Source: Nigrospora sphaerica
Lineage: Eukaryota; Ascomycota; Sordariomycetes; Amphisphaeriales; Apiosporaceae
Direction: 5' to 3'
Length of the DNA: 64,000 bases
Assembly: GCA_018287875.1 (NCBI GenBank)
Contig: JAGVVL010000013.1
Coordinates: 4,092,001-4,156,000, forward strand
Shown: positions 1 to 64,000 of the stretch, in pieces
How the letters are laid out: each line of letters begins with the position of its first letter
How positions within the stretch are numbered: the stretch's first letter is position 1
Made by a program: the position numbers and the translations under genes
Notes under the pieces: model-generated
The model's input: the letters and a program-made list of their open reading frames with translations, nothing else
Databases searched by the model: none
What the model was told of the DNA's origin: nothing

Positions 1-1267
1 TCTTCTCGCCTGTTCTCGCTTCATGCCCCGGCGTAGCATGTCTCGCGATCCAAAGTGTTCACCATCTTGGCGCGGCGAGCGGCAAAGGTAGTCGGGGACT
101 ATTATTACATGGGGTACCCTTTATGGGAGACGGATGTCACCCTCTGTTCAAGTCAGACAACCACCACCCCTTTGTTCTCCTGGGCCTGTTGGTACCCTGA
201 GCCATCTGTCGGTCACGATGCAATAGTGCTGTGGGAAAGGGGAAAAAAAGCAGCGGGCTACCGCCTTTCCTAGCCAGACTCACCACCAGCCGAGGCGCCC
301 ACACAGCCTACTCCCTCCCTGGCGATATCGAGTCATGAGATCTCCATTCCTGCGCTGGGTGGCGGGTGGGGACTGGACGGTGGATGAGCGGATCGGTAGG
401 GGGCATCCCTGCGACGTAGTACTTAGTAGGGCCCGCACACCTTGGCGGGCGGTCGTTACCGCGTCGCGGACGATCGACACGGATCATCGGAGCGGAGATA
501 ATCGAAACTTGGCCAGGGGTTTACTTGGTCCTAAACCGCCCGTGCCGCCCCTAGTTGGTAAGCGTTCAGAGGGCTTGTCTAGTCATTCGGCATCTATGGC
601 CCCCCCCCCACGTGGGCCAACATCCTGGCCCCGCCCAACGGCCGCCGATACAACCGCATCGTACATCAGCACATGCAAAGGACGAGTCTAGAACCCGTTG
701 CGCTCGGTTCTCGGGTGGTTGCGAGAAGAACTGAGCTTGCTTGGCGTCCAGTCGGCCGAGCGGCAGGGCAACACAGGTCTTCTGCATTTACCTGAGACGT
801 AATGCATAAGCGAGCACCCTCAGATATTTGGAGCAAGCTTTGTCCGACCGCCCAGGTGACTTGGACGCTGAGACGTCTCCTCCGAGAGCCTCGGAGCTCG
901 GCACAAATCAATGAGCAGCCACTGGCACAACTCTGTCACTTTGGTTACTCGATCGGCATATACCTATGTCAGCATGGCTTTCCGGATCGCCATGACTAAG
1001 TATTGCAAGCATCCTTTCGGGGGGCAGTGTGGTACAGGCGGAGCGGCAGGATCGACACTGCGTATTACTAGGTTTTGGTTGCCAAAGGGTAATCGATAAG
1101 GGAGATTCCAGGTTCTATTGTGTATTCATGTTCTAAGCCTCGCATACTCACTTCAGTCTACCTTTATATATTGTGCAATACACGCGATGGAAGACAAAAA
1201 GTCCCCGGTTGATACAGCCTTCAAGGCGGTTTTCTTTTTCTTTTTTTCGGCAAGATAAGTACCTAAG
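1..1267. other. No recognisable gene
   Basis: Only short overlapping open frames without family resemblance or codon coherence are present. No splice-supported gene, tRNA or repeat was recognised. The stretch lies downstream of the O-methyltransferase pseudogene. Confidence 0.6.
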
Positions 1268-2419
1268 TTACACAGGCAGAATCTCGATGACGGCCGATGT
1301 TGAATTCTTGTGCCTAGCCAGGGATGGAACACGGAGGCCAGCCTGGGCCGCGATTTCGCTAAACATCTTTTCGTTGCGTCTTTTGCCCGCAAAGTTCATC
1401 ATCCATATGTCCGACGCCCCAATGCTCACCGACGGCTCGTCAGGCAGAACGTTCTCCGAGATGAGAATGCGCGAGTCATCGGCGCAGGCAACGCGGAGGG
1501 CGTGGAGGATCTTGACCACGTCTTCATCCGGTCAGTCGTTCAGGACGCGCCGGATGTAGTAGACGAGAGCTCTTACATGACAGCGGCTTAGCTACGTCCC
1601 AAGTCCGTTGGTTTTCCTGGTTTGCGGGGAAGATCGACATACCTTTACCGGTTGCGCGTCAAATAAGCTGTGAGGAATCTTCTGCACGTCCGTGAGGACC
1701 CCCGCTGCCTCGGCGACGGCCTCCTTGATGACAGGCGGCCGGTCCTCGAGCACGCACTGGGCCGCCGGAATCTTGGGGTTCTCATCCAGGATGGCCTTGA
1801 TGGCCTGGCCCTTGCCGCCGCCGACGTCGACCAGGCGCACCTGGGTCGGGCTGCCGCTAGAATCGACGTACTCGGCAAGCCAGGTGGAATCATAGATACC
1901 CGTGATCGGCATATCGCCTAGCACAAAGGTCATGGTGGTGTTGAAGGCAATTTGCTACTTCTCGGACAAGAGCTGTAGGACCTCGTAGAAGGTCTTGTCC
2001 GGGTGGCCGGCGGAGAAGCCGAAAGGCGTGAGGGTAGACTTCTGCGGCTCGGCGGCGCCGTTGAGCTCGAAGAAGTCGGGCCAGCGCGTGGCCGAGCCAA
2101 GGAAGACGTCAAAGAGGTAGGGAAACCAGAAGGCGGCCTTGGGCGTCTGGAGGAACTTGGACACTTCGCCATGGCCGATGTGGCCGGGCGCCAGCGCCCT
2201 CAGCACGTCGACGGCGACGAGGTAGTTCGGGAAGCGCTCCAGAAGCTGCACGTCAACCTTCGTCGCGGCCGCCAGGTCCGCAAGCGCAATGCCCGTGTCT
2301 GGGATCGCCTCAAAGACCTTGTACTCGTTCAGGGCCCTGACCACGCTCATCTCCACCATGGAGTAAAGGTAGACATGGACTGGTGTCTCAGAGGGATGCC
2401 GGAACGTGGAAATCGACAT
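1268..2419 (-). pseudogene. COMT-like O-methyltransferase pseudogene
   Basis: This is a broken SAM-dependent O-methyltransferase of the fungal COMT-like class, which methylates hydroxyl groups of secondary metabolites. The N-terminal dimerisation/winged-helix part is read from 2419 to about 1955. The SAM-binding motif VDVGGGKGQA and the following Rossmann segment lie at 1933-1645. The C-terminal part with the MNFAGKRRNEKMF segment lies at 1519-1268. An in-frame TAG (about 1952-1954) separates the first two blocks, which share a frame. An apparent intron starting gtatgtc follows at about 1643. After it, the conserved 'LNDWPDE' segment reads LND-stop-PDE, so the Trp codon has become TGA (about 1524). 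The gene sits next to the enoyl reductase and PKS-NRPS remnants and was probably a tailoring enzyme of that cluster. The family call is strong; the exact intron borders are inferred. Confidence 0.8.
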
Positions 2420-3519
2420 GGTGACGCTGCACGAAGGGTGCTGCAGGGGGGAACAGAGCTAACAGACAACGGGATAGGGACAGCAGCATCCAGTTTTTCC
2501 AGCCACGAGTTTTCCGTGAATATTATACACGGAAAATCGGCGTTCCGCTCGCCGGGAGTCTCCAACTCCGGATGCGGACAGTAAGGAGCGGGCTTGAAAC
2601 CTCGGACAGCATGAGCCTCGCACCACTTGACCACGGCCCCGAATTATTTCGCCGGGACAACAATGCGGCTGTATAGGCCCGGCAATGATCCACAGTCTGA
2701 CGTCGGCCTCCGATTGGACCTCCCTCACCGAGCCCCAGCGGTTTTCGTCTCGTCTCCTTAGTGAGGAATGGCAATACAATGCCTCGGCACCCACTCTTTT
2801 TCCTCATTTCGAACCCCGAAAAGCTCCGCATGCTGACGAGGTCTCCACATAAGTAGTCTTAACCACATCTTCCCGCCCTCATGGTTTTGGTGAGATTTAA
2901 AAATGTAGAGTGTAGCCGTGAACAGGGACCTCATTGGCTAGCGCCGGGCTATGTAGTGATCGGCGTTCGTATCTCGCTGAATCTTCACTATTTTCAATCT
3001 CTGTAGCGGCAGTAGTAACGACGTCCGAACCCACTCACATGCTGTTCGGCATGTGCCGTCCACCTCTCGTGATGGTGTCAGTCTCTTCTAATTTTGCGCA
3101 ATTCGCAAGTGACAGAAACCAGGACTAGCGAGGAGAAGTCATACACGCGTAGGAAAGCCACAGTTTAGGTTGATACAACGATTCACTCAGAATCATGTTG
3201 TCTCTTCTTGCCATGTTTCGCATAAAGGGAGGGCAAACTTTGAAAGCAACAACTGTTTGCCCATTGCCTCACCAGAGCGCACGAGGGCTTTTGTTTAAGT
3301 GCGAGCCAGTAACCAATGGTGAACTGTATGTCGTGCATTTCCCTGGGGCCACAACGGTGATGAAATGTGTTCGATTCCGGGTTCAGTAGCAATTTTGTGT
3401 CGTTGTCCCTGCGTTGAGCGATTTAAGAACACGTTTTTTAAGCGACAGCGCTGGAAAAACGTGAGACAGTTCCTGTGGTGTAGCCACCTTCTTTATTGAG
3501 ATAACATAACTGCGACACC
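2420..3519. other. Intergenic, nothing recognised
   Basis: This is the probable promoter of the minus-strand O-methyltransferase followed by sequence with no coherent ORF. I see no transposon ends or RNA gene. Confidence 0.5.
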
Positions 3520-4194
3520 TTACTCCATCATGTAGATAAGCTTCTTACCTGAAACCTTGCCATCTCTAATGTCTTGCATTCCTTGCAGAATGCCTTCGAG
3601 CCCGCCTTTCCGCGCCAACAAGTCCGGTGTCCGCACCAAGCCCTTCTCGAGCAACTGGCTGATAAGAACGACCATTTCGCGACCGAACTTCTCCAACGGT
3701 TTGTTCTCGGGCTTGTATTGTGGCTCGGGCCAGCGCACCTCGCCCAGCAGGTTGGGGCCAACGACGAAGTCGGCCTTGATGACCTTGGGCGTCTGGGTGA
3801 TGACCTCGCTGTAGGGCTCAAGCGTGACGTAGCGGCCGCCGGTGCGGCTGAGGAACTGGTAGCAGAACTGCATGCTGCCCGTGTTGGAGATGCAATCGAC
3901 GGCCCAGCGCAAGCCGTACTTGGTGAGGGCCTTGATGTTGGCGACAGTGTCGTCGGTCCTCTACTCGAGCACGTGGTCGGGGCCGAAGCTGCGCGCGTAG
4001 TCGAAGTTGTGCGGCGAACATGTGGTGATGACCTCGAAGCCGGCGAGCTTGAGCAGCTGGATGATGCACACACCCGTCGATGAGGAGCCGCCGAAGACGA
4101 GGACCTGCATCGGCTTCTCAACCGGCGCGAACGGCTTCCCCGGCAGCTCCAGCGTGTGGAACAGCGCCATGCATGCCGTCGGCCAGGCGATGCC
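3520..4194 (-). pseudogene. Trans-acting enoyl reductase (LovC-like) remnant
   Basis: This is the C-terminal two thirds of a zinc-less medium-chain dehydrogenase of the LovC type. Such proteins supply enoyl reduction in trans to highly reducing fungal PKS or PKS-NRPS enzymes. Visible blocks in order are MALFHTLELPGKPF, the cofactor-binding VLVFGGSSSTGVCIIQLLKL, the family signature TCSPHNFDYARSFG, then RWAVDCISNTGSMQFCY and FVVGPNLLGEV, and the terminus VSGKKLIYMME followed by a stop. A TAG at 3961-3963 interrupts the frame where a 'D/E-Y-R' segment is expected. The N-terminal substrate and quinone-oxidoreductase-like half is missing: just upstream the reading changes to another protein (see the next feature). 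It was likely the partner of the PKS-NRPS to its right. Confidence 0.8.
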
Positions 4195-4881
4195 CAGGCG
4201 AGCTTGGACCAGCCGTGATCGAAGGCGCCGTGTGTACGATGCGATCCCTCGGAGGACAGAGCCAGATGAAGGCCTTCCTCGAAATCGACTTTGACCTCCG
4301 CCCAACCTCGGGCCAGAGTACGGATCGACGAGAAATTGGGCCCCATGTAAGGGTCCATGTTGAATGCCGAGTCACCCGGTGGGGCCGTGTAAAAGCTTCC
4401 CGGCGACTTTGCCAGGGACGTTGAATTCTACCAGGCCCTCGACGAGTCCTCGGCAATCTACCAGGACACAGTGGAGCCTTGAGTCGTGTCTTGCCACACG
4501 CCCTTGATGCCCTCGCCCGGTGTCTCGGTAACGATGGACTCGAGAAAGAAGAATTCGCGGTGCCAGGTGGACTTGTCGAGCCACAGGCCGCTAACTTGGA
4601 CCCGGAACCCGTCCTGGCTCGGCGGTTTGATGTTGCGAGTGAAGCCAACAATGATGGCAGACTGGTCTTTTTCCGACACTGCATCAAAGAGCCAGAGCCA
4701 GAGCTCGGAGCCGGTGCCGCTGATGGCGTCGACATACTTGGGGAAGGCATTGGCCTTTCCAGCTACGCACGCTTCAGTTTCAACTGGGTGCGTTACCAGG
4801 GAAGCGGAGGTAAAGTGAGATGTTCTGGTGCTCGAAATTGTTGTTGACAGACGGAGTAGTGGAAAATAGTGAGGTGGCCAT
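4190..4881 (-). pseudogene. Lipocalin/CrtC-like Diels-Alderase remnant
   Basis: This is the truncated N-terminal half of a protein resembling fungal decalin-forming Diels-Alderases (CrtC/AttH-like, lipocalin-type fold). The start chosen is the ATG at 4881 (MATSLFSTTPSVNNNFEHQ). The frame then shifts near 4800 to the segment FPKYVDAISGTGSELWLWLF, which is followed by DAVSEKDQSAIIVGF. Later blocks include FNMDPYMGPNFSS and GAFDHGWSKLAW. Stops occur at about 4458 and 4425, and there are several frame changes. The reading ends near 4190, exactly where the enoyl reductase begins, so the two half-genes seem fused by a deletion. Family assignment rests on recalled family features and is moderate. 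Alternatives are another AttH/CrtC-fold protein of unknown role. Confidence 0.5.
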
Positions 4882-5487
4882 GGTGTTGGCTGCGAGAGAA
4901 TGCTTGGAACTAGAAGGATGGGGACAAAACCTAGACTGACTGAGGGCAAGCAAATCAAGACGATTGGGCATCCATAAAGTCCCCAACATCGTCAGCGGTA
5001 GAGGAAGCTGGGAATGGGCATGCCACCGAATAACTCCGGTCCCACAACAACATGTTGGAGCGGACCCGAAATGCAGCTGTAAGCTTTTACGCCGGAGTCC
5101 AGACCCGAAAGGATCCGCTTCCCCTGGCCCGAATACGAAGCCGATTGGTGGGGCCCCTTCATTCTGACGGTCTGACGGCCTGATAACCTTGCACGGCTCC
5201 AGCCTGCTCTGCCTACCCGAGACGCCCCGATACTTTCACGCGGACGGCCGGCGCCGACATGGTGCTCGGGGTTCACTCGATGTTGCCCAAACAGCCGTAT
5301 AGCTTTAATAATTTATATAGGCGCTTTAATCCATCTCTTCTCTCTCGAACATGAGAAGATGTCAGAAGATGTGTGGCCAATCCTCCATCCTCGGTTCAAC
5401 ACAAGCCCATGTCTTCGTAGCTCTGCTCTTCTAGCCAGGCAGCTCAACTCCTCCTCCTCGAAGACTACCCCCACATCTCACGCCCAT
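4882..5487. promoter_or_regulatory. Former divergent promoter
   Basis: This gap separates the minus-strand Diels-Alderase-like remnant from the plus-strand PKS-NRPS start, so it once served as a bidirectional promoter. A TA-rich stretch near 5305-5320 (TTTAATAATTTATATAGG) lies about 170 bp before the PKS start codon and could have been a TATA region. No transcription-factor site is claimed. Confidence 0.4.
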
Positions 5488-6116
5488 AATGAGCGCCCAA
5501 GAGCCCATCGCCGTTGTCGGCAGTGCGTGACGCTTCCCTGGTGACACGGATACGCCGTCGAAGCTATGGGAGCTTCTCCGGTCTTCCTGCGATCTACTGC
5601 GCCAGGCCCCCCGAGCGGTATGATGCCGACGCCCACAACCATGAAAACGGCAAACACCACGGTGCTACCAATGTGCGCCACGCCTACTTTCTGAACGAGG
5701 ACCGGGCCAAGTTCGACAGTGGCTTCTTCAACATCCAGGCAGGCGAGGCCGAGGCTATAGGTCCGCAGCAGCGGATGCTGATGGAGACGGTATACGACTC
5801 TCTGTGTTCGGCCGGACAGACGATCGAGGGCCTGCGCGGTTCGCAGACCTCGGTCTTTGTCGGCCTCATGTGCGACGATTGGGCCGGCCTGATGGCGCAC
5901 GACATGGAGACGTACCCTCAGTACGGCGCTACCGGTGCGGCCCGGAGCACAATGTCGAACCGTATCTCCTACTACTTCGATTGGCACGGCCCAGCATGAC
6001 CATCGACACGGCCTGCTCGTCGAGTCTGCTTGCCGTGCACCAGGCCATACAGACTCTGCACAGGGGCGAGTCGGAGGTGGCTGTGGCTACCGGCACGAAT
6101 CTGATCCTGACCCCTG

Positions 6117-6175
6117 GTATGAGTTTCCCGCCCTACTTGATCCGCCTCGGCGTACCGCTAACCGCCTTTTTCCAG
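6117..6175 (+). other. PKS intron 1
   Basis: This 59-bp GT-AG intron (gtatgag...tttttccag) has a CTAAC branch site. Removing it joins LILTPA to [13 protein letters not shown] in frame, matching the KS family pattern. Confidence 0.8.
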
Positions 6176-6813
6176 CCATGTTCGTTGCCGAGAGCAACTT
6201 GTCCATGTTGTCCCCCCAAGTTAGGTCAAGGATGTGGGACAAGGACGTGAACAGCTATGCGCGTGGCGAGGGTCTCGTGGCCGTCGTGCTCAAGACGCTG
6301 AGCGCCGCGATCCGTAACGGCGACCACATAGAGTGTGTATTTAGTGACACTGGCGTGAACCAGGACGGACGTACCCCTGGTCTCACGATACCTAGCGCCA
6401 AGGCGCAGGCGGCACTTATTAAGAGCACGTACGAGCGCGCTGGTCTGGACATCGGCCGGCCTGAGGACCGTCCTCAGTTCTTCCACGCGCACGGCACTAG
6501 ACTCCCGCTGGCGACCCGCAAGAGGCAGAGGCCGTCTCGACGGCCTTTTACGGGAAGGGTTCCCATGATGACAAGCTCTGGGTAGGCTCCATCAAGACCA
6601 TCATCGGACACACCGGAGGCGCGGCTGGTCTGGCCAGTCTGATTGGTACCTCGTTGGCGCTGCAGCACGGCGTCATCCCGCCCAACATGCACTTCAAGAC
6701 GCTCAACCCGAAGCTCAAGCCGTTTTACACCCACTTGCAAGTCCCGAAAAAGTGCATCCCGTGGCCCGAGACTAAGCCTGGCCAGCCACGCCGCGCCAGC
6801 ATTAACATTTTCG

Positions 6814-6883
6814 GTACGTGCTCGATCCCCCGTCTCCCCATCGCCACTTTCCTGTACATACTAGGTGCTGACGGACCATGCAG
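6814..6883 (+). other. PKS intron 2
   Basis: This 70-bp intron (gtacgtg...catgcag) has CTGAC upstream of the acceptor. Splicing recreates the conserved [13 protein letters not shown] segment at the end of the KS domain. Confidence 0.85.
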
Positions 6884-8843
6884 GCTTTGGTGGCACCAAC
6901 GCCCACGCCATCCTCGAGGCGTACGAGCCGCCTAGAAATCGCGTGCCGGCGCCGATGGGGGCCCTGTTCACGCCCCTGACCTTTTCGGCCGCCAGCGAAG
7001 CGTCGCTCCGCGCCATGCTCTAGTCGTACGTGGGCTTCCTGGCAACGACGAAGCAGAAGACGCTGCACGACCTCGCCTACACGCTGCAGCACCGGAGGTC
7101 GACTCTGTCCTACCGTGTGGCCGTCGCGGCGCCGACGGTGACGGACGCGCGCGCCGCCCTTGAGGCCGTGCTGAGCAGCGACAAGACCAGTTCCAGCAGC
7201 ACGCGTCAGATCAGCGCCAAGGCAGCGCCGCGGATCCCCAGCGTCTTCACGGGCCAGGGCGCGCAATGGGCGCGCATGGGGGCCAAACTGCTCGAGACGT
7301 CGCCCTTCGTCTTCCAGCGTCTCGCCCAGCTGGACCAGTTCCTGGCCGAGAGCACCGCCAGCGACGCCCCGACCTGGCGCCTGCGCGACATGATCCTGAC
7401 CGAGCCGGCCGTGTCACGCATGGGCGAAGCCGCCATCTCGCAGCCGCTCTGCACCGCCTTGCAGATTGTGCTGGTCGACCTGCTGCGCTGCGCCGGCGTC
7501 AAGCTGAACGCCATCGTGGGCCACTCGTCGGGCGAGATCGGCGCCGCCTATGCTGCTGGTCTGCTCTCCGACGCCGACGCCCTCCGCGTCGCCTACTACC
7601 GTGGCTTGTACGCCAAGCTGGCCAAGTCGCCCAATGGCGGAAAAGGCTCCATGATGGCCGTCGGAACCACTTTCGAGGATGCTACCGAGTTCTGCGAGCT
7701 CGAGTGGTTCCATGGCAGGATTCAGGTCGCTGCACGAAACTCGGACTCCAGCATCACCTTGTCCGGTGACGAGGACGCCATCGACGAGGCCGTCATCATC
7801 TTTCAGGACGAAGGCAAGTTCGCTCGCAAGCTCAAGTTCGATACCGCCTATCACTCCTCTCATGTGGTCCCTTGCTTGGAGCCGTACCGGGCGGCCATGG
7901 AGAAGTGTGGCATCGAAGGGGGCGTGGCTACCGGGGTCAAGTGGTACTCGAGCGTGTACGAGAAGACGCTCATGACGCACAAGAAGATGGGCCCGCAGTA
8001 CTGGGTCGACAAAATGGTCAACGCCGTTCTATTCTCGCCCGCCGTCGGCGAGGCCTGGAACGCGAGCGGCCCGTTCGACCTCGCTATCGAGGTGGGACCC
8101 GCGTCCGTTCTGAAAACGCTGGCTCTCGACAGCATCGAGTCGGTTGCCGGACAGAAGCCTCCCTACACGGGCGTGCTGGCCCGCGGCAAAGATTACGTGC
8201 AGGAGTTCCACTGCCCTTGGCTACATCTGGACACAGCTGGGGCCGGGCTCGGTCGACTTCAGCTCGTTCCAGCGCGGCGTCGGGCTCCGAGGCCATCGGC
8301 CGCTTCCTGCCGAACCTTCCTAAGTACCCCTTCGATCACGCGCGCCATTTCATGGCCCTGTCGCGTTCTACGGGCCTTCACAAGGCGGCCAATGACCCGA
8401 TCCACCCCCTCTTGGGCAAGCGTTGCACCGAGAGGGAGACGTCGCAGAGCGTGGCGTGGCGCAACATTCTCGACGTGAAGGAGATCCCCTGGCTGACGGG
8501 CCATAAGATCCAGGGCCAGATGGTTTTCCCCGCCACTGGGTACATCTCCATGGCCATCGAAGCCATCAGCCACCTTGCTGGGAACGAGGAAATGAGCTTC
8601 TTCTAGCTGCGGAGCCTCCAAATCGTGAAGGCTCTGACTTTCAACGACGAAGACTCCAAGGTGGAGGTCCTCTTCGAGCTCCAAGCGATCAAGCGGTCCA
8701 AGGACGAGATCTTGGCCGATTTTGCCATTTACTCGGGCGCACCATATGATAAAAGCCCGTGACAGCCCTACTTAAGTGGTACCCACGACGCCGTTCTGAA
8801 ATTGGAAGGCTTCGCTAAGGCTTGCCCCCAATTGATATACAGA

Positions 8844-8868
8844 AATTCGAAGGCTTCGCCTTCGAATT
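8844..8868. repeat. Perfect 11-bp-arm palindrome
   Basis: AATTCGAAGGC, a 3-base loop TTC, then its exact reverse complement GCCTTCGAATT. It could form a hairpin. It lies between the PKS break point and the tandem repeat and may belong to a small inserted element. Confidence 0.8.
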
Positions 8869-8876
8869 AAAGAAAC

Positions 8877-8991
8877 GCGCACACGTAAGAGGGCACACAC
8901 GTAAGAGGGCACACACGTAAGAGGGCACACACGTAAGAGGGCACACACGCAAGAGGGCACACGTAAGAGGGCACGTAAGGCACGTAAGTAA
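8877..8991. repeat. 16-bp tandem repeat
   Basis: About six copies of a 16-bp unit containing GGCACACACGTAAGAG occur, with conserved GTAAGAGG words at 8885, 8901, 8917, 8933 and 8963 and a variant GCAAGAGG at 8949. Spacing decays at the right end into GCACGTAAGG fragments. This is a minisatellite at the junction between the PKS remnant and the inserted transposons; no coding meaning is evident. Confidence 0.9.
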
Positions 8992-9025
8992 GCGACATGT
9001 TTATTCCACTACTTAAGTAAGTTTA

Positions 9026-10958
9026 AGCTAGGGGGTCGATCAAGGGACAGGCCCATCAAACCGCCACGCGTCTGGCGACAGTTTAAGGTGTTTCTTTTTT
9101 GCTTCAACACCGAATATATCAACCACCTACGGTTACATTTATTTAGAAGTCATACCATTCGAATTGCCACATTCTGTTCTTTCGTTTGATATCTATTATT
9201 ATAGATGAATTGCAGCTGGCTGCCGCTCTCCTCCAAGTCTGCCAAGGAGATTCCATCCGGTCTGTCGCCAAGCAATACAGAGTCTCTAGACACTACCTCA
9301 TGTCTCGTTTCGAGTGCAAGCCTCTTAAACGCACTGCTCAAAGGCATCGTCAAGCCCTCAGTGAGGTCCAGGAGCACTGGCTGGTCCAGTGGGTGTTGCT
9401 CCAGGTCAGACTTGGCTGGGCTCCTCAGCACAACCGCTTCAAGCTCTTCGCGCAGTCAATTATCTGTCAGTCCGGCAGCAGCCACACCATCGGAGATAGG
9501 TGGTATCGCCGTTTTTTTAGGCGCTGGCCGCAGCTGAAGACCATGCTCTCAAGGGGAATGGATTTCCAGCGCGTTAACAGCGCCACACGCGAAAACATCG
9601 AGGAGTTCTTCTCGAGGCTGAACGAGGAGCGCATCCGCGATATCCCTAAGGAGCACACATGGAACTTTGACGAGGTTGGAGCTCAGATCGGCCTTAGAGA
9701 CTGCCCTTTTGTTATCAGACTATCTGCTCTCACGAAGTTCTTCACTTTAGACACCACGAGAGGCGAGTGGACGACGTCTCTGGAGTCTGTCTCTGCAGCT
9801 GGCCGAGCCCTGTCTCCCCTAGTCATCTTTAAGGGAAGGCAGGTCCAACAGCAATGGTTTACCACTCAATCAGACAACGAGGACTTCGCAGACTGGCAAT
9901 TTGAAGCCTCAGAGGCCGGCTGGACCTCCAATTCAATTGCCCTGCGCTGGCTGAGACAGGTGTTCTTACCACAGACTACTCCAGACGACCCCAAGCAGTG
10001 GCGCCACCTTATACTCGACAGCCATGCCAGCCACTGCAGCGAGGAGTTCATATTGGAGTGTTTTAAGGCTAAGGTCTGGCTGAACTTCCTTCCGGCACAC
10101 ACCTCGCAGGTCCTCCAGCCTCTAGACCTTGGCCCCTTTTCGGTGTTGAAGCGCGTGTACCGGAAACACCTTCGCTAGGCCTGCGTGTCTAGTCTAACGA
10201 TGACGCCAAAGAAACCGGAGTTCCTGGAGGCCTAGAAAAAGGCTCGGAAGGAAGCCCTGACTCCAGAGCACATTGCCACAGGCTGGAAAGCGACCGGTAT
10301 CTATCTAAAGGACCCCCTCAAGGCCATTAACAGCCGACTGGCAAGGCAAAGGGACCAGGACAGGCCGGAGGGGTCAACTTGGAGCGTTCTGCAGCTGCCA
10401 GAGGACCCCCTGCTGTCGGAGATGTCCGCTATAGACGTTAAGACCCCAAGGTCTTCAAGGCAGATACAGTACATCCATCACGAATTGCGTGTGGTTAACT
10501 CAGTGTACAGCAATGCCACCTTACACCAGGTCTTCAGGAAGACCGGAAAGGCCTTAGACCTTGCAAGCGCCGAGATCTCCAGCCTTAAGCATGAACGCGA
10601 CCAATTGGCTGCTGCTCTGGATCTCCAGAAGCCCCAAAAACGTCGCAAGGTCCAGAAACCTGCTCAAGAGCGATTCGTGACCATGCTAGACGTTCGCAAA
10701 GTCAAGGAGGACTTGGCGACACCTGGTGGTGAGGCTGGTGCGGTCACTGCGCAGTCGCCATCGATCGCGTCGGGAAGTTCGGTTGCAGAAAGCATTTCTG
10801 ACATAGAGGAGAAGATAACAGTCTCTTTGAGCTAATCGGTCTGTCTGTATCTATTGTGGTTGTTAAGATAATTGGTTTTGTTTGCTTTAATGTTACATGG
10901 CGATGTCTTAAAACGCGTGGCGGTTTGATGGGCCTGTCCCTTGATCGACCCCCTAGCT
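9026..10958 (+). mobile_element. Pogo/Fot1-like DNA transposon, copy 1
   Basis: This is a 1.93-kb Tc1/mariner-superfamily element. Its terminal inverted repeat is about 45 bp: the left end reads AGCTAGGGGGTCGATCAAGG... and the right end is its near-exact reverse complement ending at 10,958. TA dinucleotides flank both ends (9024-9025 and 10,959-10,960), as expected for TA target duplication. It encodes one DDE transposase. It sits inside the block that splits the PKS-NRPS gene. Confidence 0.9.
9186..10835 (+). pseudogene. Pogo-like DDE transposase with two nonsense codons
   Basis: The protein starts with a helix-turn-helix (psq/CENP-B-like) region around DSIRSVAKQYRVSRHYL and continues into a DDE_1 catalytic core. 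The three acidic positions are visible: NFDEVGAQIGL, LILDSHASHCSEEF and SQVLQPLDLGPFSVLK. Two in-frame TAG codons interrupt the C-terminal part. One follows KHLR at about 10,176. The other, about 10,233, replaces Trp in 'EAWKKARKEAL'. Beyond them the same frame continues to a C-terminal region with a predicted coiled coil (ISSLKHERDQLAAAL) and a basic RRKVQKP patch, ending at TAA 10,835. The exact start codon is unclear; the frame is open from about 9186. It is probably inactive. Confidence 0.85.
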
Positions 10959-10960
10959 TA

Positions 10961-11769
10961 GTTACTACTCAGTTCTCATTTAATTCCGTACGTTATTACG
11001 ACACCGTCTCTGCCACCTCTCGGATAATGAGATCGGGCCAGGGCTCTTACGTAAGCCTTGATCAAGGGTTTACACAAGTATAAGTTAGGCTTCGGTAGTC
11101 CAGTTCATAGCTAGAGAGACAGCGCGCTTTTTCCCTCCTTTTAAATACACTGCTACTCTTAGTACGATACTTCACGCTCATTTTTCGTGACTATTTTGAG
11201 CTTCTTTTACTTCTCTATGTTAAGGATCATCTTAATCAACGATATCCTCACCTGATTGTCCCTTGGGATCGACCTCACGACCGTGTCTTTCCACCAGACT
11301 CCCTACAGTTTGGAGTTTCTTGGTTCCAATACACTGCCACCCTATTAAAGCCTTAGTCCGATTATAGGTCACGTGACCGATTATAAGTAGGGCAGGGTGA
11401 TTACATAACTTGGCAACCGTGATCTGTATAGGGATCACACAAGCTATAAAGGTGATCACCTTAAAAGCCTAAGGTAATCTAAAGTATTAATAAGGGAATA
11501 ACTTAGTATATAAGTTAAAAGGATTTTCTATATAGATAGTCATTACCTTAGTGATCAATTTAAGCATTTATCTCACTTATAGATAGGAATAATCTCTTAA
11601 CGCCGTGGTAGTTATAACGTGTTAGCCGCCTTACAAATAAGATACTACGCGAAACTAATACGTTTAGAATTACTTTATTTTATTACTACGGATTATATAA
11701 GTAGATATAGTAAAGCCTTACGGCTAAATTTGGATATTATATACGACGGAGTTCTTTATGGGAATATAG
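10961..11769. other. AT-rich repeat debris
   Basis: No gene was recognised. Positions 11,260-11,305 (GGGATCGACCTCACGACC then a GTCTTTCCACCAG word) resemble one end of the dispersed repeat found at 44.4-44.7 kb and 62.06-62.36 kb, so a degraded copy of that repeat lies here. The right part becomes very TA-rich. TATAG at 11,765-11,769 is the left target duplication of the following retrotransposon. Confidence 0.5.
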
Positions 11770-11985
11770 TGTCACGGTTCAAGGAACGAAGGATCTGTTG
11801 ATGACCCAAAGGTTCTATTGAGATGCGAAAACTACAGGTGAAGAGGAAAAGAAGAGGAGGAACAGGCTCCTCTCAGTTACTGTTTGGCAGGAATATATCC
11901 AGCCAGCGGCGGTACGTACCGCCAGGCAGCGGTAAGTCGTCTATGCGTTGCCATGCCCTTGTACCTATGTACCCATACCGTAACA
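11770..11985 (-). repeat. 3' LTR of degraded copy 1
   Basis: This 216-bp LTR is closely similar to 17,559-17,774 and to the LTRs at 45,822 and 61,517 (reverse orientation). It contains the word CAGCCAGCGGCGGTACGTAC shared by all copies. Confidence 0.95.
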
Positions 11986-12128
11986 TTACCCCCCCTTAAG
12001 AAATGAAACTTGTCTGTAAGTTTCGGTCACTTCTTCTGGGCAATTCTCTTTCTCGTTCGGTTCGTCGAAGCCGGAGAGTTATCGTCGGCATGAGGTGGGT
12101 CGATCTTGTCGTCAGCTGCGGCGTCAAG

Positions 12129-12344
12129 CTATAAAGCCAGTCGCTTCGGCGGTCCTGCGTTGTCTGGATACTCCTCGTGGTATTCCTGGAGAAGTATGGC
12201 GCTGTTCTTGAATAACTCCGCGTTGTACCACGTTGCGTCCGGGTCCCAACCTTTCCAGCGCACCTGGTATTGAAGTTTCCTATAGTGCAGTCGAGAGGAC
12301 AGCACTCGGTCTACCTCCCATTCTTCGTCCAACGAAGGATCCAC
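12129..12344 (-). pseudogene. Chromodomain at integrase C-terminus
   Basis: This short open frame is the end of Pol. It contains a chromodomain: WEVDRVLSSRLHYRKLQYQV followed by RWKGWDPDATWYNAE. Such domains steer integration of chromoviruses toward marked chromatin. It is the best-preserved coding piece of this copy. Upstream integrase sequence (about 12.4-13.7 kb on the minus strand) is recognisable only as fragments. Confidence 0.8.
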
Positions 12345-13699
12345 GATTTCGCCCTCCGGATTCTCGGCCTGTTGTCCTGGGAGAGGGTCGTCTTAAAATC
12401 GCCGAAGGCGATTAGCGTGAAACACGTTCGTGCCCTTCCAGTCTGGCGGCGTGTCAAGTTCGTAGGAGTGTCCTCTTATCCCCTTAATAGTATAACATTG
12501 CTGCGTTAAGGGGAACGTTAGGGCGTCGCCAGGTTGGTCCGTCGTCTATATCCGTTTAAAGATAACCACCCTATCCCCGACCTTGAAGTCTAGCTCGCGT
12601 CGCGACTTATTAGCCTGGTCGCATATACGGCGTTAGGATAAGGTAGCCTGTTATCGTGCTGCTTCTATGTATTAGTGGAGTGTCTTTATAATCTTCTACG
12701 CGTCTTATTATCTGAGACGCTCTATTATTGGAAGCTTACCAATATCTTAGGTCCAGTCAGCTTTGGAATATAGCAGCGGCATAAGGAAACCACGCTCCAC
12801 TTTATAAGGAGACAGTCCCGTCGAGTCCTAAGGCAGGCTAGCCTAAATAGCGTCCAAAGCTGGAATCACTGACGACCAGTTGTCTTAGAAATGTGATAAG
12901 TAAGGCAGAATCCGTTACTAGATAGCCTGGTTTATACGCTCCACTTGCCCTTATAACTGGGAGTGGCCGGAGGATCCCAGTTTCTAGGTGATGCCCAGCA
13001 GCTTAGAGACTTTATCGGTGATGTAAGAGACGAATTGGGGTCCACGGTCGCTCCCAATCTGCTATGGTAGTCTAAAGACGCGATATAGACCATGGTAGTA
13101 TATCTTAGTAACGTCTTTAGCTGTCACCAATCGAGTGCAGGGAACACACCAACTCCTCTTACTTAACAAGTAAACTATAACGAGGAGGTTGTCAAACCCC
13201 TTTCGATCTTTAAGTATGGTCTTGAAGTCTATCTAAATCGACTGCCATAAGCGAAGCGGTATCGGAAGCGGATAGAGAAATCCTGGTGTCTTATCCCGGG
13301 GGACTTTAGACAATCGGCACACTCGACAGTTAGCCACGAAACCGTCGACGTCTTTGGATAATCCTAGCCACCAGTACTGGCTCTGCACTAGCTTACGGAG
13401 CTTGTTGCGTCCCGGGTACGCGGATGTTAAGCGCGAATGGAAGTCTTCTAAGATGTGCGTCCTCAGATTGTCTTATTCGGGGACCACCAGTTTGCCGTTC
13501 CTCAGGAGGGTTCCGTTAGAGAGGGTCCAGGTAATGCTATCGGTCGGCTTTAACGTAGTCTTTTCCCGAAACGGCTGGAGAAGGGGGTCGGTGCGGTTAA
13601 GTTCGACGGCATAATGTACCAGCATTGACCCAGAGAGTGGTGGCGGTGGCAGGTCGTCCTTTAAAAGGGCCACCTCACTTAAGGGTTACATTATAGAAA

Positions 13700-16100
13700 G
13701 CGCTAGTATATATCCGTGTTCGCCCTCCTAGAAGATAGCTAGGTGTCATATCGCCTCGGTTTTCTCTTTCTATGTTTTCAGATCTTCCGTTTTCCGTGAC
13801 AAAGCGTCGGCCGCGGTATTCTGCGTTCCTAGGCGGTACTTCAGTAGGCAGTGGTATTCGGCGAGGAGCTCCGCTTAGTTCGCTTATCGCAAGTTAAGAT
13901 GATGTTTCTGGCTAAAGTATTCCAGCGCGCTGTGGTCCGTCACAATCGTGAACTATGGGCGCTGAAGTCCCACGAGCTCAGCGCGCTAATACTTAAGGGC
14001 TTGGACTACAGCCAACAATTCTTTATTATGGATGCTATAATTGAGCTCCGAACCTTGGAGGGTCTCTAAGTAAAAGGCGACGGGGTGCCAGTTGTTAGAA
14101 GCGTCATCCTTCTTTTACGATAGGACTCCGGTAATCACTCCGTCGGAAGCATCTGTCTCCACTCGTGTATCGTTCTCGTAGCCGAAATATGCGAGGACTG
14201 GGGCCTCCAGCAGTCGTTGTTTTAAGGTATCGAAAGCTTCCTGGCACTCCTCTATCCACTGGAACGTCGGTAAACCTTGCTTCGTTAGGTTAGTAAGCGG
14301 TCGAGCAATCCGCCTATACTCGCGAACGAACTTGCGATAGAAATTGCAGAAGCCGAGAAATAATTGCACTCCTTTAATAGACATCGGGGGTACCCAGTCG
14401 CGGATGACGGAAGTCTTAGCAGGATCCACGGCCACTCCTTCTATAGAGATAATAAAGCTTAAGAACTTCGTTTCCCGAACATAAAATTCGCACTTATCGG
14501 TATCGGCTTGCAGTCCGGCCTCTCGGAGGCGCTGCAGGACCCTCCTCATATAGTCCTCATATTCTTCAACTGAATCTAAAAAAATGACGATATTGTTTAA
14601 GTATGCCGAGCAGAAATCATCCAGATAGTCTATTAAGGTGTCATTTATGAAGCGCTGAAAGGTCGCGGGTCCGTTCGTTAATCCGAATAGGAGTACGTTG
14701 TACTAAAAGGTGCTATAACAGGTACGAAACGCTATCAACTCTTCTGATCCTGGCGCTATTCGGATCCGGTGGAATACTTATCGGATATCCAGCTTCGTGA
14801 AGACCTTTGCCTTGGAAATCCGGGCCATAATCTCCTCGATTAAGGGAAGTGGGTGTCGGTCTTTACAAGTGACGGAGTTGAGCTTTCTGAAGTCCATGTA
14901 AAGGCGTAGTCCTCTATTCCCTTTAAGCGCGAAGAGGATTAGTGTTACCTAAGGCGCTTCACTTAGCTCGATGAATCCCTTTGCTAGGTTCTCGGTTATG
15001 TACTTCCGGTATATCTCCATTTCTTTAAGCGACATCTTCCGTAAGCCCGAGTATCCTAAAAGCTCGTCTAGCTTGGCGTTATTATTTAAGATAATCTTAT
15101 AGTTGTAAGTGCGATACAGTGGTAACTTATCGGACTCGAACTTGCTGAACATATCTAAGTACTTATGGTATTACTCTGGTACCACTTGTAATGCTTTTTC
15201 GCGAAGAGTGTCCGAGTTTAAGGGTAACACGTCCCCTCGTGACGTTTACTTCTCGAGGATAATCTTGTTTATCGCGTGGAGGCTAGTGACGTGCCAATCT
15301 TAAGGGTTTCGGCAGTAGGACATTTCCATCGCCGGTGCGGAGATAAAAGCAACGTCGATGCGTTCTTTAAAACTTCCTACCGAGCTCCAGTGTCGGATGA
15401 AGGGTCCTTAAGAGTCGCGTTCTATCGGGGACGACGGTGCCCTCGGTGGCGGTGTCAGAGATAGTAGGGGCACGTTGGTTGGTTTAGCTAACGCGCGTTT
15501 CATCTTCGCGATGCCTTCATTGTTTCGTTGTCCCTACGCACGAGTGGCTATAGATCGTGTTAAGATTTTCTTATATCGAATTATCGATGGTGACTTCTCG
15601 CGATCGGTGTCGGTCGTATATGGACTGCGGATAACCAAAGGATCCGGATGTTGTGATCTTCGGCCTGCCAGGCGTCGTTAGTCTTCTATAGCCATCTTTT
15701 ACTCGCAGCTTTAGGCGTCTGCATTAAAGGTAGGGTTCTGTAGAAGCTGTCTGGCTTAGTCTATAGCGATATAATGTTCCATACGCTGGGGGGTCCATTC
15801 CTTAGGGAAGAGAAGACGACGGCGACGAACATCCAGCGTCATATCGTGTGTTTCTAACTATTTGCGACCGACTATCACGTCGTGGCGCATATCAAGGACT
15901 AGAAAATGGGTTCGGGCGGTGAGACGGCTCTGGATTTAGAAGTGTCCCAGCAGGGCAATGTCCACTAGTTGCGATAGGGTACCGTCAAATCCGCCGACAG
16001 GTTGAGGGTGAAAGTCACGAACGGTAGGGAGGTGTAGATATCGGAGGAGCCTTTAAGCGAAGGCCACGCTTATAAACAGGTATCCGCTTACTCCGGTGTC
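13700..16100 (-). pseudogene. Pol remnants: protease, RT, RNase H
   Basis: On the minus strand, protease-like sequence (DTGVSGYLF) lies near 16.05-16.1 kb. RT fragments lie at 15,152-14,550 and the end of RT plus RNase H at 14,549-13,850 (VEYE... FLGFCNFYRKFVREYRRIAR, then VETDASDGVITGVLS). The RT catalytic box reads AYLNNIVIF (about 14,590-14,616) instead of YLDD, so both catalytic aspartates are Asn here. Numerous stops confirm that the copy is dead. Confidence 0.8.
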
Positions 16101-16669
16101 GACGAAGGCCTAGGCGGAGAGAGACGATCTATTATAAGCTATAATACAGGGGAAGGTAAACGGTCTTCCCCTTAGGTGCTTGCTTAAAAAATTAAAGGAT
16201 TGCTTATCCTGCGAGTTCTTAATATCGACGACTTCCCTTAGATCGGAGTCCACTTATCCAAGGGTATCTAGTTTTCCGAATCCGTGACATTTTCGACTTA
16301 GTTGGAGTTAAGAATCTCGATCGTAAGACTATCAGCGTTCGAACAGGGACGGGGAGTTCCTATCTACTAGCTGACTAAAGCGTTGATACGGTTCGAATAG
16401 TCAATATTAACTCGCTTCTCTAGGCAGTTGTTAGCGTAGTGGCTAGGCTTTTCGTAGTTAAGATAAAGTCGGTTCTTTAAAAGGCGACGGAGCTTATTAA
16501 GACCGTGTTAACAGGCTAGGGCTAAGGTAATATAACGCTTCTCCGAAGGTTTGGCAGGATCCGATTAGTCGACAGCGGGGATGGGGGTTCGGCGATTACC
16601 GCCATGGTTTCCGCGGTTCGCGCGACGTCTAGGGTCGTCACTTTTAGCAGACTAGAGGACCAGTGTAAT

Positions 16670-17449
16670 CTAGGTGGCCTTAGTTATAAACGCGTCGAAT
16701 CTAATACTGCTCTTAATATAGGAGGAGGCCAGTGCTGTTTGCAACTCTATCGTAAGCTTTCGGTTAAAGAGGCGCTTCCAATCCGTTTTAACTTGGCTAG
16801 TTTCGCTGGTAAGTCGAAGGAACTTGTTCTTAAAGACCTGGAAATCTATTCCCGTGGCTATATAAAGGTTCTCAAATTCCAAAGAAGCAGCCTCCATTTA
16901 GTTAGGGTCATGGTACTGTTACTAGAGATGCGCTATCAAGGCCTTGTACAACTAGATCGGAGTGGGGTGCGTCTGTTAGAGGTAAGGCTAGAGATTATCG
17001 CTGGCCTCTCTACTGAGGCGGCCTTCGATATAGGCCTGCTTAGAGAGGTCTGTAGGGAAACGGGAAGCGTTCACTAGGATCTTATTCTTGACCTAACGGA
17101 ACTAAGTCTCGAACTTGACGATGTCCTTAGACTTCTAATTGTAGAAAACCGGGGGGTCAGGGAGGTGCTCAACCTCCGGTTGGGAGCCCTCAATATCGGG
17201 AAGTACAGGTGGTGGTGTGCCTTGGGTACTTCCTGCCGTCTACTGGATTAAGGCAGCTATCTGCTATTGGAGATCCTTTATCTGTCTCTCTAGCTTAAGG
17301 CGTCTGTGGCGCTCTTAGATAAATCTGGACTCGGTGTTATCAACGTCGCTGGTGTTATTCGTATCGGCGGAACCCTCACGGGTATTATCGGGGTTATCCT
17401 TGTGAGTTTCTGTGATCCGGTGGAGGGATCTACCCCGTTTGGCCGGCAT
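16670..17449 (-). pseudogene. Gag remnant of degraded copy 1
   Basis: The Gag start is probably the ATG at 17,449 (MPAKRGRSLHRITE...). The best-preserved piece, 16,897-16,670, carries the Gag signature DWKRLFNRKLTIELQTALAS. Several stops lie between. The homologous Gag of copy 2 starts at 46,076. Confidence 0.7.
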
Positions 17450-17558
17450 CTCAGCGGTGTGTGTGGGTCGCGCTTGCAGCTGCGTACCCGTCGGAATGTC
17501 TGTAGGGTTTGGGATATTAATAGAAGCCTTCCCAGGCGGATAAGGAGACCTGTAGTTG

Positions 17559-17774
17559 TGTCACGGTTTAAGGAACGAAGGATCTGTTGATAACCTAAAG
17601 GTTCTATTGAGATGCGAAAACTATAGGTGAAGAGGAAAAGAAGAGGAGGAACAGGCTCCTCTCAGTCACTGTTTGGCAGGAATATATCCAGCCAGCGGCG
17701 GTACGTACCGCCAGGCAGCGGTAAGTCGTCCATGCGTTGCCATGCCCTTGTACCTATGTACCCATGCCGTAACA
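17559..17774 (-). repeat. 5' LTR of degraded copy 1
   Basis: This 216-bp LTR is paired with 11,770-11,985. It is followed by TATAG (17,775-17,779), completing the target duplication. Confidence 0.95.
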
Positions 17775-17779
17775 TATAG

Positions 17780-18105
17780 ATAGTAAATAAGTAATGTGAT
17801 GCGTCCCACCACGGGGGGGGACAATAACCTAGTCTGCTAAACTGGATACCGTGGATATACATAGGCTATTAAGAGCAGGATCTGTCAATTGGCAGGTCCC
17901 TTACCTTTTACACATCATAATGTTAAGAACTTATAGGTTACCTATAAGTATTTCTAAATTGGTTTTTAAACCTATGGGTCCTATATGGGTACTGTAAAAA
18001 ACCTATGGGCTACCCATGGGTTCTTAGCATTACCCATATCGGACCCAGAGGTCCATGGGTAGTGCCGGGTAAATGGGATGGGTAATAATCTGGTAAGTCT
18101 ACTCT
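17780..18105. repeat. AT-rich flank with palindrome and ACCCAT words
   Basis: This non-coding stretch between the LTR element and the NRPS remnant contains a 19-bp palindrome at 17,930-17,948 (CTTATAGGT-T-ACCTATAAG). It also holds many copies of CCTATGGG / ACCCATGG-like words in both orientations up to about 18,090. It is probably part of an older inserted element; its boundaries are unclear. Confidence 0.6.
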
Positions 18106-19933
18106 ATGCTGGCTGTGATGCGCATTGGTGCCGTTTACCTGCCGCTTGACCTACGCAACTCGATCCCGCGCCTGGCGAGCATCGTCCAGCGAGCAAAGCC
18201 AACGTTGCTGCTCGTCGACGGTACTACGGCGTCCCAGGCGCCGCTGATTGGTGGCGAGGGCGCCACACAGATTGACCTGACAAACCTGAAGGGCATGGGC
18301 GACGTCGCGACAACGACAAACCGCTCCGAACGCGACGCCCCTACCGTTGTCCCCTTCATTAGCGGTTCTACGAGCGAGCTTAAGTGCCTCATGATGAAGC
18401 ACGCGAACATTGTGACGAACGCCGAGGCTAATAGCCACATCTACGCTGCCACGGCGGCGGACCGTGAGGGCCTCGTCGTGCTGCAGCAGAGCGCCTTTAG
18501 CTTCGACTTCTCCATCGACCAGACGCTCGCGGCCCTTAGCAACGACGGGCGCATGCACGTTGTCGCCGCGCGCCACCGTGGTGACCCGGCCGCTATCAGC
18601 CAGATCATGCTGGACCAGAACGTCACCTACACATCGAGCACGCCATCCGAGTACGACATGTGGCTGCGCTACGGCGGCGAGTTACTCCGCCATTGCTTCT
18701 CGTGGCGCTCCGCCTTCTCGGGTGGCGAGGCCATGAATCCGGGCCATCATCGCCGCCATGCCCGACCTCCTGCGCACCGCCCACCTAAAGATCGACCGCC
18801 GCGCCGTCCCCGCCCTGCCAGTGCCCGCCGCCGCCATCTTGGGCGAGGGCAGCGACGGCACCCTCGGCGTCGCCGAGCGCCAGCTTTCGGCCCTCTGGCG
18901 CGAGGTCCTGCCGGTGGACCCAGGCGCGCTGACGGCCGAGTCCGACTTCTTTCTCGTCGGCGGCAACTCGATTCTGCTCGTCAAGCTGCAGGCGTGCGTG
19001 CGCGCCACTTTTGGCGCCGTACCCAAGCTCGTTACCCTCATGGGCGCGCACCAGCTCGGCGCCATGGCTGACGCCGTCGAGACGGGCTGCCGCGCCGCGA
19101 CGATGCCCATCATTGAATGGGACGCCGAGACGAGCGTGCCCACCGCCCTCGCCGCTGTCCGGTGGACGCCCCGCGCCCCCAAGACCGACGGCCTCACCAT
19201 CGTGCTCACCGGCGGCCACGGTTACCTCGGCCGCCACCTCCTCGCCGCGCTCGTGGCGGACCCCAAGGTGGCACGCGTCGAGTCGCTCGTGCGCAAGCAG
19301 TCCGAGATGCCTCTCGACGCCAAGGTGCACAAGACGGTGGCCGGACGTGTCCAAGCCCAAGCTCGGCCTGCCGGCGGGCGCCTCCGCCGCCCTCACCGAC
19401 GCCGCCGACGCCATGGTGCACTGCACCGCCAACCGCAGCTTCTGGGACCTGTACGAGGCGCTGCGCGGCGACAACGTGGCGTCGGTCAAGGAGCTCCCGC
19501 GCCTCGCCGCTGTGCGCGCCGTGCCCCTGCACATGCTGTCATCGGGCGCCCGCCAGCCGCCAACCGACAGTAGCGACGGCTATGTGGCCACCAAGTGGGC
19601 GAGCGAGACGTTCCTCCGCCGGCTCGCCGCCGAGGCGCCCGCCGGCGCCGCCCTGGCCTTCGCACACCGGCCGACGGGGGCTAGCGCGCCCGCGGCGGCC
19701 GGCACTTCCCCCGCCGCTGTCGGCGTCCAAGAGCACGGCGCCACCTTCCGCGTCGGCGTCGATGCCTTCGCCCGCGCCGTCGCCGCCGACGCCGACGCCG
19801 CCGTCGCCGCCCTGCCTGAGGCCCCGTCCTCGACTGGTTCGGCATGGCCAAGCGCACCGGCTTCGCCCACCTCATGACGTCCTGGGAGCTGACTATCGGC
19901 TCGCAAGAGGCCGAGCTCGCCCTGCGTCGTTGA
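18106..19933 (+). pseudogene. PKS-NRPS hybrid, 3' part (partial A, T, R domain)
   Basis: This is the C-terminal part of the same class of synthase. Adenylation-domain sequence begins abruptly at MLAVMRIGAVYLPLDL (A2 core) and continues through a damaged A3 core (FISGSTSELKCLM). It breaks at about 18,738, after SGGEAMN, and resumes in another frame with HLKIDRRAVPALP (A10 core), so the middle of the A domain is deleted. The thiolation domain follows (DFFLVGGNSILLVKLQ, with the phosphopantetheine Ser). A C-terminal reductase/Dieckmann-type domain comes next: TIVLTGGHGYLGRHLL for NADPH binding, CTANRSFWDLYEALRG, and the YVATKWASE Tyr/Lys pair. Frames change near 19,350 and 19,835, ending LALRR-stop at 19,931-19,933. 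The terminal domain would release the product by reduction or tetramate-forming cyclisation. Confidence 0.9.
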
Positions 19934-20363
19934 TTTTACTACGTTCGAATATCGGATACGGGGCTGTGATAGTGGAGGCTGCCTTTTCTTTGGCGTCTTT
20001 CGGGTTGATTTTATGGGGCAATTGTGGTGGATTAAGAGGGGCCATTACCGCCGTTGCACAAGACGGATTTCAATGCGCGGAGTTTTAGGTTTTTCTCTTC
20101 ATTATCAAGTGGTTCCTGTTTTGTACGAGCATTTGCGACATTCTCTTGAACGTTTTGAACGCTGCAGAAGTTACAATACTTAGAGATCGTTGCAAACTTA
20201 ACGTTATGGGACGCTGAATCAGGCTGAACACTGCTGTCCATTTAAAGAACGATTAATGTAAATTGTGTCTATATCCATGAAAATACTCAAGTAGCTCAAG
20301 GTGCCACACGGGAGAGGGGTTTGTACCCAGACCCAGCAGTGGCCTCGTTTTAAGATACCCGCT
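19934..20363. other. Intergenic, tail-to-tail
   Basis: This stretch lies between the converging PKS-NRPS remnant and the secreted-protein gene. Nothing was recognised beyond AT-rich 3'-flanking sequence. Confidence 0.5.
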
Positions 20364-22734
20364 CTACGCGGCGGGGTCGATGCGGAGCTCCATGTCGGCG
20401 CAGTTAGCGTAGTATCCCGGCTGAGGGATGGCGTAGATGTGCATGCCCGAGCCGCCGTTGCCGTCGCCGGTGGAGCTCTTCTTGACGCAGAAGGACAAGT
20501 AACCGTTGGCGGCGTTGCCGTCTTTCTTCAGCAGGACCGTCAGGGTTCCGTCGGCGTTCCGTCGGCTCTCGAACCAAGGCTTGCCAAAAGACTTCGAGTT
20601 GGACCAGAAGAGCAGCGAGGGGCTGTTCTGGAGATAGTAATAGGCGTTGTTGGTGACTGAGTAGAGGTAGCCGTCGTCGGTGACAATGAAGGTCTCACGC
20701 TTCGATTTGAAATACCAGTTGTCCGTCATGTGGGTCGCGGAGTCGGACAGCGCGTATGAGGCACCTTGGTTGCCCTCTGGGCTCAACTTCATGTAGCCTA
20801 TGGTTCCAGTTGGGGCGTTCGGAGCCACGAGAATGGTGGTTGTCGAGGTGACGACGGCCGTGGACGTAGTAGTGCTGGGGGAGGCGGTGACGGTGACCAG
20901 GACGAATCCACTCGTGGCTGTGCTGGTTTCCGTCGTCAGGACCGTCGAGGTCGTCGTGACCGGGGTAGCAACTAGGGAGCAGGCAGAAGAGACGACATCG
21001 GCTGGCGTAAGGGTTAGGCATTGTCCAAATCAAGCTCCTTCTTCATGACCACTTACCAGGAACACTCGCAAGAGGAGCGGGGACGGCATCACGACGGGCA
21101 ACGGCAGAAACGTCGGTGGGAGCAGCACCCGGAACAGGCTCGGAAATAACGTCCGGGGCCAGGACTTGATCGACAAAAGTTCCATCGGCGTTCTTGGCAT
21201 TAGCCTCAAGAGGCTGGTCACGGCGCGTCAGGCTGTGGTCGTGGTCGCACGGCTCGGCGGTAGCGGCTGGGAGGGCCCGCTTGCGGACCTGGGTCACGGC
21301 CACAAGCTGGGTTGAGGTGACGGTGGCTGTGGCCAAGGGCACGACGTTGGAAGTCGAAGTGCCAGCAGGGACTGTGACCGTCGTGCTCTCGGTGGACGTG
21401 GTGACAGGCGTAGTGTAGCCCAGGAGGGAGGAACAGTACGGCTGCAGCGTGGCCGACTTGATGACCGAGCTGGCGGAAGCCACATTGCAGGGGATGGCCG
21501 GCTTTCCGGGGTTCGTGCTATTGACGAAGGTGTAGCTGTAGGCGATGGTGTACTTGTCGTTGCCACGGTACTGTCCGGTGTTCTTAGCATAGCTGGTGTC
21601 CCAGGCCAGGGTGTACTGAACACGATAGGGTTAGTATCTAGGTCGGCACGGGTGCTTAAGCTACGAGAACTGACCATCGAGCAGTACTGTCCCTCGGGAA
21701 CTCCATTCTTTAACAGCATGTATGTGTTGAAGAACTGGCAGGTCTTGGGGTTTCCATCCTTGGGGGGGTAGCGGAGATTGTAGGCGCTCTGGGCCGAGCA
21801 GGCGGCAGCACAAAGACCGGCATCGAAGGGGCCGTTGGTGAAGGTCTTGGCCCCCATGAATGTATCGGCGCCCGAGCAGTCAAGAGGGGCGTTGATGGCG
21901 GCATTGCCCAGGTACGTGGGCCCCGTGTAGCCATCCTGGGGCGCAATGCTGTTGCTGACATAGCCATTCGACCCGGCAATCACCACCTGGAATTTGTTGC
22001 GCCACTGCCCAGCGTTTTTGGTGTTTTCCTTGGTCAACGGTCCGCCCCAGAAGACGCACTTGATGTTCGTGGTGGAGGCTGGATTCGCGCAAGCATCTGC
22101 AGGCTCCTGTATAATTGTTAGACAACCTGGACGGGGATGTGACAGTTCACGCTGCTAAAAAGAGCAGGTACAAGGGGAAGGTTAAACTTCGTAAATGCGC
22201 CATACGTACCACAGTGGGATCGCGCTCAAAGTAGAGATTGAAAGCTGAGCAGCCCGTAATGGCATTGCACTTGGAAGCACAAAGAGCGGTATCGTACGAC
22301 TTGAGGGTCGTGTAGCCCATATAACCGTAGGCGCTGCTCGAGGCCGCCAGGTTCGAAAAGGTCTGGCTGTAGCCGGACGGCACCGGTGCGGCCGACGCCT
22401 GAGCCGCAAAGTCGCCGTAGCTCAAAAAGGCAGCCGCAGTATCGGGCGAGGGGACCGGTCCGGCGCCCAGGGGCTGTGGCTGACAGGGCGAACGCTTAAC
22501 ATTTATACCGACACGGTTGCCGAGAACATCACGGCGCTGGGGCGCATCCGCCGACTGAACTTCGGCGACAACGGCCGCCGCCGCAGCGTCATCGTCGTAC
22601 TTGATGGTCTCGGTCCCGCCGCCAACGGGGACGGTCACCGGGGTTGGCTTGGAGACCGAGTCGTAGACTTCCCAGTCGATGTCTTGGGCGCGAGCCACAA
22701 CTGCGATGGCAGCAGCGAGGAGAGTGGTCTTCAT
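20364..22734 (-). CDS. Secreted PAN-like cell-surface protein
   Basis: Four exons (22,734-22,210; 22,106-21,675; 21,615-21,057; 20,971-20,364) join in frame to 707 residues. Introns are 103, 59 and 85 bp with GT-AG ends and CTAAC-like branch sites. The start MKTTLLAAAIAVVARA is a signal peptide. Two similar Cys-containing apple/PAN-like repeats follow, around YDTALCASKCNAITGCSAF and FDAGLCAAACSAQSAYNLR. Each is preceded or followed by blocks conserved in a widespread ascomycete family (ANPASTTNIKCVFWGGPLT, QFQVVIAGSNGY-type). Then comes a long Ser/Thr-rich, probably O-glycosylated linker (many STTTVT words). The C-terminal globular domain (NWYFKSKRETFIVTDDGYLY) has no function I can name. It is likely wall-associated or extracellular. 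A TATA-like element lies about 100 bp upstream. The gene looks intact and seems unrelated to the adjacent cluster. Confidence 0.8.
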
Positions 22735-22829
22735 TTTGAGGAGCCTATCAAGAAGGAACGGTGACAAGTGTTCAATGGCGGTGCCTGGTTGTTAGAGTCA
22801 ATGGCAAATCTGTCGTCTGGCGTCGCTGG

Positions 22830-22837
22830 TTTTATAG
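22830..22837 (-). promoter_or_regulatory. TATA-like box of the secreted-protein gene
   Basis: The minus-strand sequence TATAAAAC lies about 100 bp upstream of the ATG at 22,734, a plausible spacing for a fungal core promoter. Confidence 0.4.
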
Positions 22838-25275
22838 ATGAAGCTATAGGCAAATGCTCCTCACGCAAAAGCCACCAAGTCACAGCGGTCGGTTGACTCC
22901 CGCTATACCATGCGTTGGCGACCAAACAGCCCATGGAGGCTGAGTCTGGAGTTCGCGATAGTTAGCTGGGCTTGTGTTAGTTCCAAGCTGAAGGGTCAGC
23001 GGTGCATGCATGCGTAGCTACTTTGAGCTGAACCGAGGTGTAGATGTCGGTCTGGACGCGTCGGGATGAGTAGCAAGAACAAATCCTCAGACCCCTGCCG
23101 CGCACATGGTCTTAGCCCCTGGACTAAATCGGGCCATCAGCTGCGGCTGAGTAGACAGCTAGTGCACTTGCTGGACGGCTCACAATGGTGACACGGATTC
23201 TAGCGTGTTGGTAGCGGTACTTGCTTTCTCAAAAAGGATAGCCCCAGCTCTGTTCGCCTGTCCTAGCTCAGCTGAGCAGGAGCTTGGCGTGCTTGGCCCA
23301 CCAACAATGCATTGACGTTAATAATCGCGCGTAACCCGATTAGTGACTACCGTCAGCAAGTCTACCACTAGCTCGTCGACTAGCTCAACCAGATGCCTGG
23401 GACTGCCAGCAGTGTTTTGACGCCTGTTTGCGCCGTTCCAGAGAGCCGGCCATCATGATCAAGCGGACCTGTTCACCGCTCTGTAAACTGCTCGGTCTTG
23501 ATATCACGCCAGGCGGATGGATGGCCACCCATGTTGCGAAGGCATAGCCATGGGCGAATTTTCTTTTCGGGGGCGTGGTATGCCGCGCTGAGGGCGAGAT
23601 TGCATGGCAATCCAAGCTACAAAATGGTCAGTTGTTAAATCCTACAGAGGGAGGAACATCACGTATGCACCGGGAACCCCGGATGCGTCTCTCATGGTGT
23701 CACACGTGATTCGGGTGGCCTAGAGGGCCAGCCCGCCTTACAGCTAGCCATGTGTCTGCTTGACCGCACCGCGCCGCCAACAGCCCATTTTCGACCCCTA
23801 TTCCTTGGGCTGACCCGCTGCAACTGGACCCCGGGGTGGCGTAGTAAGTCCCCGTTCGCTATCCCATAGACCGCGGGCTAGATCGCGTTAGTGGCAACCC
23901 ACCCTGGAGTACATTTTCTCCGCCCAGGTTGTATGCTTCCGGGCTGGGGTTGATGTCAAGCACTCGGCCTGTGCCGAACCCCAGTCATAGAGGGGCCGTC
24001 GCCTTCACGCGAACAACGCGGGGTCAGGCCTATCAGAGCGTGTTGGGGGGTCGTGCGCCTTGCGGGCCAGACTATCCTGTACATTCCCATTTTTCCTTCG
24101 CAGTTATCCTGTCAAATGCCAGGCCCTGTGTTACCGACCTGCCCAACAGTGTCCTTGTAGCACCTGCACGCCATCGAGGGGCGTTCCCTACGCATCCCAC
24201 CCTTCCAGGACAGCTGGTTGTGATACAGAAGCTGAAACATTCAAGCTCCAAGTGAGGGCTTTGGAGCTATTTTGGGCCCACCCCATGCGTGGAGGCGAAG
24301 ACATGAAAGGAGACCTGTTCATTTGTTCTTTTTCCTCGCAACAACCGACTTGTGTGTCGAAATGCATCGCTCTGTCTCGGTTGTTGAAAAGTGACAGCCA
24401 TGGCTTGCCAATAGCGCTCTGACCCGGGATAATGCACGCCCCTGGCCAGCCGGTTCTTTTCTGGAACTCTGCGGATATTATGTAACGTTGTTGCTGGTTC
24501 TACCCGAAGGTTGGTTAAAGCTAATGACTGCCTCGCGCATCAAAGAAACAGATCAGCAGTGCTTCGTTGCAGTATAGAGTGCAGGGCTCAATTAGTTTTC
24601 ATAAGCTTATGGCGGTCAACAACTGTTGCATATGAGAGATAAGTCCTCGGTGGGAATTACAAGACACCATGGACAACCGGACGTTTATTCTTTTACAGAA
24701 TGTGGCTATACTAAAGAGTATGGCCACATCCATATCATCGAGGGTGATAAAATTCAGCCTGGAGAACCTACCTTTATCAGAGAGCTCTTCGCTACTACAA
24801 CAACACGATGAAAAAGACGAAACCATTGGTGATCAGAGCCCAGCCAGAAGCTCCATTGCAGATGATACTCACAATCTGTGTCCTATCCCAATGTTGGAGA
24901 CTCATCAAGAAACTGACAGGTCCGTTTACTAACTGGGCGGCATAGAATGACGTTCTGAATGCTGTTTGGATATTTATATACTGTTCGACGAAGGTAGGAG
25001 GGGTAATGCATTAGAGAAAAATGTATTTTCGCACAGGGGGAGGCGTGGCAAGCGATAGGTTCAAGGTTATCCATTAGAAAGGACAAAAGAAAAAGCCAGA
25101 GATGGCAGTCTATATGCTCGTAGCTGGGGATTGCTCCCCATATGCTCCACAGGACCTATATCAGGTCCCTGTAGCTCCTCACGTGACCTGATAGGCGAAA
25201 CTGGTGATAGCCTTATATTGCCACATGTATGTAGGAGGAAAACAAAGAAACATGGTGGAAAATAGCCTCCCTTTA
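22838..25275. other. Intergenic, no gene recognised
   Basis: About 2.4 kb with only short, unrelated open frames is present. I found no splice-consistent gene, tRNA or repeat with a partner elsewhere in the window. The right edge runs into the TA target site of the next DNA transposon. Confidence 0.5.
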
Positions 25276-27205
25276 AGCTCGGCCCCCCCTCTGCGCACCA
25301 GCCCCTCTGCGCGCCACCAGTTTCAGGGGTGCTTCACGATGCCGCCCCGACCGCCACCCGCGATTATTTAGGCTCACAGAAGGTCTCTGGAGATGAGGCT
25401 TAGATCTTCAGACTCGCGAGCTTCCGCCCTATCCTCTAATATTTCTCTTATGGACCCAGACTAGCTGGAAGCTGCGTTGGCCGCTATCGCTGGTGGCCAA
25501 TCTATCCGCGCCACCGCGAAGCAGTTCCATGTCTTTAGAGACTATCTTCACCGCCGTATTAAAGGTTCGAACACTAAAAAAGAGGCCGACGGCGAGAGGC
25601 AAGCCCTAACCCCAGTCCAGGAGCAATTACTTGTGGACTGGGTGTTGTTGCAGGCCAGGCTAGGCTGGGCCCCTCCGCACTCTCGTTTTCGCCTATTCGC
25701 TAACCGCATCAATTACCAGTCTGGAGGCCACAATCGCCTTGGCAAACACTGGCACTCGCGCTTCTTTCGCCGCCATCCGGAAGTGAGGTCCATACGATCC
25801 ACTGGAATCGATTTTCTCCGTGTTAATGGTGCTTCTCGCGCTAATATCGTGGAGTTCTTCGACCGCCTAGATCATCCAGAGCTCGCCAAGGTGCTCTTAG
25901 AGGATTCCTATAACGTGGATGAGATTGGCAGCATGATTGGGCTTAAGGACAACCCTTTGGTCATTGGCCTAGCCGCTGTGAGAAAGATCTACACTATGGA
26001 CCCTGGTAACCGCGAGTGGGTGACGATTCTGGAGTGTGTCAGCGCTGACGGCCGTGTCCTGCCCCCCTTAATCATCTTCAAGGGCGTCGACGTTCAACAG
26101 CAATGGTTCCAGGGCTAATTGGACGACGAAGACTTCGAAGACTAGCGTTTCTGCTGCTCTCCGACCGGCTGGACCAATAATCCGATTGCCCTGCGGTGGC
26201 TAAAGGAGATCTTTCTGCTAAAAACGAGGCCTGCCCACGGTGGATGGAGACACCTCATTCTAGACGGCCACGGAAGCCACTGTGATGAGCAGTTTATGTT
26301 GGCGTGCCTCGAGGAGAAGGTGTGGCTCGATTTCCTCCCAGCGCACACCTCACAGGTGCTCCAGCCCTTAAACCTGGGCCCCTTCTCGGTGTTAAAGAGG
26401 GCATACCGGACCAGGCTTCGTGAGGCCTGCTTCTCCAGCCTCACCATGGATCCGAAGAAGCCAGAGTTCCTGGAGGCCTGGAATAAGGCCAGGAAGGAGG
26501 CCTTCACGCCTCAGAACATCGCCGCCGGCTGGCTGGCCACCGGAATCTTCCCTAGGAACCGTTCGAAGGCCCTAAACAGCAGATTAGCACGTCAGCGTAA
26601 TCAGGACCTGCCATAGGGCCCCAGAACACCAGAACCAGAGCCTAGAATGACCGATACGCTGGCTGCGATGTCTGCAGTGACGTTCTCCACGCCTAGGAGT
26701 TCGTGCCAGGTGGCCGACATCGCCAGGAACCTACGTAGTCTGGAGCCAGCTTACGGCAGGCCAACCTTCCGATTTTTCGTGCGGAAGCTTAGCAAGGCCC
26801 TTGACGATAGTTGCGCTTAGATCGCCAGCCTCACGCACGAACGAGACCAATTAGCGGCTGCTCTAGAGCGCCAGAGGCCTCAAAAACGTCGCAAAGTGAA
26901 GCCCTTAACTCAGGACCGCTTTATAGCACTTCCAGACGTCAGGAGAGTGAAAAGGGAGGTAGGGTTACTAGAAAATGAGGGCTCGATAGATAAGGATATA
27001 GAGAGCTGGGTTGACCTGCGGGATTCAGACGAAGAGGAGGTCAGTGAGGCAGAAGACTGCATTGTGATCTCTTAAAACCAAACTATATAGTTATAGCAGC
27101 CCTGGTGGCCGAGATATTTGTCATTCTGTGTCAAGGGGTCATCGTGAGGCGCCCCTGAAATTGGTGGCGTGCAGAGGGGCTGGTGCGCAGAGGGGGGGCC
27201 GAGCT
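25276..27205 (+). mobile_element. Pogo/Fot1-like DNA transposon, copy 2
   Basis: This 1.93-kb element has terminal inverted repeats of about 70 bp. The left end reads AGCTCGGCCCCCCCTCTGCG... and the right end is its near-complete reverse complement, with a few transitions. TA dinucleotides flank both ends (25,274-25,275 and 27,206-27,207). The terminal AGCT(A/C)GG and the length match copy 1 at 9026-10,958, but the inner TIR differs, so they are related subfamilies. Confidence 0.9.
25450..27075 (+). pseudogene. Pogo-like transposase, inactivated
   Basis: The ATG at 25,450 gives MDPD, then a TAG, then LEAALAAIAGGQSIRATAKQ, an HTH-like N-terminus. The DDE_1 core follows: YNVDEIGSMIGL, LILDGHGSHCDEQF and SQVLQPLNLGPFSVLK. 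The third acidic residue, Asp in the copy-1 homologue, is Asn here, so the catalytic triad is broken. Further stops are at about 26,116 (TAA), 26,143 (TAG), 26,614 (TAG) and 26,818 (TAG). The C-terminal part repeats the coiled-coil-like SLTHERDQLAAALERQ and basic RRKVK region of copy 1 and ends at 27,075 after an acidic tail. The element is clearly dead. Confidence 0.85.
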
Positions 27206-27207
27206 TA

Positions 27208-27846
27208 TATTTAGAGTTGAACAAACGTTCAGCGATAAGGTCAAGCTTTCCGAAATTGTTTCGAAGCAATTCTACAAGCCCCTAAACATAGATATCTCTC
27301 CGTGCACACCATGACTGCCATTCTTGTTAGCTTGTAGAATGCCGCAAGGGAAGGACGTACATTTAAATATGCACAAATAAAATGCCGCTGATTAGGGAAC
27401 GAGACGTTATGTCGAATATAAGAACGTCTGCCACGGAGGTTCGATCATCACGTTTCTACACCCCGGTCATACTGGTTGGTCCCGGAGAATTACAACGGTG
27501 ATGCAAGCAACACGACAAACTGTCATCCTTTCCGCTAATTGCATATAGCTTGGATAGGGAGAGCATTCTCCCTAATTAATCAAAACAGCGTGTTCTAGGC
27601 TTAGCGTGGATATTGCACCAGAAGGGGACACGGCCTCATAAATGGTTTTACTGCAGGTTCTGGGGCACAGTACGAAACCTGGCCGTGGCGCAGCGCCTTT
27701 GCCTGAACAGGTGCTAATTCTAGTAACATGATGCGGACGTATAAGTGGAAGTCTGCTAATCCACCAATTCCAGCCTATCCTCACACATTCCAATGCTTAC
27801 TCAGCTGACACGTTTTCCTGTCTCTCCCTGAAAGCCTTTAACTGAG
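27208..27846. other. Intergenic, nothing recognised
   Basis: This is AT-rich sequence between the transposon and the F-box gene remnant. No coherent ORF is present. Confidence 0.5.
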
Positions 27847-28708
27847 ATGGCACCTCCCATTGGCGTTGAAAACCTTCCGAGTGAGTTGTTTCTCATGATA
27901 TTGGGTCAGAGTGCGTGCGTGAGATCTCTAAAAGGGACCGGGCGAAGAGGACCGGGCGAAGGGGACCGGGAGGACTAAAGGACTGGACATTTAAGGAGGA
28001 CTGGTGACCAAAAAGAAGGAGAGGGGACCCAGGGATCACTAAATCGTTTATTGAGCCCTGTGCTAAGGAATGAAGAGAAGCCCCCTTATCCTTCCGCATG
28101 TCAACTCCTAACCCTCTGACATATTGCAATACCACATGATCACAAGCGGCAGCTTCTACCCCAGTCTTTTTGTCTGCCGCAGGTGGCATCAGCTCGGCCG
28201 ATATATTTTGTACGGGGGGTTTGATCTCGATGTTGAGCGGCTCGGCCGCGTCAATGTAGTCTCTGAACGCGACGCCGCCGCGCGTGCTACGCGCCAGTTA
28301 ACCATCCGGTCGGTCGGTCATGTAACCGACCAATCTCACCGTAACAACCTGCCGAAGCACTTTGAGATCAAGGCCATATACGACGCCTGGATGAACCGCC
28401 TGGCTCACGACGTGCTGCCCCATCTGCGCGGGCTGCAATGCTCCGCTAGCGTCCGCCCCAACAGGCAGGCCGCCCATAACGTCTAGTGGACGGACTTGGC
28501 CGCCGTCCTGGCCGCCCTGCCCGCGACCTGCGTCGACGTCGTGCTCAACACTATCGTGGCCGGCGAGGGACATGTGTGCACCACCGTGCCCGACGTGCTG
28601 CCGCGCGTGCACCGTGTAATTCTCTCCCTGAGCTCTGTCTGCTACTGTGTTTTCGGCTCCTACATAGGCGACAAGAAGCTTCGCCTCGCTCCGCTCCGAA
28701 TAATCTAA
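27847..28708 (+). pseudogene. F-box-like protein remnant
   Basis: The ATG at 27,847 begins MAPPIGVENLPSELFLMILG, a typical F-box N-terminus for an SCF ubiquitin-ligase adaptor. A probable 232-bp intron (27,915-28,146; gtgcgtg...cacaag) then joins in frame to GSFYPSLFVCRRWHQLGRYI, the remainder of an F-box, and a variable region. A TAG at 28,484-28,486 cuts the frame, which then continues open to 28,708 (WTDLAAVLAALPATCVDVVL...). The intron is long for this genome and very G/A-rich on the plus strand with repeated GACCGGGCGAAG words, so it may contain an insertion. Decay continues downstream with more stops to about 28.9 kb. The F-box call is moderate. Confidence 0.55.
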
Positions 28709-28939
28709 CACTGTCGGTGCATTGCGATATCCGAGGCGCGTCGGGCCTGGCGTGTCCCGTAAGTTATCGCCGCTGCCCCATCACGAGCTGGATGGGGAAA
28801 ACACCGCTAGATGCTCTATCCCGACGGCTGTTCATGGCGCTGTTGAAAACTCGGTGGACGATCGCAATGTCCACCTCCTGCCCGGTGGCCGCTTAAATAG
28901 TTCGGTGAGGGTACAGCAACTGTATAGTTGGGCCGTCTA

Positions 28940-29338
28940 GCTACCACAGTATAAGGACTCAGCGCCGAGGGACCCTCAAGGTCGGATTAAAGTATTAGAG
29001 GTTTGAAGTTAGGAAGGAAAATACCCGTCGTAGGAACTGGTTGCCGCCTGCTTGTGGTTTAGAGCAGATGGCTCCGGCGCACAGCCTTGAATTACTCCAG
29101 TAATATAACGCCGCACAAAGAAATCAGGCTCCAAGCCGCAGTCGTCACTAATTCCTCGCTGAGGCTTAGAATGACCAGCAAGACAGTCTCGTCGCCGCCA
29201 CCGGCGTAACCGGCGGTCTGCGGAATTTGTGGTCACGGCAGACCATAAGTCATTTTCAAACCTCAATTGGCTTGCCCGTCTACCGCTGGTTAATGCCGGT
29301 TATTTGCAAGATCTATTTCCTCTTCTATGGCTATTCAT
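28940..29338. other. Intergenic, nothing recognised
   Basis: Short tail-to-tail spacer between the F-box remnant and the aldo-keto reductase. No feature is supported. Confidence 0.5.
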
Positions 29339-30386
29339 TCAGGCGTGGATGTGGATGCCAAATAATCCCGGGTTAATGAAACGCAGGCCGCGATCCAACC
29401 GGCTGATGGCTTCCAGCTCCTCGGGCAGTAGGTTAAAGTCATAGCATTTCAGGTTATCGTGCAGCCGCTCGAAGTTGCTGCTTTTAGGGATCACGGCTAT
29501 GCCGCGCTGCGTGGCCCAGCGTAGTAGAATTTGGGCGGCCGTCCGCCTATGATTTGCCGCGATCCGTGCCACGGTCTCATGATAGAAGAGGGGCGTCGTC
29601 GCGCGCGCCTGGTCAAATAAATAACCCTTGAGGCCGACGTAGCTGAGCGGACCGAAGGAGCTGTAGGCCGTGACGGCGATGCCGTTCTCCTGCGCCATCT
29701 GCACCAGTTCCGCCTGCACCAGGTAAGGGTGGTGTTCGATCTGTAGCGAAGCCACGGGGACCTTCGCGTACGACAACAGATCGTACAGCAGCTGCGCGTG
29801 AAAGTTGGCCACTCCAAGCGAGCGCACGGGGCCTTCCGGGTTCGCATCCGTCCGTACCAGCGTCTCGAGAGCCGCCCATGTCTCTGACAACGGCACCTTA
29901 ATCAGTGGGTACGGCTCCTTGCCGTCGGCGTCCGCCCAGAATTGCGGAACCTCCAACTCCGCCGGGCTGATGTATTCTTGGGAGATGGGGAAGTGGATCA
30001 AGAAGAGATCCAGGTAGCCCACGTCCCACTTAGCGTTTTCGTACCGGGTCATCTCGACGGCCCTCTTCACCGAGAATGTCAGCGTCCGCTATACTTTTGT
30101 TTTTTACTAATCATGGTTATGCTCCATGATACCGGTTGGAACGCACGTCATACTGGTGGTAGGTGTTCCAGAGCTTACTGGTGATGAACAGATCCTCACG
30201 CTTCACGATACCCTCCTGGATAGCTCTCCGCACGCCGGCTCCAGCCTCGTGACTGTTGCCGTAGTTGTGAGCCCCGTCGATGTGCCGATAACCCATTTTT
30301 ATGGCATTATAGACGGCCTCGGCCGTCTCCTCGAGAGGTACTTTCCATATGCCGAACCCAACGATGGGCATGTCCTGATGCTTCAC
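29339..30386 (-). CDS. Aldo-keto reductase, xylose-reductase-like
   Basis: This is an NAD(P)H-dependent aldo-keto reductase that reduces aldehydes or ketones. Two exons (30,386-30,147 and 30,088-29,339) are joined over a 58-bp intron in phase 0. The catalytic tetrad is visible: Asp and Tyr in [11 protein letters not shown], Lys in ITSKLWNTY, His in LFLIHFPIS. Further family blocks are [36 protein letters not shown] and the cofactor-binding [11 protein letters not shown]. The first ATG used here ([16 protein letters not shown]) lacks the usual 10-15 N-terminal residues. A CTGACAG acceptor-like site just upstream suggests a further short 5' exon that I could not place. It is adjacent to and co-oriented with the dioxygenase-like and methyltransferase genes, consistent with a biosynthetic cluster. 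Confidence 0.85.
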
Positions 30387-31074
30387 TGTCAGCCTATTCG
30401 GTATATACTAGAAGTTGAATTAGCTAGGGAGAGGGGGGACTAACATATCCCGACGAGAGTTGGATAACGGGGACACCAGGCATGGGGGGCAGTGTTGTGG
30501 TTGCGAGCAGATGTGAGGTTGTGAGTGAAGGTAATGTTGAGAGTCGTGATTTGGTTGTCAGCGGTGGCCGATCACAGAGGTGAAAATGGCGTCCCGTGTG
30601 GCTTACTTATACTCAACGTACAGCTGAAGTCACGCATGTAGTGTGACTCAAGGCCGAGGTCTCAAATCACAAGCGAACCTCCCTGGTAATTATAGCCGGG
30701 GCATTGTCGTCGGTTGGAAAAGCCGGCATAAGAAAGTTCCATACATCGACACATCAAGCCTCGACCGCTCTGGCCGCCAGAGAAGCTTTCGCTATGCTCA
30801 AGTGCCAGTCTCAAAGCGCCAGGTTTCGACAACACCAAATGCCGAAGGTTCCCTCCTCCGGCGGTGAGGGAATGTCGTTGCCGCTGAGCCCCTCTTCCCT
30901 GCTCCATGGGATCGGCGACTACAAGGGGTGGGGTTTACAAGGCCAAAACTCCCTACCCTGGCTAGCGCACAGGATTGAGACAAACTATGTAGCAAGGCCT
31001 GAATACGAACAATGCTCGATGACGGAGGAACCAGGGTATGTTCGAACACGGACGATGGAAAAATATTTCATAGC
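30387..31074. other. Intergenic
   Basis: This contains the promoter of the aldo-keto reductase (minus strand) and the 3' flank of the next gene. No other gene is recognised. Confidence 0.5.
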
Positions 31075-32685
31075 TCAAACCGTCTCCTTCAGTCTTTTGA
31101 CCATCATAGCATCTAGAGGTTTCAATACCTCCTTGAGGCTGGCATTTGATCCGGGATTTTCCAATACCGACTTTCCCGCCGTCATGATGAGGCGCTCTGG
31201 CGCAGGCTGCTCCAAGTAGGCCATCACGCGCGTTCGATGACCGGTTCGGAACACCTGCATGGAGTAGTGAGTAAAAAGGGCATGTCCGTGGAGACGAGTA
31301 GGTTTGCCACTAACCCGCATCTGCTGTGCCAGTTTGTCCATTTCCATCCCAATCACGGCGTTCAATTTGTCGTCGGATCCACCTTGTTGCAGTCGCTGCC
31401 GTAACGACGCATTCTTCAGGGCTACGCAGAAGCGCCTCTGGTTACCGGGGATGTAGCGCTCCATGTCCTCGTCGGACAAGTACCGGTCAAGGCCGAGGAA
31501 GGCATCGAGGGCCTGGAAGACCAGCACATGGTTGCCTGACACGCCGTTAAACTGGACAAAGCTGCCGTCAATGACGCGTCCTGCGCCCCATCCCTGGAAG
31601 CCCTGCACGTAGCTGAGCCAGACTGTACGCGAAACACGCGCCTCTTGAATGGACTCATGGAAGAGCCTCGTGAGGCGGCGTTGATGCAGTACCACGGCCT
31701 TTACATGGTTCAGGCATTGCTCCTTCTGCCCAACATTGAAGCACAAAATCGCCCGCACCATCGAATAATAAATGGGCCAGGCCTTCGGAACAGCAATGTT
31801 AGCTGCTTACTATTGAATAGCTAGCGCACCCGAAGCTCATCGTAGTCACTCACAATGATCTCAGCGTCGCGGAAGATGCGGAAAAAGGTCTCCTCGGAAG
31901 AGGCCACCGGGTCCCCGAGCCCGACATTAATGCGGTAGACCCTGTTTTCGCACTCATCAAAGTTCAAAAGCACGTTGGACGTGTTGTTGCCGCAGTCGGC
32001 CATGACGTCAAATCGCCGCTGCAAGTACGGCCATGGAACTTCCAACTCGTGGGGCAAATCGACAGTTTTCTCCTGCTGCGCAACCTTAACGACCGGTATA
32101 GTGGCCCACCTGGATTTCCGTGTTGGTCATCAGTCTCACTACTAGGGGGCCGTACTTTCAACGAGAGGCGTACGCAACATACCTGTAGGCATGCCGGAGT
32201 ACGGCGATACAGGAATAAAAACCATTGTACGAGTCACGAGGACAGGCCGCCTCATCTCCTTCCTCGAATTGACGAAGAGCACTGTCAACTTCGACCACGT
32301 TGACACGGGTGGACAGCAGCGTTCGCATCATCGAGCGGTATCTTTGACGTCTCCCTGTATTCTCTGCATCGTCTAGTGACGCCTCGACGGTGCTTAGCAG
32401 AGGGGCAAGCTCCAGGTAGATGTGTTTGTACGGGCGAAGAGGGACAGGCCAGTGATCATGATCGCACTTCGGTGGCCAAGTTCCGGCACCGTCCTGGGCG
32501 ACCAAAGTGGCCAAGGAAGCGGCGACGCTGTTGTAGCGTGCTAGAGCTTGAATCTCCCTGATTTGTGTGTTTCGGCATTCTTGGTGATGAGGGGAGGGGT
32601 TCAACGTAGACCGACGTAACAAAGAGAGAAACAAGCCAAGTAGCGTGGCGAGAATAGCAAGAGAAGGGAACGGGAATGACATCAT
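31075..32685 (-). CDS. PrnB/IDO-superfamily-like heme protein (DUF1864-like)
   Basis: Three exons (32,685-32,183; 32,109-31,854; 31,782-31,075) joined over 73- and 71-bp GT-AG introns give 488 residues. The body resembles the fungal indoleamine/tryptophan-dioxygenase superfamily branch that includes PrnB-like proteins. Blocks include REIQALARYNSVAASLATLV, VPWPYLQRRFDVMADCGNNT, WPIYYSMVRAILCFN, SYVQGFQGWGAGRVIDG, VSGNHVLVFQALDAFLGLD and YIPGNQRRFC. Such enzymes bind heme and oxidise indoles; the actual substrate is unknown. The N-terminus MMSFPFPSLAILATLLGLFL is a hydrophobic segment not expected for a cytosolic IDO. It may anchor or target the protein, or the real start may be downstream. It lies between co-oriented aldo-keto reductase and methyltransferase genes. 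The superfamily call is moderate. Confidence 0.65.
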
Positions 32686-32782
32686 AGCGATTGCAGAATG
32701 TAAAGTGCGAAAGTCTAGGTTCGCGCATGTATGATTGCTTTTGTTGCTCGGGTCGAGTCTGAATCGCTTTTGATCTAAGTCT

Positions 32783-32815
32783 CTTTTATACTGTAAGGCA
32801 AGCAGTATATACTGC
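32783..32815 (-). promoter_or_regulatory. TATA box and 14-bp palindrome upstream of the IDO-like gene
   Basis: On the minus strand, TATAAAAG (32,783-32,790) lies about 100 bp before the start codon. About 12 bp further upstream is the perfect palindrome GCAGTATATACTGC (32,802-32,815), which could bind a dimeric regulator. Confidence 0.45.
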
Positions 32816-33473
32816 CTTGAAATGATGGAACCTTTCCACGATAAGAAATGCACATGATAAGACTTACGAGGACAGCATGTATGCTGGCCATCTGGACGTT
32901 CCTAAGTTTCGTCTACACCAGCTGCCGAGTCGATGTGGAGGGTGGAGACCGCAGCACGAGCAACAGAAGCTCCGTATCTTCTTGCCGCAGATGTAAAGCA
33001 GGGACAAACCCCTCGGCATCACTCAACCTGTTCAGCCGAATCGGCAGTTCAAGCTGGCATGCCCGGGGAGAATGGTGAGTGTGGTCCTTGACGAGGGACG
33101 GCAACTGACATCGGATTTCACATTCCAACTGCGTTTTTACATGCCCACATTTTATACGCAGCAGGGGGTCCTCTTCTTCTAAGACCATCCAAAGGCATGA
33201 AAATATGGGGCTTTAATGCACCTGAACCCAGGTCGAACCATCAGGGAGGCTTTTGCCTCCGTCCTGGAGTGACTAGACGTGGCGAATCCCTTTTCACTCA
33301 GATAGGACAGCAAGAATACCACTACGGAAAATCTTGAGTACGGAGCGTCACCTGACAAAGACTTTATTTAGGTTGAAAGGTGAAAGATAAAATGTCGGCA
33401 AGTCCATTCGGTTAAAGTTACGGAGCAATACGATGCCAGAAGCCGCAGGCTTCCTAGCAAGGCCCAGTATTCC
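32816..33473. other. Intergenic
   Basis: Upstream region of the IDO-like gene and 3' flank of the methyltransferase. Short open frames here show no family features. Confidence 0.5.
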
Positions 33474-34452
33474 CTAGCAATCCGCAGGCTTCCGACCGAT
33501 GGTAACGGTGTACTTCTGGTGTATACCCTCCTCGGACGCGAGGTCGTGCAGACAGGCCTCGGAATATTCGCGCAGTGTTTCGTCAGGGACTCGGCCACGC
33601 AGCAGACGCGCCAACAGCTCTGGGTACTGCGGCATCAGTTTGGCTTGGACATAGCGGCCCATGGCCTGACTGTCAGGCGTTTTAGCCGAGGGCACGAAGG
33701 AGAACTCGAACTTCTGGACGCTGAGGACGTCGAGGCCGACAGCGCGCATATGACGCGCAGCGGCCGTTCCGGCCTCAGCCGAGAGCCCCGTGGCCCGCGC
33801 TGCTTGCACCACGGCGTGCCACCAGGGCCAGTCGTCGCTGAGACAGGTCGAAGAACCGGCGCGGTAGAAGCGCCAGTCGAGGTCCTGATGCTCGAGCGTG
33901 GAACTGGGACGCAGGGAGGCGGCCGCCGTGTGAAAGTAGGCGCCCCAGTTGTTGATGCCCAGGAAGAGCATCCGGCCAAACAGGTAGTCGACGCTCCGGG
34001 GGGCAAGTACTTCCTGCAGCGCGTGATTTTCATCCATGTCCAGCACGTTGCCTGCCACGAAGGTGGCGTTTTCCGGCGCGGCCTGGCACGACGCTTCAGG
34101 CACGGGTGAGAGGTCAACGCCATACACGCGAGCCGTTGTGAACATGGCGGCCAGCTGTAGTGTGGCCACGCCGGTGCCACAGCCTAGGTCGACGGCCTTG
34201 CTGCCCGCCACGAGCGGCTGCAGGATGCCGAGGAACGGCTTCCCGCCAATCATCTCGACGATGCATGATGCCTGCGTGTCGAGACGGTCGTGTTCGATGG
34301 GGCTGCCGCGAGTAGATAAAGTGCTTGTGTTAGAAGCAGAAAGCCATGGTGCATGCTGCGGCGCCTCTTGTCACTTACTCGTTTGGAAGGACGTATGCAG
34401 CCCCTGTGTTGTGGTACTCTCGAGAAGGTAGGGTGTCGACTTGGAACGCCAT
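33474..34452 (-). CDS. SAM-dependent methyltransferase (LaeA/UbiE-like class I)
   Basis: Exon 1 (34,452-34,379) and exon 2 (34,302-33,474), joined over a 76-bp intron, encode 300 residues. The start MAFQVDTLPSREYHNTGAAY leads into YVLPNDPIEHDRLDTQ, typical for fungal secondary-metabolite methyltransferases. SAM-binding motif I is AVDLGCGTGVATLQLA and the acidic ribose-binding region is YGVDLSPVPEA. DWRFYRAGSSTCLSDDWPWW and the C-terminal KYTVTIGRKPA follow. It could methylate a metabolite or act like LaeA as a regulator. Proximity to P450, MFS and reductase genes favours a biosynthetic role. The 5' end faces the MFS gene across a 775-bp divergent promoter. Confidence 0.88.
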
Positions 34453-35227
34453 TTTGGTATTCTTGGTATCCTTGGTAGTCTGGTAGTTCTAATGGGCACT
34501 GTTTATTGGCGGCCTAGTTCTCAGCGGAGGGACTATCACGATGTGTTAACCTGTAAACTCAAGATACCCTCAGCCCAGCTAGATACTGCATGCTTTTTAA
34601 AGCTTCACTTCCACAAGGAGATGGAAACCCGCGGAACGTGCTCACCATTTGCCGAGCGCAAGTGCCGCTACATTATGTCCCAACTTACTCTTTGTATTGC
34701 ATCTCCCTATCCTCTCCTGGATGTTTCTGTGCCCTAAGCATCCTTGTACCAGCAAGATCAAGAGATGGAAAAGTTGAACAAGTTAGTACCTCAGGCCCTG
34801 CCATCCGTAAGAGGTAAGAGAAGGGATGGCTCTGAAATTGAAACAAAGCTTACAAACTCGTCGTATCCAGCGGTGTTGAAAATCGGCAGATGCATGTAAA
34901 CATATTTCGCAGTTGATTGGTTGTGTTCCCCGCGCCGGCTATTTTTATAGCGTGGCGTTTAACCGAGTTGCCGCACGGGGAACATGTCTGAGCTGTCCGA
35001 ACCGTGGAAGGAGAAAGTTTATTACCTTGTTTATCCGCCAACCAATGCAAGGGAGAGCTATGCTGGGCGGAGGAAAGGATCTAAGCGATCGTGACGTTAG
35101 GCATGCACCTAGTAGCTTGAGTAATCGCCGCTAGCCGGCCATAAGGATGTCCTTCCCAGTGCCTTTTTTTCGTGTCCTACGGCTGGCCTAGCCTTGCGAT
35201 GCAGACCAGCCAAAGTGCCACTTTTTC
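34453..35227. promoter_or_regulatory. Divergent promoter, methyltransferase / MFS
   Basis: This 775-bp region lies between two divergently transcribed intact genes, a common arrangement for co-regulated cluster genes. No specific binding site can be asserted from sequence alone. Confidence 0.45.
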
Positions 35228-37152
35228 ATGCCTCGACTTTCATCCCCGCACACACATTCCACAATCGTTATGGGACAAAAGACTTCGTCGTACGATTCCT
35301 GCTCGGCAACCCAGCAACAGCCGGAGCAACGACAGCCGCCGCCTCAAGTGCCGCTTTGTCAATCTCCCCTGTCTCAGGACGGACGCGTGCCTGAGGCGGC
35401 GGCCACGACGGGCGGGACCAGCAGCAACTGCAGATACCGTCTCCCTGCCCAGCCAACGGGGACAACGTTCCAGTCGGGCAAGCGGGAATACCTGTTTCTT
35501 TTTCTAATCGCTATCACGCAGATGGTCCAGATCATGCCGCTGGGGGTGGGCATCAACTCGGGTTTGTTCATCGGTGCGCAGCTCGGCACTACGCCCGTAG
35601 AGTCCATCTGGGTGGTGGCCTCATTCCCTATGACACAGGGGTCGTTTGTCCTCATTGGTCTGCTCGCCCCTCATCATACCTTTTGCCTCCCTATTCACCT
35701 CCTTTCCCTCCCTGTTCGCCTCTTTGCCTGCCTAAGGGAAATTGAGACTGAGGCTAACCCTCAGGATCCCCGAGAGAGAGAACAGGCGGCCGTCTGGGTG
35801 CCATCTACGGGCACAAAAGAATACTGGCCTACGGCTGCGTCTGGTGGACCTTTTGGGCACTGGCGGGCGGTTATGCGCATAACCTCGTCCTTATCTGCGT
35901 GACGCGGGCCCTGTGCGGCGTCGGTGGCGGCATCATGGTGCCCAATACCATCGCCCTCATCGGCATCCACCTGCCGCCTGGACCGCGGCGCAACATCGGC
36001 TTTGCCCTTTTTGGTGCCATGGCCCCCGTCGGCGCTGCTGGCGGGTCATTGATTGGTGCCCTCATTGTGCAACTAGCCGGCTGGCGCTGGGTCTTCTTTT
36101 TGCTGTGAGTTTTCTTGTCCCTTGGCTGGAAACACTCCTCTCTGGATTCCGAGGTATATTTCCATGGCTGCTGACGATGTACCTCTATCCCCTCACTTTC
36201 CCTGCTCTAGTGGTCTCCTGGGTCTCGTCGTGTACGGCGCCACGCTTGCCTTCTTGGTCGAGGATCAGCCGCTCGATCAGGAGGGACTGGTGGACTGGGT
36301 CGGTGTCTATCTGGGTGTTGCTGGTCTTATCCTGTTCAACTTCGTTTGGAAGTAAGTCTCGATTATGCATTAGCGAGTCTCGACGGGCTGTGGATGCTGA
36401 CTTCCCCGACCCCTGGTCTCAGCCAAGCGCCTTCGGTAGGATGGCAGACGCCATACGAGGTGGCGCTCCTGCTCACTTCCATGGCCCATTTTTTAGCCTT
36501 CTGCTACTGGGAGCTGCGCGTGGCCCCGGAGCCAATCTTGCCGTTTGACATCTGGACGGGGGCGCCGTCGTTCGCGCTCCTCCTCGTGGCAATCCTGTTC
36601 GCCTTCATGGGCCTCGGCATCTTCTTTTGGTACATGAACTCGTACATGGCACTAGTGCGCGGCGACAGCGTTGTCACTGTTGGTCTCCAGTACCTGCCGC
36701 TAACCATTGTCGGCGCCGCCGTACCCTTCTTGGCCGCCTGGCTGGTGCCCCGCGCGCCCGCCAAGGTCATCATTGGCGCCGGCTGCGTCGCCATGGCGGC
36801 TATCAATTTGCTGCTCGCCACCATACCTGCCGAAGTGTCCTATTGGGCCATGGCCTTCCCCGCCCTCACCTTGTCGGCTTTTACCATTGACCTCATCACC
36901 ACTAGCGCCCAGATCATCGCCAACGATGCCGTTCCGCCCCGGCAACAGGGCATAGCCGGCTCGTTGATAGGGACCTTTCTCAGCTATGGCCAGAGCCTGG
37001 GCCTCGGTTTCGCCGGTGTGGTCGAGGTCCATCTCTCTGACCACGGCCGCGATCTCCTCCGCGGCTATCACGGAGCCGCCTACCTCGCGGTTGGGCTGTC
37101 GGGTGCCGCCCTGTTTCTCTGCGCCTTTCTGCCCATACGCAAAATGACATGA
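35228..37152 (+). CDS. MFS transporter, DHA2-like
   Basis: Four exons (35,228-35,657; 35,786-36,104; 36,211-36,351; 36,423-37,152) give 539 residues of a polytopic membrane protein, probably with 14 helices. The hydrophilic N-terminus is Gln/Pro-rich and ends at KREYLFLFLIAITQMVQ, the first helix. Family motif A is GGRLGAIYGHKR. The motif-C-like helix is GAMAPVGAAGGSLIGALI. The gene resembles drug:H+ antiporter-2 exporters that often serve secondary-metabolite clusters. All intron phases restore conserved segments (FVLIGGRLGAIYG, FFLLGLLGLVVYG, FVWNQAPSVGWQTPYEV). An alternative start is the ATG at 35,270. It is divergent from the methyltransferase and convergent with the P450. Confidence 0.88.
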
Positions 37153-38047
37153 GCGGGCAGGGTTTTGAATGAGATTTTTGGTTTCCTTTGGGATATGGTA
37201 GCATTCCGAAATCAATTGCCGGCCGAGGCTGTTGAGCTTAATCTGGGGGTAGCAGGGATGCTGTTTGCGGATCGTATGCCACGGCGGGCTAGTACAATCG
37301 TATTGTTCCACCCAGCAGACGCTAAAAAAAGGTTCAGTGTGTTGCGGAGTCCTACATGGTAATACTACATACTACACAGTACATCGTGTAAAGTTTTTGG
37401 GCTCACGTCGGGCGGCTCGCGTCGTCCCGCCTTTAGCGGCTGAACCCCAAGATCAGCCGTCCAACCCCCCATTACCACAACAGTATATGCTCTTTCTCGC
37501 TTAGAAAAAGACCAGGATACTAAAACGGCCTCCGCCTAGGGTAGCGGCCGGGGATGGTGGAAGGGCGGGGACGTGAGACGGACAGTCGGCAATGATAGAC
37601 TTCCCATATGCCCACTAATGAACTGCCGGTCTTTCATTTTAACGAGACTCGATCCGCTGTAATGCAAAGACAAGAAGGGGTCGCATAATGATATTGGCTT
37701 CTCTAGGTGGTTTCGGATAACGATCTAGCCTTGATCCACCCCCAACAACCCCCCGCGCCCAGCCCCTCTTTTGACATGTCACCGCGCTTGGGTATCAATA
37801 CAGTGTTTGGCCTGGATAGCTCAAGCCGGCCCAATGCGAGCGGCTTTTACTAACGTGGTATTCCGCACCGCTGACGAATGTTTCCAGGTCACATCGTGTA
37901 ACCTTAAATACATCGGGGTTTCCTGGAGAGGAACCAGGCGCCGCAAGGAAACGCAATGTTTGCCGGGGTCAAGGACGAAAACCGGGTAGGTCCTCTGTGG
38001 GCATAGTATGATGTACTTCATATGCAGCCAATCGGGTAACCCAGGTT
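37153..38047. other. Intergenic, tail-to-tail
   Basis: This is the 3' flank of the MFS gene and of the P450. No gene was recognised; short open frames lack codon or family support. Confidence 0.5.
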
Positions 38048-39598
38048 CTAGATTTGAAGATGGCCCACTGCTCGACCCGGTCTAGGCACGAAGCGGCAGG
38101 CAAAGCCCACGGGATGGCTCGTAAGCCCGTTGCTCAGCTTCAGTTCGGGAACGATCTCCCGCCCTTCAGCATCCAAGGCCCGCCTGATGTCGTATGTGGC
38201 AATCAATGAGGCCACCATGATCCACATGCTGGCCTCAGCGAGGTGCTGGCCTACGCAAACACGACGCCCGAAGCCGAACTGGCCCCTGGGATAAGGCTCG
38301 CCCCGGCCGCCGGCCTCAGCGGGCAGGTACCGTTCTGGCTCAAAATTGCCGGGATTCTCGTAGATCCGCTCGTCGTGCGTCATGGCCACAGCATTGGCGT
38401 ACACTAGCGCCCCGCGTGGGATGAAGACGTCGTCGTACACCTCGTCGTCGAGCGCCCGGTGGGGCAGCCCAAGGGGGCTAACGGGGCACCAGCGTAGCGT
38501 CTCCTGTACCAAAAGATCCACGTATGGGAGCTTTTCTCGGTCTTGAAAGGTGGGAAGCCGGTCACCAGTGCCGATGACCTGGTCGACGAGGGTCTGGGCC
38601 TTGGTTTGGACCATTGGGTTCTGCGCCATGCAGAAGATGAAGACCATGAGGGATGCCCATGTGGTGTCCTGGCCGGCGGCAAAAATTGCCACGGCGATCC
38701 CCTTCAGGTCCTCATCGGTTAGTTTGGCGCTCGCGTCACCCTCGCTTCCATTCTGCCGTTGATCCAGGAGAGTCCGCATCAAAGAGGTATTATCGTGACC
38801 GGAAGCCCTCACGACGTGGTCGAACGGCACGTCATGGAGGCGACGCACCGCCTTGCGCCAGCGGCGGGCAAACCGAAGGGGCTGATTTGGCAGGAGCCAT
38901 CCGGGCAGGTGACGGAGCACGGGAAAAATGTCGACAAGTGTTCCGGCGGGCGGGCCGCCGTGGCCGAGCGCGTACGAGGCGTCCTCGGCCATTGTCATGT
39001 ATTCGTCGTCGAGGCCCGTAATCTCGACGCCAAAGCCGATGCCTAGAACGACGGCGGTGGCAAAGCGGCGCAGCAGCACCTCCCAGGCCTGTGGATTCCG
39101 TGCGAGCCCATCCAGGAACACGCACGTCTCACGTTCCTGGAGGGCGCGGTACCGCACCACGCCGCTCTTTGCCAGGTTGCCTTGCAAGATGCGCCGGTGC
39201 AGGCGGAATGTGGGCCCCCAGCGCATGAAGGCCATGGTACACCGCCAGCCCATGACCTCGAACAGGACGAAACGAGGGCGGTCGCAATAGTTGGCCCCGC
39301 GTTTGTCTAGTAGTTCCGTGGCCGCCGTCGCGCTGTTGAGCACCACGACGTCCTGGAAGACCATGTTGAAGTATAATACATCTGAACCAAGCTCCTTGGA
39401 CCACTCTGTGAACTGGCCCTCCGGGTTGTACGGTCTGACCACGTTTAGGTGGCCAAGTATGGGGTGAGCAGGCGGCCCGGGGGGTAAGCGTGCATGCCGG
39501 CGCCAGGCCTTCCATTTGGCGGAGTGAAAAAAGAGAGAACGTATGGCAAGACCGAGAACAAAGTAAGTGGCAGTTGCCACAATAATAGCAACAGACAT
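38048..39598 (-). CDS. Cytochrome P450 monooxygenase
   Basis: A single uninterrupted exon of 516 residues, full length for a fungal microsomal P450. The order is: N-terminal membrane anchor (residues about 3-24); proline hinge LPPGPPAHPILG; I-helix oxygen-activation motif AAGQDTT (about 307-313); ETLR of the ExxR motif (about 366-369); PERYLP; and the heme loop FGFGRRVCVGQ with the Cys ligand (about 441-451). Overall it resembles the O-methylsterigmatocystin oxidoreductase (OrdA)-like group often found in secondary metabolism. The absence of introns and stops contrasts with the ruined PKS-NRPS region. It probably hydroxylates or otherwise oxidises a cluster metabolite at the ER membrane; the substrate is unknown. 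Confidence 0.95.
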   Translation of the reverse strand: MSVAIIVATATYFVLGLAIRSLFFHSAKWKAWRRHARLPPGPPAHPILGHLNVVRPYNPEGQFTEWSKELGSDVLYFNMVFQDVVVLNSATAATELLDKRGANYCDRPRFVLFEVMGWRCTMAFMRWGPTFRLHRRILQGNLAKSGVVRYRALQERETCVFLDGLARNPQAWEVLLRRFATAVVLGIGFGVEITGLDDEYMTMAEDASYALGHGGPPAGTLVDIFPVLRHLPGWLLPNQPLRFARRWRKAVRRLHDVPFDHVVRASGHDNTSLMRTLLDQRQNGSEGDASAKLTDEDLKGIAVAIFAAGQDTTWASLMVFIFCMAQNPMVQTKAQTLVDQVIGTGDRLPTFQDREKLPYVDLLVQETLRWCPVSPLGLPHRALDDEVYDDVFIPRGALVYANAVAMTHDERIYENPGNFEPERYLPAEAGGRGEPYPRGQFGFGRRVCVGQHLAEASMWIMVASLIATYDIRRALDAEGREIVPELKLSNGLTSHPVGFACRFVPRPGRAVGHLQI

Positions 39599-39642
39599 TC
39601 TTGATTATGAAGTTGGGCTTTGCGTAAAGATTTGGAGTTTAA

Positions 39643-39650
39643 TTTTTATA
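39643..39650 (-). promoter_or_regulatory. TATA-like box of the P450 gene
   Basis: TATAAAAA on the minus strand lies about 45 bp before the ATG at 39,598. Confidence 0.45.
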
Positions 39651-40368
39651 CAAACAAGTAATTTAGTCGAGGTATTCATCACAAACCAATTCTATCTACT
39701 GCCAGGGCCAGCGGAATGAATTAGACATTAAATATCTGTAGAACGATGTGGCATTGTATCTTTCTTTCCACCCCTAACGAATCCGCTAGAAACAACAGCC
39801 TAATGCTGATTCCTTGGGACCCTCTTGTTACTGGAACAGCCACGGACTATACCTGAAACGTAAATTTAACAGACATCAAGAAAGATATGCCCGCAAATAC
39901 TGTATCTATGGGTGGCTTTCTGCAGGGCGTCCCATGCCCTAGATGATAGCAGTAGTAGACCCCCCCGCAACGGAGCAGCCGTACGGTGGTGAACTTAGTA
40001 TGATCGAGGTGTCAGCGGCCATGGGGAAAGCAAAGATGCGCTCCGTCGCCTCTGCAGGTGGTCGCCGACTAACCCCGGCTGCCAAGAGCCGACGGGACGC
40101 ATGGGGCGAGCTGGTACTTCGGCAGATGCGTTCGGGTGTGGGTATGACCTGCGTGTGTTTGGACATTAAGTTTCGCGCTGCAGTAGATATGGAGAAGAAA
40201 GAAAATACCCCACTCTTGGATGCCAGACTCGGCGGGCCAAGGTTTGTAGAAGACAGTCTCAAAAGAATTGTCAGTTTGGTCTGGGGGTTTATGATGTGAC
40301 ACACCCCCCTCACGCACACAAGGAAGCGGGGCGCGCTGTTATCTGAGGAGACGGCAGTTTCGTGGTAC
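39651..40368. other. Intergenic with one doubtful ORF
   Basis: An open frame at 39,943-40,299 (+, 118 codons, MIAVVDPPATEQPYGGELSM...) has no recognisable family and overlaps an open frame on the other strand. I do not call it a gene. The rest is spacer. Confidence 0.4.
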
Positions 40369-41796
40369 CTACAAGCCCTCGATATCAAAAAACCCATATT
40401 GTGTATGCTCACTATCCTCGACCTGCAGCCGAGTCCAACGCTGCAGCGAGTCCATGAATGCCTCGACCACAGCCTCGCGACTCATGTCGACGGCATCGTT
40501 CCCATCCCCCATCCGCCGGATCCTAATTCTCACATCAGCGTTTCTCCTCCAGGGTCACGACCCCACCTAGTTTCACTTACTGGGCGCCGGCGGCAGTGGC
40601 AGTGAGCACAAAGTTCTGCTCGTCGAGAAGGTTCTCCCGTGCTCCATCACTGCGACACTCGATGATCTGTTTTCCGAGATCTGGTTCGTGACACACTGGG
40701 CGACCCAGGCCCACGCCATCAACTGTGTTTTCAGCGTCGTCACCCACTGCCTCAGCCATGGCACGAGCCGTCCGTAGGCCGCCCGTAACGAAGACGCGTG
40801 TAGGCCGCAGCCGCGGCGCGATCCTCTCGGCGAAATCTGGGTAGAAGGCCTCGCGCGCCCGGGTCGTCGCGCGCCCCACCTGTGGCCGGTGCGAGAAGCC
40901 GAGTTTTTGATAGGTGCCGCCCGAAAGCTCCACGAAGTCCAGCCCTTGATCGCAGAGTGCGTCGCAGAGTGTAGCGCAGTCCGCCTCGGTGAAGCCCCCG
41001 TGTTGAAACTCGACGCTGTTCAGCTTGAGGCTAAGGCTAAAGGTAGGCGGCACGACCTCTCGGATGGCCCCAATGATGTCGAAGAGGAGGCGCGCACGAT
41101 TCATTAGAGACCCGCCGTACTGATCCGTGCGCTTGTTTGTAGTAGGCGATAGGAACTGCGCCAGAAGATAGCCACTATAATCGTTAGTAATTACCAGCGT
41201 ATTGCCAAGAGGTGTACTCACTGCGCTGCGTGAAGCTGAACCCCATCGAAGCCGGCCTCGTAGCAAAATTTGGAAGCGTGGGCGAACCCCTTGACGACTC
41301 TGTCAAAGTCGGCATCGTTCATGGGTCTAGGTTTTGCTGCCATGAGAGACATCTCGTTCTCTTCCAGTGGCACGTCGCTTGCAGAAATAGGTGCTGGCTG
41401 GATTCTCGCGGCCACCTGTCGGCCCGGGTGCGACAACTGCCCAAAGAAGAGGGAGCCTCCGGCCTTAGCTACGCGAGCGAGCTTCTGGAAGGCCTCGAAC
41501 CTGTCACCCTTGAAGGGCGCGTCAGGCGGAATGATCATATTCCCCGCGGCCTCAAGATGATCAAGCTCAATCATGATGTTACCACTGAGAACAATGCCGT
41601 ACCCGCCCTCTGCCCAGCGCTGGTAGACATTGAGAAGCGCCTCGGTGGGGACACCGCGAAGGGAGGGCTTTTGTAAATCCCAGGTGGCTAGGACCTCACT
41701 CATTGCGGCCTTAAGAAGACGGGACTTCGCAGTTTTCATACTGAAAGGAAGGTGAAGCGGCATTGCCAGTTTTGAAGTAAGTGCAGGTGATGACAT
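40369..41796 (-). CDS. Old yellow enzyme / NADH:flavin oxidoreductase
   Basis: Three exons (41,796-41,222; 41,174-40,581; 40,522-40,369) joined over 47- and 58-bp introns give 440 residues. This is an FMN-dependent ene-reductase with a TIM-barrel fold. Visible motifs are GQLSHPGRQVAARIQPAP and the active-site pair in GVQLHAAHGYLLAQF, restored by splicing (HxxH form). LSPTTNKRTDQYGGSLMNRA, FVTGGLRTARAMA and DGVGLGRPVCHEPDL follow. The C-terminus after the second intron (VVEAFMDSLQRW... DIEGL-stop) is newly placed by the gtaagt donor at 40,580. The start at 41,796 is the second in-frame ATG; an upstream ATG at 41,913 would add 39 hydrophobic residues. It is likely a tailoring reductase next to the P450. 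Confidence 0.9.
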
Positions 41797-42213
41797 ATTT
41801 AATGACCTAAGGTGTGACTGTGTAGAGGGTGCAGGGAAACAAGTGGATGAAGTGATAGTTGAGAGGAAGGAATGGTTTAAGATGAAGAAAGTATATAAGC
41901 TAAAATAGCTCACAATATATAAATAATATAAGTGTAATCTTGATGTGGCGGTTACGACCGCGAAATGCGGCGGTGCTGACCGGGGAGGCTAGTCCGTGCG
42001 TGACGCGTCAGGGCTGACCTTTAATGGTTGGTTAGATCCGTCAAGCTGCGTTCGTAACACTGAATTCGCGTATTAATATCGTTTAACGAGGAGATTAAGT
42101 CTACGCTATTTAATACGTCGCCCCCTATTACGTTAGCCGTAGCATTACGTCTTCGTGTCGGTATCTTAACGCTTCGCTACCGTATTAGTGACGTTAAGAG
42201 AAGAATTAGAATT
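41797..42213. other. Spacer entering repeat-rich DNA
   Basis: Upstream region of the old yellow enzyme, with TATA-rich sequence at 41,890-41,935. It changes abruptly after about 41,940 into sequence of transposon character. Confidence 0.4.
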
Positions 42214-42430
42214 AGGAAGGTCTGGAGGAGTTATAGTGGCACTATTGAGAATATAGTAACGAGAGGTAGCCTCAATCCCATTATAAGACTGGTTTTTATA
42301 TAATTTAAGTTCAAGTCGGGCGCTAGCGGTGCGCCCGCCCTTTGCTAGTAGGTCGCTAGCTAGTCTATGCTACAGGTTGGGTGACTAGCCTTCGGGTGCT
42401 TAGGGGCACCTTTTTAACACATCCTCCCTG
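42214..42430 (+). repeat. LTR-like direct repeat, degraded copy
   Basis: This segment matches 63,775-63,985 in the same orientation. Shared words include AAGTTCA(A/G)GTCGGGCGC, GTGCGCCCGC and GCTAGTAGG. Most differences are C-to-T or G-to-A, with this copy more A+T-rich. It may be one LTR of an outer retrotransposon or an independent solo copy. Confidence 0.65.
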
Positions 42431-43299
42431 ATAGATAGTTAGTTAATGTGACTATATAAGCTTGAATTAATTCGCTTAACTTACTATAATGCATACTAAG
42501 TATAACTTATATATAACCCGCTTAAGTTTTAAAACTTTTATTAGACGACGTGGTATTTTAATTATATTTACACTCCGTTTAAAGAGGTAAAAGAATAGTG
42601 CTATATTAAGTGACTAGCGGAGTGCGTAATAGCGGTCGTATATAACTCGAAAGATAAAGAAGGAGAAGAATTAAAGATCAGTATTATATAAGCGATAATA
42701 ACGACTATATAAAGACTATAAGAGTTTAAATATAAGAGTTTGTTTACTAATAGCTATTAATAATAATGGAACGAAGTCACTTAATAAGGGCTAAGAAACG
42801 AAGGAACGAGTTACGAGGATCGGGCTATAACAACCACCAACTACGATATGTTAAGTCTTAAAGACATGATTTAGCTCCTACGGAAAGAAGGACGCATGTA
42901 CTGGAAACTAGCTAGCCACGTCCCATACCTCTAGGGAGGTTATGACTGCTTTGCAGCCATCTATGACGTAAAACAATTATTACTATTATTGGGAGCCCTT
43001 AGATGCCTTGAGACTGCTAGAGTCATCGCGTGTTTTCCTTATTTTCTTCCTCACGTTGCTATCCTCAGTCAATCTACGACCAGTTGTTGACTTGTCCAAC
43101 TGCGTGCCGTGACAACAGACCTAAACGCTCTCCCACAAGTGCTACGGGTCGAACAGGAGCAACGGTTGCGGCTCTAGGAATGGGAGCAGGCGCACAGGGC
43201 ACGAAGTACGGGCGACTCTTGACATGTATTGGGGAGAAAACATGATGATTCATCAGTATCATTAATTAGCGTCTCCAGTGTCACGAGATGCCTGATGAA
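42431..43299. other. TA-rich degraded DNA
   Basis: This is very AT-rich, stop-dense sequence consistent with a heavily mutated transposon. No domain was recognised. Confidence 0.5.
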
Positions 43300-44330
43300 T
43301 AAGTTAGAGGACCCCCATCTCGGCCCCCTCCACATTTCGGCCCCCCAAAAACCAGCCACTGAATTTCCAGCCCCTCGACTTCTTTTCATATTTACTTCCG
43401 TAAATTTGCTTGAATCTATCCGAAACTTAGTTTCTATATTCTTTTCCTTAAAATAAAGCAGTATTTGGAAGCCGACCTGTAATAAGCCTTAGCTGCTATT
43501 GCAGCTGGGGGTGGAATTAAGCAAACCTCTCGAAATTACGGTATACCGAAGTTAACACTACAGAGCCAAATTAAAGGTCACCAACCTAGACCCAAAGCCT
43601 TCGCAGACCAACAGAGACTCAGACCAGTCGAGGAAGAGTTACTTACGATTTGGATCCTGACCTAAGCTGCCTTAGGGCTTGCGCCTTCACACGCCCAAGT
43701 TAAGGAGTTTGCCGAACGTATTCTTTGGGCTCAGGGCGACAGCGAGCCACTCGGAAATAGGTGGCTACAAGCCTTCCTACGCAGGAACCCAGCTGTATGA
43801 GTCCAGAAGAGCCGGTCTATCGACTCGCAGCGTGTTAATAGCGTCTCAGTCGAGGTAATTCGCTTATAGTTCCGATATCTTCAGCTACCAGAGATCCAGA
43901 GGGTGAAGCCGGCTAACCGCTATAACATAGATAAAGCAGAACTCCTAGAAGGTGCTGGATCAAACGGTCTAGTACTTAAAGGTTTAGAAAAACGCTCCGT
44001 ATAAAAGAAACAGCCTGGTTCTCGTACTTAGACGTCCTTTGTTGAATGCATCTCCGCTTAAGGCCACGCCCTGCCCCTATTGGTCATTTTTAAGGGCAAA
44101 AAGGTTTAACAGTAATGGTTCCCGGTCGATTTAAGCCAACTTAAAAGCTGGCAGTTACTGTAACCGAAAACAGATAGATTATAGACTAAACAGCGCTTAA
44201 GTAGCTAGAGAAAGTTTTTATCCCGAATACCGCCACTAAGGACCCTTACAAGTACTGCCTACTTGTTATAGACGGTTATAGTAGCTATATAATAACTGAT
44301 TTTATATATTAGTACTTTTCTTATTATATT
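43300..44330 (+). pseudogene. Heavily mutated pogo-like transposon remnant
   Basis: A run of C-rich sequence at 43,311-43,375 resembles the inverted-repeat end of the 25.3-kb element. It is followed by transposase sequence with many stops. Recognisable pieces are AAIAAGGGIKQTSRNYGIP, FAERILWAQGDSEPLGNRWL, SIDSQRVNSVSVEV, NRYNIDKAELLEGAGSN and PLLVIFKGKKV. The right end and third catalytic region are missing or unreadable after about 44,300. It is a third, more decayed member of the pogo-like family in this window. Confidence 0.75.
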
Positions 44331-44386
44331 TACTTTCTTTTTCTACCCATTTATACCTTTTATATTGAGACGGGCTAGGAGTACAT

Positions 44387-44690
44387 AAGTACCCAATGCC
44401 AGAGGTCTGATCAAGGACTTGCACCTATAAGTAGCCGTCCAGCTTCCACCGTAGAGATAAGACAACAACAAGACATGTTCACTTCTTTTTATCTTTTGAG
44501 ACCATCACTCGTAACCGTTTTTTCCCAGTTATTGTCCTAGTTGGACCTCACTTTTACTTGGGTGATAGATGTACCCTTGATCAAGGACTTGCACGTCCTA
44601 AATCGAGGGCATGTCTATCACATTATCGAGGATCGACCTCACGACCGCGTCTTTCCACCAGGCACTACATCTAGTGTTTGTCTGTTCTAA
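44387..44690 (+). repeat. Dispersed repeat A, left copy
   Basis: This about 300-bp sequence is the inverted copy of 62,059-62,365. It contains GATCAAGGACTTGCAC twice, CCGTCCAGCTTCCACCGTAG, and ATCGACCTCACGACCGCGTC near the right end. A shorter, degraded relative lies at about 11,260-11,305. The element type is unknown. TGCC...GGCACTACA ends would suit an LTR, but no target duplication was found. Confidence 0.75.
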
Positions 44691-44699
44691 TATTTAAGA

Positions 44700-45821
44700 T
44701 CGACACACTCTTACAAGATGAAGTTCTTACTTAAATAGGCATTGAGTAAATAAACATACGTTAATTATAATAAAAACCGATTTTAAGGACAAATAAGAGA
44801 TTATATATCGTGTTGTTCTTATAAAAAGTTCGTCCGTTGTAGCTTTTTAAGGCGAGTGGGCACGCTTAGCTAATTAAGAAATGGACGTATCCTAGCCGCT
44901 ATAACCTGGGATGCTAAGGATACCATCCGAGCTAGGTGTATATAAGAACTAAAAGGTGTGAGAACTGTAGCGCCTAGCTTATAATAGGATATAAATACCC
45001 GTAGCTGTGGTAGAAATGCCTAAAATATGCGAACTGCTACAGGCCAGCTTTAATAAGCAACGAGAACTGCTTAGCAAAGCTAGTGGTGAAACACGAAAAG
45101 CTAATACGCTTAACGCGAAGCGAGCTTATAAAGATCTGCTAAATCGGTAGCTTACTTTATAGGCAGCCTAACTATAAGAAATAAGCTAAAGAGGTAACAT
45201 ATTAAAGAAAGCTAGCTTAAGATTAAACACGCTTAATGTTATTATAGCAATAAAGGACTTAACCTATATTTCTATAGAAGTCTTAAGAATATAACTTTAG
45301 CCCTCTTGAAAGAATAAGACGAAGCGTAGCTAATAAATCACTCCACATATTAACTACTATAAATAAGGAAATCAATTAAACACACTTGATATACATTAAA
45401 CTAAGGCGACAAGTCTTATAAGTAACGTAAGCTAACGTAAGTAAATCGCCGCTAGCATATACAGCCTTACTATAGTAATATTAAGAGGACTATATAAACG
45501 TGATCTTTATATAAAAGCCATTTGTTATAAACAACAATAAGAATGAACTTAACTTGCACTTAGATTACAGTGCTTATGTTCTAATTAATAGCTAGAATAG
45601 CACTGCTACTCAGCCCTAGGTTATAATCTATGTTTAAAAGGACAGTAAGTTAAAAATGAGGTAAAAGCGGCTATAGAGTTTAAAGACCTCTCATAGCTAG
45701 AGATTAACCACTTTACCTTAATTAATATTTATAAACCCTCCATGAACTGCTAAGTTAAGCGATAAGACTCCTCTTAGGCCTACGACCACCGACTTAATAT
45801 ATAGTTGTAAAGGACTTTAAT
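44700..45821. other. TA-rich degraded DNA
   Basis: This stop-dense, TpA-rich sequence has no readable protein family and is probably RIP-affected transposon sequence. It ends with TTAAT at 45,817-45,821, the left target duplication of the next element. Confidence 0.5.
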
Positions 45822-46037
45822 TGTTACGGCATAGATACATAAGTACAAGGGCATAGCAACGTATGGACGACTTACTGCTGCCTGGCGGTACGTACCGCCG
45901 CTGGCTGGATATATTCCTGCCAAACAGTGACTGAGAAGAGCCTGTTCCTCCTCTTCTTTTCCTCTTCACCTGTAGTTTTCGCATCTCAATAGAACCCTTA
46001 GGTCATCAACAGATTCTTCGTTCCTTGAACCGTGACA
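45822..46037 (+). repeat. 5' LTR of degraded copy 2
   Basis: This 216-bp LTR runs from TGTTACGG to CCGTGACA and pairs with 61,517-61,732. It is preceded by TTAAT. Confidence 0.95.
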
Positions 46038-46075
46038 GTACGTAGCTGTAGGCGCGACCCACACACACCACTTAG

Positions 46076-46870
46076 ATGCCGCCAAATCGCGCTACCCCTA
46101 AGACCACGGAACCTAAGAACAATAACCGCGAGAGTTCTGCCGATACCACCGACTCTAATAATACCGAGATCGACACCGAGTCCAGATTTGCTTAAGAGCG
46201 CTATAGACGCCTTAAGCTAGAGAGATAAATAAAGGATCTCTAATAGTAGATGGCTGCTTTAATCCAGCAGATAATAGGAAGTACCCAAAGTATACCACTG
46301 CCTGCTCCCCCTACTGAAGATTTTCAATTAGAGGCTGAGCACTTCCCTAACCCCCCGGTTTTCTATAATTAAAAGTCTAAGGATATCGTTAAGTTCAAGA
46401 CTTGGTTCCGTCAGGTTAAGAACAAGATCTTAGTAAACGCTTCCTGTTTCTTTATAGACCTCTCTAAGCAGGCTTATATCGAAGGCCGCTTTAGGAGAGA
46501 GGCTAGCAATAATCTCCAGCCCTACTTTTAACAGATGCACCCTACTCCGATCTTGTCGTATAAGGCCTTAATAGCGTATCTTTAGTAACAGTACTATAAC
46601 CCCAACTAAATAGAGGCTGCCTCTTCAGAATTTAAGAACCTTTATATAACTATAGGAATGGATTTTTAGGTCTTTAAAAATAGGTTCCTTCGACTTATTA
46701 GCGAAACTGGCTAAGTTAAAATAAATTGGAAGCGCCTCTTTAACTGAAAGCTTATAACGGAGTTGTAAACAGCACTGGCCTCCTCTTATATTAAGAGCAG
46801 CACTAGATTTAACGTGTTTATAACCGAGGCTGCCTAGATTACACTGATCCTTTAATCTGCTAAAAGTGAC
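46076..46870 (+). pseudogene. Gag remnant of degraded copy 2
   Basis: The ATG at 46,076 begins MPPNRATPKTTEPKNNNRES, homologous to the Gag start of copy 1. The frame stays traceable through HFPNPPVFYN, FKTWFRQVKNKILVNAS, NWKRLFN and TALASSYIKSSTRFNVFITE. At least ten stops, mostly TAG/TAA where Gln or Trp is expected, interrupt it. Confidence 0.75.
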
Positions 46871-47399
46871 GACCTTAGATATTGTATAAACTGCGGAAAT
46901 TGTAGCGGTACTCGCCGAACCTTTATCCCTACTGTTGACTAATCGGAGTCTACTAAGCTATTAGAGAAGCGTTACATTACCTTAACCTTAGCACGTTAAT
47001 ATAGACCCGATAAGCTCTAACATCTTTTTAAAGAACCGACTTTACCTTAACTATAATAAGCCTGGCCACTATATTAATAACTGCTTAAAGAAGCGAGTTA
47101 ATATTGACTGCTTAAACCATATTAACGCTTTAGTTAGCTAGTAAATAGGAACTCCCTGTCCTCGTTTAACGCCGATAGTCTTACAACTGAGATTCCTAAC
47201 TTTAACCAAGTTAAAGATATCACGGATTTGAAAACTAGATACCCTTAAATAAGTGGACTCCGATTTAAAGAAAATCGTCGATATTAAGAATATATAAGAT
47301 AAACGATCCTCTAATTTTTTAAGTAAGCACCTAAAAAGAAGACTGTTTACTTTCCTCTATACTATAGCTTATAATAGATTGTCTCTCTCCGCTTATACC

Positions 47400-50036
47400 C
47401 TTGTCGACACCGAAGTAAGCGGATACCTATTTATAAATATGGCTTTTATTTAAAGGCTTCTTCAATACCTACACCGCCTTACTGTTCGTGACTTTCATCC
47501 TTAACCTATTAGCGGATTTAACAGTACCCTATTGTAATTAGTGTATATTACCTTGCTAGGACACTTTTAAATCCAAAGCTGTTTTACCGCTCGAACCTAT
47601 TTTCTAGTCCTTAATATATACCACAACGTGATAGTCGGTTGCAAATAGTTGAAAACACACAATATAACGCTAAATGTTCGTTACTATCGTCTTTTCTTCC
47701 CTAAGGAATGGATCCCCCAGTATATAGAACATTATATCGTAATAGACCAGGCCGGATAGCTTCTATAGAACCCTACCTTCGATGCAGACGCCTAACGTTA
47801 TAAGCGAAAGATGGCTATCGAAGACTAGCGACGCCTAGTAAGCCGAAGATCACGGCGTTTGGATTCTTCCGTTATCCGCGGTCTATATACGATTAACACA
47901 GATTATAAGAAGTTGCCACTGATAATTCGATATAAGAAAATCCTAACATAACCAATGGCTACTTATATATAAGGATAACGAAATAACAAAGGCATCGCGA
48001 AGATAAAACGCACGTTAGCTAAACTAACTAACGAGCCGCCCTTATTGCTAACACCGCCACCGAGGCCACCGTTGTCCCCGATAGAACGCGACTCCTAAGA
48101 ACCCTTTCTCCAACGCTGGAGTTTGGTAGGAAGTTTTAAAGAACGTATCGATATTGCTTTTATCTCCGTATCGGCAATAAAGATGTTATACCGCTAAAAC
48201 TCTTAAGATTAGCATATCACTAGCCTCCACGCAATTAACAAGGTTATCTTAGAGAAGCAAACGTTACATAGAGATATATTACCCTCCGACTTAGATACGC
48301 TTCGCGAAAAAGCATTGCAAGTGGTACTAAAGTAATACTATAAGTACTTAGATATGTTTAGTAAGTTCAAGTCCGATAAGTTACCACTGTATTGCACTTA
48401 CAACCATAAGATTATTTTAAATGATAACGATATACTAGATAAGCTTTTAAAATACTTAGGCCTATAAAAGATATCGCGTAAAGAAATAAAGACATACTGG
48501 AAATACCTAACTAAAAACCTAGTAAAGAGATTTATCGAGCTAAGTAAAGCGCCTTAAGCGGTACCAATCCTCTTTACACTTAAAAGAAATAAAGAACTAC
48601 GCTTTTATATAGACTTTAAAAAGCTTAACTTTATTACTTGTAAGGACCAACACCTACTTCCCTTAATTGAGGAGACTATAACCCGGATTTCTAAGGTAAA
48701 GGTCTTTATAAAGCTAGATATCCAATAAGCATTTTACTAAATCTGAATAAGGCTAGGATTAAAAGGGTTAACAGCGTTCTATACCTATTATAGTACCTTT
48801 TAATATAATGTACTCTTATTCGGATTAACAAACGGACCCGCGATCTTTTAGCGCTTTATAAATAACACCTTTATAGATTATTTGGATGATTTCTGCTCGG
48901 TATACTTAGACGACATCGTTATTTTTTCGGATTTAGTTAAAGAACAAAAGGACTATATAGGGAGGGTCCTATAGCGCCTTCAAGAAGCCGGACTGTAAGC
49001 TAACACTAATAAGTGCGAATTTTATATTTGGGAAACGAAGTTCTTAGGCTTTATTATATTTACAAAAGGAGTGGCCGTGGATCCTACTAAGATATCCGTT
49101 GTCTGCGATTAAGCAGCCCCAACGTCTGTTAAAGGAGTACAATCATTTCTTAGCTTCTGCAATTTTTATTGCAAGTTCGTTTGCGAGTATAGGCGGATTA
49201 CTTGACCGATTATTAAACTAACAAAGTAAGATTTATCGACGTTTCAGTAAATAAAGGAATACTTGGAAGCTTTTGATACCTTAAAATAAAGACTGCTAAA
49301 GACTCCGGTCCTCGTATATTTTGGCTACAAGAACAACACATAAATGAAGACAGATGCTTCCGACGGAGTGATTGCCAGAGTCCTATTATAAAAGAAAGAT
49401 AACGCTTTTAAAAACTGGCACCTTATCGCCTTTTACTTAAAGACCCTCTAAGGTTCGGAGCTCAATTACAGTATCTATAATAAAGAACTGTTAGCTATAA
49501 TCTAAGCCCTTAAGTATTAGCGCGCTAAGCTTATAGAATTTCAGCACTTATAGTTCACGATTGTGATAAACTACAACGCGCTAGAATACTCCAGCCAGAA
49601 ACGTAATCTTAACTTACAATAAGCAAACTAGGCGGAGCTCCTTCATCGAATACCACTGCTTACTAAAGTACCGCTTAGAAACGTAGAATGCCGCGGCCGA
49701 CGCTTTATTATAGAAAACGGAAGATCTGAAAACATAGAAAGAGAAAAATAAGGCAATGCAACACTTAGCCATCTTTTAAGAGGGCGAACACGGATATATA
49801 CTAGCGCTTTCTATAGTAGAATCTTTAAGTGAGGTGGCTCTCTTAAAGGACGACCTACCACCGCCATTACTCTCTAGGTTAATGCTAGTATATTATGCTG
49901 TCGAACTTAACTGCACCAACCCTTTTCTCCAGCTGTTTTGGAATAAGATCATGTTGGGGCCGGCTGACGAAATTACCTGGACCTTCTCTAACGGAACTCT
50001 CCTAAGGGAGGATAAGCTGGTGGTCCCCAAATAAGA
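47400..50036 (+). pseudogene. Pol remnant of degraded copy 2: protease, RT, RNase H
   Basis: Protease-like VDTEVSGYLFIN lies at about 47,402. RT sequence runs through about 48.3-49.1 kb, with the catalytic box VYLDDIVIFS preserved near 48,905, unlike copy 1. RNase H-like sequence follows (FGY..N... KTDASDGVI at about 49,320-49,400). The last open stretch is 49,834-50,034, LKDDLPPP... FSNGTLLREDKLVVPK, which belongs to the spacer before integrase. Many stops are present throughout. Confidence 0.8.
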
Positions 50037-50041
50037 CAATC

Positions 50042-50619
50042 TGTTGAAAGTGATGGTTTGATCGGAAGAGGAAGCAACCCTTTATAAGGGCTCTTTCGAT
50101 CTCGGAGGTCGTTTCTTATAGATAAAGAAACACAGGAGAAAAAGGAACTGTTCTTCAAGAGAAACAAAAGTGTATTTTATATGCTTGCTTGCTTGCTTGC
50201 TTAAAGATAGACTAGATACATGGAGAGGAGAGATTTAGCCCTTACTTATACCTATTAAACTCTTATCCACTTAGTAATACAAAGAAGAAGACGCGTAAGT
50301 GATTGCGTAAGTGATTATGTGGCTTAGAAGCATATGAAACCTTAGAGAGGTTCGTGGAGCCTCATGGGAGCTCGTGAGGGCTTCAAAGAGCCACAAAAAA
50401 ACTCGTGGAAACTTGTGGAAACTTGCAGAAGCTTCCACGTGGCGTACGCCACGCTTGCGAGTAAAGCAGGTCATGCTTGCGGGTAAGCTAGCCCATGCTC
50501 CAGGGTAGGCTGGCCCGAGCTCTAGGATAGGCTCGGTTAAAGGACTAGCTTTCTGTTAAGTGCATAGCTTAGTCCATAGTGACAGAGAACGGTATAGGAT
50601 AAGTTCTATACCTGCAACA
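50042..50619 (+). repeat. Solo LTR B, inserted in copy 2
   Basis: This 578-bp sequence begins TGTTGAAAG and ends CCTGCAACA, flanked by the perfect 5-bp duplication CAATC (50,037-50,041 and 50,620-50,624). The homologous region of copy 1 (around 13,460-13,480, minus strand) lacks it, confirming insertion. No internal genes are present, so it is a solo LTR. It contains a (GCTT)n microsatellite near 50,180-50,202. A degraded inverted relative lies at 62,724-63,318. Confidence 0.9.
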
Positions 50620-50624
50620 CAATC

Positions 50625-51903
50625 TAAGGATGCATATCTTGGAAGACTTTTATTCGCGCTTAATATCAGTATACCTAGAATGCAATAAGCTCTGTAAGCT
50701 AGTGCAGAGCTAGTACTGGTGGCTAGGATTATCTAAAGACGTTGGCCGTTTCGTGGCCAACTATCGAGTGTGCTAATCGTTTAAAGTTCTCTAGAATAAG
50801 ACGCTAGGATTTCTTTATCCCCTTCTAATACCGCTTCGCTTATAGCAGTCGATTTAGATAGACTTTAAGACTATGCTTAAAGATCGAAAGGGGTTTGATA
50901 ACCTCCTCGTTATGGTTTACTTATTAAGTAAAAGAAGTTAATATGTTCTTTATACCCAATTAGTAATAGTTAAAGACGTTGTTAAAATGTACTACTATAG
51001 TCTATATCGCGTCTTTAGAGTACCACAGCAGATTAGGAGCAACCGTGGACCCTAATTCGTCTCTTACTTTACTAATAAAGTCTCTAAGCTACTAGGTATC
51101 ACCTAGAAACTAGGATCCTCTGGCCGCTCCCAGTTATAAGGGCAAGTAGAGCGTATAAACCAGGCTATCTAGCAACGGATTTTACCTAACTTATTACACT
51201 TTTAAGACAACTAGTCGTTAGTAATTCTAGCTTTGTACGTTATTTAGGCTAGCCTATCTTAGGACTTGGCAAGACTGTCTTCTTATAAAGTGGAGTGTGG
51301 TTTTCTTATACCGCTGCTATATTCCAAAGCTAACTGGACTTAAGATATTAACAAGCTTTCTATAATAGAGCATCTTGGATAATAAGATGTATAGAAGATT
51401 ATAAAGGCACTCTACTAATATATAAAAGCGGCACGATAATAGGCTACCTTATCTTAACGCCGTATATACAACTAAGTTAATAAGTCGCGACGCGAGCCAG
51501 ACTTTAACGTCGGGATAGGATGGTTATCCTTGAGCGGATATAGATAACGGACTATCAGCAGCAACGCCCTAATGTTTTCCTTAACGCAGTAATGTTACAC
51601 TATTAAGGGGATAAAAGGATATTCCTACAAACTTAACACGCCGTCAGACTAAAAGGGCATAAACGTGTTTTATGCTAATCGCCTTTAGCGATTTAAGACG
51701 ATCCTCTCCTAGGATAACAGGCCGAGAATCTGGAGGGCGAAATCGTGGATTCTTTGTTGGACGAAGAATAGGAGGTAGACTAAGTACTGTCTTCTCGACT
51801 GCACTATAGAAACCTTCAATACCAGGTGCGCTAGAAAGGTTGGGACCCGGATGTAACGTAATATAACGCGGAGTCATTTAAGAACAGCGCCACACTTCTC
51901 TAG
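50625..51903 (+). pseudogene. Integrase and chromodomain remnant of copy 2
   Basis: The integrase part is homologous to about 13.46-12.2 kb of copy 1 on the opposite strand. It includes the region around FNPHSQTDGQ-like sequence near 51,130-51,190, mostly unreadable, and a chromodomain piece (WEVD.. near 51,760, then ..Q(V)R.KGWDPD near 51,825-51,860). The young element is inserted directly after this at 51,909. The rest of the region resumes at 61,322. Confidence 0.65.
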
Positions 51904-51908
51904 AAATA

Positions 51909-52141
51909 TGTAACGGAATGATACGAATCGAACGAGGTGACTATGTGCACGCAATTCCAATGACTGGCTGGCTGTATTGACTTCAATCTGGCCGTCCCTC
52001 CGTTTGCGGGCGCGGCCAGATTCTGCATAAGGGCGCCCCGGATTAACGTGGCGCCGCTCCGCCGTTTCGGCGACCGCCCTGGCGCTTGCTTCCCGCCGGC
52101 GCGCCGACGCACCGCCGATCCGCCCGCCCGGCCCCTTTACA
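51909..52141 (-). repeat. 3' LTR of the young element
   Basis: 233 bp from TGTAACGG to CTTTACA, the same as 61,084-61,316 by eye. Confidence 0.95.
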
Positions 52142-52613
52142 ATGCCCCCCCAATTCCTGGGCCCGGTCTCCGGCGCCCGTGGAATTCCTATCGGTGGAGC
52201 GGTCTCGGGTGCGCCGCGCCGCGTGGGTCCTTGGCCCGCCACCTTGTGGTCGCCGCCCTTCGTGGGGTTGTCCTATGCGCTCGTTATGTCTGCTGGCCCG
52301 CCCATCGGCGGCCGGTCGTTGCCTGGGCGGCGCTGCCCCGCGCTGCGTGTTTGTCTCCAGTCGCGCTCTCTGTCGCGGCGGCCTCGCCGCCTCGCCGCCT
52401 CGCTGCCTCGCTGCCCGTGTTGCTGCCTGGGGCGCCGAGGGCTCGGCTTTGTTTGTAGCTCCGTACTCCATACCAACTCCTGGGTCGGCGCCTGGTTGCA
52501 GCTTTCCTTTGTTCCCGTTCCTTGTGGCAGGCGACCTCTCCATTCCCCGTACGTCTCGTGTTTCGTGACGCTCTCTGTTCCTCATCCATTCGTTCTTCGA
52601 CTGTTCGCCGACA

Positions 52614-55600
52614 ATGCTGTACCCGATCTACTCGCGCGAGGACGCGCTTAACCGCATTCGCGAGTGGGAGGTCCTCCCCGCCTGTCACTCTGTCTTTCGT
52701 TTTGGACACTCCGGCGGCCCTTTGTCCCGGAACGCCGACGACGATCTTGTCGTTTCCTTGTGCGTCCCGCATCCTGGTCGGCGCTCTATCGGGCCTCGCT
52801 CGGCTGCCTCGGGCGTTGCTAACCCTCCCCTCTAGCCCCAATGCCTTTTGTTGCAACAGTGTCACGACCGGCGCTGTTGATCCCTCTCTGAACTGTGAGG
52901 GTGCCGGCAAGTGCGGGATCTGCGCCATTGATCATCGCAAATGTGTCGCCGTTTGTGTTGCCCTTTGCCCGCGACTGTGTTGCGATGGCTGACGCGTTTA
53001 GATTCCCGAGGAATTGGTCGGTGCCGGCCGCGTCCTCACCGCTGGCATCGCCCATCTTCGCGTCCTTCAATACCGCGGTACCCACATGGGCCAGGTGGGC
53101 AGTTCCAATTGGAACTGGCGATACGTCCAAGCCTATGGGTCGCTCAAGACGGTCTACCACGAGGCGGCGATGGCTTTCCGCCTATGCTGCAATGAGGAGG
53201 ACATTGCCGTCTTCCAGGAGCGCAAGGAACAGAAAAAGCGCGAAGCCGCCAACTCCCTCGCCGTTGTTGAGGCGCAGAGCCAGCGCCGGTTCGTCCAATT
53301 ACAAACGGACATCCTCGCCGTGAGTTTCCCCTCCTTTCGCCGCCGCGTCGGCGTACTGGTTCTAATCGTGTTCCGGTAGGGCGCCCATGGCCAACGGGAG
53401 CCTGTCAGTGCTGAGGAGTACCAGCGGCGATACACCCTCGCCCTTCCTGTCGGCGATCGCAGTGCCGATAGCCTGTCCCGCCTTATCGCGCACTGCGAGG
53501 AACTTTATCGCCTAACCGTCGACAACTACGACGACAAGCTGTACCGCTGGGCGCCTGGATACCATTTTCTCGCGGGCGAGGCCACATCGGATATCGATTG
53601 GCAGCGTCGGTTCAAACGATCGCAGAAAAAAGGTGCTGCGAGGGTTGATTCGTGGTTTGGTGTCAACCACGCCCGGCGGGAGAAACATGGTAAGAGCCGC
53701 GTTGCTCGAGCAGGTCCCGCCGCCCCTGGTCGCCGTACCCCGGTGAGTCCTCCCCGTCTTCGTTTTGACGCGACCGGTCCTTAGTTAACACTTCCGGTAG
53801 GGTAGCAAGGCGTCTGTCCGCCGATCCCATTCCGACGCACGAGTCGACTCCGCCGGGCCTTCGTCGCCCTTCACGCCAGTCCCCGCCGCGATGCCTGGCG
53901 ATGAATCGCCTTCCGACGACGAGGACTCTGACGACGACGCCTCGAGCCTGGGTGCGGACACTGACGACGATGGCGAGTACGTCCAGTCGCCGTCCGGTCG
54001 CAGCTCTCCTTCCGGCTCCAGTGCCCGTCCTGGCCCCTCCGGCCGGGGTGGCTCGGGCGCGCCTGCGCTAGAGGATCGCGACCTGCTGTCCTCTGCTGCG
54101 TCCCTGTCGGACGCGCCGATGTCCTCTGCGCCGGCCTCTCGGGTCCAGCGCTCCACTCGTGCTGCGACACCCTGGCCCTCCAGCCCTGCCTCCGGCGTCC
54201 GCTCTGCTAGCGGTGCTCCCTCCGCTAGCGGCGCCTCCTCGATGGTGGAGTGGCGGGCCGAGCGGCGGATCCATCTCACGATGATCTCCAATACCTGTCC
54301 TCTGCCTGAGAAGCCTTGGTCCGCGGAGGAGTATCGCGACTGCGTCGCCGCGCGCTTGGAACTGTGGCATAAGTTCGACCAGGTCCCCACGACCGTCGCC
54401 GAGCCACCTCATTCGTCCGCTCGTGACCAGAAACTCATTGAGTTTCGCGATTTGGTTCCCCCCCGCCCTTCCGAGGTTGGAGGCCACCATAATCCTGTCG
54501 CAATGTACGACGTTTACCATACTGCCCGACGCGGTTTCGAGACCTGGCTTCGACGTCTACACCCCTTGCCTTCGTCCGGCGGCTCGCTGCCGTCCCCTCT
54601 CGTCGCCGGCGAACGGCCAGCGTACTTACAGCGCCTCTCCGGGCTATGGCAAGGCGAGTACGACCCGTTCGCTTCGCCTAAGCGGGTAAACTTCAGCATG
54701 CCCGGCGACGGCGGTCGCGACGTTTCCTCGCTGGACAGTAGCCGCTCTGGTTCCGATGTCGTGGACGGTCTGGACTCGTGCGGCCCTTCCTCTCCCTTGA
54801 GCGCGGTCGCCGACCCAGATGCGTCCGACGGCGGCAACGCCCTGTCCGTTGGCTCCGACACCGGCGGTGACCGCTCCCCTAGCCCTGATGGCGATGTTGA
54901 CATGGTCTCGGGGGCACTGACGCGTCGGCGCAAATGCCGCCACCCGCGCAAGCTCTTGCCCCGACCGGCCCGTCCGTGGACCCACACTGGACTGCCGAGC
55001 AATGGGCGCTCGCCCGCCGACGGGCCATGAACCGCATCCTCGAGCTGTATCCTGACCCCGCTCCCCTGTCAGCGTTACCGCCTTCCGGGACGTCCTTTGG
55101 GCCCGGCACTTCAGTCTCCACTCGGCGAACCGCGAGATAGACACGGCTATGCGCTGGGATTCCCATCCCGCGCCGCCTAGTGTTCAGCACACGCGAGACA
55201 CTGAGAACCTCGACGTGGCCACCATCACGCTCTCGGCGACGGCTGACGTCCTTGGTTGTGCTCCCCGAGCTGGCCATCTCTCTCTGGCTCGGCTTGCCCA
55301 GGCCGGCGGACGATCGCATGTCCTGCGCCGCTTCCCGATCGACGCTACCCGCCCCGATCCCATTGGAGCTGGGTACACACCCCGGTACGTCTCCGAGATC
55401 GTGACTAGCCTTCCGGCGGCGGCTCCTCCCCCTGCCGTTTAAGGACTGGTCCCCGGCCGCAATGGAGGAGTACTACAACAGCGCCTTCTCGTCACTCGGC
55501 TTGCGACGGATCAACGTCCTCGGTGGCATCGCTCCGCCCGCCGTCTCGCCGTCCTCGTCGACCCGAGGTGCCAAACGTCGCCGCTCTGCCGCCGACGACG

Positions 55601-55671
55601 CGGCTCACGGTCCCTCGGCTGGACCCCTCCTTCGCGACGCCTTCGCCCGTCTCGCCGCTAGGTCGCCCTGA
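52614..55671 (+). CDS. Antisense intron-containing cargo gene, unknown function
   Basis: On the strand opposite to gag-pol, exons join in phase. An upstream Cys-rich piece (NCEGAGKCGICAIDHRKCVA, about 52,895-52,957) joins 53,002-53,319 (IPEELVGAGRVLTAG... QLQTDILA). That joins 53,380-53,742 and then 53,801-55,030. Introns 53,320-53,379 (gtgagt...ctaat...ggtag) and 53,743-53,800 (gtgagt...ttaac...ggtag) are very convincing. Introns ending at 53,001 (CTGAC...TTTAG) and 52,835 (CTAACCCTCCCCTCTAG) are likely. The protein has a CxxC...H..C zinc-like motif, a Gln/Arg-rich helical stretch (FQERKEQKKREAANS), an acidic low-complexity region (PSDDEDSDDDASSLGADTDD) and Ser/Pro-rich linkers. Downstream coherent pieces follow in shifted frames: WTAEQWALARRRAMNRILEL, FRDVLWARHFSLHSANREID and DWSPAAMEEYYNSAFSSLGL, up to a stop at 55,671. 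Frame changes near 54,930, 55,067 and 55,440 may be introns, mutations or sequence errors. I do not recognise the family. The 5' end at ATG 52,614 is tentative. Confidence 0.6.
53320..53379 (+). other. Intron in cargo gene
   Basis: This 60-bp intron has GTGAGT donor, CTAAT branch and GGTAG acceptor. It is phase 0, joining LQTDILA to GAHGQREPVSAEEY. It lies antisense to the retrotransposon's own transcript. Confidence 0.8.
53743..53800 (+). other. Intron in cargo gene
   Basis: This 58-bp intron has GTGAGT donor, TTAAC branch and GGTAG acceptor. It is phase 0, joining GRRTP to GSKASVRRSHSD and leading into the acidic region in frame. Confidence 0.8.
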
Positions 55672-55840
55672 CGCGTCACCTAGTTTGCCGTCCCCTCATC
55701 CGCTGCGTCCTGCGCTTTGGCGGATCCTCGTCGCCCGTACGCCGCCTAGCGGACCTCCTGCGTCCTACTCTGCATGCCGCGTGCGACCTTCCACAGCAAT
55801 TGCATGGCTTAGCTCCGTGTACTTCTAGGCCCTGGCCTCG

Positions 55841-56443
55841 TTAATTGATCTGCTGCGCTTCGCGCCCCGCCACTCCGTGATTTCCTGTGCTCGGAGGGCG
55901 ATCGTCGTCCCATTTACGGTGGGACCGCCGCTTACGATAGCGTGCCACGATCTTCGGCGCGTTCTCCAGGTTCGCCTCTGGCTCCCAGGTGTTATATTCC
56001 ACCGGCCAGCCCATCCATTTCACGAGGTACTCCGCCCCTCGGGCGGTCGTCCTGTGTCGGAGGATATCCTCGACCTCCCACTCCTCTTGGTCCTCCACCA
56101 GTCCTGGGAGTGCCTCATGGTCCCCGGAGGCCTTGCCAGTCCATGGCTCCAACGATGACACTGGGAACACGTCGTGTATCCGTTCGTACTGCGAGGGCAG
56201 GGCGACCCTGTAGGCCACCTTACCAATCCTCTCCGTGACCTTTACCCGAATGTACGTCGGGGCGAGCTTCGCACCGCACTTAAATCGGAACCGCTTCGTC
56301 GAGAGGCCTACCCACTGACCTGGTTGGAACTCTTGGTCCTGGTGCCTTCGGTCGTAGCCCTTTTGTTGGGCTTTCACTGCGACGTCCCAGTGTTCTCTCA
56401 TACGCGCGCGGACCTCTCGGCTCTTCTGTAGCCGTTCTAACAC
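55841..56443 (-). CDS. Pol C-terminus: integrase tail and chromodomain
   Basis: This is the end of the polyprotein, in a frame shifted by one base from the integrase core just upstream (near 56,450). It has the integrase C-terminal SH3-like segment (QEFQPGQWVGLSTKRFRFKC) and then a chromodomain (WEVEDILRHRTTARGAEYLV followed by KWMGWPVEYNTWEPEANLEN). It is expected to target integration to particular chromatin. The stop at 55,841 lies tail-to-tail with the antisense cargo gene's end at 55,671. Confidence 0.85.
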   Translation of the reverse strand: MLERLQKSREVRARMREHWDVAVKAQQKGYDRRHQDQEFQPGQWVGLSTKRFRFKCGAKLAPTYIRVKVTERIGKVAYRVALPSQYERIHDVFPVSSLEPWTGKASGDHEALPGLVEDQEEWEVEDILRHRTTARGAEYLVKWMGWPVEYNTWEPEANLENAPKIVARYRKRRSHRKWDDDRPPSTGNHGVAGREAQQIN

Positions 56444-57423
56444 GCCCGCGCTCCGAAAGCGTTCTGCTTGGGGGCGAACTCCGTCATCCTCGGGTGAAAT
56501 CCATACAGCGCCTCAAACGGTGACACCCCGATGGAGTCGTGGCGGCGGTTATTATAGGCGAACTCGGCTTCGTGTAGCCCGGATGCCCATGTCGCCTCGT
56601 CGCAACACGTGCGTAACCACTTCTCTAGTGTTTGGTGCGTTCTCTCTGTCTGCCCGTCCGTTTGGGGATGGTACGCCGTGCTCAGCCGGCGTTTCGTTGC
56701 CCTTGCCTCGCACCACTCTTGCCAGAACCGGCTCGTGAGTAGGGAGTCCCTATCGCTCACAATCCCGAGGGGCGTCCCGTACCGGCATTCCACTTCCTTA
56801 TACAGGATATGGGCTAACTCTGCCGCAGTTAGGGTTTTCCTCGTGGGTAGGAACAGTGCCATCTTCGTGAATCGGTCCACGATGACTAACACGGCGTCGC
56901 AGGCGTCGCCCTCGGGTCGGCAGCTGATCGGCAGCCCAGTGATGAAGTCCATGCTAATCTCTTGCCAGGGTCCCTCGGGTAGCGGTAGGGATTGGAGTAG
57001 GCCGTACGGTTTGTGCCTTGGTCTCCTTGCTCCCTGGCACTCCTGGCATGACTCTGCGTACTGTCGCACCTCCTCGGCGATCGCGGGCCAGTGGAACTTC
57101 CTCGTGAGCAGCTCTAAGGTCTTATTCGCGCCTAGGTGTCCCGCCCTGGGGTCATCGTGGTGTTGGTGGAGTAGTTGGGCCCTTAACGCTCCCTCATTAG
57201 GGATGACTAGCCTTCCTTTAAATCGGAGGGCTCCTTCCTCGTCTAGGTGGTACCCCGCAGCTTGGCCTTGCCGCGCCTTCTCCATTCGTTCCGCGATGTC
57301 CCGGTCCTGGGGTTGTAGCCCCCGAATGAGCTGGTAGAACGCCTCAGTGGGCTTATCCGCCCAAGTGGTCTCGTTTCTTGCCACGCTTCGAGCCACTGCT
57401 CTCGGGAGCACCTGTCCCCCCAC
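56437..57423 (-). CDS. Integrase core of the young element
   Basis: This contains the HHCC zinc-binding module (HHDDPRAGHLGANKTLELL ... CQECQGA) and the DDE core. The blocks are ISMDFITGLPIS (first D), GIVSDRDSLLTSRFWQEW (second D) and STAYHPQTDGQTERTHQTLE (E). GPY/F-adjacent sequence precedes the chromodomain frame. It inserts cDNA into the genome. The frame is separated by single-base shifts from both RNase H upstream and chromodomain downstream, so Pol is not one continuous reading frame in this sequence. Confidence 0.9.
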   Translation of the reverse strand: MGGQVLPRAVARSVARNETTWADKPTEAFYQLIRGLQPQDRDIAERMEKARQGQAAGYHLDEEGALRFKGRLVIPNEGALRAQLLHQHHDDPRAGHLGANKTLELLTRKFHWPAIAEEVRQYAESCQECQGARRPRHKPYGLLQSLPLPEGPWQEISMDFITGLPISCRPEGDACDAVLVIVDRFTKMALFLPTRKTLTAAELAHILYKEVECRYGTPLGIVSDRDSLLTSRFWQEWCEARATKRRLSTAYHPQTDGQTERTHQTLEKWLRTCCDEATWASGLHEAEFAYNNRRHDSIGVSPFEALYGFHPRMTEFAPKQNAFGARAC

Positions 57424-57485
57424 CGGCCTCGTCGATCACTGCTCGGCGCCTCGTCGTGGGTGGCCCTCCTGGCCTTGTGCCCGGG

Positions 57486-58850
57486 TTACCGGGGCAAGGA
57501 CCGCGTCCCCCCCTGGCCACCCGCCGACCTTTTGTCTGTGTGCGTCACCATCGCCCGCACCGCCCCCACGTACGTCGCGGTCCCGACGTTTCTCGTGGTG
57601 CTGATCCTTGCCACCTGGTGTCGGACCTCGGCCGGCAGCTGGTCGACGAGTGCCAGTTTCATTGCTAGTGACGGAATCACGTCGTGGTAGCTGATCTCCC
57701 CAGCCATGTAGTCTGGTCGCCGCGATAGCGGATCCGCCGGGTTCGTGGCCCCCTTCCGATATTCCATATCGAAGTCAAAATGCGAGAGCCTGTACACCCA
57801 TCTTGCGAGGCGGCCTCGTAAGTCTCTCGCCGGTGCTTCCACGACCCCTTTCAGTGCCTGGTGGTCGGTCCAGACCGTGAACTTGGCGCTCAGCCCCTCA
57901 AGGTAGTGTCTCCAATGCTCGAGTGATTCGACAATCGCTAGCAGTTCCTTTTGGCCCGTGGCCCAGTTCAGCTCGGGCGCCGTGAGTTTCCGCGACCAGT
58001 AGGCGACTGGCCTCCACTCGCCACCTCCTTGTTTCTGTGATAGGATGCCTGAGACTGCCCTATCACTCGCGTCTGTCTCGACCCTGCTAGTTTTCTCCGG
58101 GTCCCAGTGTCGGAGCACCGTCGCCGAAGTGAACGCGTGCTTTAGCTCTTCGAACGCCTTCTGTGCGTCCAGGGGCCACTGGAACGGGCCCTTCTTCCGG
58201 CCGGCCTCCATGCCTTTCAGTAGCGCCGTAATCGGTGCCGTGATATGCGAGTACTTCGCAATGAACTTCCTATAGAAGTTGGTGAACCCTAGGAACACTT
58301 GGATGTCCCGGTACGACTCAGGAGGCTGCCATTCCTGCACGGCTATCACTCGTTTCGGGTCCATCTTTAAGCCTACTCGGCCGACCACGAATCCTAGGAA
58401 CTCGATTTCCTCTTTAAAGAATTCGCACTTCGAGATCTTCGCAAATAGCTCGTGCTCCTTCAGCCGTTCGCACACCATTCGGAGATGCGTCGCGTGTTCC
58501 TTCGCGTCCTGCGAGTAGATGACGATGTCGTCGAGGTAAACCACGCAAATGGTGTCAATGAGCCCTGCTAATGCCTTCTGCATATAGGCCTGAAACGTGG
58601 CGGGCGCGTTCGTGAGCCCCATGGCCATCACGTTATACTCGAAGTGGCCGTACTTCGTTCGGAACGCGGTCTTCCAGCGGTCGCCCTCTGCGATTGCGAG
58701 GCGAAAATAGGCGTCTCGTAAATCCATCTTCGAGAACACCTTCGCCGACCCCAGCTGATCCATCAGCTCGCTAATTAGCGGAAGCGGATATCGGTTCTTT
58801 ACCGTGACCTTATTTAGGCCCCGGTAATCGACGCATAGTCGTAGACTGCC
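57486..58850 (-). CDS. Reverse transcriptase and RNase H of the young element
   Basis: RT runs from the LCVDYRGLNKVTVKNRYPLP region through SKMDLRDAYFRLAI and the catalytic VVYLDDIVIYS, followed by LGFTNFYRKFI. RNase H follows (RVETDASDRAVSGILS, the NWATGQKELLAIVESLEHWR helix, TVWTDHQALKGV). Catalytic residues are intact. The upstream protease-RT frame (58,814 and higher) enters through a run of A bases at about 58,848-58,852, where one A appears to be missing. That breaks an otherwise perfect junction. Confidence 0.9.
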   Translation of the reverse strand, partial: GSLRLCVDYRGLNKVTVKNRYPLPLISELMDQLGSAKVFSKMDLRDAYFRLAIAEGDRWKTAFRTKYGHFEYNVMAMGLTNAPATFQAYMQKALAGLIDTICVVYLDDIVIYSQDAKEHATHLRMVCERLKEHELFAKISKCEFFKEEIEFLGFVVGRVGLKMDPKRVIAVQEWQPPESYRDIQVFLGFTNFYRKFIAKYSHITAPITALLKGMEAGRKKGPFQWPLDAQKAFEELKHAFTSATVLRHWDPEKTSRVETDASDRAVSGILSQKQGGGEWRPVAYWSRKLTAPELNWATGQKELLAIVESLEHWRHYLEGLSAKFTVWTDHQALKGVVEAPARDLRGRLARWVYRLSHFDFDMEYRKGATNPADPLSRRPDYMAGEISYHDVIPSLAMKLALVDQLPAEVRHQVARISTTRNVGTATYVGAVRAMVTHTDKRSAGGQGGTRSLPR

Positions 58851-61047
58851 GTCCTTTTTGGCACGAATAGCACGGGTGCCCCCGCCGGGCTCGTGGAGTG
58901 CCTAATGCGACCGGTTTCCAACGCCTTCGCGAGGTACTCCTCGAGCTCCTTTCGTTGCGGTTCTGAGAGGGGATAGATAGGTCCGTGTGGAGGCTGTGCG
59001 CCGGGGATGAGGTCGATCGTGTGCGGTGTCTCTCCTAAAATAGGCGGCTCCGCGGCTGCGGACTCACTAAACACGACCTCGTACTCCTTTAAACAGGCTG
59101 GTAGCGCGACGGTCCCTATGGGCGGTTCGTCGTCAAGCCCCGGTATCGCCGACGCGTCACCTAACTCTAGCCTCGCTAGCTGGGCGATTAGCACCGGTTC
59201 GCCTTCGGTCGCTTCGCGGGCGAACTCCTCTGGCCCCACGAACTGCATCACTCTAAACGTGAACGTGTCTGGCTTTCGTGTGTCTAAGGTAATTCCCTCC
59301 CGCCCCATGCCCGGGCGGGACAGTAGCACCTGGGCCGCGTGCTTATCTCGGCGCACGACGAAGAACACCTGCGTGAACCTCCGTACCTGCCCTTGCACGT
59401 CTTGCATCTCTATCGCCGCTTCCACGGCGCCATAGCACCGTAGCGGCTGCCCGTCGACCCCTAAAAGTCGCGGCAGAGTTATGGGGACTTTCGTAACCCA
59501 ACCCCTCGTGACGGCTCGATCCGCCGTCCGCTTTGCGATCACGTTGACCTCGGCCCCCGAATCCAGGTCGATCCGAATCGGCTTCTTCGCTCGGCCGAGT
59601 TCGTCGCATAACTGGCCCGTGGTGCGCATGGCCGCGCCTAGCACCCCTGTCGCGCGGTGTGTGTCCGCTGAGTCGTCTTGCGCTCCGTCCGGCTCAGCTA
59701 CACATTTCCCGCCTCGCTCGCGCTCCAGTCGGAGTCGGATCGGTACTGGGGCGTCTCTTGCTTCACCTCTGCCGCCTGGATCCGCGCGCCGGCCGCTCGT
59801 GTAGCGCCGGTGTGCGCCGCCGGGGATTGCCTGCCCGGCGGCTTGGCCGTACAATCCCGCTGGATATGGCCCCCTCGCCGCATTTATAGCAACGGACGTA
59901 CTTCGGGCGGGGTCTCCTCTCGGTGGCGCCTGGGCCGAACCCCCTCGACGAACCTTCGACGCTGGTTGCACCACCGCCTGGTTCACATACCCCTGTCGGG
60001 TCCCGCTAAACTCGTGCTCGGCCCGGGGTCGCTTCCTTCCTCCCGGAGTCCCGTCGCGTGTCCCTTCGCGATCCCTTCGCTGATAAGGGGAGAGGATCTG
60101 CCATCGACGCTCCGCCTCGTGGGCGACCGCTTGGGCGTCGGTGATAGCAACGTTATCCCGAATGATGTCCATCCGTAGCCACGGTCGCAGCTTGAGTAGG
60201 AACTCGTGTGCGATGAGGGGCTGGCCTGCGATGCTCTCTCGAACCCGTCGCTGCCACGCGGACCACTCGTTATAGAACTGTGTCGGCGATTGGTCGGCCG
60301 TTTGCCGGATCCGTTGTAGCGCCGCCATTGACCTCTGCATATTCTGAGCCGGGTCGATGTGTTCCCGTCGAATGAACTTTAAGAAGTCTGCCCACTTGGC
60401 CTGCTCGCTGTATTTCCCTTGCGGGTATAGATCTTCGGCGTGGGTGCGCCACTCGCTTTGCAAGGCGTAGTCCACGTTGGTGAGGGCCCATTCGATATAG
60501 CGAGCATCCGTCTGGTCGGGTCGGCTCTCGTTTTGTTGTTCCACCGCCACGATCCAGCTTCGGATCTCCACGTGGGTCGAGGCCTCCTCTAGCTTCTTGC
60601 ATGCGTAAGTCGGTGGCTTCTCGTACGTGCGCGGTTCTCCGCTCGTGCTCCGACTGGGCGGCGTTAGTCCTTGACCCCGTTGGCGGTCGGCTCGGTCCGC
60701 CGTCATCATCTCGATCATCTTCTGCTGTGTCTTCAGCAGCGCGCGGAGAAGGTCGTTCTCCCGCGTGGCGACCCGGAACAGATCGGACTCCGAGGGGTTG
60801 ACATGTCGGGTCCCGGCGTTGGGCTTGGATCCGTTTCGCCGGATGGTCGCGGTTCGTCCGCGCCCGTGGGCCCTTCGTCCATTGGGAACGGGCGCCCCTC
60901 CACCGTGCCCGCTCCGGTAGTCAGGGCGCCGGGGATCGCCGCGTTGCTCGGCGCGGCTGGCTCGTTGGCTCCTAACCCTAAGTTGGGGTGAGAGCTTGCT
61001 TGACCGGGCGTCGAGCTGTCGGGGCGCGATCGGGTAGCGGGTGCCAT
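58814..61047 (-). CDS. Gag and protease region of the young element
   Basis: The ATG at 61,047 (MAPATRSRPDSSTPGQASSH) starts Gag. After a one-base shift near 60,785, the main capsid-like region runs in another frame (SDLFRVATRENDLLRALLKT ... FYNEWSAWQRRVRESIAGQP). The nucleocapsid zinc knuckle CYKCGEGGHIQRDC (about 59,900-59,860) is back in the first frame and ends near 59,698. Protease follows in the capsid frame (IRIDLDSGAEVNVIAKR). The RT N-terminus (PPHGPIYPLSEPQRKELEEY ... APVLFVPK) comes next. The knuckle-to-protease overlap resembles a normal gag-pol frameshift junction. The two shifts inside Gag are not expected in an active element. Confidence 0.8.
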
Positions 61048-61083
61048 AGCCGGCTCGTTCTCGTGGTGTAGAGATTGAAGAAT

Positions 61084-61316
61084 TGTAACGGAATGATACG
61101 AATCGAACGAGGTGACTATGTGCACGCAATTCCAATGACTGGCTGGCTGTATTGACTTCAATCTGGCCGTCCCTCCGTTTGCGGGCGCGGCCAGATTCTG
61201 CATAAGGGCGCCCCGGATTAACGTGGCGCCGCTCCGCCGTTTCGGCGACCGCCCTGGCGCTTGCTTCCCGCCGGCGCGCCGACGCACCGCCGATCCGCCC
61301 GCCCGGCCCCTTTACA
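61084..61316 (-). repeat. 5' LTR of the young element
   Basis: 233 bp, the same as the copy at 51,909-52,141 by eye. It is followed by AAATA, the right target duplication. Confidence 0.95.
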
Positions 61317-61516
61317 AAATACCACGAGAAGTATCCAGATAACGCAGGACCGCCGAAGCGACTTGCTTTATAGCTTGACGCCGCAGCTAACGACAAAATC
61401 GATCTACCTCACGCCGATAACAACTCTCTGGCTTTGACGAACCAAACGAGAAAGAGAATTGCCTAGAAGAAGTGGCCAAAACTTGCGGATAAGTTTTATT
61501 TCTTAAGGGGGAGTAA

Positions 61517-61732
61517 TGTTACGGTATAGGTATATAAGTATAAGGGCGTGGCAACGTATAGACAACTTACCGCTGCCTGGCGGTACGCACCGCCGCTGGC
61601 TGGATATATTTCTGCCAAACAATAACTAAGAGGAGCCTATTCCTTCTCTTCTTTTCCTCTTCACCTGTAGTTTCTGCATCTCTATAGAACCTTTAGGTCA
61701 TCAACAGATCCCTTGTTCCTTAAACCGTGACA
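61517..61732 (+). repeat. 3' LTR of degraded copy 2
   Basis: 216 bp, TGTTACGG to CCGTGACA, preceded by a purine tract and followed by TTAAT. Confidence 0.95.
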
Positions 61733-61737
61733 TTAAT

Positions 61738-62058
61738 GCAAAGTATAGCGCTTAAGACTTAAACGTGCCTTAAACTCAGAACGGGGAGATTAAGGTTCAC
61801 GACTAGGCCATTGCTAACGAGCTCAGCTATATTAACAAGATAGAGATCTTAACATATATAGCGGGATAAACTATTGACTTAGCCTTCTTTAACATTTATT
61901 TTATAGTAGTGGAGATAGATCCAAGGCTTTAGATAAGTGTAAACTACAAAACGATCTGAATTTTCATTTTCTAAAGCGACTAAATATTAAGAACACGGTT
62001 TTATTACTCGATACTAAATAATAAACTCAAAGCTTTTATTAGCTAAATCGCGCTCGGT
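61738..62058. other. TA-rich degraded DNA
   Basis: No gene was recognised. It is the right-hand continuation of the degraded host sequence into which copy 2 was inserted. Confidence 0.45.
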
Positions 62059-62365
62059 ATTAGAACAGACAAACACTAGGTGTAGTGCCTGGTGGAAAGA
62101 CGCGGTCGTGAGGTCGATCCCTAATAATGTGATAGACATGCCCTCGATTTAGGACGTGCAAGTCCTTGATCAAGTGTACATCTATCACCCAAGTAAAAGT
62201 GAGGTCCAACTAGGACAATAACTGGGACAAAAACGGTTATTGAGTGATGGTCTCAAAAGATAAAAGAAGTGAACATGTTTTGTTGTGTCTTGTCTCTACG
62301 GTGGAAGCTGGACGGCTACTTATAGGTCTGCAAGTCCTTGATCGATTCTGGCATTGACGGGTACT
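62059..62365 (-). repeat. Dispersed repeat A, right (inverted) copy
   Basis: This is the reverse-complement partner of 44,387-44,690, nearly identical over about 300 bp. It includes GGTCGATCC, GACGTGCAAGTCCTTGATCA and CTACGGTGGAAGCTGGACGG. Confidence 0.75.
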
Positions 62366-62723
62366 GCACCTAATTACTGCCAAAATCTCGAGATATAAAG
62401 CCTTACGCCACTTCTCCTAATATAGACGGTGGATTAATTAAACAAACAGGTAACAGAGATTCTAGCCCTATTATATAGAGCGTTAAAATATTTGAGAAGC
62501 AGTTAATTTACAACGGTTATAATGCGCTATAGTAAATCAACGCTTATTAAGAAGCGAGAGACGCGCTCTAACGAGTAAAACAACACTATTAAAGAGATTA
62601 GAGTGACTTGAAAGAACGAAGACACTTCTTTACAGTTATATAGAAAGAATAGCGAGAATATTAGGAAAGGTGAATCAACTCTATTTAGTTTATTTAAGAC
62701 CTATATAAGGTCGTCTAATAATA
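62366..62723. other. TA-rich degraded DNA
   Basis: Stop-dense sequence with no readable domain. Confidence 0.45.
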
Positions 62724-63318
62724 TATTGCAGGTATAAAACTCATTATATACCATTCTCTGTTACTACGGACTAAGCTATGCACTTAACGGAAAGCTAGTC
62801 TTTTGACCAAGCCTATCCTAAAGCTTGAGCCAGCCTACTCTGAAGCACGGGCCAGCTTACCCGTAAGCATGGCCTGCCTTACCCGCAAGCGTGGCGTACG
62901 CTATCCGAAAGCTTCTACGAGTTTTCACGAGTTTCACGAGTTTCTACAAGTTTCTACATGGCTCTCTAAAGCCTCCACAAGCCCCCATAAGGCTTTATGA
63001 ACCTCTATAAGGTTCTATATGCTTTTAAGCCACATAATCACTTACGCAATCACTTACGCGTCCTTCTTTTTGTATTACTAAGAGGATAAGGGTTTAACAG
63101 GTATAAGTAAGGGCTGAATCTCCTCTCTCTGTATATTTAGTCTATCTTTAAGCAAGTAAGTAAGTAAGTAAGCAAGCATACGAAATACACTCTCGTTTCT
63201 TTTAAAGAGAAGTTCCTTATTCTTCTGTATATCTTTACTTATAAGAAACAATCTCTGATATTAAAAGAGTCTTCATAAAGAGTTGCTTTCTCCTTTGATC
63301 AAACCACTACTTTTAATA
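62724..63318 (-). repeat. LTR B-like copy, inverted and degraded
   Basis: This is the reverse-complement relative of the solo LTR at 50,042-50,619. It shares GCTTGC/GCAAGC microsatellite runs, CACTTACGCAATCACTTACG and AAGCATGGCCTGCC words. The ends are altered by apparent transitions (TATTGCAGG for TGTTGCAGG). Flanking TAATA / TGATA could be a mutated target duplication. Confidence 0.7.
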
Positions 63319-63742
63319 TGATATAAACTATAGCCCATCTTATAGGCACTTTCTTTAGTTATCGGGGATAAGACGATTGAAGGTACGGAAGAGAAGGCAC
63401 ACGCCTTATATAAGGCCCTTTTAAAGCTATTCACGGACGCTAAAGACTTTGAGGACAACCCTCTTAAGATCTCGACGGTACTACGGCGCATCCTAGCTTA
63501 GAGCACTCACATATTTAAGGAGGAGCTAATAGCTACTATAATCGTAGTGAAGAGCACTTTGCTTAAGACCGATAGAATGTTAGTACGGCTGCTAAAAGCG
63601 TGCTAAGAGGCTATTTAAGAACCCGTATAGTCCCTCTTTTAAGCCTACTATTACGGACCAACGGCAGGACCAACGCCCAACACAGGCCGCCTTACCCCTT
63701 ATAGCCAGCGCTTGCACAACCCTGCATAAAGTAAGGGAGGAA
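63319..63742. other. Unrecognised, transposon-like
   Basis: A discontinuous open frame on the plus strand shows no family I recognise. It ends in a purine-rich tract (AAGTAAGGGAGGAA, 63,729-63,742) directly before an LTR-like start, so it may be the 3' end of an outer retrotransposon. Confidence 0.4.
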
Positions 63743-64000
63743 TGTACCGCCACCCTGTCAGAGTGTAAGGATCCGAAGGAATCACAATGGCACCGTCAGG
63801 TATAGGGTAGCGAAGGGCAGGCTCCATTCCACTGCAAGACTGATTCTTGCAGAATCCAAGTTCAGGTCGGGCGCCAGCAGTGCGCCCGCTCCTCGCTAGT
63901 AGGCTGCCGGTGGGTCTGTACCGCAGGTCAGGTGACCAGCCTGCGGATGCACCTCTCCAGCGCCTCCTCCCTTACACAGAGCCTCAGTCCGGCCACAGGT
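63743..64000 (+). repeat. LTR-like sequence at window edge
   Basis: It begins TGTACCGCCACCCTG after a purine tract, and its central part (63,775-63,985) matches the AT-richer segment at 42,214-42,430 in direct orientation. It runs off the window. It is a probable LTR of an older retrotransposon within which the nested stack accumulated. Confidence 0.6.

What the first reader, a model, noticed from the sequence alone, without database searches (positions are those of the whole stretch)
52142..55840. Intron-bearing gene carried antisense inside a young Ty3/gypsy retrotransposon
Seen: between the chromodomain end and the 3' LTR lies about 3.5 kb with coherent coding only on the strand opposite to gag-pol. 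It has at least two textbook fungal introns (53,320-53,379 and 53,743-53,800) and probably two more. Known: introns oriented antisense to the genomic RNA are not spliced from it, so they persist through retrotransposition. Inference: the element has captured a host gene, or carries a native antisense accessory gene, mobilised with its introns and possibly expressed. The encoded protein (CxxC...H..C motif, acidic tract, Ser/Pro linkers) is not a family I can name. Antisense accessory genes are, to my knowledge, unusual for fungal chromoviruses.
Basis: partly seen in the sequence, partly recalled or inferred. Interest (0 to 1): 0.88.

Follow-up and report, generated by a model that had tools for sequence, protein, structure and literature searches.

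The report
Intron-bearing backward gene in fungal retrotransposon
A very young fungal retrotransposon carries, on the strand opposite to its own genes, a real gene with introns that goes with the element wherever longer copies were found in this genome, and related retrotransposon lineages here carry comparable backward genes, so it looks like a standing part of the element rather than a freshly stolen host gene.

Summary
Between the chromodomain end (55,841) and the 3' LTR (51,909-52,141), the strand opposite to gag-pol carries a spliced gene: five exons, four GT-AG introns. It is coding, not chance: against a diverged genomic fragment (L021), dN/dS over exons 3-4 is 0.09, and 33 of 42 non-RIP differences fall on third codon positions.

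The "captured host gene" reading is not supported as a recent event. All 20 longer gene copies lie antisense behind RT, an old RIP-damaged relative has the same layout (L054), and no intact parent was found in the assembly. The "native antisense accessory gene" reading fits.

Nor is it unique. Of six chromovirus lineages examined here, four carry (three clearly, one probably) an antisense Cys-containing gene and two do not. In three lineages an intron, placed by eye, falls two residues after the last Cys of C-x2-C-x6-C, phase 0. Antisense genes are already described in Boty (brtn) and plant elements. Most likely it encodes a regulator of the element; that function is inferred.

The parts
51909..52141 (-). 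3' LTR of the element (element on minus strand); lies upstream of the antisense gene, candidate site of its promoter (inferred)
   Evidence: identical to 61084-61316; TG..CA ends; TSD AAATA at 51904-51908
52142..52613 (+). leader between LTR and ATG; pyrimidine-rich (67% C+T in 52380-52613)
52614..52759 (+). antisense gene exon 1 (ATG at 52614)
   Evidence: counterpart in L022
52760..52835 (+). intron 1, GTGCGT..GCTAAC..CTAG, 76 nt
   Evidence: boundaries kept in L020, not fully in RIP-damaged L022 and L054
52836..52950 (+). exon 2, Cys cluster CC-x13-C-x5-C-x2-C-x6-C (putative zinc site, inferred)
52951..53001 (+). intron 2, GTTTGT..GCTGAC..TTAG, 51 nt, phase 0, two residues after the last Cys; same place as in L058/L059 and (GC-AG) L057
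53002..53319 (+). exon 3; relics in L055 (36% over the exon) and L054
53380..53742 (+). exon 4, holds a WFGVNHARR stretch near its end; dN/dS 0.11 vs L021 for this exon alone
53801..55030 (+). exon 5 as read to the first stop in this copy (409 aa): acidic tract, Ser/Pro-rich; counterpart in RIP-damaged L054
55031..55671 (+). further plus-strand open stretches in other frames; end of the gene unsettled because homopolymer lengths differ between copies; no significant counterpart found in L054
55841..56443 (-). end of pol: SH3-like (Tf2-1) and chromodomain
   Evidence: PF00385 E 6.9e-19
56437..57423 (-). integrase
   Evidence: PF17921, PF00665
57486..58763 (-). reverse transcriptase and RNase H
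   Evidence: PF00078, PF17917
58814..61060 (-). gag and 5' part of pol (assigned by position, no Pfam match)
61084..61316 (-). 5' LTR, followed by TSD AAATA at 61317-61321

Best explanation
The region is a native antisense accessory gene of a Ty3/chromovirus family. Shown: it is a protein-coding, five-exon gene on the strand opposite to gag-pol, between pol and the 3' LTR; its exons 3-4 bear the mark of purifying selection, and all 20 longer copies found lie behind RT in the same orientation. Following from established knowledge: introns in this orientation are not spliced out of the genomic RNA (their splice signals are on its complement), so they survive reverse transcription. Inferred: a promoter in or next to the 3' LTR (51,909-52,613) drives a plus-strand mRNA that is spliced four times and translated into a protein of about 720 residues or more. 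That protein has an N-terminal Cys cluster (probably zinc-binding), a conserved exon-3/4 middle and an acidic, Ser/Pro-rich tail, the make-up of a nuclear regulator. It would act in trans on the element, most plausibly on LTR transcription or on the fate of the cDNA, much as HBZ does for HTLV-1 or as proposed for the antisense proteins of plant Retand and Grande elements.
For: Gene model: four GT-AG introns, all frames in phase; splice boundaries kept in L020 and, for introns 3 and 4, in L021. Selection: L021 vs window, 12/9/50 differences at codon positions 1/2/3; non-RIP classes 4/5/33; dN/dS 0.092 over 150 codons (binomial 2e-9 for 33 of 42). Integral part: the gene lies 1.8-2.6 kb behind RT on the opposite strand in 20 of 20 longer copies, and every RT place of this family listed (99 of 245 candidates scored there) belongs to one of these 20. 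Age: RIP-damaged relatives L022 (LTR, exons 1-2 and start of exon 3) and L054 (LTR, exons 3-5, weak RT match on the other strand) fit the same layout. Generality: L058/L059 (RT 49%) have a clean four-exon antisense gene; L061 (RT 46%) has a 210-aa antisense ORF whose 16 matches in this genome (itself included) lie antisense behind RT in 12 of 16 places; L057 (RT 53%) probably has one. An intron lies two residues after the last Cys of C-x2-C-x6-C, phase 0, in the window, L058/L059 and L057.
Against: There is no expression data, and the zinc site, promoter and regulatory role are inferred. Strong selection rests on one pair (L021) and on exons 3-4. The cruder tests on L054 and L022 gave no third-position excess of transversions (45/27/44, p 0.07; 4/4/5), at about 50-75% identity with heavy RIP; in L022 and L054 several splice-site bases are lost. 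L020 is uninformative because 308 of 336 changes are RIP-type. Exons 1-4 read without a break in only 8 of 19 young copies as assembled, and exon 5 stays open for 229 to 409 aa depending on the copy. Nearly all of these breaks sit in homopolymer runs and could be assembly error or real decay. The Cys motif alone is weak evidence: 277 of 20,000 shuffles of the window protein contain it. Profile comparison found no relation to the L061-type protein. Two of six lineages lack such a gene, so chromoviruses can do without it.
Confidence: 0.6

Rival explanations
1. The element recently captured a host gene together with its introns and now multiplies it.
For: The gene has short fungal-type introns and a GC3 of 0.69-0.71, close to a P450 ORF of the window at 0.73. 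Two relics with no recognisable pol within the 7-8 kb fetched, L053 (60 aa, 40%) and L055 (about 30%, by eye with intron 3 at the same place), show that related sequence also exists elsewhere in the genome.
Against: No intact parent gene found in the assembly. All 20 longer copies lie behind RT, and old RIP-damaged relatives fit the same layout. Related chromovirus lineages carry antisense genes with the same intron position. An ancient capture remains possible.
Confidence: 0.12
2. The antisense transcript, not the protein, matters: it pairs with the genomic RNA and feeds small-RNA silencing or self-limitation of copy number.
For: The position and overlap with the 3' end of the genomic RNA would allow it. 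PMC7264820 (passages read) proposes it for plant elements, and PMC8365987 (passages read) shows small RNAs from Botrytis LTR elements.
Against: dN/dS of 0.09 in the plus-strand frame and intron boundaries kept in L021 point to a protein product. Both functions could coexist.
Confidence: 0.13
3. The gene was brought in by another mobile element or is itself a passenger that hitch-hikes on the retrotransposon without helping it.
For: Pieces of the gene occur in other mobile settings: L021 is a 600-bp piece between 60-bp inverted repeats. No benefit to the element is shown, and two lineages do without such a gene.
Against: No inverted repeats around the gene within the element were reported. Its retention behind RT in all 20 longer copies and in old relatives argues for a use.
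Confidence: 0.1
4. Chance: high-GC sequence with long ORFs and accidental splice sites.
For: Many long ORFs on both strands at 65% GC.
Against: Codon-position signal and dN/dS 0.09; protein-level similarity to L054, L055 and L053; four introns joining open frames in phase.
Confidence: 0.03

Closest known systems
brtn of Boty-like Ty3 elements of Botrytis cinerea (Zhao et al. 2011, paper not held; seen as cited and described in passages of PMC8365987, PMC7264820 and PMC4227169)
   Same: Fungal Ty3 element with a chromodomain and an additional gene antisense to gag-pol; PMC7264820 places it between pol and the 3' LTR.
   Different: Whether it has introns is not stated in the passages read.
Antisense aORF-3R genes of plant elements (maize Grande gene23, rice RIRE2, Silene Retand; PMC7264820 passages, PMC11963269 abstract and passages)
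   Same: Same position and orientation, present in most copies, long pol-3' LTR region (2.9-6.6 kb in Retand, 3.7 kb here), proposed DNA-binding or nuclear regulators.
   Different: Different hosts. No Pfam match here, whereas Retand antisense ORFs encode the TRP28 domain (PF04195). Introns in the antisense gene are central here; the word intron does not occur in the main text of PMC11963269.
HBZ, the antisense gene of HTLV-1 (PMC7264820 and PMC11963269 passages; PMC10186651 seen in a search listing only)
   Same: Gene on the antisense strand of a retroelement, with an antisense promoter inside the 3' LTR; nuclear protein.
   Different: No sequence relation tested or claimed. HBZ is a bZIP protein (recalled); this one has a Cys cluster.
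MSGRIEK-type antisense gene of the L061 chromovirus lineage in the same genome (relatives in public data, one from Apiospora phragmitis)
   Same: Antisense, overlapping the end of pol behind the chromodomain, Cys cluster followed by a long predicted helix.
   Different: Intronless 210 aa; no detectable relation to the window protein by profile comparison.
Fungal Zn2Cys6 (Gal4-type) zinc clusters (spacing recalled)
   Same: C-x2-C-x6-C module; the L061 protein has C-x2-C-x6-C-x9-C-x2-C-x7-C, which fits the spacing.
   Different: The window protein lacks the first C-x2-C-x6-C half, and neither protein matches the Pfam model.

Membership tests
Ty3/gypsy chromovirus | RT, RNase H, integrase and C-terminal chromodomain in one element with LTRs | tested here: met
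   (RVT_1, RT_RNaseH, Integrase_H2C2, rve, Chromo); LTRs and TSD
Antisense accessory gene between pol and 3' LTR (aORF-3R) | position between pol and 3' LTR, antisense to gag-pol | tested here: met
Antisense accessory gene between pol and 3' LTR (aORF-3R) | present in most or all copies of the family | tested here: met
   20 of 20 longer gene copies lie behind RT, and the family's RT places listed all belong to them (lists capped)
Antisense accessory gene between pol and 3' LTR (aORF-3R) | sequence conservation as a protein | tested here: met
   dN/dS 0.09 vs L021 for exons 3-4; not shown for the other exons
Antisense accessory gene between pol and 3' LTR (aORF-3R) | transcribed from its own antisense promoter; nuclear product | not testable with these tools
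   no RNA or localisation data
brtn (Boty) | sequence homology to BRTN | not testable with these tools
   paper not held; no sequence available
Zn2Cys6 zinc cluster | C-x2-C-x6-C-x5-12-C-x2-C-x6-8-C (spacing recalled) | tested here: not met
   window protein has CC-x13-C-x5-C-x2-C-x6-C; Pfam none
Retand TRP28 antisense protein | TRP28 domain PF04195 | tested here: not met
   Pfam scan of the spliced protein: 0 families
Recently transduced host gene | intact homologous host gene in the genome, and element copies without the insert | tested here: not met
   relics only; no RT place of the family without the gene among those listed

The most novel reading that the evidence does not exclude
Fungal chromoviruses carry an ancient, intron-keeping antisense regulator gene. 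The window element and two lineages with only about 50% RT identity to it share a Cys-cluster exon with an intron at the same residue and phase, so the gene would predate their split and its introns would have passed through countless rounds of reverse transcription because they lie antisense. The window gene would then be a large, derived member of that family, a fungal counterpart of HBZ.
Probability: 0.35. Interest if true: 0.8.

Novelty: new variant of a known kind. Interest (0 to 1): 0.6.

Why it matters
According to the review read in passages (PMC7264820), the function of antisense accessory genes of LTR elements is unknown. Here a very young family (19 near-identical copies) carries one with four introns, which makes splicing, and hence expression, directly testable. 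If the shared intron position means common descent, introns become a record of gene age inside retrotransposons, where introns are normally erased. It also warns annotators: such genes can be called as host genes in fungal genomes.

Tried and rejected
Recent host-gene capture: rejected for lack of a parent and of gene-free copies among the places listed. Chance ORFs: rejected by the codon test. Known domains: Pfam gave no family at E up to 1 for the spliced protein and only a sub-threshold match for single exons (CDC26, E 0.11); the PDB sequence search gave one weak match (phospholipase, E 0.029, no stretch passing on its own); two protein-database searches, exon 5 and residues 1-320, gave none. 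The database does hold some fungal proteins, since the L061-type query found 14 relatives. Relation of the window protein to the L061-type protein: none by profile. A structure prediction for the L061-type relative P0002 (mean pLDDT 73.6, pTM 0.36, long helices) had no PDB match. First alignment of copies was wrong because minus-strand loci were not turned; redone. First codon test included non-homologous ends for L021; redone on the matched stretch. Its L054 and L022 results (no third-position excess of transversions) are kept as counter-evidence; in the same call the T>C/A>G class of L054 was 5/14/25. L020 was rejected as a selection test because it is RIP-mutated. A possible 37-nt intron inside the first exon of L058 was considered and left out; the frame is open without it. 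C-terminal stretches 54,934-55,668 found no significant counterpart in L054. Two further chromovirus lineages (L062, L063) were examined and have no such gene.
Full report
What is there. The window (64 kb of contig C5 of a 51.6-Mb, 33-contig genome, with at least 99 RT matches) contains a 9.4-kb Ty3/gypsy element on the minus strand. Its two LTRs, 51,909-52,141 and 61,084-61,316, are identical and flanked by AAATA on both sides. Pfam finds RT, RNase H, integrase, a Tf2-1-like SH3 domain and a chromodomain, so it is a chromovirus. LTR search of the genome gave 40 places (a lower bound): 37 belong to 19 full copies, two of them in tandem sharing one LTR; 36 of these 37 are identical over the full length and one lacks a base. 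The other three are a solo LTR, one near the start of contig C30 and one of the RIP-damaged copy L020. The burst is recent.

The antisense gene. Between pol and the 3' LTR the plus strand reads as five exons: 52,614-52,759, 52,836-52,950, 53,002-53,319, 53,380-53,742 and 53,801 onward, with introns of 76, 51, 60 and 58 nt. Exons 1-4 give 314 residues; exon 5 adds 409 to the first stop in this copy (723 in all). In exons 3, 4 and 5 (to 54,450) every minus-strand frame holds at least one stop, while the plus-strand frame used has none.

Is it coding? Between 51,904 and 57,180 the 19 young copies vary in 40 columns: 5 in the target site, 9 base differences and 26 gap columns, nearly all in homopolymer runs. 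They are too alike to test selection. L020 differs by 336 substitutions of which 308 are RIP-type. The useful comparison is L021, a 600-bp genomic fragment covering the end of exon 3, intron 3, exon 4, intron 4 and the first bases of exon 5: 12, 9 and 50 differences at codon positions 1, 2 and 3, and 18 of 117 in introns; in the classes RIP cannot make, 4, 5 and 33. dN/dS over 150 codons is 0.092; shifted frames of exon 4 give 2.5 and 1.4. Counter-results: on L054 and L022 transversions were not enriched at third positions, and several of their splice-site bases are lost. As assembled, only 8 of 19 young copies read exons 1-4 without a break, and exon 5 stays open for 229 to 409 aa.

Part of the element, not a recent capture. 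The gene lies 1.8 to 2.6 kb behind RT on the opposite strand in 20 of 20 longer copies (48 of the 99 RT rows entered), and the RT places of this family all belong to those 20. L022 (LTR, exons 1-2 and start of exon 3) and L054 (LTR, exons 3-5 at 31-43% aa identity with many stops, weak RT match in the opposite orientation) are old, RIP-damaged relatives that fit the same layout. Searching the genome with exons 3, 4 and 5 found no intact parent. Two relics have no recognisable pol in the 7-8 kb fetched around them: L053, 60 aa at 40%, and L055, about 30% over exons 3-4, by eye with an intron at the position of intron 3 and with a DNA transposon about 0.1 kb before exon 3. They leave an ancient capture open.

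Not alone. I looked behind the chromodomain in five other lineages of this genome, taken from the RT list. L058/L059 (RT 49%): a clean antisense gene, four exons, about 250 aa, Cys-rich start and acidic end. L061 (RT 46%): an intronless 210-aa antisense ORF overlapping the end of pol; of its 16 matches in the genome, itself included, 12 lie antisense behind RT (the other four have no listed RT nearby), and 14 relatives exist in public data, one from Apiospora phragmitis. L056/L057/L060 (RT 53%): a probable antisense gene, but the reading has an in-frame TAG in exon 1 and needs a GC-AG intron. L062 (46%) and L063 (44%): none. Count: 4 of 6 including the window, one of the four only probable.

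A shared intron. In the window, in L058/L059 and in L057 an intron falls two residues after the last Cys of C-x2-C-x6-C, in phase 0. The introns of L057 and L058 were placed by eye from the sequence printed and typed into; no program predicted them. The coincidence suggests common descent of the Cys exon; sequence similarity is too low to confirm it, and the motif alone is weak (in 277 of 20,000 shuffles of the window protein's first 314 residues, 195 of 20,000 for L061 and 3,024 of 20,000 for the L058 segment). The L061-type protein shows no such intron and no profile relation to the window protein.

Mechanism. Most likely (about 0.6 overall, less for the exact role) the gene makes a nuclear regulator of the element: a Cys cluster for nucleic-acid or protein binding, a conserved exon-3/4 middle and an acidic, Ser/Pro-rich tail. 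Its start lies 0.5 kb from the 3' LTR, so an antisense promoter in the LTR or the pyrimidine-rich leader would suffice. Promoter, zinc binding, nuclear location and target are all inferred.

Known background. [quoted passage not shown] PMC11963269, abstract and passages read: 97% of Retand clusters carry an antisense TRP28 ORF) and in Boty of Botrytis and Sclerotinia (Zhao 2011, not held, known here only through passages of PMC7264820, PMC8365987 and PMC4227169). Six literature searches listed no paper whose title or displayed start of abstract reports an intron-bearing antisense gene in a fungal chromovirus; most listed papers were not opened, and subscription journals are largely missing from the library. 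Term searches inside PMC2864245 and PMC4112212 found no occurrence of antisense. So the kind is known; the multi-intron form, the strong selection and the shared intron position make it a new variant as far as I could see.

Noticed in passing
window 45795-46040 and 61490-61735: Direct repeats (84%) on both sides of the young element, in AT-rich RIP-like sequence: probably LTRs of an older element into which the young one inserted.
   Followed up: partly
window 44423-44692 and 62058-62327: Inverted pieces (84-98%) about 17.4 kb apart flank the nested retroelements; a stretch overlapping this repeat also occurs in L021.
   Followed up: no
L021 1341-2474: A 600-bp piece of the antisense gene (end of exon 3 to start of exon 5) lies between 60-bp inverted repeats (98%), as if picked up by a small DNA transposon.
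   Followed up: partly
L055 4426-6358; window 9019-10960: A 1.9-kb repeat with about 48-bp inverted ends, 92% alike in both places, probably a DNA transposon, lies beside the L055 relic gene.
   Followed up: no
G000:C5:119567-138134: Two copies of the element in tandem share the middle LTR.
   Followed up: no
L061 2926-3558 and 15 further places: MSGRIEK-type antisense gene family of chromoviruses, Cys cluster plus long predicted helix, 28-51% identical to L061 elsewhere in this genome; worth a survey of its own.
   Followed up: partly
window 7030-8478, 18106-19573, 38048-39598: ORFs that look like acyltransferase (PKS), AMP-binding/reductase and cytochrome P450 genes (named from recall, not searched), perhaps secondary-metabolite genes near the repeats.
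   Followed up: no
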